NCBI GenBank assembly: GCA_009840545.1 | Contig: VXNM01000014.1 | Span: 307,197-371,196 of the forward strand | Reading direction: 5' to 3' | From: Gammaproteobacteria bacterium | GTDB taxonomy: Bacteria > Pseudomonadota > Gammaproteobacteria > Pseudomonadales > Azotimanducaceae | DNA: 64,000 bases | Shown: positions 1 through 64,000 of the stretch, one piece after another | How positions within the stretch are numbered: position 1 is the first letter of the stretch | How the letters are laid out: every line of letters begins with the position of its first letter | The notes under the pieces: generated by a model | Databases searched by the model: none | Seen by the model: the letters and a program-made list of their open reading frames with translations, nothing else | Told to the model about the DNA's origin: nothing | Program-made: the position numbers and the translations under genes

Positions 1-945
1 GCTAACGCCATGTTGTCTACTTCCTCTGAACTGAATTCCGAATTTGGAAGGGCTGTTGATGCGGTATCAAGCTTGTCGTCAATTCTGGTTGTCACTGGAC
101 TTGGAAAGAGTGGTCTTGTTGGCCAGAAAGCGGCAGCCACGTTCTCGAGTACGGGAACTCGAGCTGCATTTGTTCACCCTGTCGAAGCACTGCATGGAGA
201 TCTTGGCATCGTAGAGAAGGGTGCGGCGATGCTCGCAATTTCGAAGAGCGGAGGCAACGAAGAGACCATAGAATTCGCGCGACAATTCAAGCAAGTGTCA
301 GCAGGGACTGTAATTACACTCACAGAACCCGACTCTCGCCTAGAAAAAATTTCCGATATTGCACTTCATATACCCCACCTTCCGGAAATCGACGAATGGA
401 ACTTGGCACCAACAACGAGCTCAATTACGAGTATGAGTGTGTGCGACGTGCTAGCTATTTGCGTTCAACGAAGGAAGGGACTAACCGCCGAGGACTTTGC
501 GCAATTTCATCCCCACGGCACACTTGGTCGACGTCTATTGCTTCAAGTGCGCGACCTGATGATTACGGGAGATGCTCTACCTCTTCGTTCACTCAGTTCG
601 TCTTCTTCCGAGCTCATATACGAAATTTCATCAAAAGGACTCGGATTGGTCTTGTTGATTGATGAAGCTGGAGACTACTTCGGTCTGTTGACCGACGGCG
701 ACATTAGGCGCTTGATGGAGCGTTCAGAACCAATTGCCGAACTTGACGCTCGCGCCTGCTTTAGTCTTAGTAGGAGGGGCACCGATCTTCCGTCGGTGAC
801 TCATGGTTCGGCTTCGCCCGAAACCAAAGCCATCGAGTGTTTAGAGCAAATGCAACGAGACAGAATCACTTCAATTGTCATTCTCGAGGACAAACGACCG
901 TTAGGACTTGTCCGAATGCAAGACTTGGTTGCCGCCGGACTCTGA
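1..945 (+). CDS. kdsD: D-arabinose 5-phosphate isomerase (5' end cut by window edge)
   Basis: Isomerase that makes D-arabinose 5-phosphate from ribulose 5-phosphate, the first step toward Kdo for lipopolysaccharide; cytoplasmic. An N-terminal SIS domain is visible (GLGKSG, STGT, HPVEALHGDLG, SKSGGNEE, APTTSS), followed by a tandem CBS pair near the C-terminus (LLTDGDIRR, ITSIVILED). The first ATG is at 10, but the frame stays open to base 1. Only about 27 residues precede GLGKSG, where family members usually have around 50, so the true start lies outside the window. The usual SHPGGALGR motif reads FHPHGTLGR. It converges with hspQ 17 bases away. A GutQ-type paralogue cannot be excluded by sequence alone. 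Confidence 0.9.
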   Translation, partial: ANAMLSTSSELNSEFGRAVDAVSSLSSILVVTGLGKSGLVGQKAAATFSSTGTRAAFVHPVEALHGDLGIVEKGAAMLAISKSGGNEETIEFARQFKQVSAGTVITLTEPDSRLEKISDIALHIPHLPEIDEWNLAPTTSSITSMSVCDVLAICVQRRKGLTAEDFAQFHPHGTLGRRLLLQVRDLMITGDALPLRSLSSSSSELIYEISSKGLGLVLLIDEAGDYFGLLTDGDIRRLMERSEPIAELDARACFSLSRRGTDLPSVTHGSASPETKAIECLEQMQRDRITSIVILEDKRPLGLVRMQDLVAAGL

Positions 946-962
946 AATACATGAAGTGTTAG

Positions 963-1274
963 TCAGTTCATGACGCGAACCCTGTATTCCAAGCCGTCGA
1001 ACTGGTCGAAATAAAATCCTAGGTCTGGATGGTTCACCTGCGACTTGTCCTCACTCAGTGAGAGGTTCCTCTCTGCCACGTATGTCGTATGCAACGAATT
1101 GTCGACTAGTACTCCGTACCAGGGGCGATCCTTTGGCGGGCGCGAAATCGCCATTTGCTCGTACCATTCGTCGGTCGACTCAAACTGTTCGTCGCATAGA
1201 TAGATCACCCCACGATAAGAAAATCTACGGTGCGTGACGATCTGACCCGCATGGAATCGCAAGTTTGTCTGCAT
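963..1274 (-). CDS. hspQ: HspQ / YccV-like hemimethylated-DNA-binding family protein
   Basis: A protein of about 103 residues with the HspQ family pattern: FHAGQIVTHRRFSYRGVI near the N-terminus, a central DEWYEQMA, then PWYGVLVD and TYVAERNL. In E. coli HspQ is a heat-shock protein that binds hemimethylated DNA and acts as a specificity factor for Lon protease; that role is inferred here. I chose the ATG at 1274, which starts 10 residues before the first conserved motif and gives the usual family length. An upstream in-frame TTG at 1313 would add 13 unconserved residues. No clear Shine-Dalgarno is seen at either start. It is divergent from the secreted protein at 1319, so the 44 bases between them must hold both promoters. 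Confidence 0.8.
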   Translation of the reverse strand: MQTNLRFHAGQIVTHRRFSYRGVIYLCDEQFESTDEWYEQMAISRPPKDRPWYGVLVDNSLHTTYVAERNLSLSEDKSQVNHPDLGFYFDQFDGLEYRVRVMN

Positions 1275-1318
1275 AGCGTTATTATTGAGTCTAGTCTGGT
1301 TACGGTCGACCAAATTCT

Positions 1319-1909
1319 ATGACGAAGCATCTTGCCTTAACGATTTCCACCTGCCTTGTGGTTCTGATGTCTACTAATGCATGGTCCGAGTCGCCTAAAT
1401 TGACGGGAACGTGGACTCTCGATGAAGAATTGACCAAGGAACTGCAACCTCCCATAAAGAAAAATCGCAGAGCTGGTCAGGGACTTCGAGGTTACATTGG
1501 AGGCGGAGGCATATTGACACCACTACCAGGCGGCGGTTCCTCACCAGCTTCAGGCGCTGCTGGACTGAAGGTACCTCTTATTTTGGATTGCAGCGAGTTG
1601 ACGCTAGAAGCGAGCGAAGACAAGATAACCGTTTCGTGCGTCAACGGCATGGAGCGTGAGTTCAATGTCGGAAAAGTCCATGGTAGAACCACCAAATGGA
1701 AGAAGACGCGTCTCACCGAGTTCTACCGATCGACTTCTCGTTCAGTCAGGCACCTCATCAAACTCGATAGAGAGGGCAACATGATTGCTACCGTGACACT
1801 TCAACCAAAAGGTGGTGTATCTCAGAAGTACGTTCGAGCATTCAACCGGAAACCGGCAATCTCCGAAGAAGCTAGTAAAGACAAGGAACCCACGCCCAAT
1901 TCTTCCTGA
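1319..1909 (+). CDS. Secreted hypothetical protein
   Basis: I do not recognise a family. The N-terminus is a clear Sec signal peptide: a Lys/His n-region, a hydrophobic core (about residues 5-18) and a likely AWS-ES cleavage near residue 23, so the protein is periplasmic or outer-membrane associated. The mature part opens with KLTGTWTLDEELT, a phrase typical of small periplasmic beta-rich proteins. A Gly/Pro-rich loop (GGGGILTPLPGGGSS) follows, then an approximately 100-residue domain with alternating hydrophobic strands. The C-terminal 20 residues are charged and Ser/Pro-rich. It starts at an ATG, stands alone and is divergent from hspQ. Function unknown. Confidence 0.65.
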   Translation: MTKHLALTISTCLVVLMSTNAWSESPKLTGTWTLDEELTKELQPPIKKNRRAGQGLRGYIGGGGILTPLPGGGSSPASGAAGLKVPLILDCSELTLEASEDKITVSCVNGMEREFNVGKVHGRTTKWKKTRLTEFYRSTSRSVRHLIKLDREGNMIATVTLQPKGGVSQKYVRAFNRKPAISEEASKDKEPTPNSS

Positions 1910-2080
1910 AGCGATTGAACGTACAAGGTTTGCACTACTCGTTGCTGCAAGTCTTAGCAGTTCCAAGTCCTAGTTGACTCAATCCATGGTAGTTCGTAAG
2001 CGAATCCATACATTCAACCTGCTTGCACGCAACGTGTTCACACATACAGGGTTTGAAAATCGCTTTGCGTTGTCAATGGC

Positions 2081-3037
2081 GTGAACGAAGTACCGATTAG
2101 CACCAGAGAACTTCCATTCACGGAAACGTATGGAAATTTCGCTAATCGCCGATACAGAGGATTTCGTATGCCGCCGCATGAGTCTGTAAGCGATCCATCC
2201 GAACGACGTTCCATGTATGAACGAAGAAGGATTCGGGTGTTTGACGCTAGGCACGCGCAGCCGCAACCAACACTTTTGCGAAATGGATTCACGCTCATCA
2301 AGTTTAGAAGCGCAGTACACAACCTACTTGATCAAGACGAGGTTACTAACCTCTTCTACTCGGAATGTGCACGGATCGTCCAATCGCTAACGAGCTGCGA
2401 CTCTGTCACCGTTACGCAACACCAGTATCGAAATGGCTACGCTGGTCTTCCTGTCGACCATCCAAAAAGCGCAAGACCCACACCAAACGGTAGTGAAGGC
2501 GTATATGGAGGAATCCACTCAGACGTAACCCCTTATTCGGAACCAAACTGGAAGAACCTAGTTGATGGGTGCCATTTCCAAGTCTTCAATTTGTGGTGTA
2601 GGTCCGTCAAACGTCAAACAATAGAAGTAATGCCTCTCTCGTTGTGCGATCCAGCAAGTGTGGATCCAAAGGACATGATCTGTGCCGATTCTTGGAATCA
2701 AACCATGCATCGGAATCGATTGGTGAGCTATCGTCTCGCATTCAATGAAAACCAACAATGGTTTCACTTCCCGCGCATGCGATCGAATGAGATGCTGGTG
2801 TTCAAGCAATATGATTCGAGGTGTACGCAACCCAATCTGCGTTGTGTGTACCACGGAGCCATTGAGGATCCTCACACTCGCCCCAATGCTCCTTTGCGTG
2901 AGACCATCGAAGTCAGAGTGTTAGCACTTTACGAGAAGGAGAGAGACAAAAAGCAGCGTGTATGCCGATTTCAAAATGAGATACCAAAACATCTGCCAGA
3001 TGGACAGGAGTCGAAGTGGTTGGTCCAATACTCGTAA
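2081..3037 (+). CDS. CmcJ/NvfI family oxidoreductase (putative Fe(II)/2-oxoglutarate oxygenase)
   Basis: The central and C-terminal parts match the family named for cephamycin CmcJ and fungal NvfI: an IHSD motif (HxD iron ligands) around residue 148, then VFNLWCRSVKRQTIEVMPLSLCD, then WFHFPRMRSNEMLVFKQYDS, then YHGAIEDP with the distal His. The ending PLRETIEVRVLALYE is also typical. NvfI is a non-haem iron oxygenase; other members appear in secondary metabolism of fungi and bacteria. The substrate here is unknown. The start is a GTG; the N-terminal DPSERR...IRVFDAR segment belongs to the family, so the long form is preferred. It lies 73 bases before an SMP-30 lactonase on the same strand, which could be a functional pair. 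No biosynthetic cluster surrounds it. Confidence 0.75.
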   Translation: MNEVPISTRELPFTETYGNFANRRYRGFRMPPHESVSDPSERRSMYERRRIRVFDARHAQPQPTLLRNGFTLIKFRSAVHNLLDQDEVTNLFYSECARIVQSLTSCDSVTVTQHQYRNGYAGLPVDHPKSARPTPNGSEGVYGGIHSDVTPYSEPNWKNLVDGCHFQVFNLWCRSVKRQTIEVMPLSLCDPASVDPKDMICADSWNQTMHRNRLVSYRLAFNENQQWFHFPRMRSNEMLVFKQYDSRCTQPNLRCVYHGAIEDPHTRPNAPLRETIEVRVLALYEKERDKKQRVCRFQNEIPKHLPDGQESKWLVQYS

Positions 3038-3110
3038 GAATCGGGTTCCAAAACGGACTCGTGAATTGAGGATTTGCCATCAGACAGGCACCTGAGAAGG
3101 AGAATTGAAC

Positions 3111-4088
3111 ATGGCCAATAGATTTGGTTTTCCGCGCGAGTGGAGCGCACCTACTCGCTATCCCGATCCGGCGGTGGAAGTTGTAGACCGTAGATTTCGA
3201 GAGTACATCCTGGGCAGTTCGTCTTTGGATCGTCTCTATACGGGTGCTCGGTGGGCTGAAGGCCCCGTTTGGTTCGGTGACGGCAGATACTTCTTGTGTA
3301 GCGACATTCCAAATGATCGCATCCTGCGGTGGGACGAGGTAACTGAAGAAACTACAGTCTGGCGCAAACCATCTAACAATTCCAACGGACATACACGTGA
3401 TCGCCAGGGAAGATTGGTTTCTTGCGAGCATGGTTCGCGGCGTGTGACTAGAACGGAGCACGACGGAACCATTACAACGATAATGGACTCTTTCGAGGGA
3501 AAGCGGCTAAACGCACCGAACGACATTGTCGTTCATCCTGATGGAGCAATTTGGTTCACCGATCCTGGATATGGAATCCACTGGAACTACGAAGGAAACA
3601 AAGCTCCGTTTGAGCTCCCCACGAGAGTTTATAGGGTGGATCCTCAGACTGGCGACCCAACTGTCGTCAATGAGTCACTCGAAAAACCGAACGGTTTGTG
3701 TTTCTCTCCCGATTATTCCGTCTTGTACATTGTGGATACTGGAGCTTCACATAAACCCGGACATCCTCGAGAGATTCACGCGTTTGATGTTGTTGACGGA
3801 ACTTCCTTGACCAATCAACGGACTTTTTGTGACATGGGCAATACAAGCACCGACGGGATCCGATGTGACACCGACGGAAACGTTTGGGCGAGCGCAGGCT
3901 GGGGCGATCCGAACGAAGATGGAGTCCATGTATTCGCACCCGATGGTACTTTGATTGGAAAAATCCACTTGCCAGAGGGGGCAGCCAATCTATGCTTCGG
4001 AGGGGTGAAACGGACGCGACTGTTCATCACTGCTTCACACTCCATATATTCAATATATGTAGAAGCCCAAGGCTGTCCGTACGTCTAG
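3111..4088 (+). CDS. SMP-30/gluconolactonase/LRE family protein
   Basis: A beta-propeller lactonase of the SMP-30 family. Diagnostic pieces are ARWAEGPVWF (metal-ligand Glu), SDIPNDRILRW, SNGHTRDRQGRLVSCEHGSR, NAPNDIVVHPDGAIWFTDPGYG, KPNGLCFSPD and TDGIRCDTDGNVWASA. Such enzymes hydrolyse sugar or other lactones with one divalent metal, and the conserved Glu, Asn and Asp residues are all present. I chose the ATG at 3111 because AAGGAG lies 8 bases upstream; a TTG two codons earlier is possible. The length of 325 residues is normal. Its TAG stop overlaps the stop of the convergent DUF3108 gene within a shared CTAG. The substrate is not predictable. Confidence 0.88.
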   Translation: MANRFGFPREWSAPTRYPDPAVEVVDRRFREYILGSSSLDRLYTGARWAEGPVWFGDGRYFLCSDIPNDRILRWDEVTEETTVWRKPSNNSNGHTRDRQGRLVSCEHGSRRVTRTEHDGTITTIMDSFEGKRLNAPNDIVVHPDGAIWFTDPGYGIHWNYEGNKAPFELPTRVYRVDPQTGDPTVVNESLEKPNGLCFSPDYSVLYIVDTGASHKPGHPREIHAFDVVDGTSLTNQRTFCDMGNTSTDGIRCDTDGNVWASAGWGDPNEDGVHVFAPDGTLIGKIHLPEGAANLCFGGVKRTRLFITASHSIYSIYVEAQGCPYV

Positions 4089-4882
4089 GAACTCTCGTCG
4101 GCAGATTCCGAGCTGTCTTCGGTCTTAGCGGCTACTGTGCGAAGCTTGAAGACTCCATCAGGGATTACAGGAATCCGAAAAGCTAGTCGCACAGGAACTT
4201 TGCGACCGTGAATTTCGGCTAGCCAAATATCAACCTTTCTAACTTCATCCTCATCGTAAATGAACTTATAGCGACACATTTCGGCACTACCTGAAAAGTA
4301 GTCTTTGCCTTGGCGAAGCTTTTGATCGGGCTTCTGTTTCCACAGCTTGATGACAAAAGGATCTTCTCCATCGTGCACAAGCATTTCGTCTCTACATTCA
4401 GAATTTGCAAAGATCGCCGACATCATGTCGATTCCCGTCGGTTTCTCCCTCTGAACTCTGGGCTTCCCCGTCTCCGAAATTACTACCGTCGAGTCGTAGA
4501 TGATGATTGTCTTTCTTTCCTCTTTCTCGCCCTTCTCATCACGTTCCATCAACAAATACGCGGTAGTTATGGGATTGCCCCCTTCAAATACGCCTTTTGC
4601 TGCAAATTCTCCTTTCCAATCAAGCAGTCTCGCGATGGGCCCCGCACCTGCGATCTGGCCATCAAGTTCATACGACTGGTCCTTGATGACCAAGTGAGCT
4701 TCAAGAATTCCAACCTTAATGGGACCCACCCGCCCATCGTAAATCAATGAGAATTCGTTGCTCTCGCTCCCTTTAGTTTCGGTGTCGACCTGAGACGACA
4801 GGGAACTCATGGCAACCATAGCCAATGCGATCGCAACGAAGGCTCGTAGTTCGTTTGAACCAAGTACGACTAGTCTTTCCAC
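4085..4882 (-). CDS. DUF3108 domain-containing exported protein
   Basis: An exported protein of about 265 residues: hydrophobic N-terminal segment (about residues 14-30, LRAFVAIALAMVAMSSLSSQ), then a DUF3108-type beta-rich domain opening with FSLIYDGRVGPIKVGILEAHL and including YELDGQIAGAGPIARLLDWKG. DUF3108 proteins are periplasmic and of unknown function. The C-terminus is a Ser/Asp/Glu tail. The start codon is GTG and overlaps the end of the upstream deacetylase gene by 13 bases, so the two are translationally linked. Position as third gene of a glycosyltransferase-deacetylase operon suggests a link to envelope polysaccharide, but this is inference only. Confidence 0.7.
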   Translation of the reverse strand: MERLVVLGSNELRAFVAIALAMVAMSSLSSQVDTETKGSESNEFSLIYDGRVGPIKVGILEAHLVIKDQSYELDGQIAGAGPIARLLDWKGEFAAKGVFEGGNPITTAYLLMERDEKGEKEERKTIIIYDSTVVISETGKPRVQREKPTGIDMMSAIFANSECRDEMLVHDGEDPFVIKLWKQKPDQKLRQGKDYFSGSAEMCRYKFIYDEDEVRKVDIWLAEIHGRKVPVRLAFRIPVIPDGVFKLRTVAAKTEDSSESADESS

Positions 4883-5682
4883 TTACATTTCCCGGTTCTC
4901 ATGCGTAGCTTGAAACTCAACAATCCGTCGTGTCCACCAACTTTGACTCGACGCAGCGCCAGCCGTTCTCTTGCGAAGTCTCGAGAAATTCCCTGTTCTG
5001 TCGTTACAGCCGTGCGATAGCCGGCTCGATCAACAGTTTCAATGTCCTCTTGACCGAAGATCCCGAATGGGTAGGCAAACGAATCAACCGTAGTGCCAAA
5101 GCAATCTTCTAGATCTGACTTGCTCTCGAGAATCTCGGTTGCCCGTTCGGCGGGGCTCGCATTTCTCAGGTTGGCATGGGTTATGGTGTGGGCTCCCAAT
5201 TCCCAACGACCGGAACTCAACATTTGACTAATGTCCGCGTCGAGGAGCTTTGGTTCGCTCATTAATTCACCGTCGGAATGATGCATCTTTTTGGACTTAG
5301 ACCAATCTCGATCGTGTCTGTCTACAACAAGATACAAAGTGGCTTTAGCCTCGTACTTTTCCAGGATAGGATCCGCAATTAGCAAATTGTCCCTATAGCC
5401 ATCGTCAAACGTGAGTGCAACACACTTTCGCAAACTAGAACTGTCAATCTCCGACATAAGCAAGAACTCCCACCCATCTTCACACAACCACCGAATCTGT
5501 CTCTCGAATTCGGCCGGATCCACCCGAAGCTTGTTGAACCTAGCTTTTGGCTTCTGTCGACTAATCATGTGATACATCAGTATTCGGGGTATGGAGTAAT
5601 TTACGGTCGGCCGCCACCAGGCATATTGAAAAGAGACAACTAGCGCTGCCACTGCCGCACCACCCACCAAGATCCAATTCAC
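4870..5682 (-). CDS. Membrane-anchored polysaccharide deacetylase (NodB homology domain)
   Basis: A NodB-type carbohydrate esterase. After one N-terminal transmembrane segment (WILVGGAAVAALVVSFQYAW), the catalytic domain shows ILMYHM, the motif-1 TFDDGYRDN (catalytic and metal Asp), the motif-2 HTITHANL (metal His pair) and AYPFG. It probably removes N-acetyl groups from a polysaccharide outside the membrane. I chose GTG at 5682, which overlaps the TGA of the upstream glycosyltransferase as GTGA and begins right at the membrane anchor; the open frame extends to 5772 but would run into that gene. Length is 270 residues. It is the second gene of a three-gene operon. Confidence 0.87.
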   Translation of the reverse strand: MNWILVGGAAVAALVVSFQYAWWRPTVNYSIPRILMYHMISRQKPKARFNKLRVDPAEFERQIRWLCEDGWEFLLMSEIDSSSLRKCVALTFDDGYRDNLLIADPILEKYEAKATLYLVVDRHDRDWSKSKKMHHSDGELMSEPKLLDADISQMLSSGRWELGAHTITHANLRNASPAERATEILESKSDLEDCFGTTVDSFAYPFGIFGQEDIETVDRAGYRTAVTTEQGISRDFARERLALRRVKVGGHDGLLSFKLRMRTGKCKWKD

Positions 5683-6782
5683 GATGTCAACTCTTCGTAC
5701 ATTGCAATTGTGCGAGCACACATCTTCTCTAATGTCATTCCGTGCGGTTTTATCGATTGGGACGACTGGCACATATCTACAATTCGTCCAGACGCAGCAG
5801 GAATGTCACCAAGCTTGACAGCTCCAACGGGAAAAACCTGTTTCAAGATCTCGCCCACTCCTCCATGATCGAAAGCAACAACCGGGGTACCAAGAGACAA
5901 AGCTTCCAAAACGGTGCGTCCAAACGATTCGGGTTTCGTCGACAGAGATAAAACGCACGAACTGACAGAGAAAATCTCTCGAACATCGGATCGCTGGCCG
6001 GTGAACCAAACGCGGTTCTCGAGATGTACAGACCGCGACACGCGTTCACGAAGTGCCCGTGCATATTGTCGATGACGCGAATCCTCTGAACCCACAATCA
6101 GTCCTCTACATGGAAATCCTGTCGAATTGAGCTTCTCCAGCACCGACAAGAACTCTTGCTGCCCTTTGAGTCGCGTTACACGTCCAGCCAGTGTGAGAAC
6201 AGGAACTGCATCAGGATTGAATTCCCGCATGCATTGACTCCATGACCGCATCCATTCATCGGAAGGTCGAAAGTTCATGTAGTACTGGGATGGATCGATA
6301 CCGCGGTAGATCACACGTACTCTTGACTGGTCCACTCTGGGGTAGTTTTGAAGCAAGTATTCTCGAGCTGTATTCGAGACAGCTTCGATTCGCTCGCCTC
6401 GTCCTATCACTGCGCTGTATCGTGAGACCGAATGGAGTCCATGAACGCTTGTAACAAATCGGGGACGGCTTTGACCCACTCTACCTAAAGCTATCAATGT
6501 CAACCAAGCAGGTAAACGAGATCGACAGTGAACAATGTCCACTTTCTCTTGCCTGAGAAATGCTGCAATCTGACCAATGCCCTGAAGGGACCTAGGAGTT
6601 TTTCGGGCTACTGCCATCGGTTCATGTCGAACACCCAATCGTTCAAGTTCTCCAACCATAGCACCGCCTTCGGAAATCACGATGGGTTCGTGGTTGCTTC
6701 TTGATAAAGCTGAGGCAACCTCCACGGTGCCACGCTCTACGCCTCCGCTCTCCATGCGAGGCACAATCTGAACGACTTTCAC
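5679..6782 (-). CDS. GT4-family glycosyltransferase
   Basis: A GT-B fold glycosyltransferase of family 4 type, 367 residues. The N-terminal half opens with VVQIVPRMESGGVERGTVE, the pattern of nucleotide-sugar transferases acting on lipid-linked or surface glycans. The C-terminal half has the donor-site signature KPESFGRTVLEALSLGTPVVAFDHGGVGEIL (EX7E motif). It is cytoplasmic or membrane peripheral. The start is GTG with no clear Shine-Dalgarno. It overlaps the polysaccharide deacetylase gene by 4 bases, so transfer and deacetylation of the same glycan is a reasonable inference. Sugar donor and acceptor are unknown. Confidence 0.88.
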   Translation of the reverse strand: MKVVQIVPRMESGGVERGTVEVASALSRSNHEPIVISEGGAMVGELERLGVRHEPMAVARKTPRSLQGIGQIAAFLRQEKVDIVHCRSRLPAWLTLIALGRVGQSRPRFVTSVHGLHSVSRYSAVIGRGERIEAVSNTAREYLLQNYPRVDQSRVRVIYRGIDPSQYYMNFRPSDEWMRSWSQCMREFNPDAVPVLTLAGRVTRLKGQQEFLSVLEKLNSTGFPCRGLIVGSEDSRHRQYARALRERVSRSVHLENRVWFTGQRSDVREIFSVSSCVLSLSTKPESFGRTVLEALSLGTPVVAFDHGGVGEILKQVFPVGAVKLGDIPAASGRIVDMCQSSQSIKPHGMTLEKMCARTIAMYEELTS

Positions 6783-6818
6783 ACGTGACTACACAACAAA
6801 ACCAACTTTGTTGTCTTC

Positions 6819-7427
6819 CTACTGTCCGTAACTCGATGACGACACTAGAAACTCCAGCTCTCCTTCGGTCGAGTCTCTTTCCAAAACGCGGTTTCTATGA
6901 GGAAAACGTCCGAACCTACTAATAATGTCCCTATGGTCTTCGAAGTACTTTAGGCTGTTCTCAACATAGTCGTTCCACCCCGGATCGCATTCTTCAAGAA
7001 GGTGTTTCGTCAACGAGACACCCAATTCTTGATCCTCAATAAATTCGCTATGTTGAAAGGGGTGGTACAAGAACAAACGACCGGGCACGGATAGTTCGTG
7101 ATCGAACTTCAGGCTGACCGAGCGTACTGCTACGGCTCGAGCCATGAGATCCTGAGAGAACGCAAGAGCGGTCCGACGATGAATTTGACGCGAGAATTGA
7201 TCAAGTACGATCACCAATGCCAGTGCGCCATCAGCAGATTCAGCCCAAGAAGACAGAGCATCGGAACATGCTCTCTCAAAGATCTCACCAAATTTCTCGA
7301 CTACTTCTTGATCGTTTTCGGGAGTTCCTCCATACCACAGATCGGACATTTCTTCGCACTTGGACGGACTCTCATGGCTATCTCCTAGCCAATAGTCAAG
7401 CACGAGACCAATCCCGGAATCATCCAT
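6819..7427 (-). CDS. DUF924 family protein
   Basis: The 202-residue protein has the DUF924 pattern: VLDYWLGD at the start, DLWYGGTPENDQEV, then ALALVIVLDQFSRQIHR, FLYHPFQHSE and a C-terminal GRFPHRNRVLERDSTEGELEFL. The fold is an all-helical TPR-like bundle; no biochemical role is established. The ATG start is unambiguous. It lies 36 bases upstream of the glycosyltransferase on the same strand and may share its transcript, but I see no functional connection. Confidence 0.85.
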   Translation of the reverse strand: MDDSGIGLVLDYWLGDSHESPSKCEEMSDLWYGGTPENDQEVVEKFGEIFERACSDALSSWAESADGALALVIVLDQFSRQIHRRTALAFSQDLMARAVAVRSVSLKFDHELSVPGRLFLYHPFQHSEFIEDQELGVSLTKHLLEECDPGWNDYVENSLKYFEDHRDIISRFGRFPHRNRVLERDSTEGELEFLVSSSSYGQ

Positions 7428-7679
7428 GAAGCTGTCGGCTAACCCTCAGGCACTACTAAACAAGTCTCAGATTAGTTCACGAGTAGGCCACCGATTCTCT
7501 CGGAACAAGACCAAGACTTTCAGATTATTGTATTTTTGAACGATCCAGTTACGTCACTCCACGAGTTCAATGAGCTGTATGCATTGTTGTATAGCCGACA
7601 TGAGGCTCTTGCTCATCGCAACTTTGTGAGGAAGTATTATTGGATTTCTTGAGAGACAGCGAGGGAATGTTAGGTAATT

Positions 7680-8897
7680 GTGGACACGAACAACGTATGG
7701 CGGCAGGAAACGCCCGGTATAGACGGGTGGGAACGCACAGCTCGACCCGATGACCCGAACAAATTCTTCATGGTGTCCACCGATGGCCACGTACAAGAAC
7801 CAGCCGATTTGTGGCACCGTCGTATTGACAAGAAGTTTCGCGAGCGACTGCCTGGTGTAGTTGTTGGATCAGACGGCAAGAAGTACCAGAAAACAGAGGG
7901 ATTTCGTCCGTTGAGAATTCGAAACATCGAATTCAAAGGAGAGGACGCCTTACGTAACGGATCGGGATCAACTCCTGAGCAGCGTCTCAAAGACCTCACA
8001 AGAGACGGCGTTGATGCCGAAATTCTCTTTCCCAACAAGGGACTGGCGATGTGGGCGACTCAGGATTCTCACTTTAGTCAAGCCATGTGTCGTGTCTGGA
8101 ACGATTGGGCCTGGGAGATGTTTGGAGACTTCAATGATCGCCTTTGTCCGATGGCGTGCATCGCTTCATTAGACATTGAAGGAAGCATCCGAGAGATAGA
8201 ACGCTGCGCTCAGCTTGGCTTTCGTGGAATATCCCTGCCTTGCAAACCAGTTTGGGGAGCTCCGGATCACGAAGCGTTGAACTACAACTTGCCGGAATTT
8301 GATCCCCTGTGGGCCGCGATCCAGGAAACGGATCTGCCAATGACCTTCCATGTTTCAACTGGTCGAGATCCTAGAACCTCGCGCGGAAATGGCGGCGCAG
8401 TAATCAATTACGCAGTGCACTCGTTAGCCCCCACAATGGAGCCAATCGCAAATCTATGCTCTTCCGGAGTCTTGGATCGCTTTCCAAAGCTCCGATTTGG
8501 CAGTGTCGAAGCTGGAATCGGGTGGGTACCGTGGACTCTTTGGGCACTTGACGAAGCGTACAAGAAACATCACATGTTTGTGAGACCAAGGTTGGAACGA
8601 ATGCCAAGCGACTATTTTCGATCTAACGGATTCGCAACCTTTCAGGAAGACAAACCAGGACTGGATTTGGCACGTGAGCACAACCTTGTGGACAACTTTA
8701 TGTGGGCAAACGACTACCCACACCACGAAGGAACGTGGCCTCACTCGGCTCCTGCGATTGAGCGAACGATGACTCAGCTATCTGACGAGGAACGTGCAAA
8801 AATTTTGGGGTTGAATGCCGCAAAATTATTCAAGATTCCCATACCTGAACGCTATCAGGTTCAAGAAGATGTCAGTCGTCTCCATTCTTTTGCCTAA
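7680..8897 (+). CDS. Amidohydrolase family 2 metal-dependent hydrolase
   Basis: A TIM-barrel hydrolase or decarboxylase of the Amidohydro_2 family, 405 residues. Visible features are STDGHVQEPADLW (N-terminal metal-binding region), LFPNKGLAMW, NDWAWEMFGDFNDRLCPMA, MTFHVSTG (metal His), VLDRFPKLRFGSVEAGIGWVPW and the catalytic Asp in NDYPHHEGTWP. Homologues act on aromatic or other ring compounds in catabolic clusters. The GTG start at 7680 is the only reasonable one before the first motif. It is followed on the same strand by an MFS exporter and an acyl-CoA synthetase, hinting at a degradation pathway; the substrate is unknown. Confidence 0.85.
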   Translation: MDTNNVWRQETPGIDGWERTARPDDPNKFFMVSTDGHVQEPADLWHRRIDKKFRERLPGVVVGSDGKKYQKTEGFRPLRIRNIEFKGEDALRNGSGSTPEQRLKDLTRDGVDAEILFPNKGLAMWATQDSHFSQAMCRVWNDWAWEMFGDFNDRLCPMACIASLDIEGSIREIERCAQLGFRGISLPCKPVWGAPDHEALNYNLPEFDPLWAAIQETDLPMTFHVSTGRDPRTSRGNGGAVINYAVHSLAPTMEPIANLCSSGVLDRFPKLRFGSVEAGIGWVPWTLWALDEAYKKHHMFVRPRLERMPSDYFRSNGFATFQEDKPGLDLAREHNLVDNFMWANDYPHHEGTWPHSAPAIERTMTQLSDEERAKILGLNAAKLFKIPIPERYQVQEDVSRLHSFA

Positions 8898-9021
8898 CGG
8901 GACGAGTTCTAGAAAACCAGTCGTTGGTGTTCATTAACAAGTAGGATTCGAGACCACACGACACTTTTCGCTATCATTTGCCGCTTCCATACGGGCTCTT
9001 ACGCTCAAATCGGCGCATTTC

Positions 9022-10368
9022 ATGCCTTCGTCGCTACGAGGATCCCTCGAAAAGACCTTCGAAGCCCTTAAATTTCGAGATTTTCGGCTTCTTTGGATCT
9101 CCAGCCTCTCTGCTGCATTTGCAATACAAATGCAGATTTTGGCCAGAGGCTGGCTCATCTACGACCTGACTGAGTCCGAATTGGCTCTTACCTATGTGAT
9201 GCTGTCGTTCTTGTTACCGTCAGCAGCATTTTCTTTAGTTGGGGGTGTGCTGTCGGACCGCATTCGCAAGAAAACGATCATGCTGATCGCACAATGCCTC
9301 AACACAGTCGCTACGCTCGCGTTCGGAATAATCATCTTTGTCGACGCTGTGAACTTTTGGCACTTCATCTATTTTGGTATTTTCAATGGCACGGTAATGG
9401 CTCTCAGTATGCCTGCAAGGACGTCTGTATTGCCCGATCTGGTCGGCCGCCCTTCCCTCGTGAACGCTATGGCTCTTTCTAGTTCAACGTTCAATCTTGC
9501 CCGTGTAGCCGGTCCAACCGCTGCAGGAACGTTGATCGCCTTGTTCGCAGCCGGTGACACAACATCGACCCGAGGAGTGGGATTGGTGTTCTTTGTGATC
9601 ACCGGCTTACATGCTATCTCGATCGTGGGCACATACATGCTCGACTATCGAGGCGATCCCCACCGCAAGATCAAGAAGAAAGTGCGAAGAGATGTTGTAG
9701 AGAGCATGGTGTACATGCGACGAAATCGAGTCTTGCTCGGCTTGCTTCTTATGGGACTAATTCCCATGACGTTTGGTTTCTCGGCATCGTTCCTGATGCC
9801 TGCATTCAATGCCGAAATATTGAATGGCGATCCTAGACTTCTTGGTTTTCTCGTTGCTGCGATGGGCATTGGAGCTCTGTTCGGATCTCTAACTCTTGCT
9901 CGATTGGGCGACGTGGGTCATAAAGGCAGGCTCATGTTTCTGACTGCCTATCTTTGGGCTATATTCGTAGCTCTCTTTGCTGTGTCTAGTATTCTCTGGT
10001 TTGCACTATTGTTTAGTGCCCTCATGGGGTTGTTCAGCTCAGTCTTGGGGTCGCTCAACATGAGTGTGGTTCAGCTTGTGGTGCCACCTTCGATGCGTGG
10101 ACGCGTCATGGCTATTCTCTGGGCGACCCATGGACTGATGCCGTTGGGTATGATTCCTATCGGATGGTTGGCAGAATTCTGGGGAATTACGTTTGCACTG
10201 TTAACGAGCGCGGTACTGTTGGCAGGATCGACTTTTGCGTTGAGGGTGTTCATTCCAGAGATAGCCAAAATCCGACGGGGATATGACGAACCATCACGGT
10301 ATCAGGATAAAACTGACCCCGATGATGAGAAGTACGAGACTCCTCAAAGTCTCACCGTTGCGTCATAG
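9022..10368 (+). CDS. MFS transporter (MFS_3 / EntS-like)
   Basis: An integral inner-membrane transporter with about 12 hydrophobic segments over 448 residues. The N-terminus (ALKFRDFRLLWISSLSAAFA) and the loop VGGVLSDRIRKKTIM match the MFS_3 branch that includes the enterobactin exporter EntS. PDLVGRPSLVNAMALSSSTFNLARVAGPTAAG is also a hallmark of this branch. The C-terminal 40 residues are charged and cytoplasmic. ATG start. It sits between the amidohydrolase and an acyl-CoA synthetase on the same strand, with gaps of 124 and about 20-35 bases, so it could move the substrate or a product of that pathway. Direction of transport cannot be told. Confidence 0.87.
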   Translation: MPSSLRGSLEKTFEALKFRDFRLLWISSLSAAFAIQMQILARGWLIYDLTESELALTYVMLSFLLPSAAFSLVGGVLSDRIRKKTIMLIAQCLNTVATLAFGIIIFVDAVNFWHFIYFGIFNGTVMALSMPARTSVLPDLVGRPSLVNAMALSSSTFNLARVAGPTAAGTLIALFAAGDTTSTRGVGLVFFVITGLHAISIVGTYMLDYRGDPHRKIKKKVRRDVVESMVYMRRNRVLLGLLLMGLIPMTFGFSASFLMPAFNAEILNGDPRLLGFLVAAMGIGALFGSLTLARLGDVGHKGRLMFLTAYLWAIFVALFAVSSILWFALLFSALMGLFSSVLGSLNMSVVQLVVPPSMRGRVMAILWATHGLMPLGMIPIGWLAEFWGITFALLTSAVLLAGSTFALRVFIPEIAKIRRGYDEPSRYQDKTDPDDEKYETPQSLTVAS

Positions 10369-10388
10369 AACCGGAGTGACATTGCGAC

Positions 10389-12035
10389 GTGGTGGGAGGT
10401 ACGTTGGAACTTAACCTAGCTAGGATAAACGAAGGTGTCGCCGAAGCAGTCGGTGATCGTGAAGCGATCATATTTCGAGATCGTCGTATTACTTATTCGG
10501 AATTTACCGATCGCACACGACGACTAGCGAACTTTCTCCTCAACAACGGTGTAGGCATTCACAAGGATCGGTCAAGTCTGAGCCCGTGGAAGTCCGGCCA
10601 AGACCATGTTGGCCTCTACCTCTACAACGGAAATGAATACCTCGAAGGAATGATGGGCACGTATAAGTGCCGTGCTGCACCGTTTAACGTAAATTACCGT
10701 TATGTCGACGAAGAGCTCATCTACCTCCTCAAAAACGCCAAGACTCGAGCTCTCATTTTTCACAGTTCGTTGGCTAAACATGTCCAAGCGATTCGTGGCC
10801 ATGTTCCCACACTGGAGCTGCTCATCCAGGTACAGGACGACGATACGAGAATAGTGGATGGTGCCTTTGAGTACGAGCGCTTGCTCCAAGATTCCTCAGC
10901 AAACCGCCTGGACGTCGATCTTTCTCCAGATGATCTCTACATACTCTACACCGGCGGAACAACCGGCATGCCCAAGGGAGTATTGTGGCGACAAGAGGAC
11001 ATAATCATTGCCGCTTTGGGAGGACGAAGAACCAATGGAGAGGTTCTCCAAACCGTGAATGAATTTGTTGAACGGTCGATCGATCAGAATCGCAAGTCGC
11101 TACCTGCACCTCCGTTCATGCACGGAGCAGGACATTGGAACGCTCTCCAAGTACTAAATGCCGGCGGCACGGTGGTGATTCAGGACGAAGTTAAGCGATT
11201 GGACGCGCAAGACATACTTGACACCATTGAACGGGAGGAAGTCAATAATCTACTCGTCGTGGGAGACGCCTTTGGACGCCCAATCGCAGACGCCCTAGCG
11301 AGTTCTGGCCGCGAGTGCCCAAGCCTCCGCAACATCATCACGGGCGGTGCCATCATGACCGCTAAGGTCAAGAGCGACATCATTCACTCTTTGCCGCAGG
11401 TCAAGATCATCGATTCTGCTGGATCTTCAGAGACCGGCGGGCAAGCCACACACGTAAGCGATGCCACTTCCGGAGCGGCCACGGGAAAATTCTCCTTGAG
11501 CGAGAATAACGCAGTCATATCAGAAGACATGAACGAAATCTTGTCTCCCGGGCATGCGGGACTAGGTTGGTGGGCGCGAAGTGGCAACATTCCTCTTGGT
11601 TACTTGGATGACGAAGACAAGACACAAAAGACCTTTCCGGTGCTCAAGGGTGTGCGATACTCCGTTCCAGGAGACAAGGTACGACTTCTCGAAGATGGAT
11701 CATTGGAACTTCATGGCCGCGAATCCGTAACCATAAACTCCGGCGGCGAGAAGATATTTGCTGAGGAAGTCGAACAGGCTCTGAAGCATCACGCGGATGT
11801 ATTCGACGCTGTTGTCGCTGGTCGCCCATCGGAGAGATGGGGAAATGAAGTTGTGGCGATAGTACAACTACGAGAACAGGCCCAACCGTCGGAAGATAGC
11901 CTTCTAGGTGAGTGCAACAAGCACATAGCTCGTTACAAACTTCCGAAGTCCTTTATCTTTGTGAACGAGATCTTGAGAAGCCCAAGCGGCAAAGCTGACT
12001 ACAAGTGGGCTAAATCGGTAGCTGAATCTCAATAG
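10389..12035 (+). CDS. Acyl-CoA synthetase (AMP-forming)
   Basis: An ANL-superfamily adenylate-forming enzyme of about 548 residues. The P-loop signature YTGGTTGMPKGV lies near residue 196, followed by DSAGSSETGGQ, the hinge/ATP motif PGDKVRLLEDGSLELHGRES, and the C-terminal catalytic lysine region SPSGKADYKWA. Homologues are FadD-like ligases active on long-chain, sterol side-chain or aromatic acids. The start is uncertain: GTG at 10389 or TTG at 10404, the latter 4 bases after a GGAGG. It follows the MFS gene closely and may be cotranscribed with it and the amidohydrolase. Substrate not predictable. Confidence 0.87.
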   Translation: MVGGTLELNLARINEGVAEAVGDREAIIFRDRRITYSEFTDRTRRLANFLLNNGVGIHKDRSSLSPWKSGQDHVGLYLYNGNEYLEGMMGTYKCRAAPFNVNYRYVDEELIYLLKNAKTRALIFHSSLAKHVQAIRGHVPTLELLIQVQDDDTRIVDGAFEYERLLQDSSANRLDVDLSPDDLYILYTGGTTGMPKGVLWRQEDIIIAALGGRRTNGEVLQTVNEFVERSIDQNRKSLPAPPFMHGAGHWNALQVLNAGGTVVIQDEVKRLDAQDILDTIEREEVNNLLVVGDAFGRPIADALASSGRECPSLRNIITGGAIMTAKVKSDIIHSLPQVKIIDSAGSSETGGQATHVSDATSGAATGKFSLSENNAVISEDMNEILSPGHAGLGWWARSGNIPLGYLDDEDKTQKTFPVLKGVRYSVPGDKVRLLEDGSLELHGRESVTINSGGEKIFAEEVEQALKHHADVFDAVVAGRPSERWGNEVVAIVQLREQAQPSEDSLLGECNKHIARYKLPKSFIFVNEILRSPSGKADYKWAKSVAESQ

Positions 12036-12061
12036 TCAAAATCGTCCGTTTCGCTAAGTTT

Positions 12062-13339
12062 ATGCACCAGCTATCGTCGGCAACAACCGTAGGCGTGATT
12101 GGTCTTGGATATGTTGGACTACCTCTAGCTTTAACGCTAAGCAAGCACTATTCCACCCGTGGCTACGATCTCTCCCCAGTAAGAATCGAGTCTTTACGTT
12201 CAGGTAAAGATCACACAGGCGAAGTCGAAGATTCCGATTTTGAACACAATCCAAACCGGTACTTCACAGCAAAGCTAGATGAAATGCGCGGGTGCGACAT
12301 CTACATCGTGACTGTGCCTACGCCGATCGACTCATCAAACAATCCCGATCTTTCGCTTCTGGAGTTAGCAACCAAATCTGTTAGCCAAATTTTGGAACCC
12401 GGATGCGTGGTCATCTATGAATCGACGGTATATCCCGGCGTGACCGACGACATCTGCATTCCCATATTGGAAGCCGGATCGAAATTGACAGTAAATCGAG
12501 ACTTTTGGGTCGGGTACAGTCCTGAGCGAATAAACCCTGGCGACAAGACCCATAGGCTTAACGACGTTGTCAAAGTTACTTCGGGGTCAGACTCGCAAGC
12601 CGCTGAATTTGTGGACCGGTTTTATCGAACGATCGTGACAGCAGGCACCCACAAAGCTCCTTCAATCCGAGTGGCTGAGGCTGCCAAAGTCATCGAGAAC
12701 ATTCAACGTGACCTCAACATTGCATTAATGAATGAGTTTTCTCAGTTATTCAACAGACTAGACCTCGACACTGCTGACATTCTTGCCGCAGCTTCCACAA
12801 AGTGGAACTTTCTGCCATTCAAACCTGGCTTGGTCGGCGGACACTGCATTGGTGTGGACCCTTATTACCTCACGCACAAGGCTCGCGAGGTCGGATTCGA
12901 CCCCGAAGTGATCCTGGCAGGTCGCAAAGTCAACAATGCCATGCCAGAATTCGTCAGTCGTCGGATCACTCAATTATTGGAAAGTACTGGCAAATCTACT
13001 CAGGAATCCAGCGCACTTGTGCTTGGCATAACTTACAAAGAAAACTGTCCCGATACACGCAATAGCAAGTCGATCGAACTTGTACGGGAATTACGTCAGA
13101 GATTCAAGAAAGTCGATGTATCCGACCCTGTTGCCGACATGCGGCAGGAGAGTTTCCCGAGTGACATTGAATTGAACGAATGGCCTTCGAAAGGGTCTTA
13201 CGATGTGCTAATTCTTGCCGTTGCACACGATGAGTTTCTAAGGGTTCCGGCGACGCTTCAAGGCTTCTGTAATGCCAACGCTGTTGTTTACGACATTACT
13301 CACAGGTTGCAAAGGTCGCTCGTTACTGAGCGGTTGTGA
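12062..13339 (+). CDS. Nucleotide sugar (UDP-N-acetyl-hexosamine) 6-dehydrogenase, TviB/WbpA-like
   Basis: An NAD-dependent dehydrogenase of 425 residues that oxidises C6 of a UDP-sugar twice to the uronic acid. It shows the Rossmann motif GVIGLGYVGLPLA, then VTVPTPID, YESTVYPGVTDD, GYSPERINPGD, the substrate-binding AEAAKVIENIQRDLNIALMNE, the catalytic Cys in GGHCIGVDPYYL, and GITYKENCPDTRNS. These phrases match the TviB/WbpO-type UDP-GlcNAc/GalNAc dehydrogenases better than Ugd. It supplies precursors for O-antigen or capsule. ATG start. It stands apart from the other envelope genes in this window (4-7 kb). Confidence 0.87.
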   Translation: MHQLSSATTVGVIGLGYVGLPLALTLSKHYSTRGYDLSPVRIESLRSGKDHTGEVEDSDFEHNPNRYFTAKLDEMRGCDIYIVTVPTPIDSSNNPDLSLLELATKSVSQILEPGCVVIYESTVYPGVTDDICIPILEAGSKLTVNRDFWVGYSPERINPGDKTHRLNDVVKVTSGSDSQAAEFVDRFYRTIVTAGTHKAPSIRVAEAAKVIENIQRDLNIALMNEFSQLFNRLDLDTADILAAASTKWNFLPFKPGLVGGHCIGVDPYYLTHKAREVGFDPEVILAGRKVNNAMPEFVSRRITQLLESTGKSTQESSALVLGITYKENCPDTRNSKSIELVRELRQRFKKVDVSDPVADMRQESFPSDIELNEWPSKGSYDVLILAVAHDEFLRVPATLQGFCNANAVVYDITHRLQRSLVTERL

Positions 13340-13394
13340 TAGAAACTTAATCGGGCCATATGGACCTGGAACGATAGTCGTTTCTTAAGTATTA

Positions 13395-13482
13395 GGAGGG
13401 GTGGCTGAGTGGACGAAAGCACTGGTCTTGAAAACCAGCGAGGTTAACGCCTCCCAGGGTTCGAATCCCTGCCCCTCCGCCA
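13395..13482 (+). tRNA. tRNA-Ser(UGA)
   Basis: A complete class II tRNA. The acceptor strands are GGAGGGG (13395-13401) and CCCCTCC (13472-13478), followed by discriminator G and an encoded CCA. The anticodon arm is CTGGT-CTTGAAA-ACCAG with anticodon TGA at 13429-13431. A long variable arm (GAGG...CCTC) and a T arm CAGGG-TTCGAAT-CCCTG are present. It decodes UCA and related serine codons. The matching seryl-tRNA synthetase gene lies about 3.3 kb downstream. There is no integrated element next to its 3' end. Confidence 0.97.
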
Positions 13483-13607
13483 ACAAGCGCCTTAAACATA
13501 CTGATTTACATGCACGAGCGAAAAGGTTCTAGTCCGTTGCCACGGGTTCCAGTCTGGGGTTGGAGTCTTAGTCGGTGGAGCTATGGACTTTCCGTTGGGG
13601 ACTGCTC

Positions 13608-14060
13608 ATGAGAATTCAACTGAATGAAGGCGAGTCACGGTGGCTCGAAATTCGATCCTTCGAAGCAGCAGACCAAGCAGACGTGGTCGGACTATGGCAT
13701 GAATGCGACCTCGTCGTGCCATGGAACGATCCCGTGAAGGACATTCAGCGAAAGCTTCGAGTACAGGGCGAGCTGTTTCTGGTTGGTTTGTTGAACGGAC
13801 GAATGGTTGCCACGGTGATGAGCGGATATGAGGGGCATCGCGGGTGGATCAACTACCTCGCGGTGACTCCAGAGCACCGTGGACAGGGAATTGGACGGTG
13901 CATGATGGACGCGGCGGAAGTACGCTTACGCGATTTGGGCTGTCCGAAGATCAACCTGCAGGTCAGACGGTCAAACACCCAAGCCGTCGACTTCTATCGT
14001 TCGCTCGGATTCATTGAAGACGAATCAATCAGCTTGGGCAAGCGATTGTTGCAGGATTGA
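13608..14060 (+). CDS. GNAT family acetyltransferase, YpeA-like
   Basis: A single-domain N-acetyltransferase of about 150 residues. The sequence follows E. coli YpeA closely: IRSFEAADQADVVGLWHECDL, VPWNDPVKDI, GTVM-type ATVMSGYEGHRGWINYLAV, the acetyl-CoA loop RGQGIGRCMM, GCPKINLQVRRSN and LGKRLLQD at the end. The acetyl acceptor is unknown. I chose ATG at 13608, with GGGGA about 8 bases upstream; a GTG at 13575 is in frame but adds unconserved residues. It is followed by trpS on the same strand. Confidence 0.82.
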   Translation: MRIQLNEGESRWLEIRSFEAADQADVVGLWHECDLVVPWNDPVKDIQRKLRVQGELFLVGLLNGRMVATVMSGYEGHRGWINYLAVTPEHRGQGIGRCMMDAAEVRLRDLGCPKINLQVRRSNTQAVDFYRSLGFIEDESISLGKRLLQD

Positions 14061-14176
14061 AACACACCTGCCGGGAGTCGGGCTGGCAGCCGGGTATCGT
14101 AGCCGATGGGCTGGGGACAGTGTAGTTGGAGGCCTGGGAGGTTAAGCCAACGTGGCGGCGTGAGTTGGGAGGTGCT

Positions 14177-15181
14177 ATGACAGACAAAAGGCTGAGGTCC
14201 TTCTCTGGTATTCAACCCTCGGGGAAGATCCACATCGGCAACTACACCGGTGCTCTCAAACCTTGGGTTGACGCGCAAGACGAGGTGGATGGCATCTATT
14301 GTGTTGTTGATCTGCACGCTTTGACAGCTTCGGATAGAGAGCCTAGGAAGTCCGTGGGAGAACAATCTCGTGAAGTGGCAGCTTTGTATCTCGCGTGCGG
14401 ATTGGATCCGAAAGCATCGACCATCTTCCTTCAGTCGGAAGTGTGGACTCATCCATATTTGTCATGGGTGTTCGAAACCCAGGTGCCCTTGGGATGGCTC
14501 ACGAGAATGACGCAGTTCAAGTCGAAGGCAAACGAGACGGATTCAGTGCCTACTGCTTTGCTGACGTATCCGGTCTTGCAGGCGGCGGACATTCTTCTGT
14601 ACGACGCGGAAATTGTGCCTGTGGGAGAAGATCAAAAGCAGCACATTGAGATTGCAAGGGATATTGCCCAACGGTTCAACTCGACCTACGGCTCGGCATT
14701 CGTCCTCCCCGAACCTAAGATCGGCGTGCATGGAAGTCGAATCATGGCACTAGACGAGCCCACAGTGAAGATGAGCAAGAGCCGCGCTCTTGTCAATCGA
14801 GGTCATAGCATTGGGATTACTGACGACCCTGACGCAATCTCGCGAACGATCAGGAGAGCGGTGACTGATAGCGGCACTAGCGTAGACGTACAAAACGCAG
14901 GGGCAGGAATCCGCAATCTCCTCAACATTTACAGGTCCTTCTCGGGAGAATCGGATCAAGAGGCATCCGCACGGTTCGACGGGAAGGGCTATGGCGTTCT
15001 CAAGAACGAATTGGCAGAGCTCTTAGTGGATGCGCTCGCGCCAATTCGGAGCGAATACCAACGACTCCTCGCAGAGCGCTTGTACCTAAATGATGTGCTA
15101 AACGAAGGCCAGGAACGCGCGTTTCGGCTCTCGACCGAGAAAGTGGCTTGCGTACTGGAGATCCTAGGGCTTCGAGGATAG
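14177..15181 (+). CDS. trpS: Tryptophan--tRNA ligase
   Basis: A class I aminoacyl-tRNA synthetase that charges tRNA-Trp. Signature motifs are GIQPSGKIHIGNYTGAL (HIGH equivalent), GEDQKQHIEIARDIA and VKMSKS (KMSKS loop). With ATG at 14177, preceded by GGGAGG, the protein has 334 residues, the usual bacterial length; the frame is open further upstream (14126) but that part is not conserved. A GC-rich hairpin follows the gene at 15209-15241. Confidence 0.95.
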   Translation: MTDKRLRSFSGIQPSGKIHIGNYTGALKPWVDAQDEVDGIYCVVDLHALTASDREPRKSVGEQSREVAALYLACGLDPKASTIFLQSEVWTHPYLSWVFETQVPLGWLTRMTQFKSKANETDSVPTALLTYPVLQAADILLYDAEIVPVGEDQKQHIEIARDIAQRFNSTYGSAFVLPEPKIGVHGSRIMALDEPTVKMSKSRALVNRGHSIGITDDPDAISRTIRRAVTDSGTSVDVQNAGAGIRNLLNIYRSFSGESDQEASARFDGKGYGVLKNELAELLVDALAPIRSEYQRLLAERLYLNDVLNEGQERAFRLSTEKVACVLEILGLRG

Positions 15182-15208
15182 GACGTTCGCAAACGACTGA
15201 CACCGCCG

Positions 15209-15241
15209 CCTGTCGTTCTATCGGTCGGGAACGTTGACAGG
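15209..15241 (+). other. Inverted repeat after trpS
   Basis: CCTGTCGTTC at 15209-15218 pairs with GAAC (15229-15232) and GACAGG (15236-15241), leaving a GTT bulge on the 3' side: 10 paired bases in total. No U tract follows, so it is not a standard intrinsic terminator. It may protect the trpS mRNA 3' end. The rest of the 276-base gap to tusD shows no gene. Confidence 0.3.
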
Positions 15242-15457
15242 GTTGTCGAAGGTGTTGGAGAGTCGCTTAGGCTTTTCATCAGCACAACGCAATCACAATG
15301 ATGGGAAGAATCTATGCATCAGACAGCAACGTCAAGGAACTAAAATACCAAACTTATCAGAAAGTTAAGTTATTTTTGAGAGGCGTAGGGAAACGGTCGA
15401 ACTCAGTGTTTTGGCGGTCTGCCCGTCCGCTACCTGTCAACTCGAAGCCACTTAGCT

Positions 15458-15829
15458 ATGAGAATCGCGTTGCTTATACAGGGGTCGCCCGTCGACTCAG
15501 ATGCCTGCGACCACGCGCTGAGGTTTGCAAGAGCGGTCGTTCGTAAAGAACACACTTTGTATCGGGTTTTCTTCTACAAGGATGCCGTGCAAATTGCCAC
15601 CGACCCATCAAAGTTGTCTGAGATAGGAAGAATTAGAAGACAAGCGTGGTTGGACTTTGCAACCGAGAGTCGAATCGAATTGCAGGTTTGTGTGGGAGCG
15701 GCGGAGCGGCGAGGTATTTCATCCAGTATCGAAGACGAGCCCTCCAGTGTCGATTTCGCAATTGTGGGCTTGGGACAATTCGTAGAGTCCACGATCGAAT
15801 GCGATCGAGTGGTTACGTTCAACGGATGA
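15458..15829 (+). CDS. tusD: Sulfurtransferase complex subunit TusD
   Basis: A DsrE-family sulfur carrier of 123 residues. It starts MRIALLIQGSP, has HTLYRVFFYKDAV and the conserved VCVGAAERRG with Cys78, the same position as the persulfide-bearing Cys78 of E. coli TusD. In E. coli TusD with TusC and TusB forms the hexamer that takes sulfur from TusA and passes it to TusE for 2-thiouridine synthesis on tRNA. It is the first gene of a tightly overlapping tusDCBE operon. A DsrE of dissimilatory sulfur oxidation is unlikely because the DsrC-like partner lacks the second Cys and no other dsr genes are present. Confidence 0.92.
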   Translation: MRIALLIQGSPVDSDACDHALRFARAVVRKEHTLYRVFFYKDAVQIATDPSKLSEIGRIRRQAWLDFATESRIELQVCVGAAERRGISSSIEDEPSSVDFAIVGLGQFVESTIECDRVVTFNG

Positions 15830-16170
15830 ATTCAATCCTCTACCTCATACGTGGCCTGCCCGGTTCACTAGCCGACGAGACGATCGACATGGTTCTCGTC
15901 AGTGGCGTCTTTGGACAGCCGACTACAGTCTTGTTCATGGACGACGGTGTAAATCAGTTGTTCGAACGGAACGGAAAGCACCCGAGCAACGATACGACGC
16001 GAAAGTGGTCTGCCCTGCCTACATACGAGATTGAGAGGGTGGTCGTCCACGACAGGAGCATTAAGGAGAGACGGTTGGACGCTTCACGCCTACCCGATTT
16101 CACGAATTTGGTTACGGACGCTCAAGTGGAACGTTTACTTCACGAAGCAGTTAACGTGGTGAGCGACTGA
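15826..16170 (+). CDS. tusC: Sulfurtransferase complex subunit TusC
   Basis: The 114-residue DsrF/TusC subunit: ILYLIRGLPGSLADETIDMVLVSGVFGQPTTVLFMDDGVNQL matches the family pattern of a DsrE-like fold with a phenylalanine-glycine turn and a conserved DDGV. It overlaps the tusD stop as ATGA (15826-15829), a sign of translational coupling. TusC is structural in the TusBCD hexamer. The frame is open further upstream within tusD, but that part is a shadow. Confidence 0.9.
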   Translation: MNSILYLIRGLPGSLADETIDMVLVSGVFGQPTTVLFMDDGVNQLFERNGKHPSNDTTRKWSALPTYEIERVVVHDRSIKERRLDASRLPDFTNLVTDAQVERLLHEAVNVVSD

Positions 16171-16418
16171 TGCTCCACATAGTGTGTAGTTTGGGCGGAC
16201 TTGGGTCATGTCGACCACTTGTTCGAGATCGGGATGCGGTGGTGTTCTTGGGTGGGGTATCAGCTCATGCCAAGAAAATTAGCTCCATCCCAACTTATGC
16301 CATTGAGTCTGACCTCAAAGGCGGGGGGAATCCTGCTTCACCAGAAGTCGTCCTTATTGACTACGATGAATTTGTGGATCTTGTTGCAGAACACGCAAAT
16401 TCAGTGACCTGGACATGA
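16170..16418 (+). CDS. tusB: Sulfurtransferase complex subunit TusB
   Basis: An 82-residue DsrH/TusB protein. It begins MLHIVCSLGG, has DAVVFLGGVSAH, YAIESDLKG and ends with the conserved VVLIDYDEFVDLVAEHANSVTWT. It completes the TusBCD hexamer. The start overlaps the stop of tusC as TGATG. The short length is normal for the family. Confidence 0.88.
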   Translation: MLHIVCSLGGLGSCRPLVRDRDAVVFLGGVSAHAKKISSIPTYAIESDLKGGGNPASPEVVLIDYDEFVDLVAEHANSVTWT

Positions 16419-16720
16419 GTGCAATTGACGCCGAAGGATTTCTCATCGACTCGAGTGCTTGGACGCGAGAGTTTGCATTAGAAACTGCAACGCAACTCGG
16501 TATATCACTAACCGACGATCACTGGAATGTCCTACAGACAGTCCGAGACTTCTACCTCAGGACAGGTGTAAGTCCGTCAATGCGACCCTTGGTAAACCTG
16601 GTACGAAATGTCGATCCGTGTCTCGCCAGCTCGATCGTTCTCGCACAAATGTTCACGAGCAAGACTTCGAAAGTGGTTGCGCAACTTAGCGGCATTCCAA
16701 AGCCATCTGATTGCCTCTAG
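16415..16720 (+). CDS. tusE: TusE/DsrC family sulfur relay protein
   Basis: A 101-residue DsrC-fold protein: EGFLIDSSAWTREFA, LTDDHWNVLQTVRDFYLRTGVSPSMRPLV and a C-terminal arm LSGIPKPSDCL with the penultimate Cys100. Only this one conserved Cys is present. The upstream position used as the second Cys in dissimilatory DsrC is Ala89 here. This marks the protein as TusE, which hands sulfur to MnmA, rather than as a DsrC of sulfite metabolism. It overlaps tusB by ATGA and converges with serS 15 bases away. MnmA, the recipient, is at 31.4-32.5 kb. Confidence 0.9.
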   Translation: MSAIDAEGFLIDSSAWTREFALETATQLGISLTDDHWNVLQTVRDFYLRTGVSPSMRPLVNLVRNVDPCLASSIVLAQMFTSKTSKVVAQLSGIPKPSDCL

Positions 16721-16735
16721 AGAACCATTCGATCG

Positions 16736-18013
16736 TTATGCATCAAAGTAGAGGTATTGGACTCCGTGCATATAGGGAATTAGTGCTTCGGGAATTCGTA
16801 CGCGTCCGGAAGCTTCTTGATAGTTCTCGATGATTGCGATCAATACACGCCCTATCGCAAGACCAGACCCGTTCAATGTGTGAACGAGTTCTGGACGCGC
16901 CTGAGGACCCGATCGAAACCGCGCCTGTGCACGGCGAGCCTGGAAATCTAGAAAGTTACTGCAGGAGGAGACTTCACGATAGCGATTGAATCCAGGAAGC
17001 CACACTTCGAGATCAATGGTCTTTGCACTGGCGAACCCTAAGTCGCCTCCACAAAGACTAACTGCACGAAACGGAAGTTCCAATCTCTTGAGAATGACCT
17101 CCGCATGGTTCACTATCTCATCCAAGGCTTCCCAAGAATGGTTAGGATGAGTGATCTGAACCAGTTCCACTTTCTCGAACTGATGCAACCGTATGAGTCC
17201 ACGGGTGTCCTTGCCGTGGCTGCCAGATTCTCTGCGAAAACAAGGTGTGTGACACACATAGCGTAGCGGCAAATCCTCGATGTTCACAATTGCATCGCGC
17301 ACCATGTTGGTGACCGGAACTTCGGCCGTTGGAATCAAAAAGCTGTCTGTATCCGATCTGACCATGAACACATCATCTTCGAACTTGGGTAACTGTCCCG
17401 TAGCCATAAGAGACGCACGATTCACAATGTACGGAACATATAGCTCTTCATAGCCGTGTTCATCAGTATGAACATCAAGCATTAGCTGTATCAGTCCTCG
17501 ATGCAAGCGTGCAAGCGGTCCTCGCAAAACCGAGAACCTGCTGCCCGAAATGCGAACCGACGCCTCAAAGTCTAGGCTAGATCCTGCGACATCAACGTGA
17601 TCTCTTGGTTTGAAGTCAAACTCGGTCACGTCTCCCCATCGGTATAGTTCCCGATTGTCCTCGTCAGTCTCTCCAGCAGGAACGGAATCGTCTGGAATGT
17701 TGGGCACTTCGAGAAGAAAGTCTTGTAGCTCTTCTTGAACTTTGAGAAACTCTTTACGTACAACATCGAGTCTCAGACCAAGATCGCCAACCGCGACAAC
17801 CAAGGGCTCTATGTCAACGCCATCTCGTTTGGCAACTCCGATTTCCCGAGAAACTACGTTACGATCGTGCTGAAGCGTCTCCATCTCTGTTTGCAGTTCG
17901 CGCCGAGCTTTTTCCAGATCACGGTAGGATTCGAGGTCCAAGTCAAAACCGCGGATGCTAAGAGCACCCGCAATTGCTTCGGGATCTTGTCGGAACAGTC
18001 GTGGATCCAACAT
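16736..18013 (-). CDS. serS: Serine--tRNA ligase
   Basis: A class II synthetase with an N-terminal coiled coil (about residues 30-100, [24 protein letters not shown]) that contacts the tRNA-Ser variable arm. The catalytic core has motif 2 [25 protein letters not shown] and motif 3 [19 protein letters not shown]. With ATG at 18013 and AGGAG 7 bases before it the protein has 425 residues, the normal length. The open frame reaches 18118 but without conservation. It is downstream of rarA in the order ftsK-lolA-rarA-serS known from E. coli. Confidence 0.96.
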
Positions 18014-18158
18014 TTTCGAACTCCTAACTTGCGGTGACGACAAAGCAGAATGGTCGAGAAGACTGGCTAACAAATAGTTAACCGTTGAGATTGCGCATTT
18101 TAAGTATGAGGATTGCACATAGCACAGCCTTCACTTGAAGTGCTTGTACCTCTTGGGG

Positions 18159-19457
18159 TTAATCGCTGTGGCGCTTCTCGTCAAGTTTCCTCAATTGATC
18201 AAGCCGCTCCCGTATGCGTTTTTCGAGCCCTCGGTTGGATGGCAAATAGAAACGTTGTGCCGAAACCTTGTCCGGAAAATAGTGTTCTCCAGCTGCATAC
18301 GCCGAGTCTTCCGAGTGCGCGTAGCGATAGTTTTTGCCGTAGTCAAGCTCCTTCATAAGCTTGGTTGGCGCGTTTCTCAATCGGAGCGGAACAGGCCAAC
18401 TAGGGCTCTCCTTCACAAACTTCGCTGCATCACCAAATGCCGAGTAAACTGCATTGCTCTTGGGAACCGCAGACATGTATAAGACAGCCTGTGCCAGGCA
18501 TAGTTCGCCTTCAGGCGAGCCTAGGCGGTGATACGCGTCCCAAGCGTCCAGCGCCAAAGTCAGAGATCGATTGTCGGCGGTTCCGATGTCCTCGGCCGCG
18601 AATCTAACAAGCCGTCTCGCAATATAGAGAGGATCACATCCACCATCCAGCATGCGCACGAGCCAGTACAAGGCGGCATCGGGGTCACTACCTCGCATGG
18701 ACTTGTGTAAAGCGGAAATTTGGTTGTAAAACTCCTCGCCGCCTTTATCGAATCTTCTCAACGAATGTCCCGCTGCTTCTCGAACATGAGCCAAATCCAA
18801 GACGTCGTCATCAGTTAATTGCGCTGAAATCTCGATGAGATTCAACGAACGACGTGCATCTCCGTCGGCAAAAGAGCAAATTGCGTTCAACGCGTCTTTT
18901 GACACGATCAGGTTGGGCATTTCCATTTCAATTGCGCGTTTGACTATTGCCTTCACCTGTTCATCTTCAAGAGCTTTTAGCACAAATACACGCATACGCG
19001 ACAACAGCGCTGAGTTCACCTCAAAAGATGGGTTCTCCGTGGTCGCACCGACGAGCGTGATGGTTCCGTTTTCTACATGCGGCAATAGTGCGTCTTGCTG
19101 TGCTTTATTGAATCGGTGAACTTCATCCAGAAAGACAACGGTCTGTTCGTCAGGCGTCATTCTTGCTCGCTCAATCGCCAATCGGACATCCTTGACTCCG
19201 GCGGCAACCGCAGACATTGAAATCCAGTTAGCCTGTGCATGGATTGAAAGCAGTTGCGCTAGAGTAGTCTTGCCGGTTCCAGGTGGTCCCCATAGGATCA
19301 TCGAATGGATGATTCCAGAATCAGCCAGGACTCTTAGAGGCTTGCCTTCGCCGAGCAAGTGCCGCTGGCCGGTAAAGTCCCCCAGTGAACGAGGACGTAC
19401 TCGAGCCGCTAAAGGTTGGTATGAAGGACTTCCGTTTGGGTCAGGATTCCGAGTTAT
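18159..19457 (-). CDS. rarA: Replication-associated recombination protein A (AAA+ ATPase), no canonical start codon
   Basis: A clamp-loader-like AAA+ ATPase that acts at stalled forks. Walker A is WGPPGTGKTT, Walker B FLDEVHRF, sensor GATTENPSFE, arginine finger region LLSRMRVF, and the C-terminal part has the oligomerisation motif YGKNYRYAH. The conserved N-terminal segment PLAARVRPRSLGDFTGQRHLLGEGKPL is encoded upstream of the first TTG (19358), so that TTG cannot be the start. Between the in-frame stop upstream and this segment there is no ATG, GTG or TTG. The codon at the position matching E. coli Met1 is ATA (19457-19455), with AGGAG 9 bases upstream. The gene overlaps the end of lolA by 17 bases if that start is used. 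Either a rare AUA start or a single-base error is likely. Confidence 0.9.
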   Translation of the reverse strand: MTRNPDPNGSPSYQPLAARVRPRSLGDFTGQRHLLGEGKPLRVLADSGIIHSMILWGPPGTGKTTLAQLLSIHAQANWISMSAVAAGVKDVRLAIERARMTPDEQTVVFLDEVHRFNKAQQDALLPHVENGTITLVGATTENPSFEVNSALLSRMRVFVLKALEDEQVKAIVKRAIEMEMPNLIVSKDALNAICSFADGDARRSLNLIEISAQLTDDDVLDLAHVREAAGHSLRRFDKGGEEFYNQISALHKSMRGSDPDAALYWLVRMLDGGCDPLYIARRLVRFAAEDIGTADNRSLTLALDAWDAYHRLGSPEGELCLAQAVLYMSAVPKSNAVYSAFGDAAKFVKESPSWPVPLRLRNAPTKLMKELDYGKNYRYAHSEDSAYAAGEHYFPDKVSAQRFYLPSNRGLEKRIRERLDQLRKLDEKRHSD

Positions 19458-20118
19458 GGCTGGACTCTCCTGTCCCGATGACTTCCGTATCAGGTGGAAC
19501 TACTAGCTTAAACACTTCGTTCTCCACGTCTTCGTTGAGCCGAATATTGAAGAACTCAAACTCGATCTGAGTACCGAATAGATCAACTAATTCGATTCGT
19601 TCGAGCGTTTCGTCTTTGAACACTATCGAAAGCAGCGCGATTTGAGAATCATCGTTCTCGGGTGAAAGCACGTATCTGCTTTCATTGCGATAGATTTCAA
19701 ACTCGTCGAGTTTCTTAGTATCAGAGTCGATTAAGAGATTTGCAAATGACAGTTCATTGGGATCGACTTGAGAATGCGTCAGTTGCTGAAGATCCGGATC
19801 GTAAACCTGCATTCTTGTACCAACGATAGAAACTTGCTCTTCATACGGCTTATCAACCACCCATAAGAACTTCTCAGGTCTTAGGAATGCGACTCGCCCT
19901 TCCTGCATCTCCTCTTCAGTTCCGTCGCGTGCAGTTGTCCTTTGGTGGAAGTCCGCTTGAAAGGAGTCGATTGCATTGAGTTTTTCAAGCAAGTCGTTCT
20001 TAAGTTCTTCATTGGCGAGCGAATTGCCGCAACTCAACAACGAAAGCAGGACGCAAAATGGTACGATCCGACGAAATCTAGGATTCTGAGAGAAGTACCT
20101 GACGGTTGCCCATTTCAT
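19441..20118 (-). CDS. lolA: Outer-membrane lipoprotein carrier LolA
   Basis: A periplasmic chaperone that carries lipoproteins from LolCDE to LolB. A signal peptide (RRIVPFCVLLSLLSCGNSLA) precedes the mature chain, which shows LKNDLLEKLNAIDSFQADFHQ, GRVAFLRPEKFLWVVDKPYEE and DPDLQQLTHSQVD, all typical of LolA. I chose the ATG at 20118, which overlaps the end of ftsK by 41 bases and gives 225 residues; the frame is open further upstream only as a shadow of ftsK. The C-terminal end overlaps the start of rarA. Confidence 0.92.
   Translation of the reverse strand: MKWATVRYFSQNPRFRRIVPFCVLLSLLSCGNSLANEELKNDLLEKLNAIDSFQADFHQRTTARDGTEEEMQEGRVAFLRPEKFLWVVDKPYEEQVSIVGTRMQVYDPDLQQLTHSQVDPNELSFANLLIDSDTKKLDEFEIYRNESRYVLSPENDDSQIALLSIVFKDETLERIELVDLFGTQIEFEFFNIRLNEDVENEVFKLVVPPDTEVIGTGESSHNSES
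19467..19471 (-). promoter_or_regulatory. Shine-Dalgarno before the AUA codon of rarA
   Basis: AGGAG on the minus strand inside the last codons of lolA, 9 bases upstream of the ATA that lies where E. coli RarA starts. It supports initiation at or very near that ATA. Confidence 0.45.
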
Positions 20119-22375
20119 TCGGAGCGGAAACAATCCCCGCACCTTCCATGGCTTCGACAATCCGAGCCGCTCGGTTGTAGCCAATCCGAAACTTGCGCTG
20201 AATCGACGAAATCGAAACCTTGCGAGATTGCAGGACAAAGCTAACCGCTTCTTCAAAATTCTCATCCTGTTCATCTTCGCTCTGTTGCAAACTGAAAACG
20301 GAGTGGGCACTTTGCGAGGCATCAAGACTTGTGACCTCTTCCACGTAGTCTGGTTCACATCGCGTTCTCCAGTACTCGACAACCTTCAACACCTCTTCAT
20401 CGGATACAAAGGCACCATGGACTCGAACAGGTACTCCGCTCCCGGGTGGTAAGTAAAGCATATCTCCATGACCTAGAAGTTGCTCAGCCCCCCCTTGGTC
20501 AAGAATGGTACGTGAGTCAGTTGTGCTCGAAACTTGAAAACTAATCCGACATGGGATATTCGCCTTTATCAATCCAGTGATTACGTCTACCGAGGGACGT
20601 TGAGTGGCCAAGATTAGATGAATCCCCGCAGCTCGAGCTTTTTGGGCGAGGCGAGCGATGAGTTGCTCGACCTTCTTGCCCACAACCATGATCATGTCGG
20701 CGAACTCGTCGACGACAACGACAATGGAGGGCAATTTCGTAAGCGTCGTTCCATCAGTCGATCCAAGTTCTGCACCGATGGGATCCAAAATAGGTTCTCC
20801 TCTCTTCTCCGCCGCGTCTACAAGGGCGTTGTAACCAGCCAGGTTTCTCACATTGAGCGCAGCCATGAGTTGGTAGCGTCGTTCCATCTCGCCAATGCAC
20901 CATCCCAAGGCTCTGGATGCATCCTGCACATCTGTAACAACTGGCGTAAGTAAGTGCGGAATGTCCTCGTAGGATGCAAGTTCCAGCATTTTGGGGTCAA
21001 TCAAAATCATCCGAACATTTTCGGGTGTTGAATGTAAAAGGAGACTGAGCAAGATTGCGTTTATGCAAACTGACTTTCCAGAACCCGTTGTTCCTGCAAC
21101 AAGCAGATGGGGCATTTTCTCAATATCTGCAAGGATGGGATTTCCCGCAACATCCTTACCAAGCACAACCTTGAGTGCTGAATCCATCTCACCGCTTCGG
21201 CGGACGACTTTCAAGATCTCCTGCAGCCGAACGATTGATCGTTCGTCATTGGGAATCTCGATTCCCACAAAAGGTTTACCTGGAACAACCTCCACCACGC
21301 GGACGCTTAGTACGGCCAGAGCACGAGCCAAGTCCTTTGCCAGTGCCGTAATCTTGCTTACTCGAACTCCGGCAGCAGGTTGAATCTCAAACCGAGTTAC
21401 AACCGGTCCGGTGAATTTCGACACTACTTCGGCTTCGACACCGAAGTCCGCTAGCTTTGTGCCCAGCTGCTCGTATATTCGATTGATCAGTTGCTGCGAG
21501 TTCGCTGTTACCGGAGCAGCCCTAAACTCGGCTAGAAGACTGAGATCCGGAAGTTTCGCGACATCCCTTATGTGTTTTTTAGCAGTTTGTGTTCTGGTCG
21601 AGGCTCGGGGTCTTTGAACGGCTTTTGCCTTCAATTGTGGTTCTTGTCGTTTCGAATCGGCTGTGCCTCTGCTTACTGAAACAGGTCTTGATCGAACCGT
21701 CGCCTTAGTGCGAGACCGCACAGTTCTCTCCTCTAATGTGTTTGAGCCCCTTTTGCTAATGAGATTGAAAATCCATTGAATGCAGTCAATCAAGAACCTT
21801 GATCCCTTGGTCGCGACCACATAGAGACAGCGCCCCAATGTTTCGATGAGGGGTAGCCACGAAAACCGAATTAAGAACCGAATACCGAGTAGTACACCAA
21901 CTGAACCGACTACCGCAAGAATCTTCACATTTACGAATGGAAACAACAGAGACGCCAAAAGCGAACCAACCTTTCCACTTGTCACTTCAATAGCGGCATT
22001 GGGAGATCCCGTCCAAGCTGCAGCCAAACAGCACAGCGAAAGAACAACGAGCAAGAATCCACCCAACGAAACTAACCCAATCCACCACCGCGTTTCGCGA
22101 GGAAGCGCGACGATACTAAGTATCTTCGCCACCAACAGGACAGGAATGACGTAGGAAACGTATCCAATAGCCAACGTTAGCGAACCTGAAAGGAATGATC
22201 CAACAGAGCCTAAGAAACTGCGAACAGCTTCATTGTTGGACGCCTGGTTCCACTCCGGATCAAGTGGAGAATACGCAGCGAGCAGAACGAAAGTGACCGC
22301 CGCGACTAGAGCTAGGAGAATTGGGTTGCGGATACGAGGCGAAATCGCAACCGGATCGAGCTTCATGCTAAACAC
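20078..22375 (-). CDS. ftsK: DNA translocase FtsK
   Basis: A division-linked DNA pump that resolves chromosome dimers at dif. There are four N-terminal transmembrane helices (about residues 15-185), a short basic linker (about 205-270, Arg/Lys/Thr-rich), then the RecA-like motor with Walker A VAGTTGSGKSV and Walker B IVVVVDEFADMIM, GIHLILATQRPS, and a winged-helix gamma domain at the C-terminus (VSISSIQRKFRIGYNRAARIVEAME). The 765 residues make it a short-linker form compared with 1329 in E. coli. GTG at 22375 is preferred because GAGGA lies 6 bases before it; ATG at 22366 is the alternative. It heads the ftsK-lolA-rarA-serS series. Confidence 0.95.
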   Translation of the reverse strand: MFSMKLDPVAISPRIRNPILLALVAAVTFVLLAAYSPLDPEWNQASNNEAVRSFLGSVGSFLSGSLTLAIGYVSYVIPVLLVAKILSIVALPRETRWWIGLVSLGGFLLVVLSLCCLAAAWTGSPNAAIEVTSGKVGSLLASLLFPFVNVKILAVVGSVGVLLGIRFLIRFSWLPLIETLGRCLYVVATKGSRFLIDCIQWIFNLISKRGSNTLEERTVRSRTKATVRSRPVSVSRGTADSKRQEPQLKAKAVQRPRASTRTQTAKKHIRDVAKLPDLSLLAEFRAAPVTANSQQLINRIYEQLGTKLADFGVEAEVVSKFTGPVVTRFEIQPAAGVRVSKITALAKDLARALAVLSVRVVEVVPGKPFVGIEIPNDERSIVRLQEILKVVRRSGEMDSALKVVLGKDVAGNPILADIEKMPHLLVAGTTGSGKSVCINAILLSLLLHSTPENVRMILIDPKMLELASYEDIPHLLTPVVTDVQDASRALGWCIGEMERRYQLMAALNVRNLAGYNALVDAAEKRGEPILDPIGAELGSTDGTTLTKLPSIVVVVDEFADMIMVVGKKVEQLIARLAQKARAAGIHLILATQRPSVDVITGLIKANIPCRISFQVSSTTDSRTILDQGGAEQLLGHGDMLYLPPGSGVPVRVHGAFVSDEEVLKVVEYWRTRCEPDYVEEVTSLDASQSAHSVFSLQQSEDEQDENFEEAVSFVLQSRKVSISSIQRKFRIGYNRAARIVEAMEGAGIVSAPNEMGNRQVLLSES

Positions 22376-22616
22376 CGTTCGTCCTCATCCATGGACAAAT
22401 CGTTTTCATGTTATCAAACAGAGCTTAATTTTGAAGCCAATTAGGCAGTAAGTGAGGGTAAAGGATCGTTGTTCAACTTAGCTGGATTGACCATAAATGG
22501 GCACAAAACGATAGAGAAAACAGACTGGGAAATCGTAGATCAAGGAAAAAACCTTTCCAACTTCACCGTGTTAACATCAGGTTCTCGACTCAAGCTTCGT
22601 CGCCAAAGGACTCTCA

Positions 22617-23453
22617 TTGAAGACTCTACCTACTTGCTTTCGGATATTGCTGATTTGCTCTCTTGGGCTCGTCACCTCTTCAATTTCGCACGCCTCGGAT
22701 CCAGTGGTGACTGAAGCTTCGCCTCCTACGGTCTTGGAGACTATCGAAGGAAAGGGTCTCAAACCACTTGGCGCACTGCTCGAGTATTACAAGGACGCCA
22801 AGGGTTATATAGCTGAACCGAAAGGAGATGGACCATTTGGGTCGATTATCTTAATTCACGAGTGGAATGGAGTTGTCGAACGCATCAAGCAGGTGGCCGA
22901 TGCTCTGGCAAATGAAGGCTATATCGCATTGGCCGCAGACCTCTATTCGGGTAAGACAGGTTCAAATAGCCAAGAAAATATTGCCTTGATGCGTGAAGCA
23001 CGTGCGGATCCCGACGAAATCATTGCCAACCTCAACGCAGCTGCTAAGTACCTTCGAGATCGAGTTGATTCGAATGGTCAAATTGCAACCGTTGGATGGT
23101 GCTTTGGCGGTGGAGTCGCGTTGTCGTTCGCAATCGGCGGAGAGCACCATGACGGCACAGCGATCTTCTACGGCCAACTGTTGGAAGATCCTGAAGAACT
23201 TGCCAAGATCCAGCATGAAATGCTCGGAACCTTTGCGGGTCAGGATCGAATGATCCCTGTAGAGCAAGTGAATAACTTTGCGGAAGCACTGAAGAAGGCT
23301 GGAGTGGCCAACGACATACACGTCTATGACCACGTGCAGCACGGGTTTTGGCTTTATGTCGAACGCGATATGGAAACCAACGAAGAACCGGCAAAGCACG
23401 CATGGGGTCGTCTAAGCGATTTCTTTAAGCGTGTCCTCGGTTCGGACGACTAG
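22617..23453 (+). CDS. Secreted dienelactone hydrolase family protein
   Basis: An alpha/beta hydrolase of 278 residues. The triad Cys is in GWCFGGGVAL, the Asp in AGQDRMIPVEQ and the His in VQHGFW. A signal peptide covers about residues 1-27 (RILLICSLGLVTSSISHA), so the enzyme is periplasmic, unlike classical cytoplasmic dienelactone hydrolases. The start is TTG at 22617, forced because no ATG or GTG precedes the signal. It is divergent from ftsK and lies where lrp is found in E. coli. Substrate unknown. Confidence 0.85.
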   Translation: MKTLPTCFRILLICSLGLVTSSISHASDPVVTEASPPTVLETIEGKGLKPLGALLEYYKDAKGYIAEPKGDGPFGSIILIHEWNGVVERIKQVADALANEGYIALAADLYSGKTGSNSQENIALMREARADPDEIIANLNAAAKYLRDRVDSNGQIATVGWCFGGGVALSFAIGGEHHDGTAIFYGQLLEDPEELAKIQHEMLGTFAGQDRMIPVEQVNNFAEALKKAGVANDIHVYDHVQHGFWLYVERDMETNEEPAKHAWGRLSDFFKRVLGSDD

Positions 23454-23496
23454 GAACATCGAGACTGTTCATTCGGCAAGACATTGCTGTATCTAA

Positions 23497-24480
<984 letters not shown>

Positions 24481-24486
24481 CCTACA

Positions 24487-25218
24487 TTGGCTATTCGAAG
24501 CACTCTGCCTCAATTCATTCGTGACGACACACCGCTTGGAAACCCGTTAAATAGCCCAAAATTCGGTCCGATGGCCATCGGTGGAGACTTGTCGTCGAGC
24601 CGGCTACTCGATGCATACTCCAAGGGAATTTTTCCGTGGTTCGACAATGACGAACAACCTGTCATGTGGTGGTCGCCAGATCCCCGATGCATTCTGTATC
24701 CCCATTCGTTTCACATGTCTCGAAGCCTGGGAAAGTGGTGTAGAAAGCACGAATTGATTGCGACAATTGACCAAGATTTCGATAGAGTCATAGAACATTG
24801 TGCAAGTCCTAGACAATACGAAGAATCTACTTGGATTACTCCGAGTATGAAACACGCTTTCTCAGTTCTTCATCAAGAAGGCTATGCACACTCACTGGAA
24901 ATTCGGTTCGAGCGAAGTTTGGTCGGTGGGATTTATGGCATTTCTTTGGGAAGGCACTTTTACGGGGAGTCCATGTTTTCGCTAATGACAAACGGATCTA
25001 AGGTTGCATTGATGGCTCTCTGTCAGCTACTTGCCCAACGGGAGTTTGAGTTCGTCGACTGTCAAATACCCACTGCACACTTGATCAGTCAAGGCGCTGT
25101 GATAATCGATCGCATACAGTTCTTGAAATTGATAGAGGAAAACCGAACAGAATCGACGACGAGAGGGCCGTGGGAGATTCCACCCTTTCAAGTTTTACCA
25201 AATGCTCAAGTTGCTTGA
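24487..25218 (+). CDS. aat: Leucyl/phenylalanyl-tRNA--protein transferase
   Basis: The N-degron writer that adds Leu or Phe from tRNA to proteins with N-terminal Lys or Arg. The sequence has GGDLSSSRLLDAYSKGIFPW, WWSPDPRC, STWITPSMKHAF, GGIYGISLGRHFYGESMFS and DCQIPTAHLISQGA, all diagnostic. The TTG start at 24487 is forced, since no ATG or GTG lies between trxB and the first conserved block. It is probably cotranscribed with trxB. The reader of this signal, ClpS with ClpA, is encoded nearby at 25.6-28.3 kb. Confidence 0.94.
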   Translation: MAIRSTLPQFIRDDTPLGNPLNSPKFGPMAIGGDLSSSRLLDAYSKGIFPWFDNDEQPVMWWSPDPRCILYPHSFHMSRSLGKWCRKHELIATIDQDFDRVIEHCASPRQYEESTWITPSMKHAFSVLHQEGYAHSLEIRFERSLVGGIYGISLGRHFYGESMFSLMTNGSKVALMALCQLLAQREFEFVDCQIPTAHLISQGAVIIDRIQFLKLIEENRTESTTRGPWEIPPFQVLPNAQVA

Positions 25219-25418
25219 GTTCAAAGGCAACACCTGTTCTCTCATCCAATCGTCAGTTGAAGGTCATCAACAGATTGTTTGAATGTATCGCCATCTACCC
25301 CAATTGCCAATCACAGTGCGTCTGACACTAATCCAGGTACATTACGGCACGACAAGCCCTTCAAGTAAAATTGCGAGTGCTGTGCGATAGCGCAGCTATC
25401 TCATTCACAGAGCAATGC

Positions 25419-25637
25419 ATGGAAAAAGAAGAGCAAATTGAAATGGAGGGAGTCGTTATCGACACCCTTCCCAGCACGACATTTCGCGTGAAGCTTGACA
25501 ATGGGCACGTAATTACGGCCCATATTTCAGGAAAAATGCGAAAAAACTATATACGAATTTATACGGGAGATCGGGTAAAGCTGGAATTGACGCCCTACGA
25601 TCTCACAAAAGGACGCATCGTTTACCGAGAGCGCTAG
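25419..25637 (+). CDS. infA: Translation initiation factor IF-1
   Basis: A 72-residue OB-fold protein, the exact length of E. coli IF-1, with [39 protein letters not shown] and [12 protein letters not shown]. It binds the ribosomal A site during initiation. The start is ATG at 25419, matching the family; the frame is open 48 bases further upstream without conservation. Its TAG stop shares a CTAG with the stop of the convergent clpA gene. Confidence 0.97.
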
Positions 25638-27949
25638 TCGATGGCCTCCTCTTCCACAGAAGTGGCTTCTGTGGAACGAGACTTGCGCCCATCTCGAGAT
25701 GTAGCCTCTATTGTCAGACCATCGTCTCCGCAAGATATCTGTACTAATCCACCGCCTTCAGCGAGTTCCCCAAACAGAATCTTCTCCGCCAACGGACGTT
25801 TGATTCTTTCTTGAATTAGTCGCTGCATAGGACGTGCGCCCATTTTCTCGTCGTATCCTTCGACGGCGAGCCATTCCCGTGCAAGCGAGTCGACCTGCAT
25901 TTCCACTTTCTTCTCGTCCAACTGAGCCTGAAGTTCGGTGAGAAACTTGTCAACGACGGTCTTGATAACCTTCATCGGGAGCGAATTGAACTGAATAATC
26001 GCGTCCAAACGGTTTCGGAACTCTGGCGTGAACATCTTCTTCAGAGTTTCCATGGCATCAGTAGAGTGATCTTGTTCATCGAATCCAATCGAGGCACGCG
26101 CCGCTTCTTGAGCTCCCGCATTCGTGGTCATTACAAGGACGACGTTGCGAAAGTCTGCTTTACGCCCGTTGTTGTCCGTCAAGGTTCCATGGTCCATCAC
26201 CTGGAGCAACAAATTGAACACCTCTGGATGGGCTTTCTCTACTTCATCAAGCAAAACGACACAGTGAGGATGTTTGGTCACAGCATCGGTCAACTGACCA
26301 CCTTGATCAAATCCGATATAACCCGGCGGAGCGCCAATCAGTCTTGAGACGGTGTGCCGTTCCATGTACTCGGACATGTCGAACCTAAGAAGCTCGACCC
26401 CCATAATGATCGCCAATTGACGACAGACCTCGGTCTTACCAACTCCAGTGGGACCCGAAAAGAGGAACGACCCGATTGGTTTCTGTTCTGATTGGAGACC
26501 GGCTCGAGAGAGCCTAATTGAAGATGCAAGAGTATCTATAGCCTGATCCTGACCGAAAACGGTCATCTTTAGCTTTTCATCAATGTCTCGCAACGCCTCT
26601 TTGTCAGAGACAGTCACCTGGGTCGAGGGAATTCTTGCGATTCTCGCAACAACTTGCTCAACATCGGGTGCGCCAATTGTCTTTTTGCGGCGTTTGGTAG
26701 ACACCAATTGCTGTGCCGCACCTGCTTCGTCAATCACATCGATAGCCTTGTCTGGCATGAACCGGTCCGTGATGTATCGACTAGAGAGTTCCGCTGCCGC
26801 TCGAAGTGCACGATCCGTGAATCGGAGCTGGTAGTGGTCCTCGTAGCGCAGCTTCAGGCCCTTGAGTATCTTGTACGTGTCGTCCACCGATGGTTCGGTG
26901 ATATCAATCTTCTGAAATCTACGCGATAGTGCCCTGTCCTTGTCGAAAACCCCTCGATACTCCGAATAGGTTGTAGATCCCATACACCGAATCTCGCCCG
27001 ACGCCAGCAACGGCTTCAGCATATTCGACGCATCCATTACACCACCTGATGCTGCACCCGCACCAATGATCATGTGGATTTCATCGATGAAGAGAATGGT
27101 GCCTTCCTTGGATTTCAGTTCTTTGAGTAGGAGCTTGAATCGCTTCTCGAAGTCACCTCGGTACTTGGTCCCAGCCAATAATGAACCTAGGTCTAGTGCA
27201 AAGACAGTGCATTCCTGCATGATGTCTGGAACGTCCTTGTCTACGATCCGCTTAGCCAATCCTTCCGCGATCGCGGTCTTTCCGACACCAGATTCGCCTA
27301 CTAGTAGTGGGTTGTTCTTTCGTCGGCGACACAATATCTGCAACACACGATGCAGCTCTTCGTCGCGACCCACAAGTGGATCAATAAGCCCCGACTTTGC
27401 CGACTCGTTTAAGTTTGTCGCGAATGCTTCGAGTGCAGATGCTTGTTTTTGCTTCTCGCCCTGCTTTGACTCTGCATCGGTTGGCGTTTCTTCAACGCTT
27501 TCTTTCGCTGTCTTGGAAACACCATGAGCAACGAAGTTGACTACATCAAGTCTGGTTATGTCTTGTTTACTTAAGAAGAAAACAGCTTGTGATTCGCTTT
27601 CGTTAAAGATTGCTATCAACACATCTCTGGCGCTGACTCTCTTGGGATGCTTTGATGCCGTGGATTGAACATGAAAGAGAGCTCTCTGAACCACACGCTG
27701 CAAACTACCCGATTGCTCTGCGTTCCTTTTCGTTCCTGGTGGTAGCACAGGCATGAACTTGCTCAGATACGACTCCAAGTCTTTTCTCAGGGTGTCTATG
27801 TCTGCATCCACGTTCTCAAGCACTTCTCGACAGTCTTCGTTTTCGAGCAGAGCAAGCAAGAAGTGCTCGACCGTGACAAACTCGTGCCGATTGAGCCGAG
27901 CGTACGCCATGGCTTTGTCAAGCGAAAAGATTAGATCCTGAGTAAACAT
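25634..27949 (-). CDS. clpA: ATP-dependent Clp protease ATP-binding subunit ClpA
   Basis: An AAA+ unfoldase of 771 residues that feeds ClpP. The N-domain (about 1-150) binds ClpS. D1 has Walker [16 protein letters not shown] and Walker [10 protein letters not shown]2 has Walker [12 protein letters not shown] and Walker [18 protein letters not shown] start at 27949, four bases after the clpS stop. The C-terminal tail of about 30 residues is charged and ends in EEEAID. The clpP partner is not in the window. Confidence 0.96.
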
Positions 27950-27953
27950 CGAA

Positions 27954-28319
27954 CTAGTCCGTGTCCGTTCTCTCTACTGTGGATAGTAATGGATAATTCA
28001 TACTCTGGGAAAACCTGTTTACTTGATCGCACTTGGTCTCGGCAATGTCGCGTGGATAGATTCCAACAACTGATTGCCCCACGGTGTGAATCGTCAGCAT
28101 GACCCGATAAGCCTTATCCTCGTCCATCCCAAAGAATTCCTGTAGCACAATTACTACAAACTCCATAGGTGTGTAGTCGTCATTAAACATGACGACTTTG
28201 TACATCGGCGGTGGCTTTGTCTCTTCACGAACCTTTTCAACTACTGCCAGTCCTTCCGATTCGTGAGTTAACTCATCAATTTCGTCGAAGTCGCTCACTG
28301 CAGTTTTCCTGAATGCCAC
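27954..28319 (-). CDS. clpS: ATP-dependent Clp protease adaptor ClpS
   Basis: The N-recognin that delivers proteins with N-terminal Leu, Phe, Tyr or Trp to ClpA. The core motif YKVVMFNDDYTPMEFVVIVLQ contains the Asn-Asp pair that reads the N-terminal amino group, and MLTIHTVGQ holds the conserved His. It has about 37 flexible residues before the core. The start is GTG at 28319. It is operonic with clpA, with four bases between them. In E. coli cspD is divergent from clpS; no cspD is present here. Confidence 0.94.
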   Translation of the reverse strand: MAFRKTAVSDFDEIDELTHESEGLAVVEKVREETKPPPMYKVVMFNDDYTPMEFVVIVLQEFFGMDEDKAYRVMLTIHTVGQSVVGIYPRDIAETKCDQVNRFSQSMNYPLLSTVERTDTD

Positions 28320-28476
28320 CTAATGTCAAATGGTGTTCGTCTACCAATAATTTACCAAAGATTGCAAACTCTGTGACAGTTACTGGCTACGTCGATGTAA
28401 GCTTCCGATGGTCCAGACGCTCAATTACGCATTGTCATTGCTTGCAATTGCTAGCTTACTTGGACTGATATGTTAG

Positions 28477-29733
28477 TCACATCTCTTCGATGATGGCATC
28501 GCCAAATTCGGAGCACTTGAGCAAGGTGGCGTCAGACATCAATCGTTCAAAGTCGTAGGTTACAGTCTTGTTCCCGATTGCTGCTTCCATTCCTCGTACG
28601 ATCGCATCAGCCGCTTCCTTCCACCCGATATAACGAAGCATCATTTCGGCAGAGAGTATCAGGGAACCCGGATTCACTTTGTCCTGACCAGCATATTTGG
28701 GTGCAGTGCCGTGCGTCGCCTCGAAAACGGCAACACTATCGCCAATGTTTGCCCCTGGGGCAATTCCAATTCCTCCAACCTGCGCGGCAAGTGCATCTGA
28801 GAGGTAATCCCCGTTCAAGTTCATGGTGGCTATCACGTCGTACTCGTCGGGTCGAGTGAGGATCTGCTGCAACATTGCATCTGCAATAACATCCTTAATC
28901 ACAATCTGTTTCCCGGTGGAAGGATTAGTTAGTTCGTGCCAAGGTCCACCATCCAATTCCGTTGCGCCAAATTCACGTGCGGCCAAAGCGTAGCCCCAAT
29001 CCTTGAACGCCCCTTCCGTGAACTTCATGATGTTCCCCTTGTGTACAAAGGTCACCGAATCCCGATCTTCGGCTATGGCATATTGAATGGCCTTTCGAAC
29101 AAGGCGTTCGGTGCCCTCGACAGATACAGGTTTGATGCCAATTCCGCAGTGTTGAGGGAATCGAATTTTTTGAACCCCCATTTGATCGCGTAAGAATTGC
29201 AGTACACGCTCTGCACCTGCACTATCGGCTTCCCACTCCACTCCAGCATAAATGTCCTCCGTGTTCTCTCGAAAGATGACCATATCGGTCTTTTGAGGTG
29301 CAACAACGGGGCTTGGGACACCGTTAAACCATCTAACAGGTCGCTGGCACACGTAGAGGTCGAGTTGCTGTCGAAGTGCTACGTTAAGGGACCTAATTCC
29401 ACCGCCGACTGGAGTTGTCATTGGTCCTTTGATGCCAATCTTGAACTCTGTTAGAGCATCTAGGGTTTCCTGAGGCAACCACTCATCTTCGCCATATACG
29501 TCAAGCGACTTTTCTCCCGCATATATCTCCATCCAAGCGATCTTTCGACCAGAGTTGTAGGTCTGCTCTACAGCCGCATCCACAACTGCTCTCATCACTG
29601 GGCTGATGTCAACGCCAATGCCATCTCCCTCTATAAAGGGAATGATTGGATTTTCGGGTGAAACCACTGAACCGTCTGGCGCATTTTGGATCGGTTCGCC
29701 CTCTGTAGGTATCTTAATATGCTGGTAATTCAA
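28477..29733 (-). CDS. icd: NADP-dependent isocitrate dehydrogenase
   Basis: The TCA-cycle enzyme turning isocitrate into 2-oxoglutarate. Close to E. coli Icd throughout: [40 protein letters not shown] (phosphorylatable Ser), [37 protein letters not shown] and the C-terminal [15 protein letters not shown]. Family members begin M(G/S)YQHIK, so I place the start at the TTG at 29733 (418 residues); a TTG at 29751 would leave almost no leader after the promoter. The phosphorylatable serine matters because AceA, its competitor for isocitrate, is also in the window (34.4 kb). Confidence 0.96.
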
Positions 29734-29760
29734 GTGATTTCGCCACCGCAAAAAAAGCGG

Positions 29761-29789
29761 ATTATAGTGGTATCGAATTCAAAGCTGAA
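29761..29789 (-). promoter_or_regulatory. Candidate sigma-70 promoter of icd
   Basis: On the minus strand a perfect TATAAT (-10, plus coordinates 29761-29766) lies 17 bases after a weak -35 TTCAGC (29784-29789). Transcription would begin near 29754, about 20 bases before the TTG at 29733, which supports that start over the one at 29751. Confidence 0.5.
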
Positions 29790-30076
29790 AATTGACCGCT
29801 AAACGATTCGCGGAACCCAGTGATAGCCACGTCTTAAGTCCTCATTCGTTCGAGAGGGGCCGACTACATGGACTTCGGCATGAGATCGTTCCCAAATGAA
29901 GACTATGTGCTGAAAAAGTGACGCCAACCCGGTACGCGTCTAGTTACTAGCTTTACGTAGCTATCTCCTTGAGACACCTATGCTATCAGATAAAACTCTA
30001 ATGAAAAGTGCTTTGCTCAATCGGTAGTTTGTGCGAGACACCAGTACTTAGATAAGTGAAAAACCTCGGGCTCTTC
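29790..30076. other. Intergenic region between icd and moaE
   Basis: Together with the icd promoter this makes a 343-base gap. I see no open frame with coding character, no tRNA and no strong terminator. In Pseudomonas genomes other genes lie between icd and mnmA; here the moa genes are present instead and no remnant of those genes is recognisable. Confidence 0.4.
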
Positions 30077-30538
30077 TTATCTGTCGCTCAACCAACTAGA
30101 TGTGCGTTTGTAATCGTCGGTTGTCGACTCAACCCATTTGTCCGACGATCGTCCTATCTCCTTTTTCCAGAAAACCGCTTCGGTCTTAAGCAAGTCCATG
30201 ATGTACTCACAAGCAGCAAAAGCATCACCTCGGTGGGCGGAACCAACCAGTACCAACACAATCTGTTCCCTCGCCTCAAGTTTACCCACTCGATGGATGA
30301 CAACAACATCTAGCAATGACCACTTTTCTTGTGCACTATTGACAATGTTTTCTATGCTCTTTTCAGTCATACCGGGATAGTGTTCCAAGTACAAACCTAA
30401 CAATTCGTCGTCCTTCAGGTCTCGCACGAGACCTGCGAATGCGACTAATGCACCTCCCTGTCCGGCCAATCGTTCACGACATTTCCGCCATTCGTCGTCA
30501 ATGCAAAAGTCGCGTTCCTGAATACGTACGTCGATCAA
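30077..30538 (-). CDS. moaE: Molybdopterin synthase catalytic subunit MoaE
   Basis: The large subunit of MPT synthase, which with MoaD puts the dithiolene sulfurs into precursor Z (cPMP). Visible are GALVAFAGLVRD, LYLEHYPGMTEKSIENIV, VVVIHRVGKLEAREQIVLVLVGSAHRGDAFAACEYIMD and VFWKKEIGRSSDKWVE with the active-site Lys residues. The TTG at 30538, five bases after the moaD stop and preceded by GGGGG, gives 153 residues, normal for the family. It is the last gene of moaCDE. Confidence 0.93.
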   Translation of the reverse strand: MIDVRIQERDFCIDDEWRKCRERLAGQGGALVAFAGLVRDLKDDELLGLYLEHYPGMTEKSIENIVNSAQEKWSLLDVVVIHRVGKLEAREQIVLVLVGSAHRGDAFAACEYIMDLLKTEAVFWKKEIGRSSDKWVESTTDDYKRTSSWLSDR

Positions 30539-30542
30539 TCGG

Positions 30543-30797
30543 TTAACCCCCAGTGACCTGTGGGAAATAGGCAATCTCATCGTTGTCGTGCAGTTCCACA
30601 ACACCGTCTAACATTTCGAGATTTACTGCCACTCTTACGGAGTCTCCCTGTAGCAAAGAGATTGCCTGATCATCCAACTGGGGAGATAGAGCTGTCGGCA
30701 ACGAGTCAGATGTGCTCCCCTCGGGAAGTCTCACTTGAATTTCGTCAGAACCAATTTCCTCGCGCAACGACGCGAAAAACAACACTCTTACTTTCAT
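30543..30797 (-). CDS. moaD: Molybdopterin synthase sulfur carrier subunit MoaD
   Basis: A ubiquitin-fold protein of 84 residues ending in the obligatory Gly-Gly (QVTGG) whose C-terminus becomes a thiocarboxylate. It opens MKVRVLFFASLREEIG and has VAVNLEMLDGVVELHDNDEIAYFPQVTGG. The ATG directly abuts the moaC stop. The adenylyltransferase MoeB that loads it is not in the window. Confidence 0.92.
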   Translation of the reverse strand: MKVRVLFFASLREEIGSDEIQVRLPEGSTSDSLPTALSPQLDDQAISLLQGDSVRVAVNLEMLDGVVELHDNDEIAYFPQVTGG

Positions 30798-31280
30798 TTA
30801 ACGATTTTCTTCAGACTGCCAAAATCCCGACTTTCCCCCAGATTTCGAGACCAAGCCAACATTGTTGATACGAATTCCCTTCTCAACACTCTTGCACATG
30901 TCGTAAATGGTTAGTCCAGCAACCGAAACCGCAGTTAATGCCTCCATTTCCACGCCAGTGCGCCCCGTAACTCTGCAAATGGCTTGAATCTTCAGACTAG
31001 TGGAATCAGCTTTGTCGAATGAAATCCGAACCATTGATATCGGTATCGGATGGCACAAAGGAATGATGTCGCTTGTCCGCTTTGCCGCTTGAATTCCTGC
31101 GATCCTCGCAGTAGCAAGTACATCTCCTTTGGGGACTCGACCATCGAAAATCATGGATAACGTGGTTGGTTGCATGTGAACGAGCGCTTCTGCAATTGCT
31201 TCTCGTGAGGTGACCCGCTTTTCCGAGATATCCACCATTTGGGCATCACCCTTCTGGGTCAGATGAGTCAGTTTCGACAT
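30798..31280 (-). CDS. moaC: Cyclic pyranopterin monophosphate synthase MoaC
   Basis: Converts the MoaA product into cPMP. Diagnostic segments: [82 protein letters not shown] and [10 protein letters not shown]. It is 160 residues, the usual length. ATG start with AAGGGG upstream. First gene of moaCDE, divergent from mnmA. Neither moaA nor moaB is adjacent. Confidence 0.95.
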
Positions 31281-31387
31281 AGTGACCCCTTAACTAAGCT
31301 TGCATGGCTCACAGAGTGTTCTCCGTTCGTTCGCAACAATACAATACCAATTATTGTCGCATTTCAGGGCAGTGGGACGACACCACT

Positions 31388-32464
31388 ATGGAGTCGATCG
31401 TTGTTGGGCTATCTGGCGGAGTCGATTCCGCCGTTGCTGCCATGTTGCTGAAGCGCAAAGGCTACTCGGTGTCCGGACTATTCATGAAGAATTGGGATGA
31501 AGACGATGGTACGAAGTACTGCACTGCCACCGAGGACTACGAAGATGCCCAAAGAGTCGCGGAAACGCTCGACATTCCTCTCGACACGATCAGTTTTTCG
31601 GCTGAGTATTGGGAACGAGTCTTCAAGGAATTGATAGAAAGCTACAACTCGGGGCTCACACCCAATCCCGACATTCTCTGCAACCGAGAGATAAAGTTCG
31701 GATTGTTCTTAGATTACGTCGAGCAATCAACAGATACACACACCATCGCAACCGGACACTACGCCCGAGGCGAAGGCTTAGGAAACCGGTTCTCGTTATT
31801 TCGGGCACGAGATAAATCGAAAGACCAAAGCTACTTTCTCAGTTACGTGGACCGCAAGCGACTGGGCAGCTGCATGTTTCCACTTGCGAACAAAACCAAG
31901 ATGCAAGTTCGACACTTGGCACAATGCAACGGATTGCACGTCTACGACAAAAGGGACAGTACGGGAATATGCTTCATCGGAGAACGACGATTCAGGGATT
32001 TCCTGGAGAGGTACATTCGACGCAATCCAGGCGAGATTGTCGATATACAAGGACGCATATTGGGCGAACACATAGGTTTGGCTTACTATACATTTGGACA
32101 GCGCAAAGGGCTCGAAGTCGGTGGGCAACAAGGAGCTCTAGAGTCGCCATGGTACGTGTTAGAAAAGGACGAGAAATCTAACCGTCTGGTAGTGACACAA
32201 TCTCAAGATGCCCTTCTAAACTGCGAACTGAAAGCTATAGAGGTGAACTGGCTTGTCGATGAAGTCAAACCGTACCAACGGTGCGAAGCCGCTGTTCGGT
32301 ATCGCCAGAAACCATCGCCCTGCCAAGTCTCGATGAACACAGACAACGAACTTCATGTGAGATTTGATCGACCCCAACGTGCCATTACACCGGGACAATT
32401 TGTAGCGCTGTACGACGGAGATTGGTGCCTTGGAGGAGCTCGTATCGTGCAAGTGCTCGGTTAG
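31388..32464 (+). CDS. mnmA: tRNA 2-thiouridylase MnmA
   Basis: Transfers sulfur to U34 of tRNAs for Glu, Gln and Lys. The PP-loop is VGLSGGVDSAVAAMLL, the nucleophile Cys is in NPDILCNREIKFG and the persulfide Cys is in STGICFIGER. The ATG at 31388 starts directly before the PP-loop and gives 358 residues; the frame is open upstream from 31304 without conservation. Its sulfur donor TusE and the TusBCD complex are encoded at 15.5-16.7 kb. purB follows after only four bases, so the hflD gene that separates these two in E. coli is missing. Confidence 0.95.
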   Translation: MESIVVGLSGGVDSAVAAMLLKRKGYSVSGLFMKNWDEDDGTKYCTATEDYEDAQRVAETLDIPLDTISFSAEYWERVFKELIESYNSGLTPNPDILCNREIKFGLFLDYVEQSTDTHTIATGHYARGEGLGNRFSLFRARDKSKDQSYFLSYVDRKRLGSCMFPLANKTKMQVRHLAQCNGLHVYDKRDSTGICFIGERRFRDFLERYIRRNPGEIVDIQGRILGEHIGLAYYTFGQRKGLEVGGQQGALESPWYVLEKDEKSNRLVVTQSQDALLNCELKAIEVNWLVDEVKPYQRCEAAVRYRQKPSPCQVSMNTDNELHVRFDRPQRAITPGQFVALYDGDWCLGGARIVQVLG

Positions 32465-32468
32465 ACCA

Positions 32469-33875
32469 ATGGTTGAACTACCTTTCGACCCTCTGTCCGC
32501 AATCAGTCCGCTCGATGGACGCTACCACAAATCCGTCCAGGACCTTGCGCCTTTTGCAAGCGAGTATGCACTCATCAAGTATCGAGCTCAAATTGAGGTC
32601 GAATGGTTCTTATTTCTCAATCAATCAGGCCAGATCCAAAATTTTCAACCTCTTGCCAATGACCAGGTCGAGAAGTGTCGAGGGATCTGGCGTGGCTTCT
32701 CGCTTGAAGATGCAAAGGAAGTCCGAAGAATTGAGTCCGAGACCAATCACGACGTAAAGAGCGTGGAGGTCTTTATTCGACATAGACTAGCGGACATTGG
32801 TCTAGAAGCATGTTCAGAAATGGTTCACTTTGGATGTACATCGGAAGACATTAACAATCTCGCATACGGGCTCATGATTCGGGATATCCGAAACGACGTG
32901 CTCGTTCCTGGTTTAGACGAATTGATTTCCGAAGTCGTCCAAGTTGCAGAGCCGGTAATCGACGTTCCCATGCTTTCACGAACACACGGCCAGAGTGCTT
33001 CTCCAACGACAGTTGGGAAGGAATTGGCAGTGTTCGCGTCTCGACTCAATAGCTGGTCGAGCCGATTGAGCGAAGAGACTATCTTCGGAAAAATGAACGG
33101 AGCTGTTGGAAACTACAACGCACACACAGCAGCTTGTCCTACTCTTGACTGGATTACGACAGGCAATACATTCATTCGATTGCTTGGACTCGAACCCAGC
33201 GAGATCACAACACAAATAGAGCCTCATGACTACATTGCAGCTTGTCTCAACGAAATTAGGGGCGCAAACATCGTCCTATTGGACTTAGTGCGCGATGCCT
33301 GGGCCTATATATCGATTGGGTACTTCCAACAAAAGAGAGTCGCTAACCAAGTGGGGAGTTCAACGATGCCCCACAAAATCAATCCTATCGACTTCGAGAA
33401 CGCTGAGGGCAATATTGGGGTAGCCAACGCAGTTTTGGCACACCTAGCCGAAAAGCTTCCAGTTTCTCGATGGCAACGTGACTTGTCTGACTCAACTGCA
33501 ATTCGAAACATGGGTAGCGCGATCGGACATTCACTACAGGCCTATCGAAGCGCTCTGCGTGGGCTCAAGAAGATTCAAATAGATCGCAGTCGGATAGACG
33601 AGGATTTGGCAAACTCCTGGGAAGTACTGTCTGAGGCGGTGCAGACAATCATGCGAGTTGAAGGCATTTCAGATGCATACGAGAAAGTCAAGAAACTCAC
33701 TCGGGGAAAGCAGCTTACAAGGGACTACTACTTGGAACTGATTACAGGCCTCGGCCTCTCAGCTGACGCAGTGGTGCGACTTCAAGAGCTCAAACCCTCC
33801 ACTTACGTGGGACTTGCACCACAAATAGCCCAGCAAACGCTAGAAAATGTTCGAGCATCAATTGCGAACCGATGA
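32469..33875 (+). CDS. purB: Adenylosuccinate lyase
   Basis: Cleaves SAICAR and adenylosuccinate in purine synthesis. It belongs to the long E. coli-like type: LSAISPLDGRYHKSVQDLAPFASEYALIKYR at the start, ETNHDVKSVEVFI, FGCTSEDINNLAY, TTVGKEL after SRTHGQSASP, and the signature SSTMPHKINPIDFENAEGN. The ATG at 32469 gives 468 residues; the frame extends upstream into the end of mnmA without conservation. It lies in an mnmA-purB-GNAT operon. Confidence 0.95.
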   Translation: MVELPFDPLSAISPLDGRYHKSVQDLAPFASEYALIKYRAQIEVEWFLFLNQSGQIQNFQPLANDQVEKCRGIWRGFSLEDAKEVRRIESETNHDVKSVEVFIRHRLADIGLEACSEMVHFGCTSEDINNLAYGLMIRDIRNDVLVPGLDELISEVVQVAEPVIDVPMLSRTHGQSASPTTVGKELAVFASRLNSWSSRLSEETIFGKMNGAVGNYNAHTAACPTLDWITTGNTFIRLLGLEPSEITTQIEPHDYIAACLNEIRGANIVLLDLVRDAWAYISIGYFQQKRVANQVGSSTMPHKINPIDFENAEGNIGVANAVLAHLAEKLPVSRWQRDLSDSTAIRNMGSAIGHSLQAYRSALRGLKKIQIDRSRIDEDLANSWEVLSEAVQTIMRVEGISDAYEKVKKLTRGKQLTRDYYLELITGLGLSADAVVRLQELKPSTYVGLAPQIAQQTLENVRASIANR

Positions 33876-34313
33876 ATGAGTACTAAAGTCAAAGTTCAGG
33901 AAGTGGGTTGGGATGAAAACTCTCCAACTCTCATTGCTATTCGAACCGAGGTTTTTGTTAAGGAGCAAAATGTTCCTGAAGACTTGGAAATAGACGGAAT
34001 GGACAGTGACTCTTATCACTTCCTAGCATCTTTGCCTGACGGAAAGCATGTCGGAACCGCTCGACTGTTGAAGAGTGGCCAGATCGGTCGAATGGCAGTT
34101 CTCGAACCGTACAGAAATGCCGGAATTGGCCAGCAATTGTTGGAGTGTGCAATCGCTAAGGCACGCAGCATGGAATTTGAAGAAATTTTTCTTCACGCTC
34201 AAATTCAAGCAGTCGACTTCTATCTGCGAAATGGCTTCGAGGTGTTCGGCCCAGAGTTTGACGATGCGGGAATCAACCATCGAGCAATGCGCTATATCGG
34301 AGTTTCCAACTAG
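33876..34313 (+). CDS. GNAT family N-acetyltransferase (ElaA/YjcF-like)
   Basis: A 145-residue acetyltransferase. The opening IRTEVFVKEQNVPEDLEIDGMDSDSYHFLA and the acetyl-CoA loop GRMAVLEPYRNAGIGQQLLECAI match the ElaA/YjcF branch, and LHAQIQAVDFYLRNGFEVFG is the conserved beta5-alpha4 part. The ATG directly follows the purB TGA, so it is cotranslated with purB. The substrate is unknown. A similar gene follows purB in some Pseudomonas genomes, as I recall. Confidence 0.85.
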   Translation: MSTKVKVQEVGWDENSPTLIAIRTEVFVKEQNVPEDLEIDGMDSDSYHFLASLPDGKHVGTARLLKSGQIGRMAVLEPYRNAGIGQQLLECAIAKARSMEFEEIFLHAQIQAVDFYLRNGFEVFGPEFDDAGINHRAMRYIGVSN

Positions 34314-34411
34314 ACTGGTTGCATAACTAGCCAACAAAACAGAACTGTTTTTCACTACCTACAGTCATTCCGGTCGCTAAAATTCCCACTTTGCGTACCT
34401 AAGGAACTGAC

Positions 34412-35719
34412 TTGGCTCTTCACTACGTACCACGAAAACCCCGTTCAGAACAGATTGTTGAACTAGAAAAGGAATGGGCAACTCACCCTCGCTGGACCGA
34501 CGTAAAACGTGGCTACACCGCTGAGGACGTTGTAAGACTGCGAGGAACAATTCCTCATCGAAGCATGCTGGCAGCTCATGGAGCCGACAAATTGTGGGCA
34601 CTCTTGGAAAACGAACCTTTTGTAAATGCTCTAGGTGCTCTGACAGGAGGACAAGCTGTTCAGCAGGTCAAAGCGGGAATCAAAGCAATCTACCTCTCAG
34701 GTTGGCAAGTTGCGGCGGACAACAATACTTCGGAGACGATGTATCCCGATCAGTCTTTGTATGCCGTGAACTCGGTGCCGTCCGTTGTGAATCGAATCAA
34801 CAACGCTTTTCGTCGTGCTGACGAAATTCAATGGTCAAAAGGAGTCGATGACGGAACCGACTATTACGCACCGATCGTTGCGGATGCGGAAGCGGGATTT
34901 GGAGGAATTCTCAACGCTTTCGAATTGATGAAATCGATGATTGCTGCAGGCGCTGCAGGCGTACACTTCGAAGATCAACTTGCATCTGTGAAGAAGTGCG
35001 GACACATGGGTGGCAAGGTCTTGGTTCCAACCGTCGAAGCCGTTCAAAAGTTAATTGCAGCGCGACTTGCTGCGGATGTTTGCGACGTGCCGACACTTCT
35101 GATGGCAAGGACTGATGCCAACGCAGCGGCAATGGTGACCAGCGACATCGATGAGCATGACAAGCCGTTTCTAACCGGAGAACGCACTCCGGAGGGTTTC
35201 TATCGGTCGCGCGCTGGACTCGACCAGGCAATTGCTCGGTCGCTTGCTTATGCTCCATATGCTGATCTTATTTGGTGCGAAACCGCGGTTCCATCAATAG
35301 AAGAGGCTCGAGCGTTCGCCGATGCTATACATCGCGTATATCCAGATCAAATGCTGGCATATAACTGTTCTCCAAGCTTCAATTGGAAAGCTAACCTTGA
35401 CGACGCATCGATTGCAAGATTCCAACGTGAATTGGCAGCAATGGGCTACAAGTTTCAGTTCATCACGTTGGCAGGAATTCACAGTATGTGGTACAGCATG
35501 TTCCAACTAACGAAAGACTATGTCGACAATCAGATGTCTGCATACGTCGAACTACAAGAGAAGGAGTTTGCCGCAACGGATCGCGGATACTCATTTGTGA
35601 GCCACCAACAAGAAGTGGGCACCGGCTACTTTGACGAGGTAGCAAATGTAATTCAAGCAGGCGAGTCGTCCGTAACCGCATTGACTGGATCAACCGAAGA
35701 GGCACAGTTTGAGCACTAG
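34412..35719 (+). CDS. aceA: Isocitrate lyase
   Basis: The first glyoxylate-shunt enzyme, splitting isocitrate into glyoxylate and succinate. It shows [26 protein letters not shown], the catalytic Cys loop [24 protein letters not shown] and [10 protein letters not shown]. At 435 residues it matches the E. coli-type enzyme. The TTG start at 34412 is forced, with AAGGA six bases before it. A 9-bp inverted repeat overlaps the stop codon. The malate synthase gene is not in the window. Confidence 0.96.
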
Positions 35720-35737
35720 AGCAAAACTTGTGCTCAA
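35707..35737 (+). terminator. Perfect 9-bp inverted repeat spanning the aceA stop codon
   Basis: TTTGAGCAC (35707-35715) and GTGCTCAAA (35729-35737) form a perfect stem with a 13-base loop that contains the TAG stop of aceA. No U tract follows, so it is either a weak terminator or an mRNA 3' stabiliser. Confidence 0.35.
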
Positions 35738-35821
35738 ATGGGAGAAAGTCACTAAACCGTCAATGTAAGCCTGAGCGCAAGAGTTGTGCCAATCCCAAAC
35801 CTAATCTCTGGATTTTGAATC

Positions 35822-36913
35822 ATGCCCACACCCGCCCAAGTAGCTGTACTCCCGATTGAAGAAGCTCCGTTGGATGTTCGTGAAGTCGACTTGCCGGACC
35901 CCAATCCATCTCAAGTGGTAGTCAAGCAGTTTGCGTCTGGCATATGTCACTCTCAACTCCACCAAATGCGAGGTCCAAGAAGAAATCCGACTCTTCTCGG
36001 TCATGAATCGACAGGTGTGGTAATTCAAAAGGGCTCAGATGTGAGTCATGTGGAGGAAGGCGACGAAGTCCTCGTAACGTGGGTTCCTCGAAATGCCCGA
36101 CAGGACCCGTCGCGAGCAACTCCCGCAACTCTAAATCTCGATAGTAAGACAGCCGTATCCCAAAACGTGTTTACTTGGGCATCCCACACAATCGCCGACC
36201 AGCGATTCGTTGTGAAGACCGAACCAATGACTGACAAGCACTCAACTTCCATCATCGGCTGTGCAGTTATGACGGGTGCGGGCGCAGTCATAAACACCGC
36301 TGACGTACAGGCAGGCGAATCGGTTGCTATATTTGGTGTGGGTGGTGTCGGTCTTTCGGCGGTTGTTGCCGCGAGTGTACGCGGCGCAGACCCAATCATT
36401 GCGGTCGACCTGGATGAAGACAAGCTGACGTTCGCGAAGAAGTTCGGCGCAACGATCGGCATTAACGCCTCCAAGCAGGATCCCGTCAGAGCGATTCATG
36501 AGCTCACCGTGAATCCCAATGAAGTCAGCATTGCTGGCCGCGAGGTCAGCGGCGTCGACTATGCGTTCGATTGCATAGGATTGAAAACTACGATGGAACA
36601 AATCGTTCCAGCAGTTCGGCCTGGCCATTTTGGTGCACGACAAGGAGGAACCGCAGTTTTGGTGGGTGTTCCTCACACTACTGTGGAATTGCAAGCGGGG
36701 GAGATTCTCGGCACCGAGAAGCAGTTTCGCGGTTCAATAGGTGGATCTTGTTCGCCCGACACGGACTTTCCGGTATTTCTCGATTGGCACCGGGAAGGTA
36801 AGTTGGATCTTGAGTCGCTCGTAACCGAGACATACTCGCTTCAAGACATCAACGAAGCAACAGCCGCTCTAGCAGAGGGCAAAATCGCGGGTCGGTCGAT
36901 AATCGTTTTTTGA
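35822..36913 (+). CDS. Zinc-dependent alcohol dehydrogenase (MDR family), structural-zinc site absent
   Basis: A medium-chain dehydrogenase of 363 residues resembling the class III branch. The catalytic zinc ligands are present: Cys42 (SGICHSQLH), His61-Glu62 (LLGHES) and the Cys in IIGCAVMTGAG. The NAD motif is FGVGGVGLSA, followed by VDLDEDKL, which suggests NAD preference. The lobe that normally carries four structural zinc Cys residues (about residues 85-110) reads VTWVPRNARQDPSRATPATLNLD and has none of them. ATG start. It converges with the prpD gene. The natural alcohol is unknown. Confidence 0.88.
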   Translation: MPTPAQVAVLPIEEAPLDVREVDLPDPNPSQVVVKQFASGICHSQLHQMRGPRRNPTLLGHESTGVVIQKGSDVSHVEEGDEVLVTWVPRNARQDPSRATPATLNLDSKTAVSQNVFTWASHTIADQRFVVKTEPMTDKHSTSIIGCAVMTGAGAVINTADVQAGESVAIFGVGGVGLSAVVAASVRGADPIIAVDLDEDKLTFAKKFGATIGINASKQDPVRAIHELTVNPNEVSIAGREVSGVDYAFDCIGLKTTMEQIVPAVRPGHFGARQGGTAVLVGVPHTTVELQAGEILGTEKQFRGSIGGSCSPDTDFPVFLDWHREGKLDLESLVTETYSLQDINEATAALAEGKIAGRSIIVF

Positions 36914-36917
36914 AGTG

Positions 36918-38360
36918 CTAGTTCCTCAAGAGCTCCATAAATTCGAGCACTGACTTTCCTACAAGCTGATCATGATCAAGGCAAAGAGTCTCGATTTGTG
37001 ATGCACGAGAATCTGAAAAGCACGTACGAAGGTTCTGTGCAAATTTCTTCTCTAACTTTGGTATCCCCTCATTTCGACGTAGGCGATGACCAATTGGATA
37101 CTCGACTTCCTTTTCGACCTTCGAACCATCCCTAAAGACCACTTCTACGTGATTCGCAACGGATCTCCGATCAGGATCGAGATATTCACGACTATAACGA
37201 GGATTCTCCACCACGAGCATTAGGTCACGCAACTTGTCGACTCTCGGATCTGCCGCGGTCTCGTCTTCGTAGTCCTCTGCGACTAGGTCTCCTTTGAGCA
37301 ATCCAATGGCGGTCATGTATTGCAAGCAATGATCCCGGTCAGCGAAATTGTTGAGCGAACCTGTTTTACTGATGATTCGAATTGCAGATTCATGGGTTCT
37401 CAGCACGATTTGCTCTATTTCGTCAATGCGGTTTGCCACGGTTGGATGCAAGTGAACTGCGGCCTCGACGGCCGTTTGAGCGTGAAATTCTGCTGGATAC
37501 GAAATCTTGAACAAAACATTCTCCATCACATAGCTTCCGTAAGGTCGCTGGAATGAGAATGGTTTGCCTCCAAAAGACACATCGTAGAATCCCCACGTCG
37601 GTGCCGAAAGCGCGCTTGGGTAGCCAATCTCACCCTTCAACACGAGCATTGCAAGTCGAACTGCTCTGCTAGTTGCGTCACCCGCAGCCCACGACTTACG
37701 CGGACCGGCGTTCGGTGCATGCCGATAGGTTCGCAAACTGGACCCGTCGATAAACGCATGGGAGAGCGCATCGATGACCTGTTCTCTTGAGCCTCCTAGC
37801 ATTCGAGTGACAACAGCAGTAGTTGCCACGCGAACGAGCAATACATGATCCAAACCGACCCTGTTGAAACTGTTCTCGAGAGCCAAGCACCCTTGAATTT
37901 CATGTGCCTTCACCATTGCGCACAACACGTCGAGCATGGAAAGCGGAGTTCGGTTTTCGACGTTAGCTTGTTGACTCACAAAATCCGCAACAGCTAGGAT
38001 TCCTCCCAAATTGTCCGAAGGGTGTCCCCACTCCGCCGCGAGCCAGGTGTCGTTGAAGTCCAACCACCGAATCATGCAGCCGATATCCCATGCTGCCTTA
38101 ACGGGATCGAGTACATAGTCGGTTCCCGGAACGCGAGCGCCATTTGGGACGATGGTGCCCGGTACGACAGGACCCAATAGCTTTGTACACTCGGGGAACT
38201 TCAGGGCAAGGAAACCGCACCCTAAGGTGTCGATCAAGCAGTGCCGCGCGGTCTGCAATGCTTGTTCGGAAGTGACGTTGTATTCGCAGATGTAATCTGC
38301 CAAGTCCTGCAGGACTTTGTCCGGCTCAGGCCGAACACTTGAATCTACATTTGCTGACAT
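36918..38360 (-). CDS. prpD: 2-methylcitrate dehydratase PrpD
   Basis: A MmgE/PrpD-family dehydratase of 480 residues that turns 2-methylcitrate into methylaconitate. It shows the family pattern: [102 protein letters not shown] and [18 protein letters not shown] start at 38360, 30 bases after the prpC stop. It is the third gene of prpBCD. With a PrpD present, an aconitase completes the step; none is encoded here. Confidence 0.93.
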
Positions 38361-38390
38361 CGTTGTTCTTGTTGACCGCAGGCGGCCAAG

Positions 38391-39515
38391 CTATCTCTCG
38401 GCCAGTTTGGGAAATGGTCTGGGGCCTGAGCCCACATACTCCGCACTTGGTCGGATAATGCGATTGTTTTCTCTCTGCTCCATCACGTGTGCGGTCCATC
38501 CAGAGACCCTCGAGCACACAAATATAGGAGTGAAGAGCTTGGTTGGGATACGCATGAACCGATACGCGCTTGCATGAAAGAAATCTGCGTTGGCAAAGAG
38601 TCTCTTTGTTCTCCACATGGTCTCTTCAATCGCACACGAAACATCAAAGATCCTCGTATCCCCCACCATTTTCGCTAGTCTCTCAGCCCACTGCTTGATG
38701 ATTGTGTTACGCGGATCGGACTCGCGATAGATCGCGTGTCCAAATCCCATAATCAATTCCTTACGTTCGAGCATTTGCAGAATTTCTTCTTCAGCTTCTT
38801 CACGAGACTCAAACCGATCAATCAGCTCCATTGCAGCCTCGTTTGCTCCTCCATGCAATGGACCTCGTAGAGATCCAATGGCACCGGTGACACAAGAGTG
38901 CATATCGCTCAAGGTGGATGCACACACGCGTGCAGTGAATGTGGACGCGTTAAATTCGTGCTCTGCATACAAGATCAGGGATACATCCATGACCCTCGCA
39001 AATATTTGGTCGGGAACCTCACCCAACAACGTTGCAAGGAAGTGTTCGGCCACAGAATCCACATCAGTATCGACATCTACTCGAACTCCATCATGGCTAA
39101 ATCGGTACCAGTAGTTGATGATTGACGGACAAACCGCCAGTAGTCGATCCGCCACGTTCTGCTGAAAGGTACTATCGAATTCGGGTTCCAAGTTTCCAAG
39201 AACCGATACTCCTGTTCTCAATACATCCATGGGATGCGACGAAGCAGGAATCTTTTCTAATGTGGCGACTAGATCTTTTGGTAAGGACCGCAACGACTTT
39301 AGCTTCTGTTTGTAGTCCGTTAACTGAATCTCGTTAGGTAGTTCGCCATATAGCAACAAATGAGCAACTTCTTCAAATGTTGCGCCTGCCGCAAGATCGG
39401 AGATGTCGTAGCCACGGTATGTAAGTCCGGTTCCCGTCTTGCCCACAGTACACAGTGAAGTCTCTCCAGCAACCTGCCCGCGTAATCCACTGCCTCCAAG
39501 TTTCTTGTCAACCAT
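38391..39515 (-). CDS. prpC: 2-methylcitrate synthase
   Basis: Condenses propionyl-CoA with oxaloacetate. The opening [33 protein letters not shown] is typical of PrpC rather than of the longer GltA. The catalytic residues are in [12 protein letters not shown] (His) and [15 protein letters not shown] (His), with a conserved Asp further on. ATG at 39515 has a strong GGGAGGAG before it and overlaps the end of prpB by eight bases; the frame upstream of it is inside prpB. Length 374, normal. Confidence 0.94.
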
Positions 39516-40431
39516 TCGAATCTCCTCCCTTGTACAGTGCATCTAGCTTTTCTTCGAACTCGTGATATTTGAGAACCTCGTACAACTCCTCCCGAGTTTG
39601 CATGCGCTCGACGACTTTGCTTTGTGTACCTTCTTCTCGAATCGCCTCAAAGACTAACTCTGCTGCTTTTGACATCGCTCGAAAGCCAGAGAGAGGATAT
39701 AGGGCCATCCGCACTCCTACTTCTCGAAGGTCCTGGAGTGTGTACAGCGGTGTCTTGCCGAATTCCGTCAGGTTCGCAAGAACTGGCACATCCACACATT
39801 CGACAATCTGCTGGTACATCTGCGCATCAGTCATTGCTTCCGCAAAAATCGCATCAGCACCTGCTGTTGCATAGCACTCTACCCGGTCCAACACTTCTTT
39901 CAATCCCCCAACTGCTAGAGCATCGGTTCGTGCCATAACTACAAAACTGGGATGTGACTTCGAATCAACGGCCGCGATGATTCGATCACACATTTCGTCT
40001 GCCGACACTATCTCTTTGTTTGGGCGATGTCCACATCTCTTAGTTGCCACTTGATCTTCGATGTGCACTCCCGCGACACCCGCTCTCTCCAATTCACGAA
40101 TCGAACGCGCAATATTGAAAGCAGATCCCCACCCCGTATCAATATCGACTAGAAGCGGAACATCCGTTGCACCCGTAATTCTTCGAGCATCGACCAATAC
40201 ATCGTCCAACGAGGTGATAGCCAAGTCCGGTAGCCCATGTGAACTTGCTGCGACTCCGCTGCCCGAAAGATAGATGCACCTAAAACCCGCTCTTTCGGCT
40301 TGAAGTGCACTGTAGGCATTTACTGTTCCGACAATTTGGAGCGGGTTCTCCACTGTCCAAGCTTCGCGTAGACGTTCTCCCGGAGTTTGTGAAGATGTCG
40401 GTGAGTAGGACAAAACGGTTTTCCTGGTCAC
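39508..40431 (-). CDS. prpB: Methylisocitrate lyase
   Basis: Splits 2-methylisocitrate to pyruvate and succinate. It belongs to the ICL/PEPM fold: [38 protein letters not shown], the catalytic loop [13 protein letters not shown] and [11 protein letters not shown]. At 307 residues it is normal. The start is GTG at 40431. It heads the prpBCD operon. No prpR-type regulator gene is next to it; a perfect inverted repeat lies about 39-63 bases upstream. Confidence 0.95.
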
Positions 40432-40469
40432 CTTCGATAGCCGTAACTAGAAAGCAGATTCAACGATCT

Positions 40470-40494
40470 CTCTCGATACTGCGCCCATCGAGAG
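40470..40494 (-). promoter_or_regulatory. Perfect 8-bp dyad upstream of prpB (candidate operator)
   Basis: CTCTCGAT (40470-40477) and ATCGAGAG (40487-40494) are exact inverted repeats with a 9-base spacer, about 39 bases upstream of the prpB GTG. It could be a regulator site for the methylcitrate operon or an RNA hairpin in its leader. No adjacent regulator gene supports either reading. Confidence 0.4.
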
Positions 40495-40848
40495 CAAGCA
40501 AGTGAAAAGCGGAGGGCAGTCAGAATTGAGAAGATTAGCTAGAGACTTCACACACAAAAAACGAATTTTACGAGACTGCCTCAACTCAGACTAAGACTAA
40601 GCAACGTATTCCCTTTTGTCCGACCTGCCGACAAGTCCATCCAGCTAGCTATTTGATGGGTCGCAGCGTGTTCAAATGGCCCCACAAAAACAATTAGTGC
40701 TTGAAGTCTGAACTGAACAAAATCCCGATGTCACTCTTTTCTCAGGAGCAGTGTATTTACGGTTCAACGCATAAAATGCGCACTCTCATGGGTATTGCCA
40801 ATCCGTTGCAATCGATGCTGTACACCCACTTCCTATGGATGCGGATGC
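40495..40848. other. Intergenic region between prpB and ribD
   Basis: The full gap of about 417 bases separates divergent genes. It is AT-rich and holds no convincing open frame. There is no FMN riboswitch signature before ribD. The prpB and ribD promoters must lie here, but I could not single them out. Confidence 0.4.
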
Positions 40849-41955
40849 ATGCAAGGTAGAAGTAACCAAGTTGAGGTTGATCGCCTCTACCTCAAATCAG
40901 CCGTTGGTCTGGCTACCAAAGGACTTCATTCCGTCACACGTAATAACCCTAGAGTGGGGTGCTTGCTGGTAGACAGGGGTCGAGTTGTGGGTCGGGGCTT
41001 TCATAAGCACGACGGAGGTCCCCACGCGGAGGTCGAAGCAATACGCCAAGCTAATCGTGACCTTTCGGGTTGTGTGGCGTATGTGAGTCTCGAGCCGTGT
41101 TGCACACACGGAAGAACACCGCCTTGTTGTGATGCCTTGATTGATGCGGGTGTTAGCAGAGTTGTAGTGGCAGAACTAGATCCCAATCCCTCAGTGAGCG
41201 GACAGGGTCTAGAGCGACTGAGCAAAGCGGGCATCGACGTAACGGTTCTCGAATTACCCGAGACGACATTACTTAATCCAGGTTATCGAAAGCGGATGGA
41301 ACATGGGCTACCCTTTATCCGCTTAAAGGTCGCAATCTCGATGGATGGACGAATCGCTACGGAGACCGGTGAAAGTCATTGGATTACATGTGCAGATGCG
41401 CGTTTGGACGCGCACAAACTACGTGCGCGAAGCGGTGCGATTGTTTCCGGTATAGGCACAGTTCTAAACGACGATCCGAGGTTCGATGTTCGGCTCCACT
41501 CCAACAATTTCACTCCTCCTCTTCGTGTAATTTTCGACACACATGGGCGAATTCCTCGCAATGCAAGAATGCTCGGTCGAGCTGGTGAGGTCGTAGTTGT
41601 GTGTCAAGACAGTGTAGAGCTGCCTGCAAAGGTTGGAAAGTGGCCGTATGCACATGATCAGGGAAATATCGAAGAGGTGGTTGCACGGCTGGCACATGAG
41701 GGCGTCAACGAGGTACTGGTTGAAGCGGGACCACAACTCACAGGATCCTTCCTGACCACGAAACTGTGGGATGAGCTGGTTGTCTACATTGCACCGAAAA
41801 TTCTTGGTTCCAAAGGCTTGCCAATGGCCGACGTGACTGTCGAACAGTTAAGCGATGCGATTGGAGGGTCCCTCGCATCTGTGGATCAACTGGGAGACGA
41901 TGTTCGCATGGTAGTAAAGAACGATATGAGTGCTCGAGTTGAGTCTCTTCGATGA
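40849..41955 (+). CDS. ribD: Bifunctional riboflavin biosynthesis deaminase/reductase RibD
   Basis: Carries out deamination and side-chain reduction of the pyrimidine intermediate of riboflavin synthesis. The zinc deaminase domain (about 1-145) has GGPHAEVEA and YVSLEPCCTHGRTPPC. The reductase domain (about 147-365) has RLKVAISMDGRIATETGESHWIT and EAGPQLTGSFL. I placed the start at ATG 40849, which fits family length (368); the frame is open to 40795 with a Cys-rich unconserved stretch. It stands alone: neither nrdR nor other rib genes are adjacent. Confidence 0.93.
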   Translation: MQGRSNQVEVDRLYLKSAVGLATKGLHSVTRNNPRVGCLLVDRGRVVGRGFHKHDGGPHAEVEAIRQANRDLSGCVAYVSLEPCCTHGRTPPCCDALIDAGVSRVVVAELDPNPSVSGQGLERLSKAGIDVTVLELPETTLLNPGYRKRMEHGLPFIRLKVAISMDGRIATETGESHWITCADARLDAHKLRARSGAIVSGIGTVLNDDPRFDVRLHSNNFTPPLRVIFDTHGRIPRNARMLGRAGEVVVVCQDSVELPAKVGKWPYAHDQGNIEEVVARLAHEGVNEVLVEAGPQLTGSFLTTKLWDELVVYIAPKILGSKGLPMADVTVEQLSDAIGGSLASVDQLGDDVRMVVKNDMSARVESLR

Positions 41956-42066
41956 ATTTGAAGAAGAGAACGGAAGACACTTGGTGACGGTAAGTGCGCA
42001 CCAATCACTGTAGAGACGAGCCCGACCACTGGACATTACCCGCCTTGATCAGTTAGACATTCCAGT

Positions 42067-42393
42067 TCAACGTCCGTTTAGCCTCTCCTCAGCATCCTCA
42101 TAGCTCAAAGACCGAACCAATCTCCATGTCGCAGTGGCTTCGTCAAGCTCAATAACCCCCATATCGCGCAACTTCGAAAATTCTCCATTGACGTTCCAGA
42201 TGCCCAAGGGGTTGTTTTGTTCGCGCATGTACTGAACTACATGACCGGGTCTGATCTCTTCCGTTCCAGTCTCTACTACAGCCACAAAGGCATCGTAGAT
42301 CATGCGTGTAAGTCGTCGTTCTTCGCCCATTACCGCGTAAATTAGTGAGAAAAAGCGGGAAATGCGATGGATGCGGTTCGACATTTTAGGCAT
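42067..42393 (-). CDS. Hypothetical protein, possible winged-helix fold
   Basis: I do not recognise this family. It encodes 108 residues (105 from the second ATG at 42384). The order is a basic N-terminus (NRIHRISRFF), a helix-rich middle, GTEEIRPGHVVQYMREQNNPLGIWNVNGEFSKLRDMGVIELDEATATWRLV and a charged end. The alternation of helices with a final beta hairpin (IELDEATATWRLV) resembles a small winged-helix DNA-binding domain, as inference. It has no Shine-Dalgarno that I can see and no obvious operon partner. Confidence 0.55.
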   Translation of the reverse strand: MPKMSNRIHRISRFFSLIYAVMGEERRLTRMIYDAFVAVVETGTEEIRPGHVVQYMREQNNPLGIWNVNGEFSKLRDMGVIELDEATATWRLVRSLSYEDAEERLNGR

Positions 42394-42586
42394 CTATAGG
42401 AGCGATTCAAAACCTGTCGAGAACGAGCAGTTTGGATTAGTCAGCGAGCCGTCTAGCTGTTAATGAAATTAGAGCGACATAACACACAATGTAAGGTGAG
42501 TCATGTTCGTTCGAAGCTCAACGAGCAATTGCCCTTGGGTCTATCCGGACGCATCGGTAGATTCCGGCCGGACAGCAATTGATCGT

Positions 42587-42787
42587 CTAAGCGTCCGCTT
42601 GTAGAGATTGAGAACTTTCGAGCCTTGCAATCTGATCTCGTAGTCGAAGCTTCTTCTTTTTTAAACGTTGAATTCTCATCTCATCTTGGTGACCTGACTT
42701 GATCAGTATGTCTACTATTTCGTCCAAGTCGCGATGTTCAACACGAAGTCGCTCCAACTGTTGCTCGGTCTCGGTTTGTTCTAACAA
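42587..42787 (-). CDS. YdcH family protein (DUF465)
   Basis: A 66-residue helical hairpin protein. The pattern RLRVEHRDLDEIVDILIKSGHQDEMRIQRLKKKKLRLRDQIARLES matches YdcH/DUF465, a small coiled-coil family of unknown function. The TTG start at 42787 has GAGGAGG five bases before it, so translation looks efficient. Confidence 0.85.
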   Translation of the reverse strand: MLEQTETEQQLERLRVEHRDLDEIVDILIKSGHQDEMRIQRLKKKKLRLRDQIARLESSQSLQADA

Positions 42788-42916
42788 TCTAGCCTCCTCA
42801 AATTCTGTTGATAGTTCATGCTGCGTTCAAGTCTAATGTATACGAAACTAGCCTGTTAGTGCAAATGGCCAAAGCAAAAGTCAGTAACGTTCCGAGTGTT
42901 AGTCCATAATCTCTGT

Positions 42917-43591
42917 ATGAAGAAGCTTCCAGACCAGAAGAATTCTGTCGCGGCATTTCTGGAGGAGACCAAGAAACACCCCGTTGTTACTCGAACCAAA
43001 GCTCGATTGGTGTTCGCTATGGATGCCACAGCAAGTCGAGAACACACTTGGGATCTCGCAACCAGTCTACATGGAGAACTGTTTAGGACGGCCGAAGAGA
43101 AACAGCTCTCTGTTCAGCTCGTCTACTACCGGGGATTCAACGAATTTCATGCATCAGATTGGAACAATACCTCAAACGAATTGTTGACCAGCATGCAACG
43201 TGTACGCTGCATTGCAGGTGGAACCCAAATCGCACGCGTACTCTCTCATCTTCGCAACGAGTCTCGTACGTCCGAATTAAAAGCGGCTGTCCTAGTTGGA
43301 GACGCATGTGAGGAGAGTCCATTTGAGCTATACGAACTGGCAGGCCAACTAGGCTTGTTTCGCGTGCCCGTGTTTGTCTTCCAAGAGGGATCCGACCCTC
43401 TGGCCGCGCAAGTATTTGCTCGAATTGCACAACGATCCGGGGGCGCACACATCCCTTTTAGACCAGGGTCGGCAAGCGAATTGGCGGAGTTACTCGGCGC
43501 GGTTGCAACCTATGCAACTGGTGGCAGAGAAGCTATACAAAAACTAAAAGGAAACTTGGCCTCAAGACTACTCACACAAGTCAAGCGATGA
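42917..43591 (+). CDS. VWA domain-containing protein
   Basis: A 224-residue von Willebrand factor A protein without signal peptide or membrane segment, so cytoplasmic. The metal-site (MIDAS) first motif is MDATAS, in the place of the usual DxSxS; further pieces are GGTQIARVLSHL (MIDAS Thr) and AAVLVGDACEE (MIDAS Asp). A C-terminal helix follows. The ATG at 42917 is chosen; a GTG at 42896 is in frame. Its stop overlaps the start of the membrane J-protein gene by four bases (ATGA), a strong sign that the two act together. Its exact role is unknown. Confidence 0.75.
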   Translation: MKKLPDQKNSVAAFLEETKKHPVVTRTKARLVFAMDATASREHTWDLATSLHGELFRTAEEKQLSVQLVYYRGFNEFHASDWNNTSNELLTSMQRVRCIAGGTQIARVLSHLRNESRTSELKAAVLVGDACEESPFELYELAGQLGLFRVPVFVFQEGSDPLAAQVFARIAQRSGGAHIPFRPGSASELAELLGAVATYATGGREAIQKLKGNLASRLLTQVKR

Positions 43592-44346
43592 TTCTTGTTT
43601 TTGTACTTGGCGTGATGGGCGTGCTCGCTCTTGTATTGCTGTTCAAGCTCCTGTGGAACAACAAGAAAACTCCCCTAAATTCGAAGCTCGTTGTGATCGC
43701 CGGCGGAGTGCTGGCGGCCGTCCTCTTGTTAGCGTCACTTAGGGGAATGATCCATCCATTCGCTGCAGCTGGAACAATGATTCTTCCCTTTCTGCGAAGA
43801 ATTCTGGGTCTCCTGCCGTGGTTGACACTGTTCACTCGATTCGGCAATCCACTAGGCGGTTCATTCTCAGCCAATCCGTTTCAGCAATTTGGCGCGGCAA
43901 ACGACGACAATTCCGGTAGCACTGCAAGTACAGGTGAACTCTCAATGACCCTGGACCATGCATCTGGAACCATTGAAGGCGAAGTACTTCAAGGACCCTA
44001 TGCCAATCGCAAGCTTAGCTCTCTGAACGATGAGGAGGTTGCAGATCTATATCACAGTCTCAGGGAGGAAGAATCTAGAAGGTTGCTCGAGTCGTATGTC
44101 GAGAGACATCGCCCGAACATGGGCACCTCAGAGCAAGGAGGAGAAAACCAGCAAGCCCCGAGCGAAGGTCAAATGTCTACTCAACGAGCAGCTGACATCT
44201 TGGGAGTCGAACCACAAGCAACTCGTGATGAAATAATTGCGGCCCACCGACGATTAATCCAACATCTTCATCCGGATCAAGGCGGATCTAGCTATCTTGC
44301 GGCGGAAATTAACGAAGCAAGACGAATCTTGCTCGACAACCTATAG
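43588..44346 (+). CDS. Membrane-anchored J-domain protein
   Basis: A 252-residue protein with two N-terminal membrane helices (about residues 2-20 and 32-50) and a third hydrophobic stretch at about 60-82, a Ser/Gly/Asn-rich linker, a short helical module (LNDEEVADLYHSLREEESRRLLESYVE) and a C-terminal J domain (about 203-252) with AADILGVEPQATRDEIIAAHRRLIQHLHPDQGGS. The HPD tripeptide needed to stimulate DnaK is intact. The layout resembles Tim14/Pam18-type J proteins. It is translationally coupled to the VWA gene (ATGA overlap). Confidence 0.8.
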   Translation: MILVFVLGVMGVLALVLLFKLLWNNKKTPLNSKLVVIAGGVLAAVLLLASLRGMIHPFAAAGTMILPFLRRILGLLPWLTLFTRFGNPLGGSFSANPFQQFGAANDDNSGSTASTGELSMTLDHASGTIEGEVLQGPYANRKLSSLNDEEVADLYHSLREEESRRLLESYVERHRPNMGTSEQGGENQQAPSEGQMSTQRAADILGVEPQATRDEIIAAHRRLIQHLHPDQGGSSYLAAEINEARRILLDNL

Positions 44347-44353
44347 GCTCCCG

Positions 44354-44752
44354 TTACTCCGCCAGGAATTGGTTGGAGGCTTCGTTCTCCAACGACATCA
44401 GTCGCCTCACCCAGCTATCCATGCGGCGGAATTCCATTTCTTCGATCTTGAACAGTACCGCAATTTGCTTCAGTAGACACTCCTCTTCCACGTCAAATTC
44501 TCCGTCAACGTACGAGAGGCGCAGCAAATTAATGATTGCAATCCGTCGCGTTCGAGGCGTGTCAAACACTTGAGAGAGATCGCCAGTAGCCACCTCGTCT
44601 CCATTTGACTTGCTGCCCAACGCCATTTCACGCTTGAATTCATCAAGCATAAATTCCTCATTCGGGTCGAGCAGTCCATCCGAAACAACAACGGTATGTG
44701 CAAGCCTTATTAAGGCGTCGCGCTGTGTGTCAGACAGTGAGGAGAGCCACAA
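44354..44752 (-). CDS. TerB-like tellurite-resistance fold protein
   Basis: A 132-residue all-helical protein. The features are LIRLAHTVVVSDGLLDPNEEFMLDEF and IINLLRLSYVDGEFDVEEECLLKQIA, two DG-x-x-x-x-x-E acidic repeats typical of the TerB fold. TerB proteins bind metals and often associate with J-domain or VWA partners. TTG start. It converges with the J-protein gene only seven bases away; although on the other strand, the neighbourhood VWA/J-domain/TerB suggests a common system. Confidence 0.65.
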   Translation of the reverse strand: MWLSSLSDTQRDALIRLAHTVVVSDGLLDPNEEFMLDEFKREMALGSKSNGDEVATGDLSQVFDTPRTRRIAIINLLRLSYVDGEFDVEEECLLKQIAVLFKIEEMEFRRMDSWVRRLMSLENEASNQFLAE

Positions 44753-44773
44753 TTGAGTGAGAAAATCCGATCG

Positions 44774-44908
44774 CTAAGGCATCAAAGAATTGATGTAGGG
44801 AGAAAGAAGAGCCCCCACCATAATGACAATACACAGCCAGCCCCAAACGAAAACTAACTTCATGGGCCAACGTTGCTCAAGGAAGTCTTTCCATAGCGTG
44901 CGTAACAT
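44774..44908 (-). CDS. Possible 44-residue single-pass membrane protein
   Basis: A small open frame with ATG at 44908. It encodes an amphipathic N-terminus (MLRTLWKDFLEQRWP) followed by one hydrophobic helix (LVFVWGWLCIVIMVGALL) and a short SPYINSLMP end. Residue order (basic/aromatic side, then helix) fits a small inner-membrane protein. The region has no Shine-Dalgarno. It lies directly upstream of the TerB-like gene, 21 bases away, on the same strand. Not supported by homology that I can recall. Confidence 0.4.
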   Translation of the reverse strand: MLRTLWKDFLEQRWPMKLVFVWGWLCIVIMVGALLSPYINSLMP

Positions 44909-45003
44909 ACTTGGAGGATTCAGTTCTTCTGTAGGAACATTGTACCTTTAGGTCCATCTGTGAGTAGTTGAAATGACCACAGGTTCTACGTAACGAGCCC
45001 AGT

Positions 45004-47589
45004 ATGCGAGCCCCACTAATTCCGCTCACTGACGAACTCAAACAAGCTGTTCCCACTTCCACAATTGTCACCGCAACGGCTCGACAAGCACAAGAACTTC
45101 GCTATTCCTGGGCTTTTGAGGCTGTAGCCGCCGGAAAGCTCGCATGGGAAGCTCCCAACATTAGACATTTCAACGCATGGGTGCTCGAACTTTACGAAGA
45201 ACTCATGCGCAAGGGACATCCGTCTGCCAAGTCTGGGCTACTTCAACAGACTGCTCTGACTCTGGCTCTACGCTTGTGTGCCCCGGACGACGAGTACTTC
45301 AAGCACACCAATGCAGTCGCGGACGCCTGGAGGATCTATTGTGGCTGGAATCTACAACGCGTAGGACCAGACTTGGATCAAACTGAGAACGGTCGGTTAT
45401 TCCGCAATTGGATTAGAGAATTCGAGATGTTTTGCAGCGAGCAGGAAGTAATAACGACACCCCAGCTTCCAAAGCTAATCGCTGATGCCATCCGAGCGCG
45501 CGAATTCAAGCCGAACAGGGCATGCATGTTTGCTTGCGATGAACTCAGCCCTAGCCAACAAGACTTGGTTCGGCAATTGAATCGTATAGGTCAACTCGGC
45601 GAATCTCTTGAACTCCCGCTATTCGATGGTCCTCGTCACAAGGTTCATGTCTTCAAATCCACTGCGCGAGAAAGAACAGGTTTTGTCCAATGGGGGCGCG
45701 AACGGCTCGCGCAGCTTGGACCTGAGAGTCGAATCGGAGTAGTTGTACCTCAAATTTCTAACGAGTATCTAACAATTCGCAGACACTGGGAGGCAGCGTT
45801 CTTTGATAGCGAAGATGTTGATCAATTGGTAAATGTCGGGTCTGGTGTGCCTCTCGGAGATACCCGTTTGTGCCAAGACATTATCAAATTACTCACTTGG
45901 ACAATAACAGATCTCAATTTCTCAGAAGTGCTTCAGTTAGGACGATCGCCCTACCTCACCGCACTTGAGATTCCCACACAATTTCCCCGCGACTATCCCG
46001 ACCATATTAGATTTGCGGGATATGCGTCTCGAAGCAGCTCAGGTGCATCGAAACAAATCACCCGACTAACAACGAGACGACCTAGCTTGTTGAGTGATTG
46101 GGCTTCGGTCGCCCTTCAAGTCTTTCGTGCTGCAGGATGGTCTACAGACAAAGACTCCGACGAGGATCGAAGAATTCATGCGTCCATTGTCGATGTACTA
46201 AACAGCGTCTCACATTTGTCAGCTTTTGTCGGCCGAGTTTCTTGGAGTCAGGCGGTCGAATACATCCGAGACGGTGTGCGTTCTGCTCAATTAGCCTACA
46301 ACACCAGAAACTCACCAATCCAAGTTGTCGACCGCTCGGAATCTGTTGGACTTCAATTCGATGCACTTTGGGTCTGCAGTGTAGCTGAAGATAAGTGGCC
46401 ACCGGACCCAAATCCGAATCCGATGATTCCAATCTCGGTCCAACGACGTGCCGTTATGCCTCGCGTCACACATCAACAAATGCTCGGATGGGCCCAACTT
46501 CTGACGAGAGTGTGGGCGTGTAGTGCTCCTGAGGTCGTGTTTAGCGCGGCTCCGATGGAAGATCAAACTGAAGCTCTGCCCAGTCGATTGTTGATGGAGC
46601 ATGACAGATCCGACATCAATAGGATTCTTAGTCAATCTGGGATCGCTGAATTCGATCATCCCTGGGGAGTCGCCAGACAGCAGCACATGGTTCGAGAATT
46701 CATTGCCGACAAAGGCACTCCCTTGCCTCCTGAGGAAGTAGCCGAACAACGAACTTCAGTGATTCGGGATCAATCGAATTGTCCATTTCGAGCGTGGGCA
46801 ATTCATCGAGCCAAGCTCCCAGAAAGTAAGCACCCTCATAGATTTCCCGATCCTCTGGATCGTGGAACAGCAGTTCACAAAGTCATGCAACTCTTAGTGG
46901 AACGTGCTCGCGATCGTGGAGCAATACTTGAGCTTGATTCAGTGGATATTGAAATGGCAATTGATAGTGCTGTTGCGCCTCTACGAAAAATGTTGCTCCC
47001 TGATCGATTTATCGAATACGAGAAAGCACGCATTCGAGAAATCGTAAACAGCTGGCAAGAATTGGAACGTGCCCGTGAAGATTTTCAGATAGTTGAGGTT
47101 GAACAGGAATACGTCCTCGAATTGGAAGGGTTCAGCTTCAAATTGAGAGTGGATCGAGTCGACAAGACGAACGAACTGAAAGCTCTGGTCATTGACTACA
47201 AGACTGGGACTGTCCGCATCAGAAATTGGTCTACACCACGTCCACTAGACCCGCAAATGCCACTTTACTCGATGGTTGTACCAAATTGTGATGGATTAGC
47301 TTACGAAGAGATTAGTGGAAGCGACGTCAAGCTAAGAGGTGTTTCCGATCGTTCTACTTCTGAAGACGGTATCAAGTTGGCAAGCAAACAACTGGATGTG
47401 AGCCTCTCGACATTGAAGAACGATTGGCGGACTGCGCTTTCCACGATTGCCCGAGAGTTCAAGGATGGGCTTGCGACCGTAAAACCCACCAACGTCAACT
47501 ACATCTGCAGAAACTGTCACCTCGATGGTTTTTGCCGAACGTTCACAGACATTGATATGCCGGTTATTCCCGAGGTCGAGGTCGAATGA
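45004..47589 (+). CDS. AddB-like PD-(D/E)XK nuclease, 'probable DNA repair protein' type
   Basis: An 861-residue protein of the AddB-like group found in Proteobacteria. The N-terminal part is helicase-like without an intact Walker A (STIVTATARQAQELR). The C-terminal nuclease domain has SNCPFRAWA, DRGTAVHKVMQLL, the catalytic LRVDRVDKTNELKALVIDYKTG and the final CRNCHLDGFC, giving the Cys set of an AddB iron-sulfur cluster. It overlaps by four bases with the AddA-like gene downstream, so both form one complex. It is expected to process double-strand breaks, in place of RecBCD or beside it. Confidence 0.85.
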   Translation: MRAPLIPLTDELKQAVPTSTIVTATARQAQELRYSWAFEAVAAGKLAWEAPNIRHFNAWVLELYEELMRKGHPSAKSGLLQQTALTLALRLCAPDDEYFKHTNAVADAWRIYCGWNLQRVGPDLDQTENGRLFRNWIREFEMFCSEQEVITTPQLPKLIADAIRAREFKPNRACMFACDELSPSQQDLVRQLNRIGQLGESLELPLFDGPRHKVHVFKSTARERTGFVQWGRERLAQLGPESRIGVVVPQISNEYLTIRRHWEAAFFDSEDVDQLVNVGSGVPLGDTRLCQDIIKLLTWTITDLNFSEVLQLGRSPYLTALEIPTQFPRDYPDHIRFAGYASRSSSGASKQITRLTTRRPSLLSDWASVALQVFRAAGWSTDKDSDEDRRIHASIVDVLNSVSHLSAFVGRVSWSQAVEYIRDGVRSAQLAYNTRNSPIQVVDRSESVGLQFDALWVCSVAEDKWPPDPNPNPMIPISVQRRAVMPRVTHQQMLGWAQLLTRVWACSAPEVVFSAAPMEDQTEALPSRLLMEHDRSDINRILSQSGIAEFDHPWGVARQQHMVREFIADKGTPLPPEEVAEQRTSVIRDQSNCPFRAWAIHRAKLPESKHPHRFPDPLDRGTAVHKVMQLLVERARDRGAILELDSVDIEMAIDSAVAPLRKMLLPDRFIEYEKARIREIVNSWQELERAREDFQIVEVEQEYVLELEGFSFKLRVDRVDKTNELKALVIDYKTGTVRIRNWSTPRPLDPQMPLYSMVVPNCDGLAYEEISGSDVKLRGVSDRSTSEDGIKLASKQLDVSLSTLKNDWRTALSTIAREFKDGLATVKPTNVNYICRNCHLDGFCRTFTDIDMPVIPEVEVE

Positions 47590-50500
47590 GCGAAACTGCC
47601 AGTGCTCTCCGAGAGTCGGTACGGGAAGCGGGAGATCAGCCCGTCCGCGAAGAAGTCACATCACCTGAATTTTCCTTTATCGTTGGAGCCCCTGCCGGAT
47701 CGGGAAAGACAACACTTCTCGTATCCCGCTACCTGAGACTACTGAGCATCGTCAACCAACCCGAAGAAATTCTCGCAATTACGTTTACGAGAAAAGCTGC
47801 CCACGAAATGAAGTCACGAATTCTTCAGGAGCTGTCTCAAGGAGAAACAGATGCGGCACAAGCGGCGTTGAAACGGAGCCGCATCAGGCATTGGGACTTG
47901 CAGCTCAATCCACAGCGACTCAAAATCCAAACCATCGATAGCTTTGCCTACAGCCTCGTTCAACGGATGCCCTATGAAAGCCAATTAAGTCTCGACTATC
48001 AACGTCTCGACGACGCGGGCGCAATCTATGAAGATGCCACGGCGCAATTTCTCGCTTTGATTTATTCAGACGATACGTTTGCAGACGACATTGCTTCGCT
48101 TCTCTCGCTTTTGGACAACAACTACGACACTGCGCTACGGGCGTTGTCAGCAATGCTGGTGAAGCGCCAACATTGGATCGCACCTATTCGGGCGATCATG
48201 TCCGAAATCGCGCGACAGAACGGGATCGAGAATCTGATTGGTCGACTTTCCAGGATAAGGTCGAAGTACATCGACGACCTGATTGAGTCTGCAACAGCGG
48301 ATATTTCCTTGGATATGTATTTTTTGTACAAATCCATCGCTCAATACTCATCACAAGGACTTGGAGTCGAGTTCCACGACTTAACTCGTCCCAGCGACTG
48401 GAGGTTTCTTGCCAATATTTTGGTTACCCAAAAAGGCACGGTTCGAAAAGACGTGAACATTAGACAGGGCTTTCTACCACGAACGCCCGCGAAGGACTAC
48501 TGTAGATACGCGTTGCGAAGGACCGAACGAGATGGGTTTGAAGAAGTCTTCGCTCGATTGCAAACTCTGCCCGACAAAGAACTTCCAGAATCACACGTCG
48601 AGTCGCTCGAAAGCCTCGTCATTGTCTTGTCAAAGCTCATTGAAAAGTTGAACGAGATTTTCCGTCAACGAGAAATCATCGACTTTACTGAATTGGCGTT
48701 CGCGGCACATCGCGCATTGTCTAGCGAAGGGAAACCGTCTGACTTAGCGCTTGCGTTGGACTACCGTATTTCCCACATTCTTATCGACGAATACCAAGAC
48801 ACCTCCCAAGCCCAGTTCGACCTGATCAACCGGGTCATGGATTCCTGGACCCCCGACTCGGGTAATACCTTTTTTGCCGTTGGAGATCCAATGCAATCCA
48901 TCTATGGATTTAGAGATGCAGATCTCAAACTGTTCCAAGACACTTTTGCTGATGGACTCCAGTTTGTTCAAATTAGGCCACGCCAGCTAACTAGCAATTT
49001 CCGTTCGTCCGCAACCGTTGTTGATTGGATCAATCGTCTGTGTCCGCGCGTTTTCGGCAACCGAAACGATTCTTCCATTGGAGCTGTTGCCTATACCGAG
49101 TCAACTCCAACCCAAATGGACGTCCAAGGCAACGTTGAAGTGACGGTATGTACGAATGATCCGCACTCACTGCAAGAGGCTCGTGAGGTCGCACAGCGAA
49201 TCTCGCAACTCTCGATATCCAGTCCCGACGATACCATCGGTCTATTAGTCCAAACCCGCACACGGTTACCCGTGTATTTCAGGGCACTGCGTGAAGCGGG
49301 ATTGACATGGCGTGGAGTGGAAATCGCTCCACTGGCAGATGTACCCGTTGTGCGGGACCTCTACTCGTTGATGCAAGCCATCAATGATGATCAAAACCGC
49401 CTAGCATGGCTCTCATTCTTCCGGTCGCCTTTATGTGGAATGACTCTTCCAGACTTGGAAGTCCTTTCAACATTCACTACCGGTACCGAGATGTTGGATT
49501 GCGATTCTCTGTCTAGACTTGGATCACAGATTTTGGAACGTATACATAGCCCGTTCCAGTCGCTAAACGAAGATAGAAATCTGACTTTGAGATCACAACT
49601 GGAGAGACTTTGGTTTCGACTTGGTGGAAATGATGCATACGACGACGCGGATACCTTGATCAATGCGGAACGTTTCTTGACATTGCTCGAAGCATGCACC
49701 CGAGGGGAGATTCGACTAGATGAACTCTGGAGCCGCATCAAGTCCGAGTATGCGACGGAAGAAGCAGAGTCCGCAGACATAGAAATCATGACCATTCACA
49801 AAGCAAAAGGGCTGGAATTTGACCACGTAATTCTTCCCGATCTCAATCGAATGGCCCAGAGCGATACGAAGGACATGATTCAGTGGCAGCCATTTGACCG
49901 CGACTTGCTCATCGCCCTAAACCTGAGCGAAGATGAAGACTCTTTGTTCACATGGTTGTTCGACGAACAAAAAACTAAACGGAAGAATGAGCTTAAGCGA
50001 CTCCTCTACGTTGCGATCACCCGTGCACGCAAGTCGCTTTCACTGTTTGGAAGTTGCCCCGACGAACGCCTACGAGCAAGAAACGGGAGCCTCTTATCGT
50101 TAATCAATCCAGAATTGGAAGACATCACAATCATTGAAGGGCAAGAAAGCATTGAAGCGGTTGAGCAAAGCCCGAGCACTATGCTCACTAGGCTAGATCC
50201 CGATTACACATTTGAGCCACATCAAGCCGAGTTCAAAATTCCTGAGTCTCTGCAAGTTGCTCGTGAAAAGCGCGACGTCGACCTTTCGCCCATTGGATTT
50301 CAACGCGAATTAGCACTCGGAAATCTCGTGCATAGGGAACTTCATCGAATCGCAGAGAAGCAAGAACTCTCGTTAGATTACATTGACAACGAGCGGACAA
50401 CACTCTGGCGAAATCGACTGCGATCCGAAGGAGTCGACGGCTCGAATGTTGCTTGGGTGATGGAGCGAGCTCAACAGCACCTACATCGTGTGCTGTCAGA

Positions 50501-50828
50501 CGAGATAGGACGTTGGATACTAGACAGTGGACACCAACTTGCTCAGTCCGAAGCACCGTATTCGACTTGGATTGACGGTTCCCTACGAAACATTGTCGTG
50601 GACAGAACCTTTGTCGACTCAACGGATACGCGTTGGATTATTGACTACAAGACGGCAATGATCGGTCGGGAAGAACAAGAAGACCTAGAGCGATTTGTGA
50701 CTCGCAGGTACTTAGATCAAATGGTGCTATATGCACAGATCCTAGAGGCAATCGATGATCGGCCGGTTCGCTGTGCTGTGTATCTCACTGATATACCGAG
50801 AATGGTAGAGCTTCCTGTGAACGAATGA
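47586..50828 (+). CDS. AddA-like UvrD/Rep helicase-nuclease
   Basis: A 1080-residue superfamily 1A helicase with nuclease. Walker A is IVGAPAGSGKTTLLVSR (about 32-48), motif Ia AITFTRKAAHEM, motif II ILIDEYQDTSQAQFD, motif III GDPMQSIYGFRDAD, motif IV SNFRSS, motif V EIMTIHKAKGLEFDHVILP, motif VI LLYVAITRARKSL, and the C-terminal nuclease motif WIIDYKTA. The start ATG overlaps the upstream stop (ATGA). It is a two-subunit helicase-nuclease with the AddB-like partner. The presence of a recBCD elsewhere cannot be judged. Confidence 0.87.
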   Translation: MSETASALRESVREAGDQPVREEVTSPEFSFIVGAPAGSGKTTLLVSRYLRLLSIVNQPEEILAITFTRKAAHEMKSRILQELSQGETDAAQAALKRSRIRHWDLQLNPQRLKIQTIDSFAYSLVQRMPYESQLSLDYQRLDDAGAIYEDATAQFLALIYSDDTFADDIASLLSLLDNNYDTALRALSAMLVKRQHWIAPIRAIMSEIARQNGIENLIGRLSRIRSKYIDDLIESATADISLDMYFLYKSIAQYSSQGLGVEFHDLTRPSDWRFLANILVTQKGTVRKDVNIRQGFLPRTPAKDYCRYALRRTERDGFEEVFARLQTLPDKELPESHVESLESLVIVLSKLIEKLNEIFRQREIIDFTELAFAAHRALSSEGKPSDLALALDYRISHILIDEYQDTSQAQFDLINRVMDSWTPDSGNTFFAVGDPMQSIYGFRDADLKLFQDTFADGLQFVQIRPRQLTSNFRSSATVVDWINRLCPRVFGNRNDSSIGAVAYTESTPTQMDVQGNVEVTVCTNDPHSLQEAREVAQRISQLSISSPDDTIGLLVQTRTRLPVYFRALREAGLTWRGVEIAPLADVPVVRDLYSLMQAINDDQNRLAWLSFFRSPLCGMTLPDLEVLSTFTTGTEMLDCDSLSRLGSQILERIHSPFQSLNEDRNLTLRSQLERLWFRLGGNDAYDDADTLINAERFLTLLEACTRGEIRLDELWSRIKSEYATEEAESADIEIMTIHKAKGLEFDHVILPDLNRMAQSDTKDMIQWQPFDRDLLIALNLSEDEDSLFTWLFDEQKTKRKNELKRLLYVAITRARKSLSLFGSCPDERLRARNGSLLSLINPELEDITIIEGQESIEAVEQSPSTMLTRLDPDYTFEPHQAEFKIPESLQVAREKRDVDLSPIGFQRELALGNLVHRELHRIAEKQELSLDYIDNERTTLWRNRLRSEGVDGSNVAWVMERAQQHLHRVLSDEIGRWILDSGHQLAQSEAPYSTWIDGSLRNIVVDRTFVDSTDTRWIIDYKTAMIGREEQEDLERFVTRRYLDQMVLYAQILEAIDDRPVRCAVYLTDIPRMVELPVNE

Positions 50829-50956
50829 AGCTATCTCCTACAATGTTGGGATTAGCGGAGTCGAGCGAAACACGCTCAGGGATCGGTCCAATCTGCACTT
50901 AGACAACGGATCCTTTGGTTGGAACGATCTCGATTTATTTCGGTAGGAGGACCGCC

Positions 50957-53563
50957 ATGAAACGAAACAAAGCATCATCTCACGAGGACACGCCCAAAAT
51001 TACGGGCCTCCACTCAAAGCTCCTTTCTCATTCCAGGAGTGGATTCCCCACCTGCCTACGAACGGTTTGCGTAGCATTTTTTTTGGCTTCAATTGCGAAT
51101 GCTTCTCATTTACTTGCTCAGCAGACTTCCGAAGACGAAGAAGAAAGTGACAACTCTGGGGTTGTCGAAATCGAAGTCGAGGCCACTCCAATCGAAATTG
51201 AACCAGGTACCACCACATACACAGAGGAAGCTATTAGTGATGCGCCATTGGGAGAAGGAAATCTGTCCGACCTGCTCCGGCTAAATCCAGCCATAGAGTT
51301 TTCGCGCTCCAGCGATTTGTCTGCGGGAACCGCTTCGTTGCGCCCCGACGAGGTCTCGATACATGGAAATGTCTTTTATCAAAACCTCTTTCTTGTGGAT
51401 GGGACCGACACCACCAACGACCTGAATCCCGCCGCATCAGAGGATTTATGGAGTACGCCGAGTCTGGTTGCGCCACATGGAGGAAGTTCACCTCAAGGCT
51501 ACTACATCGATGTCGAGCTACTCGAACAAGTGAAAGTGTATGACAGCAATATACCTGTGGAATACGGTGGATTTACAGGAGGTGTTGTCGCCGCCGAGCT
51601 CAAGTCATACGGAGGTGTCGACAAGTTTAGCTTCACCTATGGATTGCAGCGCGACGACTGGGAGAAGTTTCACGTCACTGAAGACGACATTTCCGTAGCA
51701 GACAAGTATCGAGCCGTCTATACACCCGATTACAAAAAAGCAAACTACGGCTTCTCCGTACAGTACGGAGTCACCGAAGATGTCGGATTGACACTCTCAT
51801 TCAATCGCCGCACCTCAGTCTTTGCACAGGAATTTGAGGACGACGCAGACATCATTCGGATGATCGACTACGAAGACTCAATCAACAATCTAGTGGGTAA
51901 AGTTGATACAAAGGTCGGCGAATACGATCTCGCCGTGTCGTTTCGCTACTCTAACCGTGCTCACGACGGACTAACGTCCACAACGTATACGGGAATGTTT
52001 GTGCAAGAACATCAAGGATTGGGAACAACTGTTGACCTAAAAACTGAAATGGACAAGGGTTTGCTGAACGTAAAGTTCTCGATTGATCAGCTGTCCGATA
52101 CTTTGGACAGCGAATCGAGTTTCTTCACCTATCACGAGTACTTGGAAAGCAGTGGAATGTCGAGGTTTGAAGGAGCATTTGGAAGTTCAAACCAACAACA
52201 AACTCGTTGGAGCATCAAACCCAAGTGGGTATTCAACGAATTCGCTCACGAATTCGGAACTCAATCCATCACACTGGGCGGAGAGCTGAGAGGAACATCC
52301 AGCTTTTATGAACGTCCAGACGATGTGATATTCGAACAGTACTTCTGCGTTCGAGATAACGGAAGAATGGGATGCCGAGACCAAGATGGAGACGGAGTGA
52401 GCAGCGCTGGTGATGAGTTTCTGCAGCGTCGATCGTTTTGGTATGCGGGCGAGGTGGATCTTTCCTATCAAGAGCTCTCCATGTACATTCAAGATGTCAT
52501 TACTCTCGAAAATTTCGGATTTCTCGATACGGCTGAAATCACTTTGGGGTTGAGATCTGATTGGGAGAGTTTTCTTGACAATTTCAACGTCTCGCCGCGA
52601 GCGAGCATAAGCTATCCAACTTCCTATGGATCGTTCGCCTTGGGACTAAGTCGTTACTACGGTAGAAGCTTCTTCCGCTACGAATTGAACGACGCAATCT
52701 ACGGTTGGCGGGAGTCATACGCGAACCTGACCCGGCCGAGAGGGAGACCCGGCGAGCAAGTTCCGTGTTCAGTCACAGATTTTGAGGACTGTACCCACTT
52801 TACATACGACAACCGAACAGGAGCGTCAGATTTGAGCACGCCCTTTTCGGATGAACTGTCAATCGGTTGGTCGCGAACGGAAGGAAAGCTGCTCCATGCA
52901 ACGGTTTCCTATGTGAATCGAAACAACAAGGACGGAGTTTCACGGCGACGTGACGAAGATGGGTTGTACTACTACACTAACCTGGGAAGGAGTGCTTCAC
53001 AGGGAATTACGTCCACCATCACTAACGCCGAGACGATTTCGATTGGACAGACTAATACACACTTTTCAGTTAGCTTCGGCTACTCAGAGACTACTAGCAA
53101 TCGCCAAGACGATGCTGGTTACGATGAGCAACTCGATGAAGAATTGATCTTCTACGAAGGCGGACTGGTTGCGGTCGATGATCTGCCTCCATGGGACTAC
53201 AACATTCCATTTACTTTTGGGTTCTTTACCACTACCGAAGTACCTGTTTGGAATATTAGCTGGACAAATTACTTCAACCACAGACGTGGCGGAACAGTTG
53301 CGCGCGACTCTCGAGAGGACTACACAGATCCTAATTCGGGCTTGACTTACGACATCTACAGAGACTTCGAATTCGACAGTCTACTTACCGTCAATTCGAA
53401 GATTACCTGGACGGGTAAACTAACTCAAAGGTGGTCGATGTTTGCAACCCTAGAGGTCAACAATCTGTTTGATCAAATTGTCGACCAGAGCACGGTAACT
53501 ACCCGAAGAAGGTTTACGAAGGGACGTCGGTTCTGGATCGAGCTGGGCACTCGTTTTCAATAG
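50957..53563 (+). CDS. TonB-dependent outer-membrane receptor
   Basis: A receptor of 868 residues from the ATG at 50957, which has AGGAGG seven bases before it. A signal sequence lies at about residues 30-55 (TVCVAFFLASIANASHLLAQ) with an unusually long basic leader. The plug domain (about 75-210) has LSDLLRLNPAIEFSRSSDLS and FLVDGTDTTNDLNPA, and the barrel ends in an aromatic residue preceded by Phe/Leu strands (FWIELGTRFQ). A loop has RDQDGDGVSSAGDE, an EF-hand-like calcium motif. It is followed by exbB-exbD-exbD-tonB, so it has a dedicated energiser. The ligand is unknown. Confidence 0.87.
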   Translation: MKRNKASSHEDTPKITGLHSKLLSHSRSGFPTCLRTVCVAFFLASIANASHLLAQQTSEDEEESDNSGVVEIEVEATPIEIEPGTTTYTEEAISDAPLGEGNLSDLLRLNPAIEFSRSSDLSAGTASLRPDEVSIHGNVFYQNLFLVDGTDTTNDLNPAASEDLWSTPSLVAPHGGSSPQGYYIDVELLEQVKVYDSNIPVEYGGFTGGVVAAELKSYGGVDKFSFTYGLQRDDWEKFHVTEDDISVADKYRAVYTPDYKKANYGFSVQYGVTEDVGLTLSFNRRTSVFAQEFEDDADIIRMIDYEDSINNLVGKVDTKVGEYDLAVSFRYSNRAHDGLTSTTYTGMFVQEHQGLGTTVDLKTEMDKGLLNVKFSIDQLSDTLDSESSFFTYHEYLESSGMSRFEGAFGSSNQQQTRWSIKPKWVFNEFAHEFGTQSITLGGELRGTSSFYERPDDVIFEQYFCVRDNGRMGCRDQDGDGVSSAGDEFLQRRSFWYAGEVDLSYQELSMYIQDVITLENFGFLDTAEITLGLRSDWESFLDNFNVSPRASISYPTSYGSFALGLSRYYGRSFFRYELNDAIYGWRESYANLTRPRGRPGEQVPCSVTDFEDCTHFTYDNRTGASDLSTPFSDELSIGWSRTEGKLLHATVSYVNRNNKDGVSRRRDEDGLYYYTNLGRSASQGITSTITNAETISIGQTNTHFSVSFGYSETTSNRQDDAGYDEQLDEELIFYEGGLVAVDDLPPWDYNIPFTFGFFTTTEVPVWNISWTNYFNHRRGGTVARDSREDYTDPNSGLTYDIYRDFEFDSLLTVNSKITWTGKLTQRWSMFATLEVNNLFDQIVDQSTVTTRRRFTKGRRFWIELGTRFQ

Positions 53564-53581
53564 TCCACGAAATAGCAGAGG

Positions 53582-53603
53582 CAAGTCGGCAACGGCCGGC
53601 TTG
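53582..53603 (+). other. Hairpin between the receptor gene and exbB
   Basis: CAAGTCGGC (53582-53590) pairs with GCCGGCTTG (53595-53603): a 9-bp stem with one wobble pair and an AACG loop. No U tract follows. It may lower read-through from the receptor into exbB or stabilise the receptor mRNA. Confidence 0.35.
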
Positions 53604-53745
53604 TACGCTGCTAGGTCTCGTCCAGAAGCATGTGTCCTAATGAGTCGATAGCCCCTCCGTGCGTTTAACGATGCAGCGCTTTCGTGTTAAGTGTGTATTT
53701 GACTCTACGCCTCGAACGCTAGATTGAAGGAGAACCCACGTAGCC

Positions 53746-54381
53746 ATGCTTGATCGATTGGGTGAGTTTCTGATCGTGGGTGGACCCGTTGTCTGGGTTC
53801 TCCTATTGATGTCCATTGCCGCAGTGTCAATCATCGTTCTCAAACTTTGGCAGTTTGTGACACTCAAGCCTGAATATCAAGGCAACTTGGAGGAAGTCTT
53901 CTCACTATGGCGGCGAGGCGAAAATCAAACTGCTCTCGAACGACTCGACGAGACGGTCTTTATCGCTAATGTTGCTGGTTTTGCAATGCAAAGCCTGAAC
54001 GAAGGAGCTTGGGACGAAGAAGTTCTCAAAGAAGAGCTAGATCGTATAGCCATTTTGAAGCTCAATGATCTACGTTCTCTGCTACCCGCTCTCGAGACAA
54101 TCGGCACTCTGAGTCCACTACTCGGGTTGCTAGGCACCGTGCTAGGAATGATCAACGCGTTTCAAGCTATGGAAGCCGCTGGAACTCAGGTGGACCCCTC
54201 GGTTCTTTCAGGTGGTATATGGCAAGCGCTAATCACAACTGCGCTCGGTCTGGGAGTGGCTATTCCAGCCCTTATCGCCCATAGTTGGATGGTACAAAAA
54301 CTACAACGTGTAGCTACTCAATTCAACGACTGCGTCACTCAACTATTCACTAGTTACCACTTCGAAAATCGTCCAAAGTAA
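53746..54381 (+). CDS. exbB: ExbB/TolQ family proton channel subunit
   Basis: A 211-residue MotA/TolQ/ExbB protein. Three membrane helices: about 10-33, 118-140 and 155-178. The conserved segment ETIGTLSPLLGLLGTVLGMINAFQAM and GGIWQALITTALGLGVAIPALIAH match the ExbB core that forms the pentameric pore. ATG at 53746 with GGAG upstream. First gene of the exbB-exbD-exbD-tonB cluster behind the receptor. A TolQ of the Tol-Pal system is unlikely because tonB is adjacent. Confidence 0.9.
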   Translation: MLDRLGEFLIVGGPVVWVLLLMSIAAVSIIVLKLWQFVTLKPEYQGNLEEVFSLWRRGENQTALERLDETVFIANVAGFAMQSLNEGAWDEEVLKEELDRIAILKLNDLRSLLPALETIGTLSPLLGLLGTVLGMINAFQAMEAAGTQVDPSVLSGGIWQALITTALGLGVAIPALIAHSWMVQKLQRVATQFNDCVTQLFTSYHFENRPK

Positions 54382-54394
54382 TGGTTCTAACGTA

Positions 54395-54793
54395 TTGAAA
54401 ATAAAGCGTTATTTTCAATTTCCTAGAAAACGGGTTAGCATGGTTCCGTTGGTTGACGTTGTCTTTATTTTGTTACTGTTTTTTATGCTCACAACATCCA
54501 TTGCGAAGGAAAAGCAACTACCAGTCGGTTACTCGACTGCAACCACCTCCAGTACGGAAGTGGTTACCCGAGAACTTGTGATTGAAACCGAAGACGGGGT
54601 CATTTCAGCGGAAGGGCAAAGGATCTCAACTCATGATGCGAAAAAACTCGCTGCATGGGTCGGTTTGGATGCGGATGCAATCTATATAGTCGATACACAG
54701 TCTCAAATATCCACTCAAGCCCTGGTAACCGTGCTTGACAGGCTTTCCGATGCAGGAGCAACTCAATTGATGGTCAAAGAAGACCAACCATGA
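54395..54793 (+). CDS. exbD: ExbD family protein, with intact proton-carrying Asp
   Basis: A 132-residue ExbD/TolR protein with one membrane helix (about 17-36, VPLVDVVFILLLFFMLTTS) and a periplasmic domain. Asp21 in PLVDVV is the residue that carries protons in ExbD. TTG start at 54395, since the next ATG (Met16) would remove the N-terminal cytoplasmic tail. It overlaps with the second exbD by four bases (ATGA). Confidence 0.88.
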   Translation: MKIKRYFQFPRKRVSMVPLVDVVFILLLFFMLTTSIAKEKQLPVGYSTATTSSTEVVTRELVIETEDGVISAEGQRISTHDAKKLAAWVGLDADAIYIVDTQSQISTQALVTVLDRLSDAGATQLMVKEDQP

Positions 54794-55215
54794 CTGTGGA
54801 GCTACGGCAGAACCCACCTTCTTCCGACACTCAGTTGATTCCTTTGATCAACGTCGTTTTTCTAATGCTTGCCTTTTTCATGATCGCCGGTCAAATTCAA
54901 AGACCAGATTCCGTCGTTTTGGAAACTCCGATTTCGGAGAGTGAGTCGGATCGCCAGTCAAGTCCTATCACTATCGCCGTTACGAAGGATGAACGAATCT
55001 TTGTGAACGGCACGCTTGTTTTGCAAGAAGAACTGGTCAACCACATATCGGAAATGAGTGATGAAATTGGATCGCCTTCGTCTCCAACAATCTTGCTGAG
55101 GGCTGATGCTCGATTGGCTGCAGTACGTACACGTGCGATATTGGGAGCACTTCGCGAGACAGGCATTGGCGAAGTTTCCTTAGCGACGCTACATACCTCA
55201 GGCTTCCGAGAATGA
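54790..55215 (+). CDS. Second ExbD family protein, Asp replaced by Asn
   Basis: A 141-residue ExbD paralogue with one membrane helix LIPLINVVFLMLAFFMIAG. The position of the proton-carrying Asp is Asn21 (AAC, 54850-54852), directly seen in the sequence. The periplasmic domain (about 45-141) keeps the ExbD pattern, including a conserved ILLRADARLAAVRTRAILGALRETGIGEVSLAT. It overlaps the first exbD by ATGA and is likely made together with it. It could not by itself carry protons; a mixed ExbD pair is possible. Confidence 0.85.
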   Translation: MTVELRQNPPSSDTQLIPLINVVFLMLAFFMIAGQIQRPDSVVLETPISESESDRQSSPITIAVTKDERIFVNGTLVLQEELVNHISEMSDEIGSPSSPTILLRADARLAAVRTRAILGALRETGIGEVSLATLHTSGFRE

Positions 55216-55246
55216 ATCTGAAGAACAATACTAGTTCCGCTACCCC

Positions 55247-55999
55247 ATGAAGAGCTATTCCCGATGGCTTGCTGCCCTACTCGTCGCCTCTTCCTTGCAT
55301 GCCTTGATGGTCGTTTCTTGGCTTGGATTCGCATCGCTCGACGGCGCTACGCATGGCAATCAAGGTGTGCACGATGGTGTTTCCATAATCTTGGATATCG
55401 ACCCATCACCCACCTCCGATGTTATGGATGAGACAGAGAAGGAAGTTGCGCAACTCGATCCGACTCCTACAGTTTTCGAGCAAGTCCAGCCCTCCGACTT
55501 CAAGCTGGAACAAATTCCAACAGAAATTCCTCTCTCGGATCTTCAACCTGTATTCGAACTACCCAATCCTCCAAGTATCCCGACTCTGGAGGTTCCACTC
55601 ATAGTCCTTAAAGATGACCAATTTCTCCAAAGTCATCGGCCTTCTGCACAAAGTGGTGCAGGTCCAGGAAGTTCCAATCAAGTAGGATCCACCAAGCGTC
55701 TCTCTGACTCACATCTGGCTCGCGTGGCCGCTCACTTGAATCGTTTTAAGAAGTATCCCAACGCATCGCGCCGAGCCAAAGAGGAAGGCAAGGCAGGAGT
55801 GACATTTAGGGTCTTTGCTGACGGAAGAGTCGATTCAATTCAACTCACCAAGTCGACTGGCTATGCTGAGTTAGATGAGGAAGCGCTCAGTATGGTTAAA
55901 CGAGCATCTCCCTACCCCAAATTTCCGAATTCACTAAACCGACGGGGAGTAACGGAGCTAGAAGTCAGGTCGTCGATAAACTTTTCGATCAAGGACTGA
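55247..55999 (+). CDS. tonB: TonB family energy-transducing protein
   Basis: A 250-residue TonB. One N-terminal membrane helix (about 7-29, WLAALLVASSLHALMVVSWLGFA), including the Ser-His pair (SLHALMV) that interacts with ExbD. A long Pro/Glu/Asp-rich periplasmic spacer (about 50-160), then the C-terminal domain with HLNRFKKYPNASRRAKEEGKAGVTFRVFADG and LDEEALSMVKRASPYPKFP. ATG start. Last gene of the cluster. Confidence 0.9.
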   Translation: MKSYSRWLAALLVASSLHALMVVSWLGFASLDGATHGNQGVHDGVSIILDIDPSPTSDVMDETEKEVAQLDPTPTVFEQVQPSDFKLEQIPTEIPLSDLQPVFELPNPPSIPTLEVPLIVLKDDQFLQSHRPSAQSGAGPGSSNQVGSTKRLSDSHLARVAAHLNRFKKYPNASRRAKEEGKAGVTFRVFADGRVDSIQLTKSTGYAELDEEALSMVKRASPYPKFPNSLNRRGVTELEVRSSINFSIKD

Positions 56000-56571
56000 C
56001 TCTTCTTGTAAACCAACCCAATCAAATTTGGCAATTAGACTTGATCCTGAGACCAGCGGTCCGAGAGAAGGATTTCTTCACGGGCAATGTAGTTCTGTAT
56101 GTCTTGATTAGTGTCACGGTGATTGCATCAAATGTCTTTTGATAATAAGGGTACATTGAGAAAGCGTTTCGAGCTCAAGCGCATCTGTCGTGTCGTCCTT
56201 ACTGCGCCACTTGTCGTACTAGTCTGGTGGTGTATCTACGGCATAGAACTTTCACCCGACTTCGGCTACCCTACACCTGCGGACTTCTTCGTATCGCTAC
56301 TTCTGCTTTCACTGGCATAGTTCTTTGAAGCGGGCTCAGTCGGTCTGCTCTCAAAGGCTTAAGGAGACTCGCGGTATATCTACTGCAGCTATGTGAAATA
56401 GCCCTAACCAAAAGTCGATCTTTCGCATTCGAAAAGCGCTCTCTCGGATAACCAAATTCCAACGAGCAGACATACCAACGATGTGTTTTAAAGCGTTGGA
56501 ACGTCAGTAAAGGAGCATTCCGAACTTCCGCTAGATCGGGCTTCGGCACTAGTAAAATTCATTCCATAGAC
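56000..56571. other. Weakly coding region after tonB
   Basis: A gap of about 570 bases. The only candidate is a small frame at 56132-56320. Otherwise I see no RNA gene, no clear promoter and no repeat. The base composition is similar to neighbouring intergenic DNA. Confidence 0.35.
56132..56320 (+). CDS. Possible 62-residue membrane protein
   Basis: ATG at 56132 opens a frame with a basic N-terminus (SFDNKGTLRKRFELKRICR), a hydrophobic helix (VVLTAPLVVLVWWCIYGIEL) and a second short hydrophobic end (FFVSLLLLSLA). The positive-inside pattern is plausible for a small inner-membrane protein, but there is no Shine-Dalgarno and no family I recognise. Confidence 0.3.
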   Translation: MSFDNKGTLRKRFELKRICRVVLTAPLVVLVWWCIYGIELSPDFGYPTPADFFVSLLLLSLA

Positions 56572-56943
56572 TTGCTATGTGAGACCATTTTGTTCACTAG
56601 TGCCTCACTCCTCTCTGTTCTATTGGGAGTTTTCTTTTTGACCTGTAGTGTCATAACGTATCGGAGCAAACTTGAACGAGCTCTAAAGAAGCCCTTTAAG
56701 CACAAACGCTTAATTTGGGCAGCTAACATAGCACTGTTCCTGGCGATTTTCCTTTGGAGTCTCGAACGCATGGTATTTGCTGCAAGTCACATGCCTCGAA
56801 CTCTCGCCGATGACATCGTGATGTTGCTAGCGGGAATTGCGGGACTAATCGCGATTATCGTCTCATATAGGATGCAAAAGCGCGAGATCAAGAAAAGTGA
56901 AGATCTCGACCGAGGTCCGCTAGCCAACTCAGGCCCATCATAG
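56572..56943 (+). CDS. Hypothetical membrane protein
   Basis: A 123-residue protein with three hydrophobic stretches (about residues 6-29, 47-70 and 80-99) separated by basic loops (YRSKLERALKKPFKHKR) and a charged C-terminal tail (RMQKREIKKSEDLDRG). No known family recognised. TTG start at 56572; other starts would cut into the first helix. It converges with lapA. The coding potential is supported by the regular topology. Confidence 0.45.
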   Translation: MLCETILFTSASLLSVLLGVFFLTCSVITYRSKLERALKKPFKHKRLIWAANIALFLAIFLWSLERMVFAASHMPRTLADDIVMLLAGIAGLIAIIVSYRMQKREIKKSEDLDRGPLANSGPS

Positions 56944-56953
56944 AAAGGTGTTA

Positions 56954-56969
56954 GCACCCGCTTGGGTGC
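56954..56969. terminator. Perfect hairpin between convergent genes
   Basis: GCACCC (56954-56959) and GGGTGC (56964-56969) form a 6-bp stem with a 4-base loop between the convergent membrane-protein gene (ends 56943) and lapA (ends 57027). It may end transcription in both directions; U tracts are weak on either side. Confidence 0.35.
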
Positions 56970-57026
56970 AGCCCTGCAAACGTCGCGTTTACGAAAGGCG
57001 ACCGAATCTGGCGATGAATGAAGTTG

Positions 57027-57290
57027 CTAGTTTGTAGATGAAGAGGAAGGATCTGGCTCTGTACTTGAGCCCTTGTGCCGTCGAAGATTCAGAAAGAAAC
57101 TTGTGAAAGTTCCTACCAGCAATCCAAGCACAAAACAGACAACCAACCAAATGACAAGTGGAAGATCGGGCGACTCCACTAACCACAAGCTAACCACCGT
57201 TGGAGCCCGATTCTCGATAACGAGGACAACGCAGAAAATGACCCCGAAAGCAATCAGTGCAATTAAGCCCACTCGTTTGACAATCTTCAA
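57027..57290 (-). CDS. lapA: Lipopolysaccharide assembly protein A-like (DUF1049)
   Basis: An 87-residue inner-membrane protein with two helices (about 6-25 and 43-67) separated by NRAPTVVSLWLVESPDLPL, a pattern typical of LapA/DUF1049. In E. coli LapA works with LapB to control LpxC and LPS assembly. It follows ihfB as in many gammaproteobacteria, but no lapB gene is found next to it. The C-terminus is Ser/Asp-rich and predicted cytoplasmic. Confidence 0.82.
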   Translation of the reverse strand: MKIVKRVGLIALIAFGVIFCVVLVIENRAPTVVSLWLVESPDLPLVIWLVVCFVLGLLVGTFTSFFLNLRRHKGSSTEPDPSSSSTN

Positions 57291-57343
57291 GGCGTCACAG
57301 GATCCCAGGAATTGGATCCGCTAGTTAAAAGGTTCGAAACTCC

Positions 57344-57706
57344 CTAAGAATCTGATTCTACTGTCCGACTGTCGCGATTCTTCCAAATCTCTTCAAGTCG
57401 TTTGTGAGTATTGTCGTCTCGTTCTCGAGCTTGGTCTATTCGATCACGCAGAGCACGTCCCGGTCGAAAATACGGAACATGTCGTTCGGGAACATAAACC
57501 GACTCGCCGGTTCGAGGATTTCTTCCAACTCGGCTTACTCGCCTGCGGAGTCCAAAGGAACCAAATCCGCGAATCTCTACACGATGCCCTTCGACCAGCG
57601 CGTTTGATACTTCTTGCAGAATCAGATCCACACAGCGAACAACAGTCTCTTTCGAAAGTTCTGGCTGCTTGTCAGCGATGAGTTGCTCCAACTCCGAACG
57701 TGTCAT
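57344..57706 (-). CDS. ihfB: Integration host factor subunit beta
   Basis: A DNA-bending protein of 120 residues. The core is MTRSELEQLIADKQPELS, EVSNALVEGHRVEIRGFGSFGLRRRVSRVGRNPRTGESVYVPERHVPYFRPGRALRDRI. GRNPRTGE holds the minor-groove intercalating Pro. The C-terminal 25 residues are longer and more charged than in E. coli IHF-beta (94 residues). The ATG at 57706 is the start. It lies between rpsA and lapA in the usual order. Confidence 0.94.
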   Translation of the reverse strand: MTRSELEQLIADKQPELSKETVVRCVDLILQEVSNALVEGHRVEIRGFGSFGLRRRVSRVGRNPRTGESVYVPERHVPYFRPGRALRDRIDQARERDDNTHKRLEEIWKNRDSRTVESDS

Positions 57707-57799
57707 GTTGCTTGAAACCAGGTCTTTGAACTGGTCCTCGAAATCGAGTCCATAGGATTTAACTTCAAAGTGATAGGTACCTTTCTGTCAGACGTCTTG

Positions 57800-59800
57800 T
57801 TAGGAATCATCGGAGTCCGATTTAGACTTTGGATCTGTTGGTGTGCCCGAATCTTCGTCCGGCGCGTCGTCGAGGGAAGTTTCCTCAGTTGTTTCTTCTG
57901 AATCCTCCGACTCATCTGCACCCGTTTCCACATCAGTTTGCTCGGATTCTTCGCTTTCCACCGATTCTACAGATTCTTCGGTGTCCTCAGACTCTGTGCT
58001 CGCCTGCAAAGAGTCTTCGTCTGCCTCTACTTCTGCATCGTCGGCGATGCTGCCTGTGTCTTCTGCAACACTAGAATCCTCGACTGCAGAAGAAGCATCT
58101 TGCTCCTGCACTTCCTCATCTGTCTTACCCTTGTTCAGTTGAGACCTAATGAGTTCACCAAAGGTCGTCTTTCGTGTTTCTTCTGCTGTCTGACGTTGAT
58201 ACTCTCGATGAGCTTCTGCTTCGGACTCCTGTTCGCCTTGTTTAATGGACAACCAGACGATCCGATTCCTAAGATCGATGTTGATGACCTTGGCGGTAAC
58301 TTCATCGCCAGCCTTAAGAGCTTGCCGAACATCCTCAACTCGGTCTCTAGAGATTTCTGCAGCTTTGATTGACCCGTTGACTTCAGGAGCCAGTCGAATT
58401 TTTGCCTCGCGTGCATCGACTTCCGTTACAACTCCGGTAACCATGGTTCCCTTGGGATTTTCGTTGGTGTAATCGCCGAAGACATCGGAATCCAATTGCT
58501 TGATTCCCAAACCAATCCGCTCACGTTCGACATCGATCGCCAGAACAACGGCGTCAACTTGTCCTCCCTTACTGAAACGCCGGACCACAACTTCACCGGG
58601 CTCGGTCCACGACATGTCAGACAAGTGAACTAGCCCGTCCACGTTGCTGTCCAGTCCGACAAAAATCCCAAAATCGGTAATGGATCTGATCGTGCCAGAA
58701 ACTTTATCGCCAACGGAATGTACTCGATCGAACGCTTCCCAGGGATTCTCGAGGCATTGCTTAATTCCAAGCGAGACGCGACGTCGGTCTTCGTCAATGT
58801 CAAGAATCATTACTTCTATCGTGTCACCGGTAGTTACGACTTTTGAAGGAATCACATTTCTGCTAATCCAGTCCATTTCTGATACGTGAACTAGCCCTTC
58901 GACGCCTTCTTCAATCTCCGCGAAACATCCGTAGTCCTGGATATTGGTGACAGTTGCATAGACCTTTGTACCCTTGGGATACCGTCGAGTGATGTCAACC
59001 CACGGGTCGTCTCCCAATTGCTTCATGCCCAAGGAGACACGGTTTCGCTCTGAGTCAAACGACAAGACCTTGACCGTAATTTCTTGTCCAACACTAACAA
59101 CTTCACTGGGATGTCGTACACGCTTCCATGCCATGTCAGTGACGTGTAACAATCCGTCAATTCCTCCAAGGTCAACGAACGCACCGTACTCAGTTAAATT
59201 CTTGACAATTCCTGGCTTAACTTGACCTTCCGCAAGGGAATTCAACAGGGCTTCGCGCTCTTCGCTATTTTCGAGTTCGAGTATCGCTCGCCGTGACACT
59301 ACGACGTTGTTTCGTCGCTGGTCAAGCTTGATAACTTGGAACTCTAACTCCTGCCCTTCCAGATCGGCAGTGTCTCGAATGGGTCTGGTGTCCACCAGAG
59401 AACCCGGCAAGAAGGCTCTTACATCGTCAATACTCACTGTAAATCCGCCTTTTACCTTGCCATTCAAGACGCCTTTTATAGGCTCTTTCTTCTCAAACGA
59501 TTCTTCAAGAATCTCCCACGTTTCCGCACGTTTGGCCTTTTCGCGTGAAAGGCGGGTTTCTCCAAAGCCGTCATCGACGACTTCCATCGCAACCTTGACC
59601 TGGTCACCGATTTCGAGTTTGAAATCGCCATTTACATCGAAAAATTGATCTCGCGGGATTACTCCCTCGGACTTTAATCCCACGTGCATCGTGACGAATT
59701 CGTTATCAATATCTACAACTGTTCCAACAACGATCGACCCCGGTGTCATCTCTACGGTATGGACACTTTGTTCAAACAGTGATTCGAAGGACTCTGCCAT
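57800..59800 (-). CDS. rpsA: 30S ribosomal protein S1 with a long acidic C-terminal extension
   Basis: The mRNA-binding ribosomal protein S1. Six S1 OB-fold domains run through about residues 1-545 (for example [87 protein letters not shown]). E. coli S1 has 557 residues; here there are 666. The last approximately 106 residues are a low-complexity Glu/Asp/Ser/Thr tail. AGGAG lies before the ATG at 59800. cmk is upstream, but an ankyrin gene on the opposite strand lies between them. Confidence 0.95.
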
Positions 59801-60060
59801 ATACTCCTGTTTTTGTACTTGATTTCAATTCTCGTGCATGCATAAACCACATAGTGTCCGAGTATTCAATTCTCGAACTGTTTTGAGGTTATTTGCCCGG
59901 TAAGTGACTATCTCACGGAAGTTGTTGAATACAGTGCTTGGGACAGTCGAAACAGGGGCTAGCATATGCGAGAGATTGCACATTCTACACATTTGAATGC
60001 TACAAACTGCGAAAGTTTCGCCTTGTTTCGTAGCGTTAACGCCACCACCACGGAAAAATC

Positions 60061-61194
60061 GTGCCTAAGCAACCTCTAGCCAAGACAATCCAACTAACAG
60101 GTAAGGCAAGCGACTTTCTCAAGATAGGTGTCGCCGCAGCTGGTCGCGGTGATGTGGAAGCAGTCGAGCACTTGTTGCAAATCAAGCCGGAATGGGTGCA
60201 TCGTGTCGGTTCGCATGGCCGGACGATGCTCTGGGAAGCGTCGTATAGAGGGCGAACAGACATGGTTTCGGTGCTCACCGATCGTGGAGCAGACATCGAT
60301 GCTTGTGGATGCCACTTTACTCCCCTGCTAGTGGACATATCACCCTATTGCGCCGCAAAGTTCAAGAAGCACGAAGAAACTGCTCGATTGCTGCTAGCCC
60401 GTGGTGCTCGAGTCGACTTCTACACGGACGTGTACTTGGATAGCTACGACCGCGTGAAGCAGCAGTTAAGTGAAGATTTAAGCCTCGCAGTGAAAGAGAA
60501 AGTTCAAAACGACCGAAATGTTAAAGCGACCGCCCTTCACTACGCAGTTAGTCAGAGCCGAATAGAGATTCTGGATTTGTTGCTAGAACATGGTGCAGAT
60601 CCGCGACCGTACTCCCTGTGGCTGGTGCGGTTTGCGATCTGGCGGAAGAGTACCGACGTCTTGGAACGATTGTTCCGTGCTGGAGTCGATCCATCTGTTT
60701 CAGCAATTCCTCGATCTGGAATTACCGACCCCGCGATCAACGATTTACTTGACAAGTACGGAGTAGCCTTTGACCCCGATGGTTCCGAAGGCGGATGGCC
60801 TCCATTGGTGTATTCAGCTCGTGGAGACCGGGGAGGAAGTTTGGAAACCGTTCGCAAACTGCTTGGGCAAGGTGCAGACGTGAACCAACGCAACTACAAG
60901 GGTCAGACAGCTCTCCACTGTGCGGCTAAGGCGGGATTCGTGCACATAGTCGAGGAATTGTTGAAGCACGGAGCCGTCGTGGATGCAGAAGATGAAAACG
61001 GCGATACACCTCTGCTAACAACAATGCGTTCTACAGTAAAGAACAAAGAGAAACTGTTTGAAGTCGCAAAAATTCTTACAAGTGCAGGGGCAGACGCAGG
61101 GCGAGAAAACAAGAAGGGTCATACACCGTTGACGGTCGCTTGTAGGAAAGCGAATGCAGACTATTGGATAGCGTGTCTATCGTCGGGACGATGA
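60061..61194 (+). CDS. Ankyrin repeat protein
   Basis: A 377-residue protein made of ankyrin repeats. Repeat phrases include GRTMLWEASYRGRTDMVSVLTDRGADID, EETARLLLARGARVD, ATALHYAVSQSRIEILDLLLEHGADP, GQTALHCAAKAGFVHIVEELLKHGAVVDAEDENGDTPLL and GHTPLTVACRKAN. No signal peptide or membrane segment, so probably cytoplasmic; ankyrin repeats bind proteins. The GTG start at 60061 comes before the first repeat. It sits on the opposite strand between cmk and rpsA, which are neighbours in most gammaproteobacteria, so it looks inserted. Partner unknown. Confidence 0.8.
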   Translation: MPKQPLAKTIQLTGKASDFLKIGVAAAGRGDVEAVEHLLQIKPEWVHRVGSHGRTMLWEASYRGRTDMVSVLTDRGADIDACGCHFTPLLVDISPYCAAKFKKHEETARLLLARGARVDFYTDVYLDSYDRVKQQLSEDLSLAVKEKVQNDRNVKATALHYAVSQSRIEILDLLLEHGADPRPYSLWLVRFAIWRKSTDVLERLFRAGVDPSVSAIPRSGITDPAINDLLDKYGVAFDPDGSEGGWPPLVYSARGDRGGSLETVRKLLGQGADVNQRNYKGQTALHCAAKAGFVHIVEELLKHGAVVDAEDENGDTPLLTTMRSTVKNKEKLFEVAKILTSAGADAGRENKKGHTPLTVACRKANADYWIACLSSGR

Positions 61195-61205
61195 ATTGCA
61201 TTCAG

Positions 61206-61964
61206 TCAGTCGATGATGCCGCGATTTCTTGCCTTACGCATCACAAAGTCCACAGTTTCCTGCACAGATAATCTGGAACTGTCTAGTTGAATAGCGTCGT
61301 GAGCCGGAACTGCCGGCGCAACGTCCCGCAAACTGTCGCGTTCATCGCGATCTTTGAGACTTTGAAGAACGCGATGAAAGCTCTCGTCGGTATTTGCTGC
61401 CCCGAGCTGAGCCATGCGTCGTTTAGTTCGCGTTTCTAGTGAAGCTTCCAGGAAGATCTTCAGTTGAGCGTCAGGGAAAATAACTGTCCCCATATCGCGG
61501 CCGTCGGCTACAAGTCCCGGTTCAACTCGCTGTTCTCGTTGTTTCGGGACGAGTACTGATCGAATGCGTCGCGAAGCTGCGACAAGCGCTGCACCCCGTG
61601 AAATTTCATTGCCCCGCACAATGCTAGTAACGTCTTTCCCATTCCACTGCACTGTTTTATGTTGAAGCGAGTCAGACAATACATACACGATGCTATCTCG
61701 AAGCTCTCGAGATTCCTTCAACGAACTCGCTTGAATACCAGTCTTGGAATACTCGATTCGAATCCTTTGCTCAACTAACTTTGCTATCGCCTCTTCTTGC
61801 CAGTACTCAAGGTTGTGCTCGGAAGCCAAATAAGCAACAACCCGATACAACAAGCCACTATCAAGCAAATTCCATTCGAGCTCCCTCGAAACTCGGTTGG
61901 CCACAGTCCCTTTTCCTGACGCAGACAACCCATCAATGGTTATCACTGGCACCTTGGAGGTCAT
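61206..61964 (-). CDS. cmk: Cytidylate kinase
   Basis: Phosphorylates CMP and dCMP. The P-loop is TIDGLSASGKGTVANR, the CMP-site pattern includes LLDSGLLYRVVAYLA and VADGRDMGTVIFPDA, and the lid has ETRTKRRMAQL. The length of 252 residues is somewhat above the E. coli enzyme (227), mostly from small insertions. ATG start. It is downstream of hisC on the same strand with about 38 bases between them; the aroA gene that usually lies here is absent. Confidence 0.93.
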   Translation of the reverse strand: MTSKVPVITIDGLSASGKGTVANRVSRELEWNLLDSGLLYRVVAYLASEHNLEYWQEEAIAKLVEQRIRIEYSKTGIQASSLKESRELRDSIVYVLSDSLQHKTVQWNGKDVTSIVRGNEISRGAALVAASRRIRSVLVPKQREQRVEPGLVADGRDMGTVIFPDAQLKIFLEASLETRTKRRMAQLGAANTDESFHRVLQSLKDRDERDSLRDVAPAVPAHDAIQLDSSRLSVQETVDFVMRKARNRGIID

Positions 61965-62002
61965 ACTGTAAATTCAACCAAGATCTGTGTACGGTCGCCG
62001 AG

Positions 62003-63088
62003 TTAAAGCACCGCCGCAAGTGCGTGTATGAATCGTACGTTTTCTTCGTGAGTTCCAATCGTGACACGCAAGTGGTTGGGCATACCGTAATTGGCGATAG
62101 GACGAACGATGATTCCCTTTCTCAAGAGCTTTTCGTAAAGCGGCAACGCATCCATACCACAATCGAACGTGATGAAGTTTCCGACTGAACGAATGTATTC
62201 AAGCTCTTGTTCACGTAGGCTGTCCTGCACGAACTTCATTTCTTCGGAGTTTATGACAACGCTTTCGTCAAGATACTCTGTATCGTCCAGAGCCGCTTCT
62301 GCTGCTGCGAGAGCCACGCTGTTCACATTAAACGGTTGTCGAATTCGATTGAGAAGTTCTGCAAAGTAACTTGACGAGACGCTGTACCCGACTCTCAACG
62401 AAGCAAGACCGTATGCCTTAGAGAAAGTCCGAGTCACGACGACGTTGGGAAATTCCTTGCTGAATTCGACGCCATTGGGATAATCGGTTTCACCGACATA
62501 CTCGAAGTATGCTTCGTCGATCACTATCCACACGGTGGATGGAACTGATTCGATAAAGGTTCGTAGTTCGGAGTCGGTAACGTAGGTTCCGGTGGGGTTG
62601 TTCGGATTTGCGATGTAGACAATGCTCGTTAGTGCATCCACCACTTCGGATGTTCGTACAAGGTCGTGGCACCACTTGCGAGACTTCACACTCACCATCT
62701 TTCCGTGAGCTGCTGCAATTGCTAATGGATAAACCACAAAGCAATGTTCATCCACTACACACTTTGATCCCGGAGACACTGCTACGCGAGCAGCAAGTTC
62801 AAGCACATCGTTGGAGCCATTACCTAGAGTGATGCACTCCTCGGGCACACCTAGTTTTCGTGACAATGCTTGCTTTAGGTTGTGTCCGGATGGGTCTGGG
62901 TAACGTGTCAACGAATCCAGTTCCTTGGAAATTGCGTTGCAAACTCGCGGACTAGCTCCCCTCGGATTTTCGTTACTGGCCAGTTTTATGACATTTGAAA
63001 CTCCGTACTCCCTCTCTAGTTGAGCAATGGTCTTGCCCGGTTTATAGGGAGATAGAGTTAGAACTCGTGCATTAACGTTGGAGTTCAT
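62003..63088 (-). CDS. hisC: Histidinol-phosphate aminotransferase
   Basis: A class II PLP transaminase of 361 residues, the HisC type found beside pheA that may also make aromatic amino acids. Visible are IKLASNENPRGASP, NGSNDVLELAARV, VYIANPNNPTGTYV, IDEAYFEYV and the PLP Lys in TRTFSKAYGLASLRVGY. The ATG overlaps the pheA stop by four bases. Position in the pheA-hisC-cmk series supports a role in tyrosine/phenylalanine synthesis beside histidine synthesis. Confidence 0.92.
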   Translation of the reverse strand: MNSNVNARVLTLSPYKPGKTIAQLEREYGVSNVIKLASNENPRGASPRVCNAISKELDSLTRYPDPSGHNLKQALSRKLGVPEECITLGNGSNDVLELAARVAVSPGSKCVVDEHCFVVYPLAIAAAHGKMVSVKSRKWCHDLVRTSEVVDALTSIVYIANPNNPTGTYVTDSELRTFIESVPSTVWIVIDEAYFEYVGETDYPNGVEFSKEFPNVVVTRTFSKAYGLASLRVGYSVSSSYFAELLNRIRQPFNVNSVALAAAEAALDDTEYLDESVVINSEEMKFVQDSLREQELEYIRSVGNFITFDCGMDALPLYEKLLRKGIIVRPIANYGMPNHLRVTIGTHEENVRFIHALAAVL

Positions 63089-64000
63089 GCGCTTGAAGCT
63101 TTCGGATAAGAACCCAAAGACCGTACATCCAATGCAATTTCTCTAATACGGTTCAGAGCTTTTCTAATTGGTTCAGTAGACTCATGACCTTCTAGATCCA
63201 TCATGAAGACATACGACCACTTGCTCTTGCTAGCTGGACGTGTCTCAATTCGACACAGATTGACATCGAACTCCTGAAAGGGAGCTAGAATCTGAAACAA
63301 GGCACCAGGCTCGTCGCTTCCTCTAACTAGCACCGAAGTCTTGTCGTTTCCCGTGGGTCCGACTTCATGCGTTCCTATAACCAAGAATCGTGTGGAATTG
63401 CCTGTTCGATCTTCAATGTTTCTCTGCAATACGCTCAAGTGGTATTGTTCTGCCGCCATGATGCCGGCAATTGCAGCTGTGTTGCTTTCGTCGTATACCA
63501 ATCGAGCGGCCTCTGCATTGCTCGAGACCGCAACCTGCTCTACGTCCCGGTAATTGGCATCCAGCCAACGCCGACACTGAGCGAGAGACTGCTGATGGGA
63601 GTAAATTCTCTTTATGGACTTAGGGTCTGTGTCTCTTCTCGCCAAGAATGCGTGGTGAATCGGAAGCTCCACTTCTGCGCAAATTCTGAGATTGAATTCG
63701 ATGAGACAATCCAAAGTGCGGTTCACTACACCTTCGGTACTGTTCTCAACGGGCACAACTCCGTAGTGACAATGTTGTGCGTCCACTTCTCGAAACACAT
63801 CGTCAATTGATGCTTGTGATTTCGTTGCCGAGAAGTGGCCAAATTGTTTAATCGCCGCGGCTTCCGTATAGGTTCCTCGAGGGCCAAGGTATGCAACCGT
63901 CAAAGACTGCTGGAGCGACAAACAGCAGGACTTGATTTCGCTGAATAGCTGTTCCACTTGTCCGTCGGTCAGTGGTCCTTCATTCATTCTTCGCAGTCTC
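63085..64000 (-). CDS. pheA: Chorismate mutase/prephenate dehydratase (5' end beyond window edge)
   Basis: The P-protein of phenylalanine synthesis. Prephenate dehydratase motifs are VAYLGPRGTYTEAAAIKQFG, VVPVENSTEGVVN, the catalytic NSTRFLVIG, and an ACT domain with PGALFQILAPFQEFDVNLCRIETRP for Phe feedback. The first ATG on this strand is at 63987, but the frame continues to base 64000 (RLRR before MNEGPL), and this matches the end of a chorismate mutase domain, so the gene is truncated by the window. It overlaps hisC by four bases. The right edge therefore hides its start and regulation. Confidence 0.93.
   Translation of the reverse strand, partial: RLRRMNEGPLTDGQVEQLFSEIKSCCLSLQQSLTVAYLGPRGTYTEAAAIKQFGHFSATKSQASIDDVFREVDAQHCHYGVVPVENSTEGVVNRTLDCLIEFNLRICAEVELPIHHAFLARRDTDPKSIKRIYSHQQSLAQCRRWLDANYRDVEQVAVSSNAEAARLVYDESNTAAIAGIMAAEQYHLSVLQRNIEDRTGNSTRFLVIGTHEVGPTGNDKTSVLVRGSDEPGALFQILAPFQEFDVNLCRIETRPASKSKWSYVFMMDLEGHESTEPIRKALNRIREIALDVRSLGSYPKASSA

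Follow-up and report, generated by a model that had tools for sequence, protein, structure and literature searches.

The E. coli-type Ton motor, ExbB5-ExbD2-TonB, is described as having a single ExbD gene product that provides two essential Asp residues (PMC12215075; here and below, the literature is cited from parts of the published texts). According to this structural paper from 2025, alternation between two essential Asp, with a step of 36 degrees per proton, is assumed by all rotary models of ExbBD and MotAB (PMC12215075). E. coli ExbD(D25N) is named as an inactive mutant (PMC11658791) and MotB D22N is described as a mimic of the protonated state (PMC9389320). Tandem exbD genes are already known (PMC3551730, PMC6434023, PMC3169522). 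They lie beside exbB and tonB in Xanthomonas (PMC3551730), and in the Oar-dedicated TonB1-ExbB1-ExbD1-ExbD2 system of Myxococcus a dedicated TonB and a TonB-dependent transporter accompany a pair of ExbDs, the deletion of each exbD leading to a developmental defect (PMC6434023). The Myxococcus AglRQS gliding motor has a single ExbB/TolQ homologue and two homologues of ExbD/TolR, and its core complex was reported in several Gammaproteobacteria (PMC3169522). A review states that both AglQ and AglS carry the Asp, and gives as unknown whether they form homo- or heterodimers (PMC9389320). A search of the open-access literature, with subscription papers and preprints outside its scope and the papers seen as excerpts, gave no description of paired ExbDs of which one lacks the Asp.

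The window, a stretch of 64,000 nucleotides from a gammaproteobacterial contig, contains such a pair in an operon with the gene order TBDR-ExbB-ExbD1-ExbD2-TonB, all on the + strand. The first gene (positions 50915-53563) encodes a TonB-dependent outer-membrane receptor, assigned by its Plug domain alone (PF07715, 29.6 bits for a cut-off of 23.9), the Pfam scan having given no beta-barrel family match. It is followed by ExbB, a 211 aa pore subunit of the MotA-TolQ-ExbB family (53746-54381; PF01618, 103.6 bits). ExbD1, the Asp-bearing protomer of 132 aa (54395-54793; PF02472, 53.9 bits, cut-off 25.4), contains the motif PLVDVV, with Asp21 at the proton-carrying position encoded by GAC at 54455-54457; this numbering presumes the TTG start at 54395. 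ExbD2, the Asn-bearing protomer of 141 aa (54790-55215; PF02472, 67.3 bits, cut-off 25.4), contains PLINVV, with Asn21 encoded by AAC at 54850-54852, and its start shares the four bases ATGA with the stop of ExbD1. The last gene (55247-55999) encodes a TonB-family force transducer of 250 aa (PF03544, 53.5 bits, cut-off 24.6; TIGR01352, 61.9 bits, cut-off 27.1). The two motifs, their coordinates and the Asn codon had been pointed out in a sequence-only reading, and were recovered when the sequence was read again. All four other ExbD/TolR genes of the source genome carry the Asp.

The operon shares with the two Myxococcus systems and with Xanthomonas the presence of two ExbD/TolR-type genes, and with the Oar system in particular a dedicated TonB and a receptor. 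It shares with the E. coli-type motor the ExbB, ExbD and TonB families, the pore threonines and an ExbD made of a single helix and a periplasmic domain. Thr131 and Thr164/165 of ExbB occupy columns that are conserved whether the locus has a pair or a single ExbD; the ExbB family profile aligns with solved TolQ and ExbB, and these threonines align with solved TolQ. The matches of ExbB, ExbD1 and ExbD2 to the NCBIfam equivalogs exbB, exbD, tolQ and tolR were all under cut-off, indicating that the window genes are relatives and not orthologues of the E. coli-type Ton genes. A PF01618 ExbB with pore threonines, an Asp-bearing ExbD and a protein with a TonB C-terminal domain were all observed, as in a Ton motor. 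The E. coli-type motor has one ExbD gene product and two Asp, whereas the window has two ExbD genes and one product without the Asp. Because ExbD2 carries Asn21, the system is a Ton motor variant and not a classical Ton motor. As judged from the open-access literature search, which suggests novelty and does not prove it, the new element is the conserved Asp/Asn split and not the tandem exbD genes themselves. Further along the window, a long ORF on the minus strand (57800-59800), which by eye resembles ribosomal protein S1 and has a long acidic Ser/Glu/Asp-rich C-terminal tail, adjoins an integration host factor beta gene (57344-57706). A 377 aa ORF (60061-61194, + strand) shows ankyrin-repeat-like similarity, the listed NCBIfam matches being all far under their cut-offs.

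The Asp/Asn split was found in many related loci. A family search with ExbD2 in 150 genomes gave, among its best 30 loci, the window and 12 other Asp/Asn loci, one Asp/Asp locus and 16 loci with a single Asp-bearing ExbD. A pattern scan of 84,980 species genomes gave 437 relatives of ExbD2, and 80 loci were kept. All 80 showed the order ExbB, ExbD, ExbD(Asn), TonB in a scan whose pattern itself required Asn and which is therefore biased on that residue; the first ExbD had Asp in 79 of them and was disrupted in one. Their titles corresponded to Gammaproteobacteria, except for one Alphaproteobacteria MAG (L078). Searches of viral contigs and of plasmids yielded no ExbD2 relative. To lessen the Asn bias, a profile was built from 11 ExbBs (ten from Asp/Asn loci and one from an Asp/Asp locus), so that no ExbD residue entered the search; this profile favours similar ExbBs. 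It anchored 108 loci, 88 given by the searches and 20 fetched by hand, with selection among the listed matches. They contained 78 distinct tandem pairs, 74 of which were Asp/Asn, three Asp/Ser and one Asp/Asp, and the lone ExbDs of these loci had Asp in 28 of 28 distinct cases. Apart from the Asn-pattern scan, the sampling of tandem ExbDs covered the Pseudomonadota; one Asp/Asn locus (L183) came from a different class of this phylum.

The full set, counted after leaving out duplicate ExbD2 sequences, comprised 144 distinct pairs. The second ExbD carried Asn in 140 of them, Ser in three (L162, L167 and L226) and Asp in one (L049, also found as L223 in genome G037), no other Asp/Asp pair having turned up in the window's system. 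The first ExbD carried Asp in 143, the remaining one, in Paraglaciecola polaris (L116), being unreadable there and counted as '-/N'. The disruption in this locus, around positions 5593-5959, falls in the transmembrane segment of the first ExbD and could reflect a genuine lesion or an error in the sequence record. One more locus (L068) lies beyond the 900-base pairing rule and hence outside the 144, yet was Asp/Asn in the pattern scan; in the ExbB comparison described below, where 54 loci are classed as "single", this locus is the exception. The sequence-only reading had suggested looking for the Asn in orthologous second ExbDs, and would have abandoned its interpretation if residues at the site were random. 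The conservation of Asn in 140 of 144 pairs answers the first point positively and rules out the second.

Both Asn codons were in use in these 144 pairs (AAC in 76, AAT in 64). The mean pairwise identity among second ExbDs was about 33% over the whole domain and about 73% in the transmembrane segment. A compensating acid was not found in the ExbD2 helix, where the 18 columns from -3 to +15 contained one Glu and no Asp in 144 sequences. Chance is excluded by the contrast, in the ExbB-anchored loci, between second ExbDs (Asn in 74 of 78) and lone ExbDs (Asp in 28 of 28), and, with both codons in use, the Asn looks selected for. The nearest in-frame ATG or GTG start of ExbD2 overlapped the ExbD1 stop by four bases in 66 of the 144 pairs and by one base in 28. 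Since this overlap, measured at the nearest possible start, concerned 94 of 144 pairs, translational coupling of ExbD1 and ExbD2 is likely.

A tree of 115 ExbD domains was drawn from 128 columns by a quick search, after removal of the key column; it is unrooted and many of its forks are weak. All 36 sampled second ExbDs were on one side of a branch with moderate support (SH-aLRT 89), and the first ExbDs clustered with the lone ExbDs of TonB-type systems (support 82). The Asp-bearing second ExbD of L049 neighboured an Asn-bearing protein with the same genus code (support 94). As it is nested in this way in the second-ExbD clade, it seems to have regained its Asp by a reversal in nature; the existence of this Asp/Asp pair inside the clade means that Asn is not strictly required in the second ExbD. 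The AlphaFold2 monomer models of ExbD1 (mean pLDDT 81.7, pTM 0.54) and ExbD2 (mean pLDDT 81.1, pTM 0.56) were confident except at the ends and in the linker. The solved folds nearest to the ExbD1 model were TolR/ExbD periplasmic domains, and E. coli ExbD 8vgc was the nearest to the ExbD2 model (Foldseek E 1.8e-5). As modelled, ExbD2 keeps the ExbD architecture and has lost the proton carrier alone.

The ExbB subunit showed a residue linked to the pairing. Position 117, a Glu encoded by GAG at 54094-54096 in the window, was Glu in 134, Asp in nine and Ala in one of the 144 paired loci; L143 is a paired locus devoid of the acid. The same position was Ser in 14 and Gly in one of the 15 nearest single-ExbD relatives. 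This association comes down to two to four independent contrasts, a number too small for significance (p 0.5 in a sign test), and the acid at residue 117 is already part of the ExbB profile behind much of the sampling. Two ExbB-anchored loci from genomes of about 1.0-1.1 Mb (L149 and L150), in which the ExbD model found no ExbD beside ExbB, had Gln and Lys at this position, and their ExbBs nest in the paired ExbB clade with weak support. A gene that by eye is receptor-like precedes ExbB in both. Residue 117 is located 14 residues before the pore Thr131, approximately four helical turns. From this periodicity, Glu117 should face the same side as Thr131, toward the cytoplasm, where it may contact the basic N-terminus of ExbD1.

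The cytoplasmic N-side of the ExbD1 helix was basic in 143 of 143 pairs, with a mean net charge of +3.2. The corresponding ExbD2 segment had a mean charge of -0.3 (negative in 65, zero in 44 and positive in 34), with Asp or Glu at -8 in 130 of 144 and at -7 in 102 of 144 sequences. The mean was +0.15 for the same segment of lone ExbDs (n=52) and -1.1 for Asp/Asp tandem ExbDs of other kinds (n=8), which are thus also acidic. Only 65 of 143 pairs combined a positive ExbD1 with a negative ExbD2, and charge complementarity on the periplasmic side was unsupported (15 of 143 pairs). Covariation between ExbD1 and ExbD2 columns placed 16 of the 127 top pairs on the diagonal, compared to 4.1% of all pairs; offsets of 5-10 columns gave 8-14 pairs, so that the signal is weak and not position-specific. 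The N-side charges are a hint, not a proof, of ExbD1-ExbD2 pairing.

A second system with the opposite arrangement emerged from an even sample of 36 genomes of the class. The Pfam ExbD model gave 16 adjacent ExbD pairs, neighbours being paired by coordinates: two were of the window type (the window and L143), nine belonged to a system with Asn in the first and Asp in the second ExbD, and five were Asp/Asp. None of the 16 lacked the Asp in both ExbDs. Example motifs in this mirror system are TAFMNLMV in the first ExbD and SLMDIFT in the second. A profile built from nine Asn/Asp loci and anchored on the second ExbD led to 28 loci, which include the nine Asn/Asp loci and one Asp/Asp locus of the 36-genome sample: 26 were Asn/Asp, one was Asp/Asp and one was cut by a contig end (L304). 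Two matched AgmX-type places (G226 and G250) were left out of this count. The Asn-first loci fall among L273-L281, L282-L303 and L305-L308, from genomes of the class. As in the window's system, the Asn copy was the more acidic on the N-side (-1.8, versus +0.8 for the second copy; ten of each). The two transducers scanned, those of L279 and L281, scored above cut-off for a C-terminal AgmX/PglI domain, and their GltG/GltJ similarity was below cut-off. On account of these matches the mirror system resembles the AglRQS core complex. These AglR-AglQ-AglS-GltG-like relatives pair one Asp with one Asn protomer, Asn first. The window transducer gave no AgmX/PglI match in Pfam or NCBIfam, and is instead a TonB-family protein in a TBDR operon. 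The mirror-system ExbDs form their own clades (G1, support 96, and G2, support 95), apart from those of the window's system; by parsimony, the Asp would therefore have been replaced at least twice, at opposite operon positions. The Xanthomonas-type gene order, which we take to be tonB-exbB-exbD1-exbD2, differs from that of the window. It was recognized by eye in locus L269, in a gene-order reading that left out L271-L277. This locus, the only one here with that order, is Asp/Asp, unlike the Asp/Asn pair of the window.

The sequence-only reading had described receptor, motor and TonB as a self-contained transport unit. This holds for close relatives, as a homologue of the window receptor lies upstream of the motor genes in nine of 13 fetched family loci (43-79% identity) and in 13 of the 80 pattern-scan loci, whose genomes are partly those of the family set. 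In other loci, different receptors, for example a siderophore receptor, adjoin the same four-gene core. Five of 16 other loci inspected by eye (L053, L058, L097, L099 and L102) showed a receptor-sized, an FMN-dehydrogenase-like and a PiuC/YbiX-like gene downstream of tonB. The families were confirmed by scan for all three genes of L053 and for the receptor of L102, the others being assigned by eye. In L053, a Piscirickettsiaceae MAG, the TonB-dependent siderophore receptor model TIGR01783 was above cut-off, the best model, Fiu, remaining below its own, and both an FMN dehydrogenase and an Fe2+-dependent dioxygenase were above cut-off. These scan results suggest that at least some Asp/Asn motors probably serve siderophore uptake.

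We propose, in line with the heterodimer and single proton path considered in the sequence-only reading, that ExbD1 and ExbD2 probably pair obligately as a heterodimer, which would form the axle within the ExbB pentamer and be powered via one protonatable Asp. The axle would drive the neighbouring TonB, which would pull the outer-membrane receptor. In this model, the protonatable Asp would be present only in the ExbD1 half, and the permanently neutral Asn of ExbD2 would act like an always-protonated Asp. If the window motor has the 5:2 stoichiometry and rotates, as we infer, protons would pass only while the ExbD1 side is turned to a pore site, and the Asn half-step would be made without one. 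Given the description of MotB D22N as a mimic of the protonated state, a D/N axle would take one proton per 72 degrees, or five per turn, compared to one per 36 degrees, or ten per turn, for an axle with two Asp. By arithmetic on the published models, its torque would be approximately half at the same proton motive force. As the E. coli D25N mutant is named inactive, an ExbD2 homodimer is expected to be dead as a proton-driven motor. ExbD2 keeps its family and its predicted fold, and in the loci examined the Asn form depends on an Asp partner.

ExbD1 homodimers could alternatively be the engine, ExbD2 forming with ExbB a separate, proton-inert complex, a brake, peptidoglycan clamp or gate that regulates TonB. 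The periplasmic ExbD fold predicted for ExbD2 would suit such a role, and a Xanthomonas exbD2 is reported to be dispensable for iron uptake while being needed for another TonB-dependent function (PMC3551730). The Asp/Asp state of L269, a tandem locus of the presumed Xanthomonas-type order, tempers this parallel. We consider a separate complex unlikely, as lone ExbDs all had Asp (28 of 28), the Asn form was partnered in each of the 80 pattern-scan loci and stays beside the Asp copy across many families with a constant order within each system, and ExbB differs with pairing.

The obligate heterodimer could also work in a different manner, the Asn, or rarely Ser, joining the proton path via a bound water, in which case protons would be conducted in both half-steps and the motor would step in the conventional way. 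The residues found are indeed polar and capable of hydrogen bonding (Asn in 140 and Ser in three of 144), none being hydrophobic, and the ExbB pore threonines are conserved. The inactivity reported for E. coli ExbD D25N (PMC11658791) makes this rather improbable. We give a slim chance to an exchange of subunits, by which Asp/Asp and Asp/Asn dimers would coexist as a high and a low gear set by the supply of ExbD1 and ExbD2: two separate genes permit mixtures and one lineage (L049) has an Asp/Asp pair, but the start/stop overlap in 94 of 144 pairs, at the nearest possible start, favours fixed ratios. Finally, an ExbD2 decaying as a duplicate under relaxed constraint is most improbable: Asp to Asn is a single-base change, but 140 of 144 pairs retain the Asn and both of its codons are used, which led us to reject chance or relaxed loss, the transmembrane segment is far more conserved than the whole domain, and the mirror system offers a parallel case.

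An obligate heterodimer with a single Asp may not be restricted to the TonB-type motor. We see about even chances that half-charged axles are a recurrent design, having arisen by duplication at least two times in 5:2 proton motors, with the Asn second in the TonB-type and first in the AgmX/AglRQS-type. If so, alternation between two Asp would not be essential to this class of motors, which would spend roughly half as many protons on each turn and deliver roughly half the torque. One of the two Asp has apparently been removed in a widely distributed group of Ton motors, and a second time in another type of motor. Asp/Asn pairs would constitute a natural test of the need for alternation, of the proton cost per turn and of the reason for a cheaper, weaker gear. 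Annotations and models should not treat tandem ExbD paralogues as equivalent to one another.
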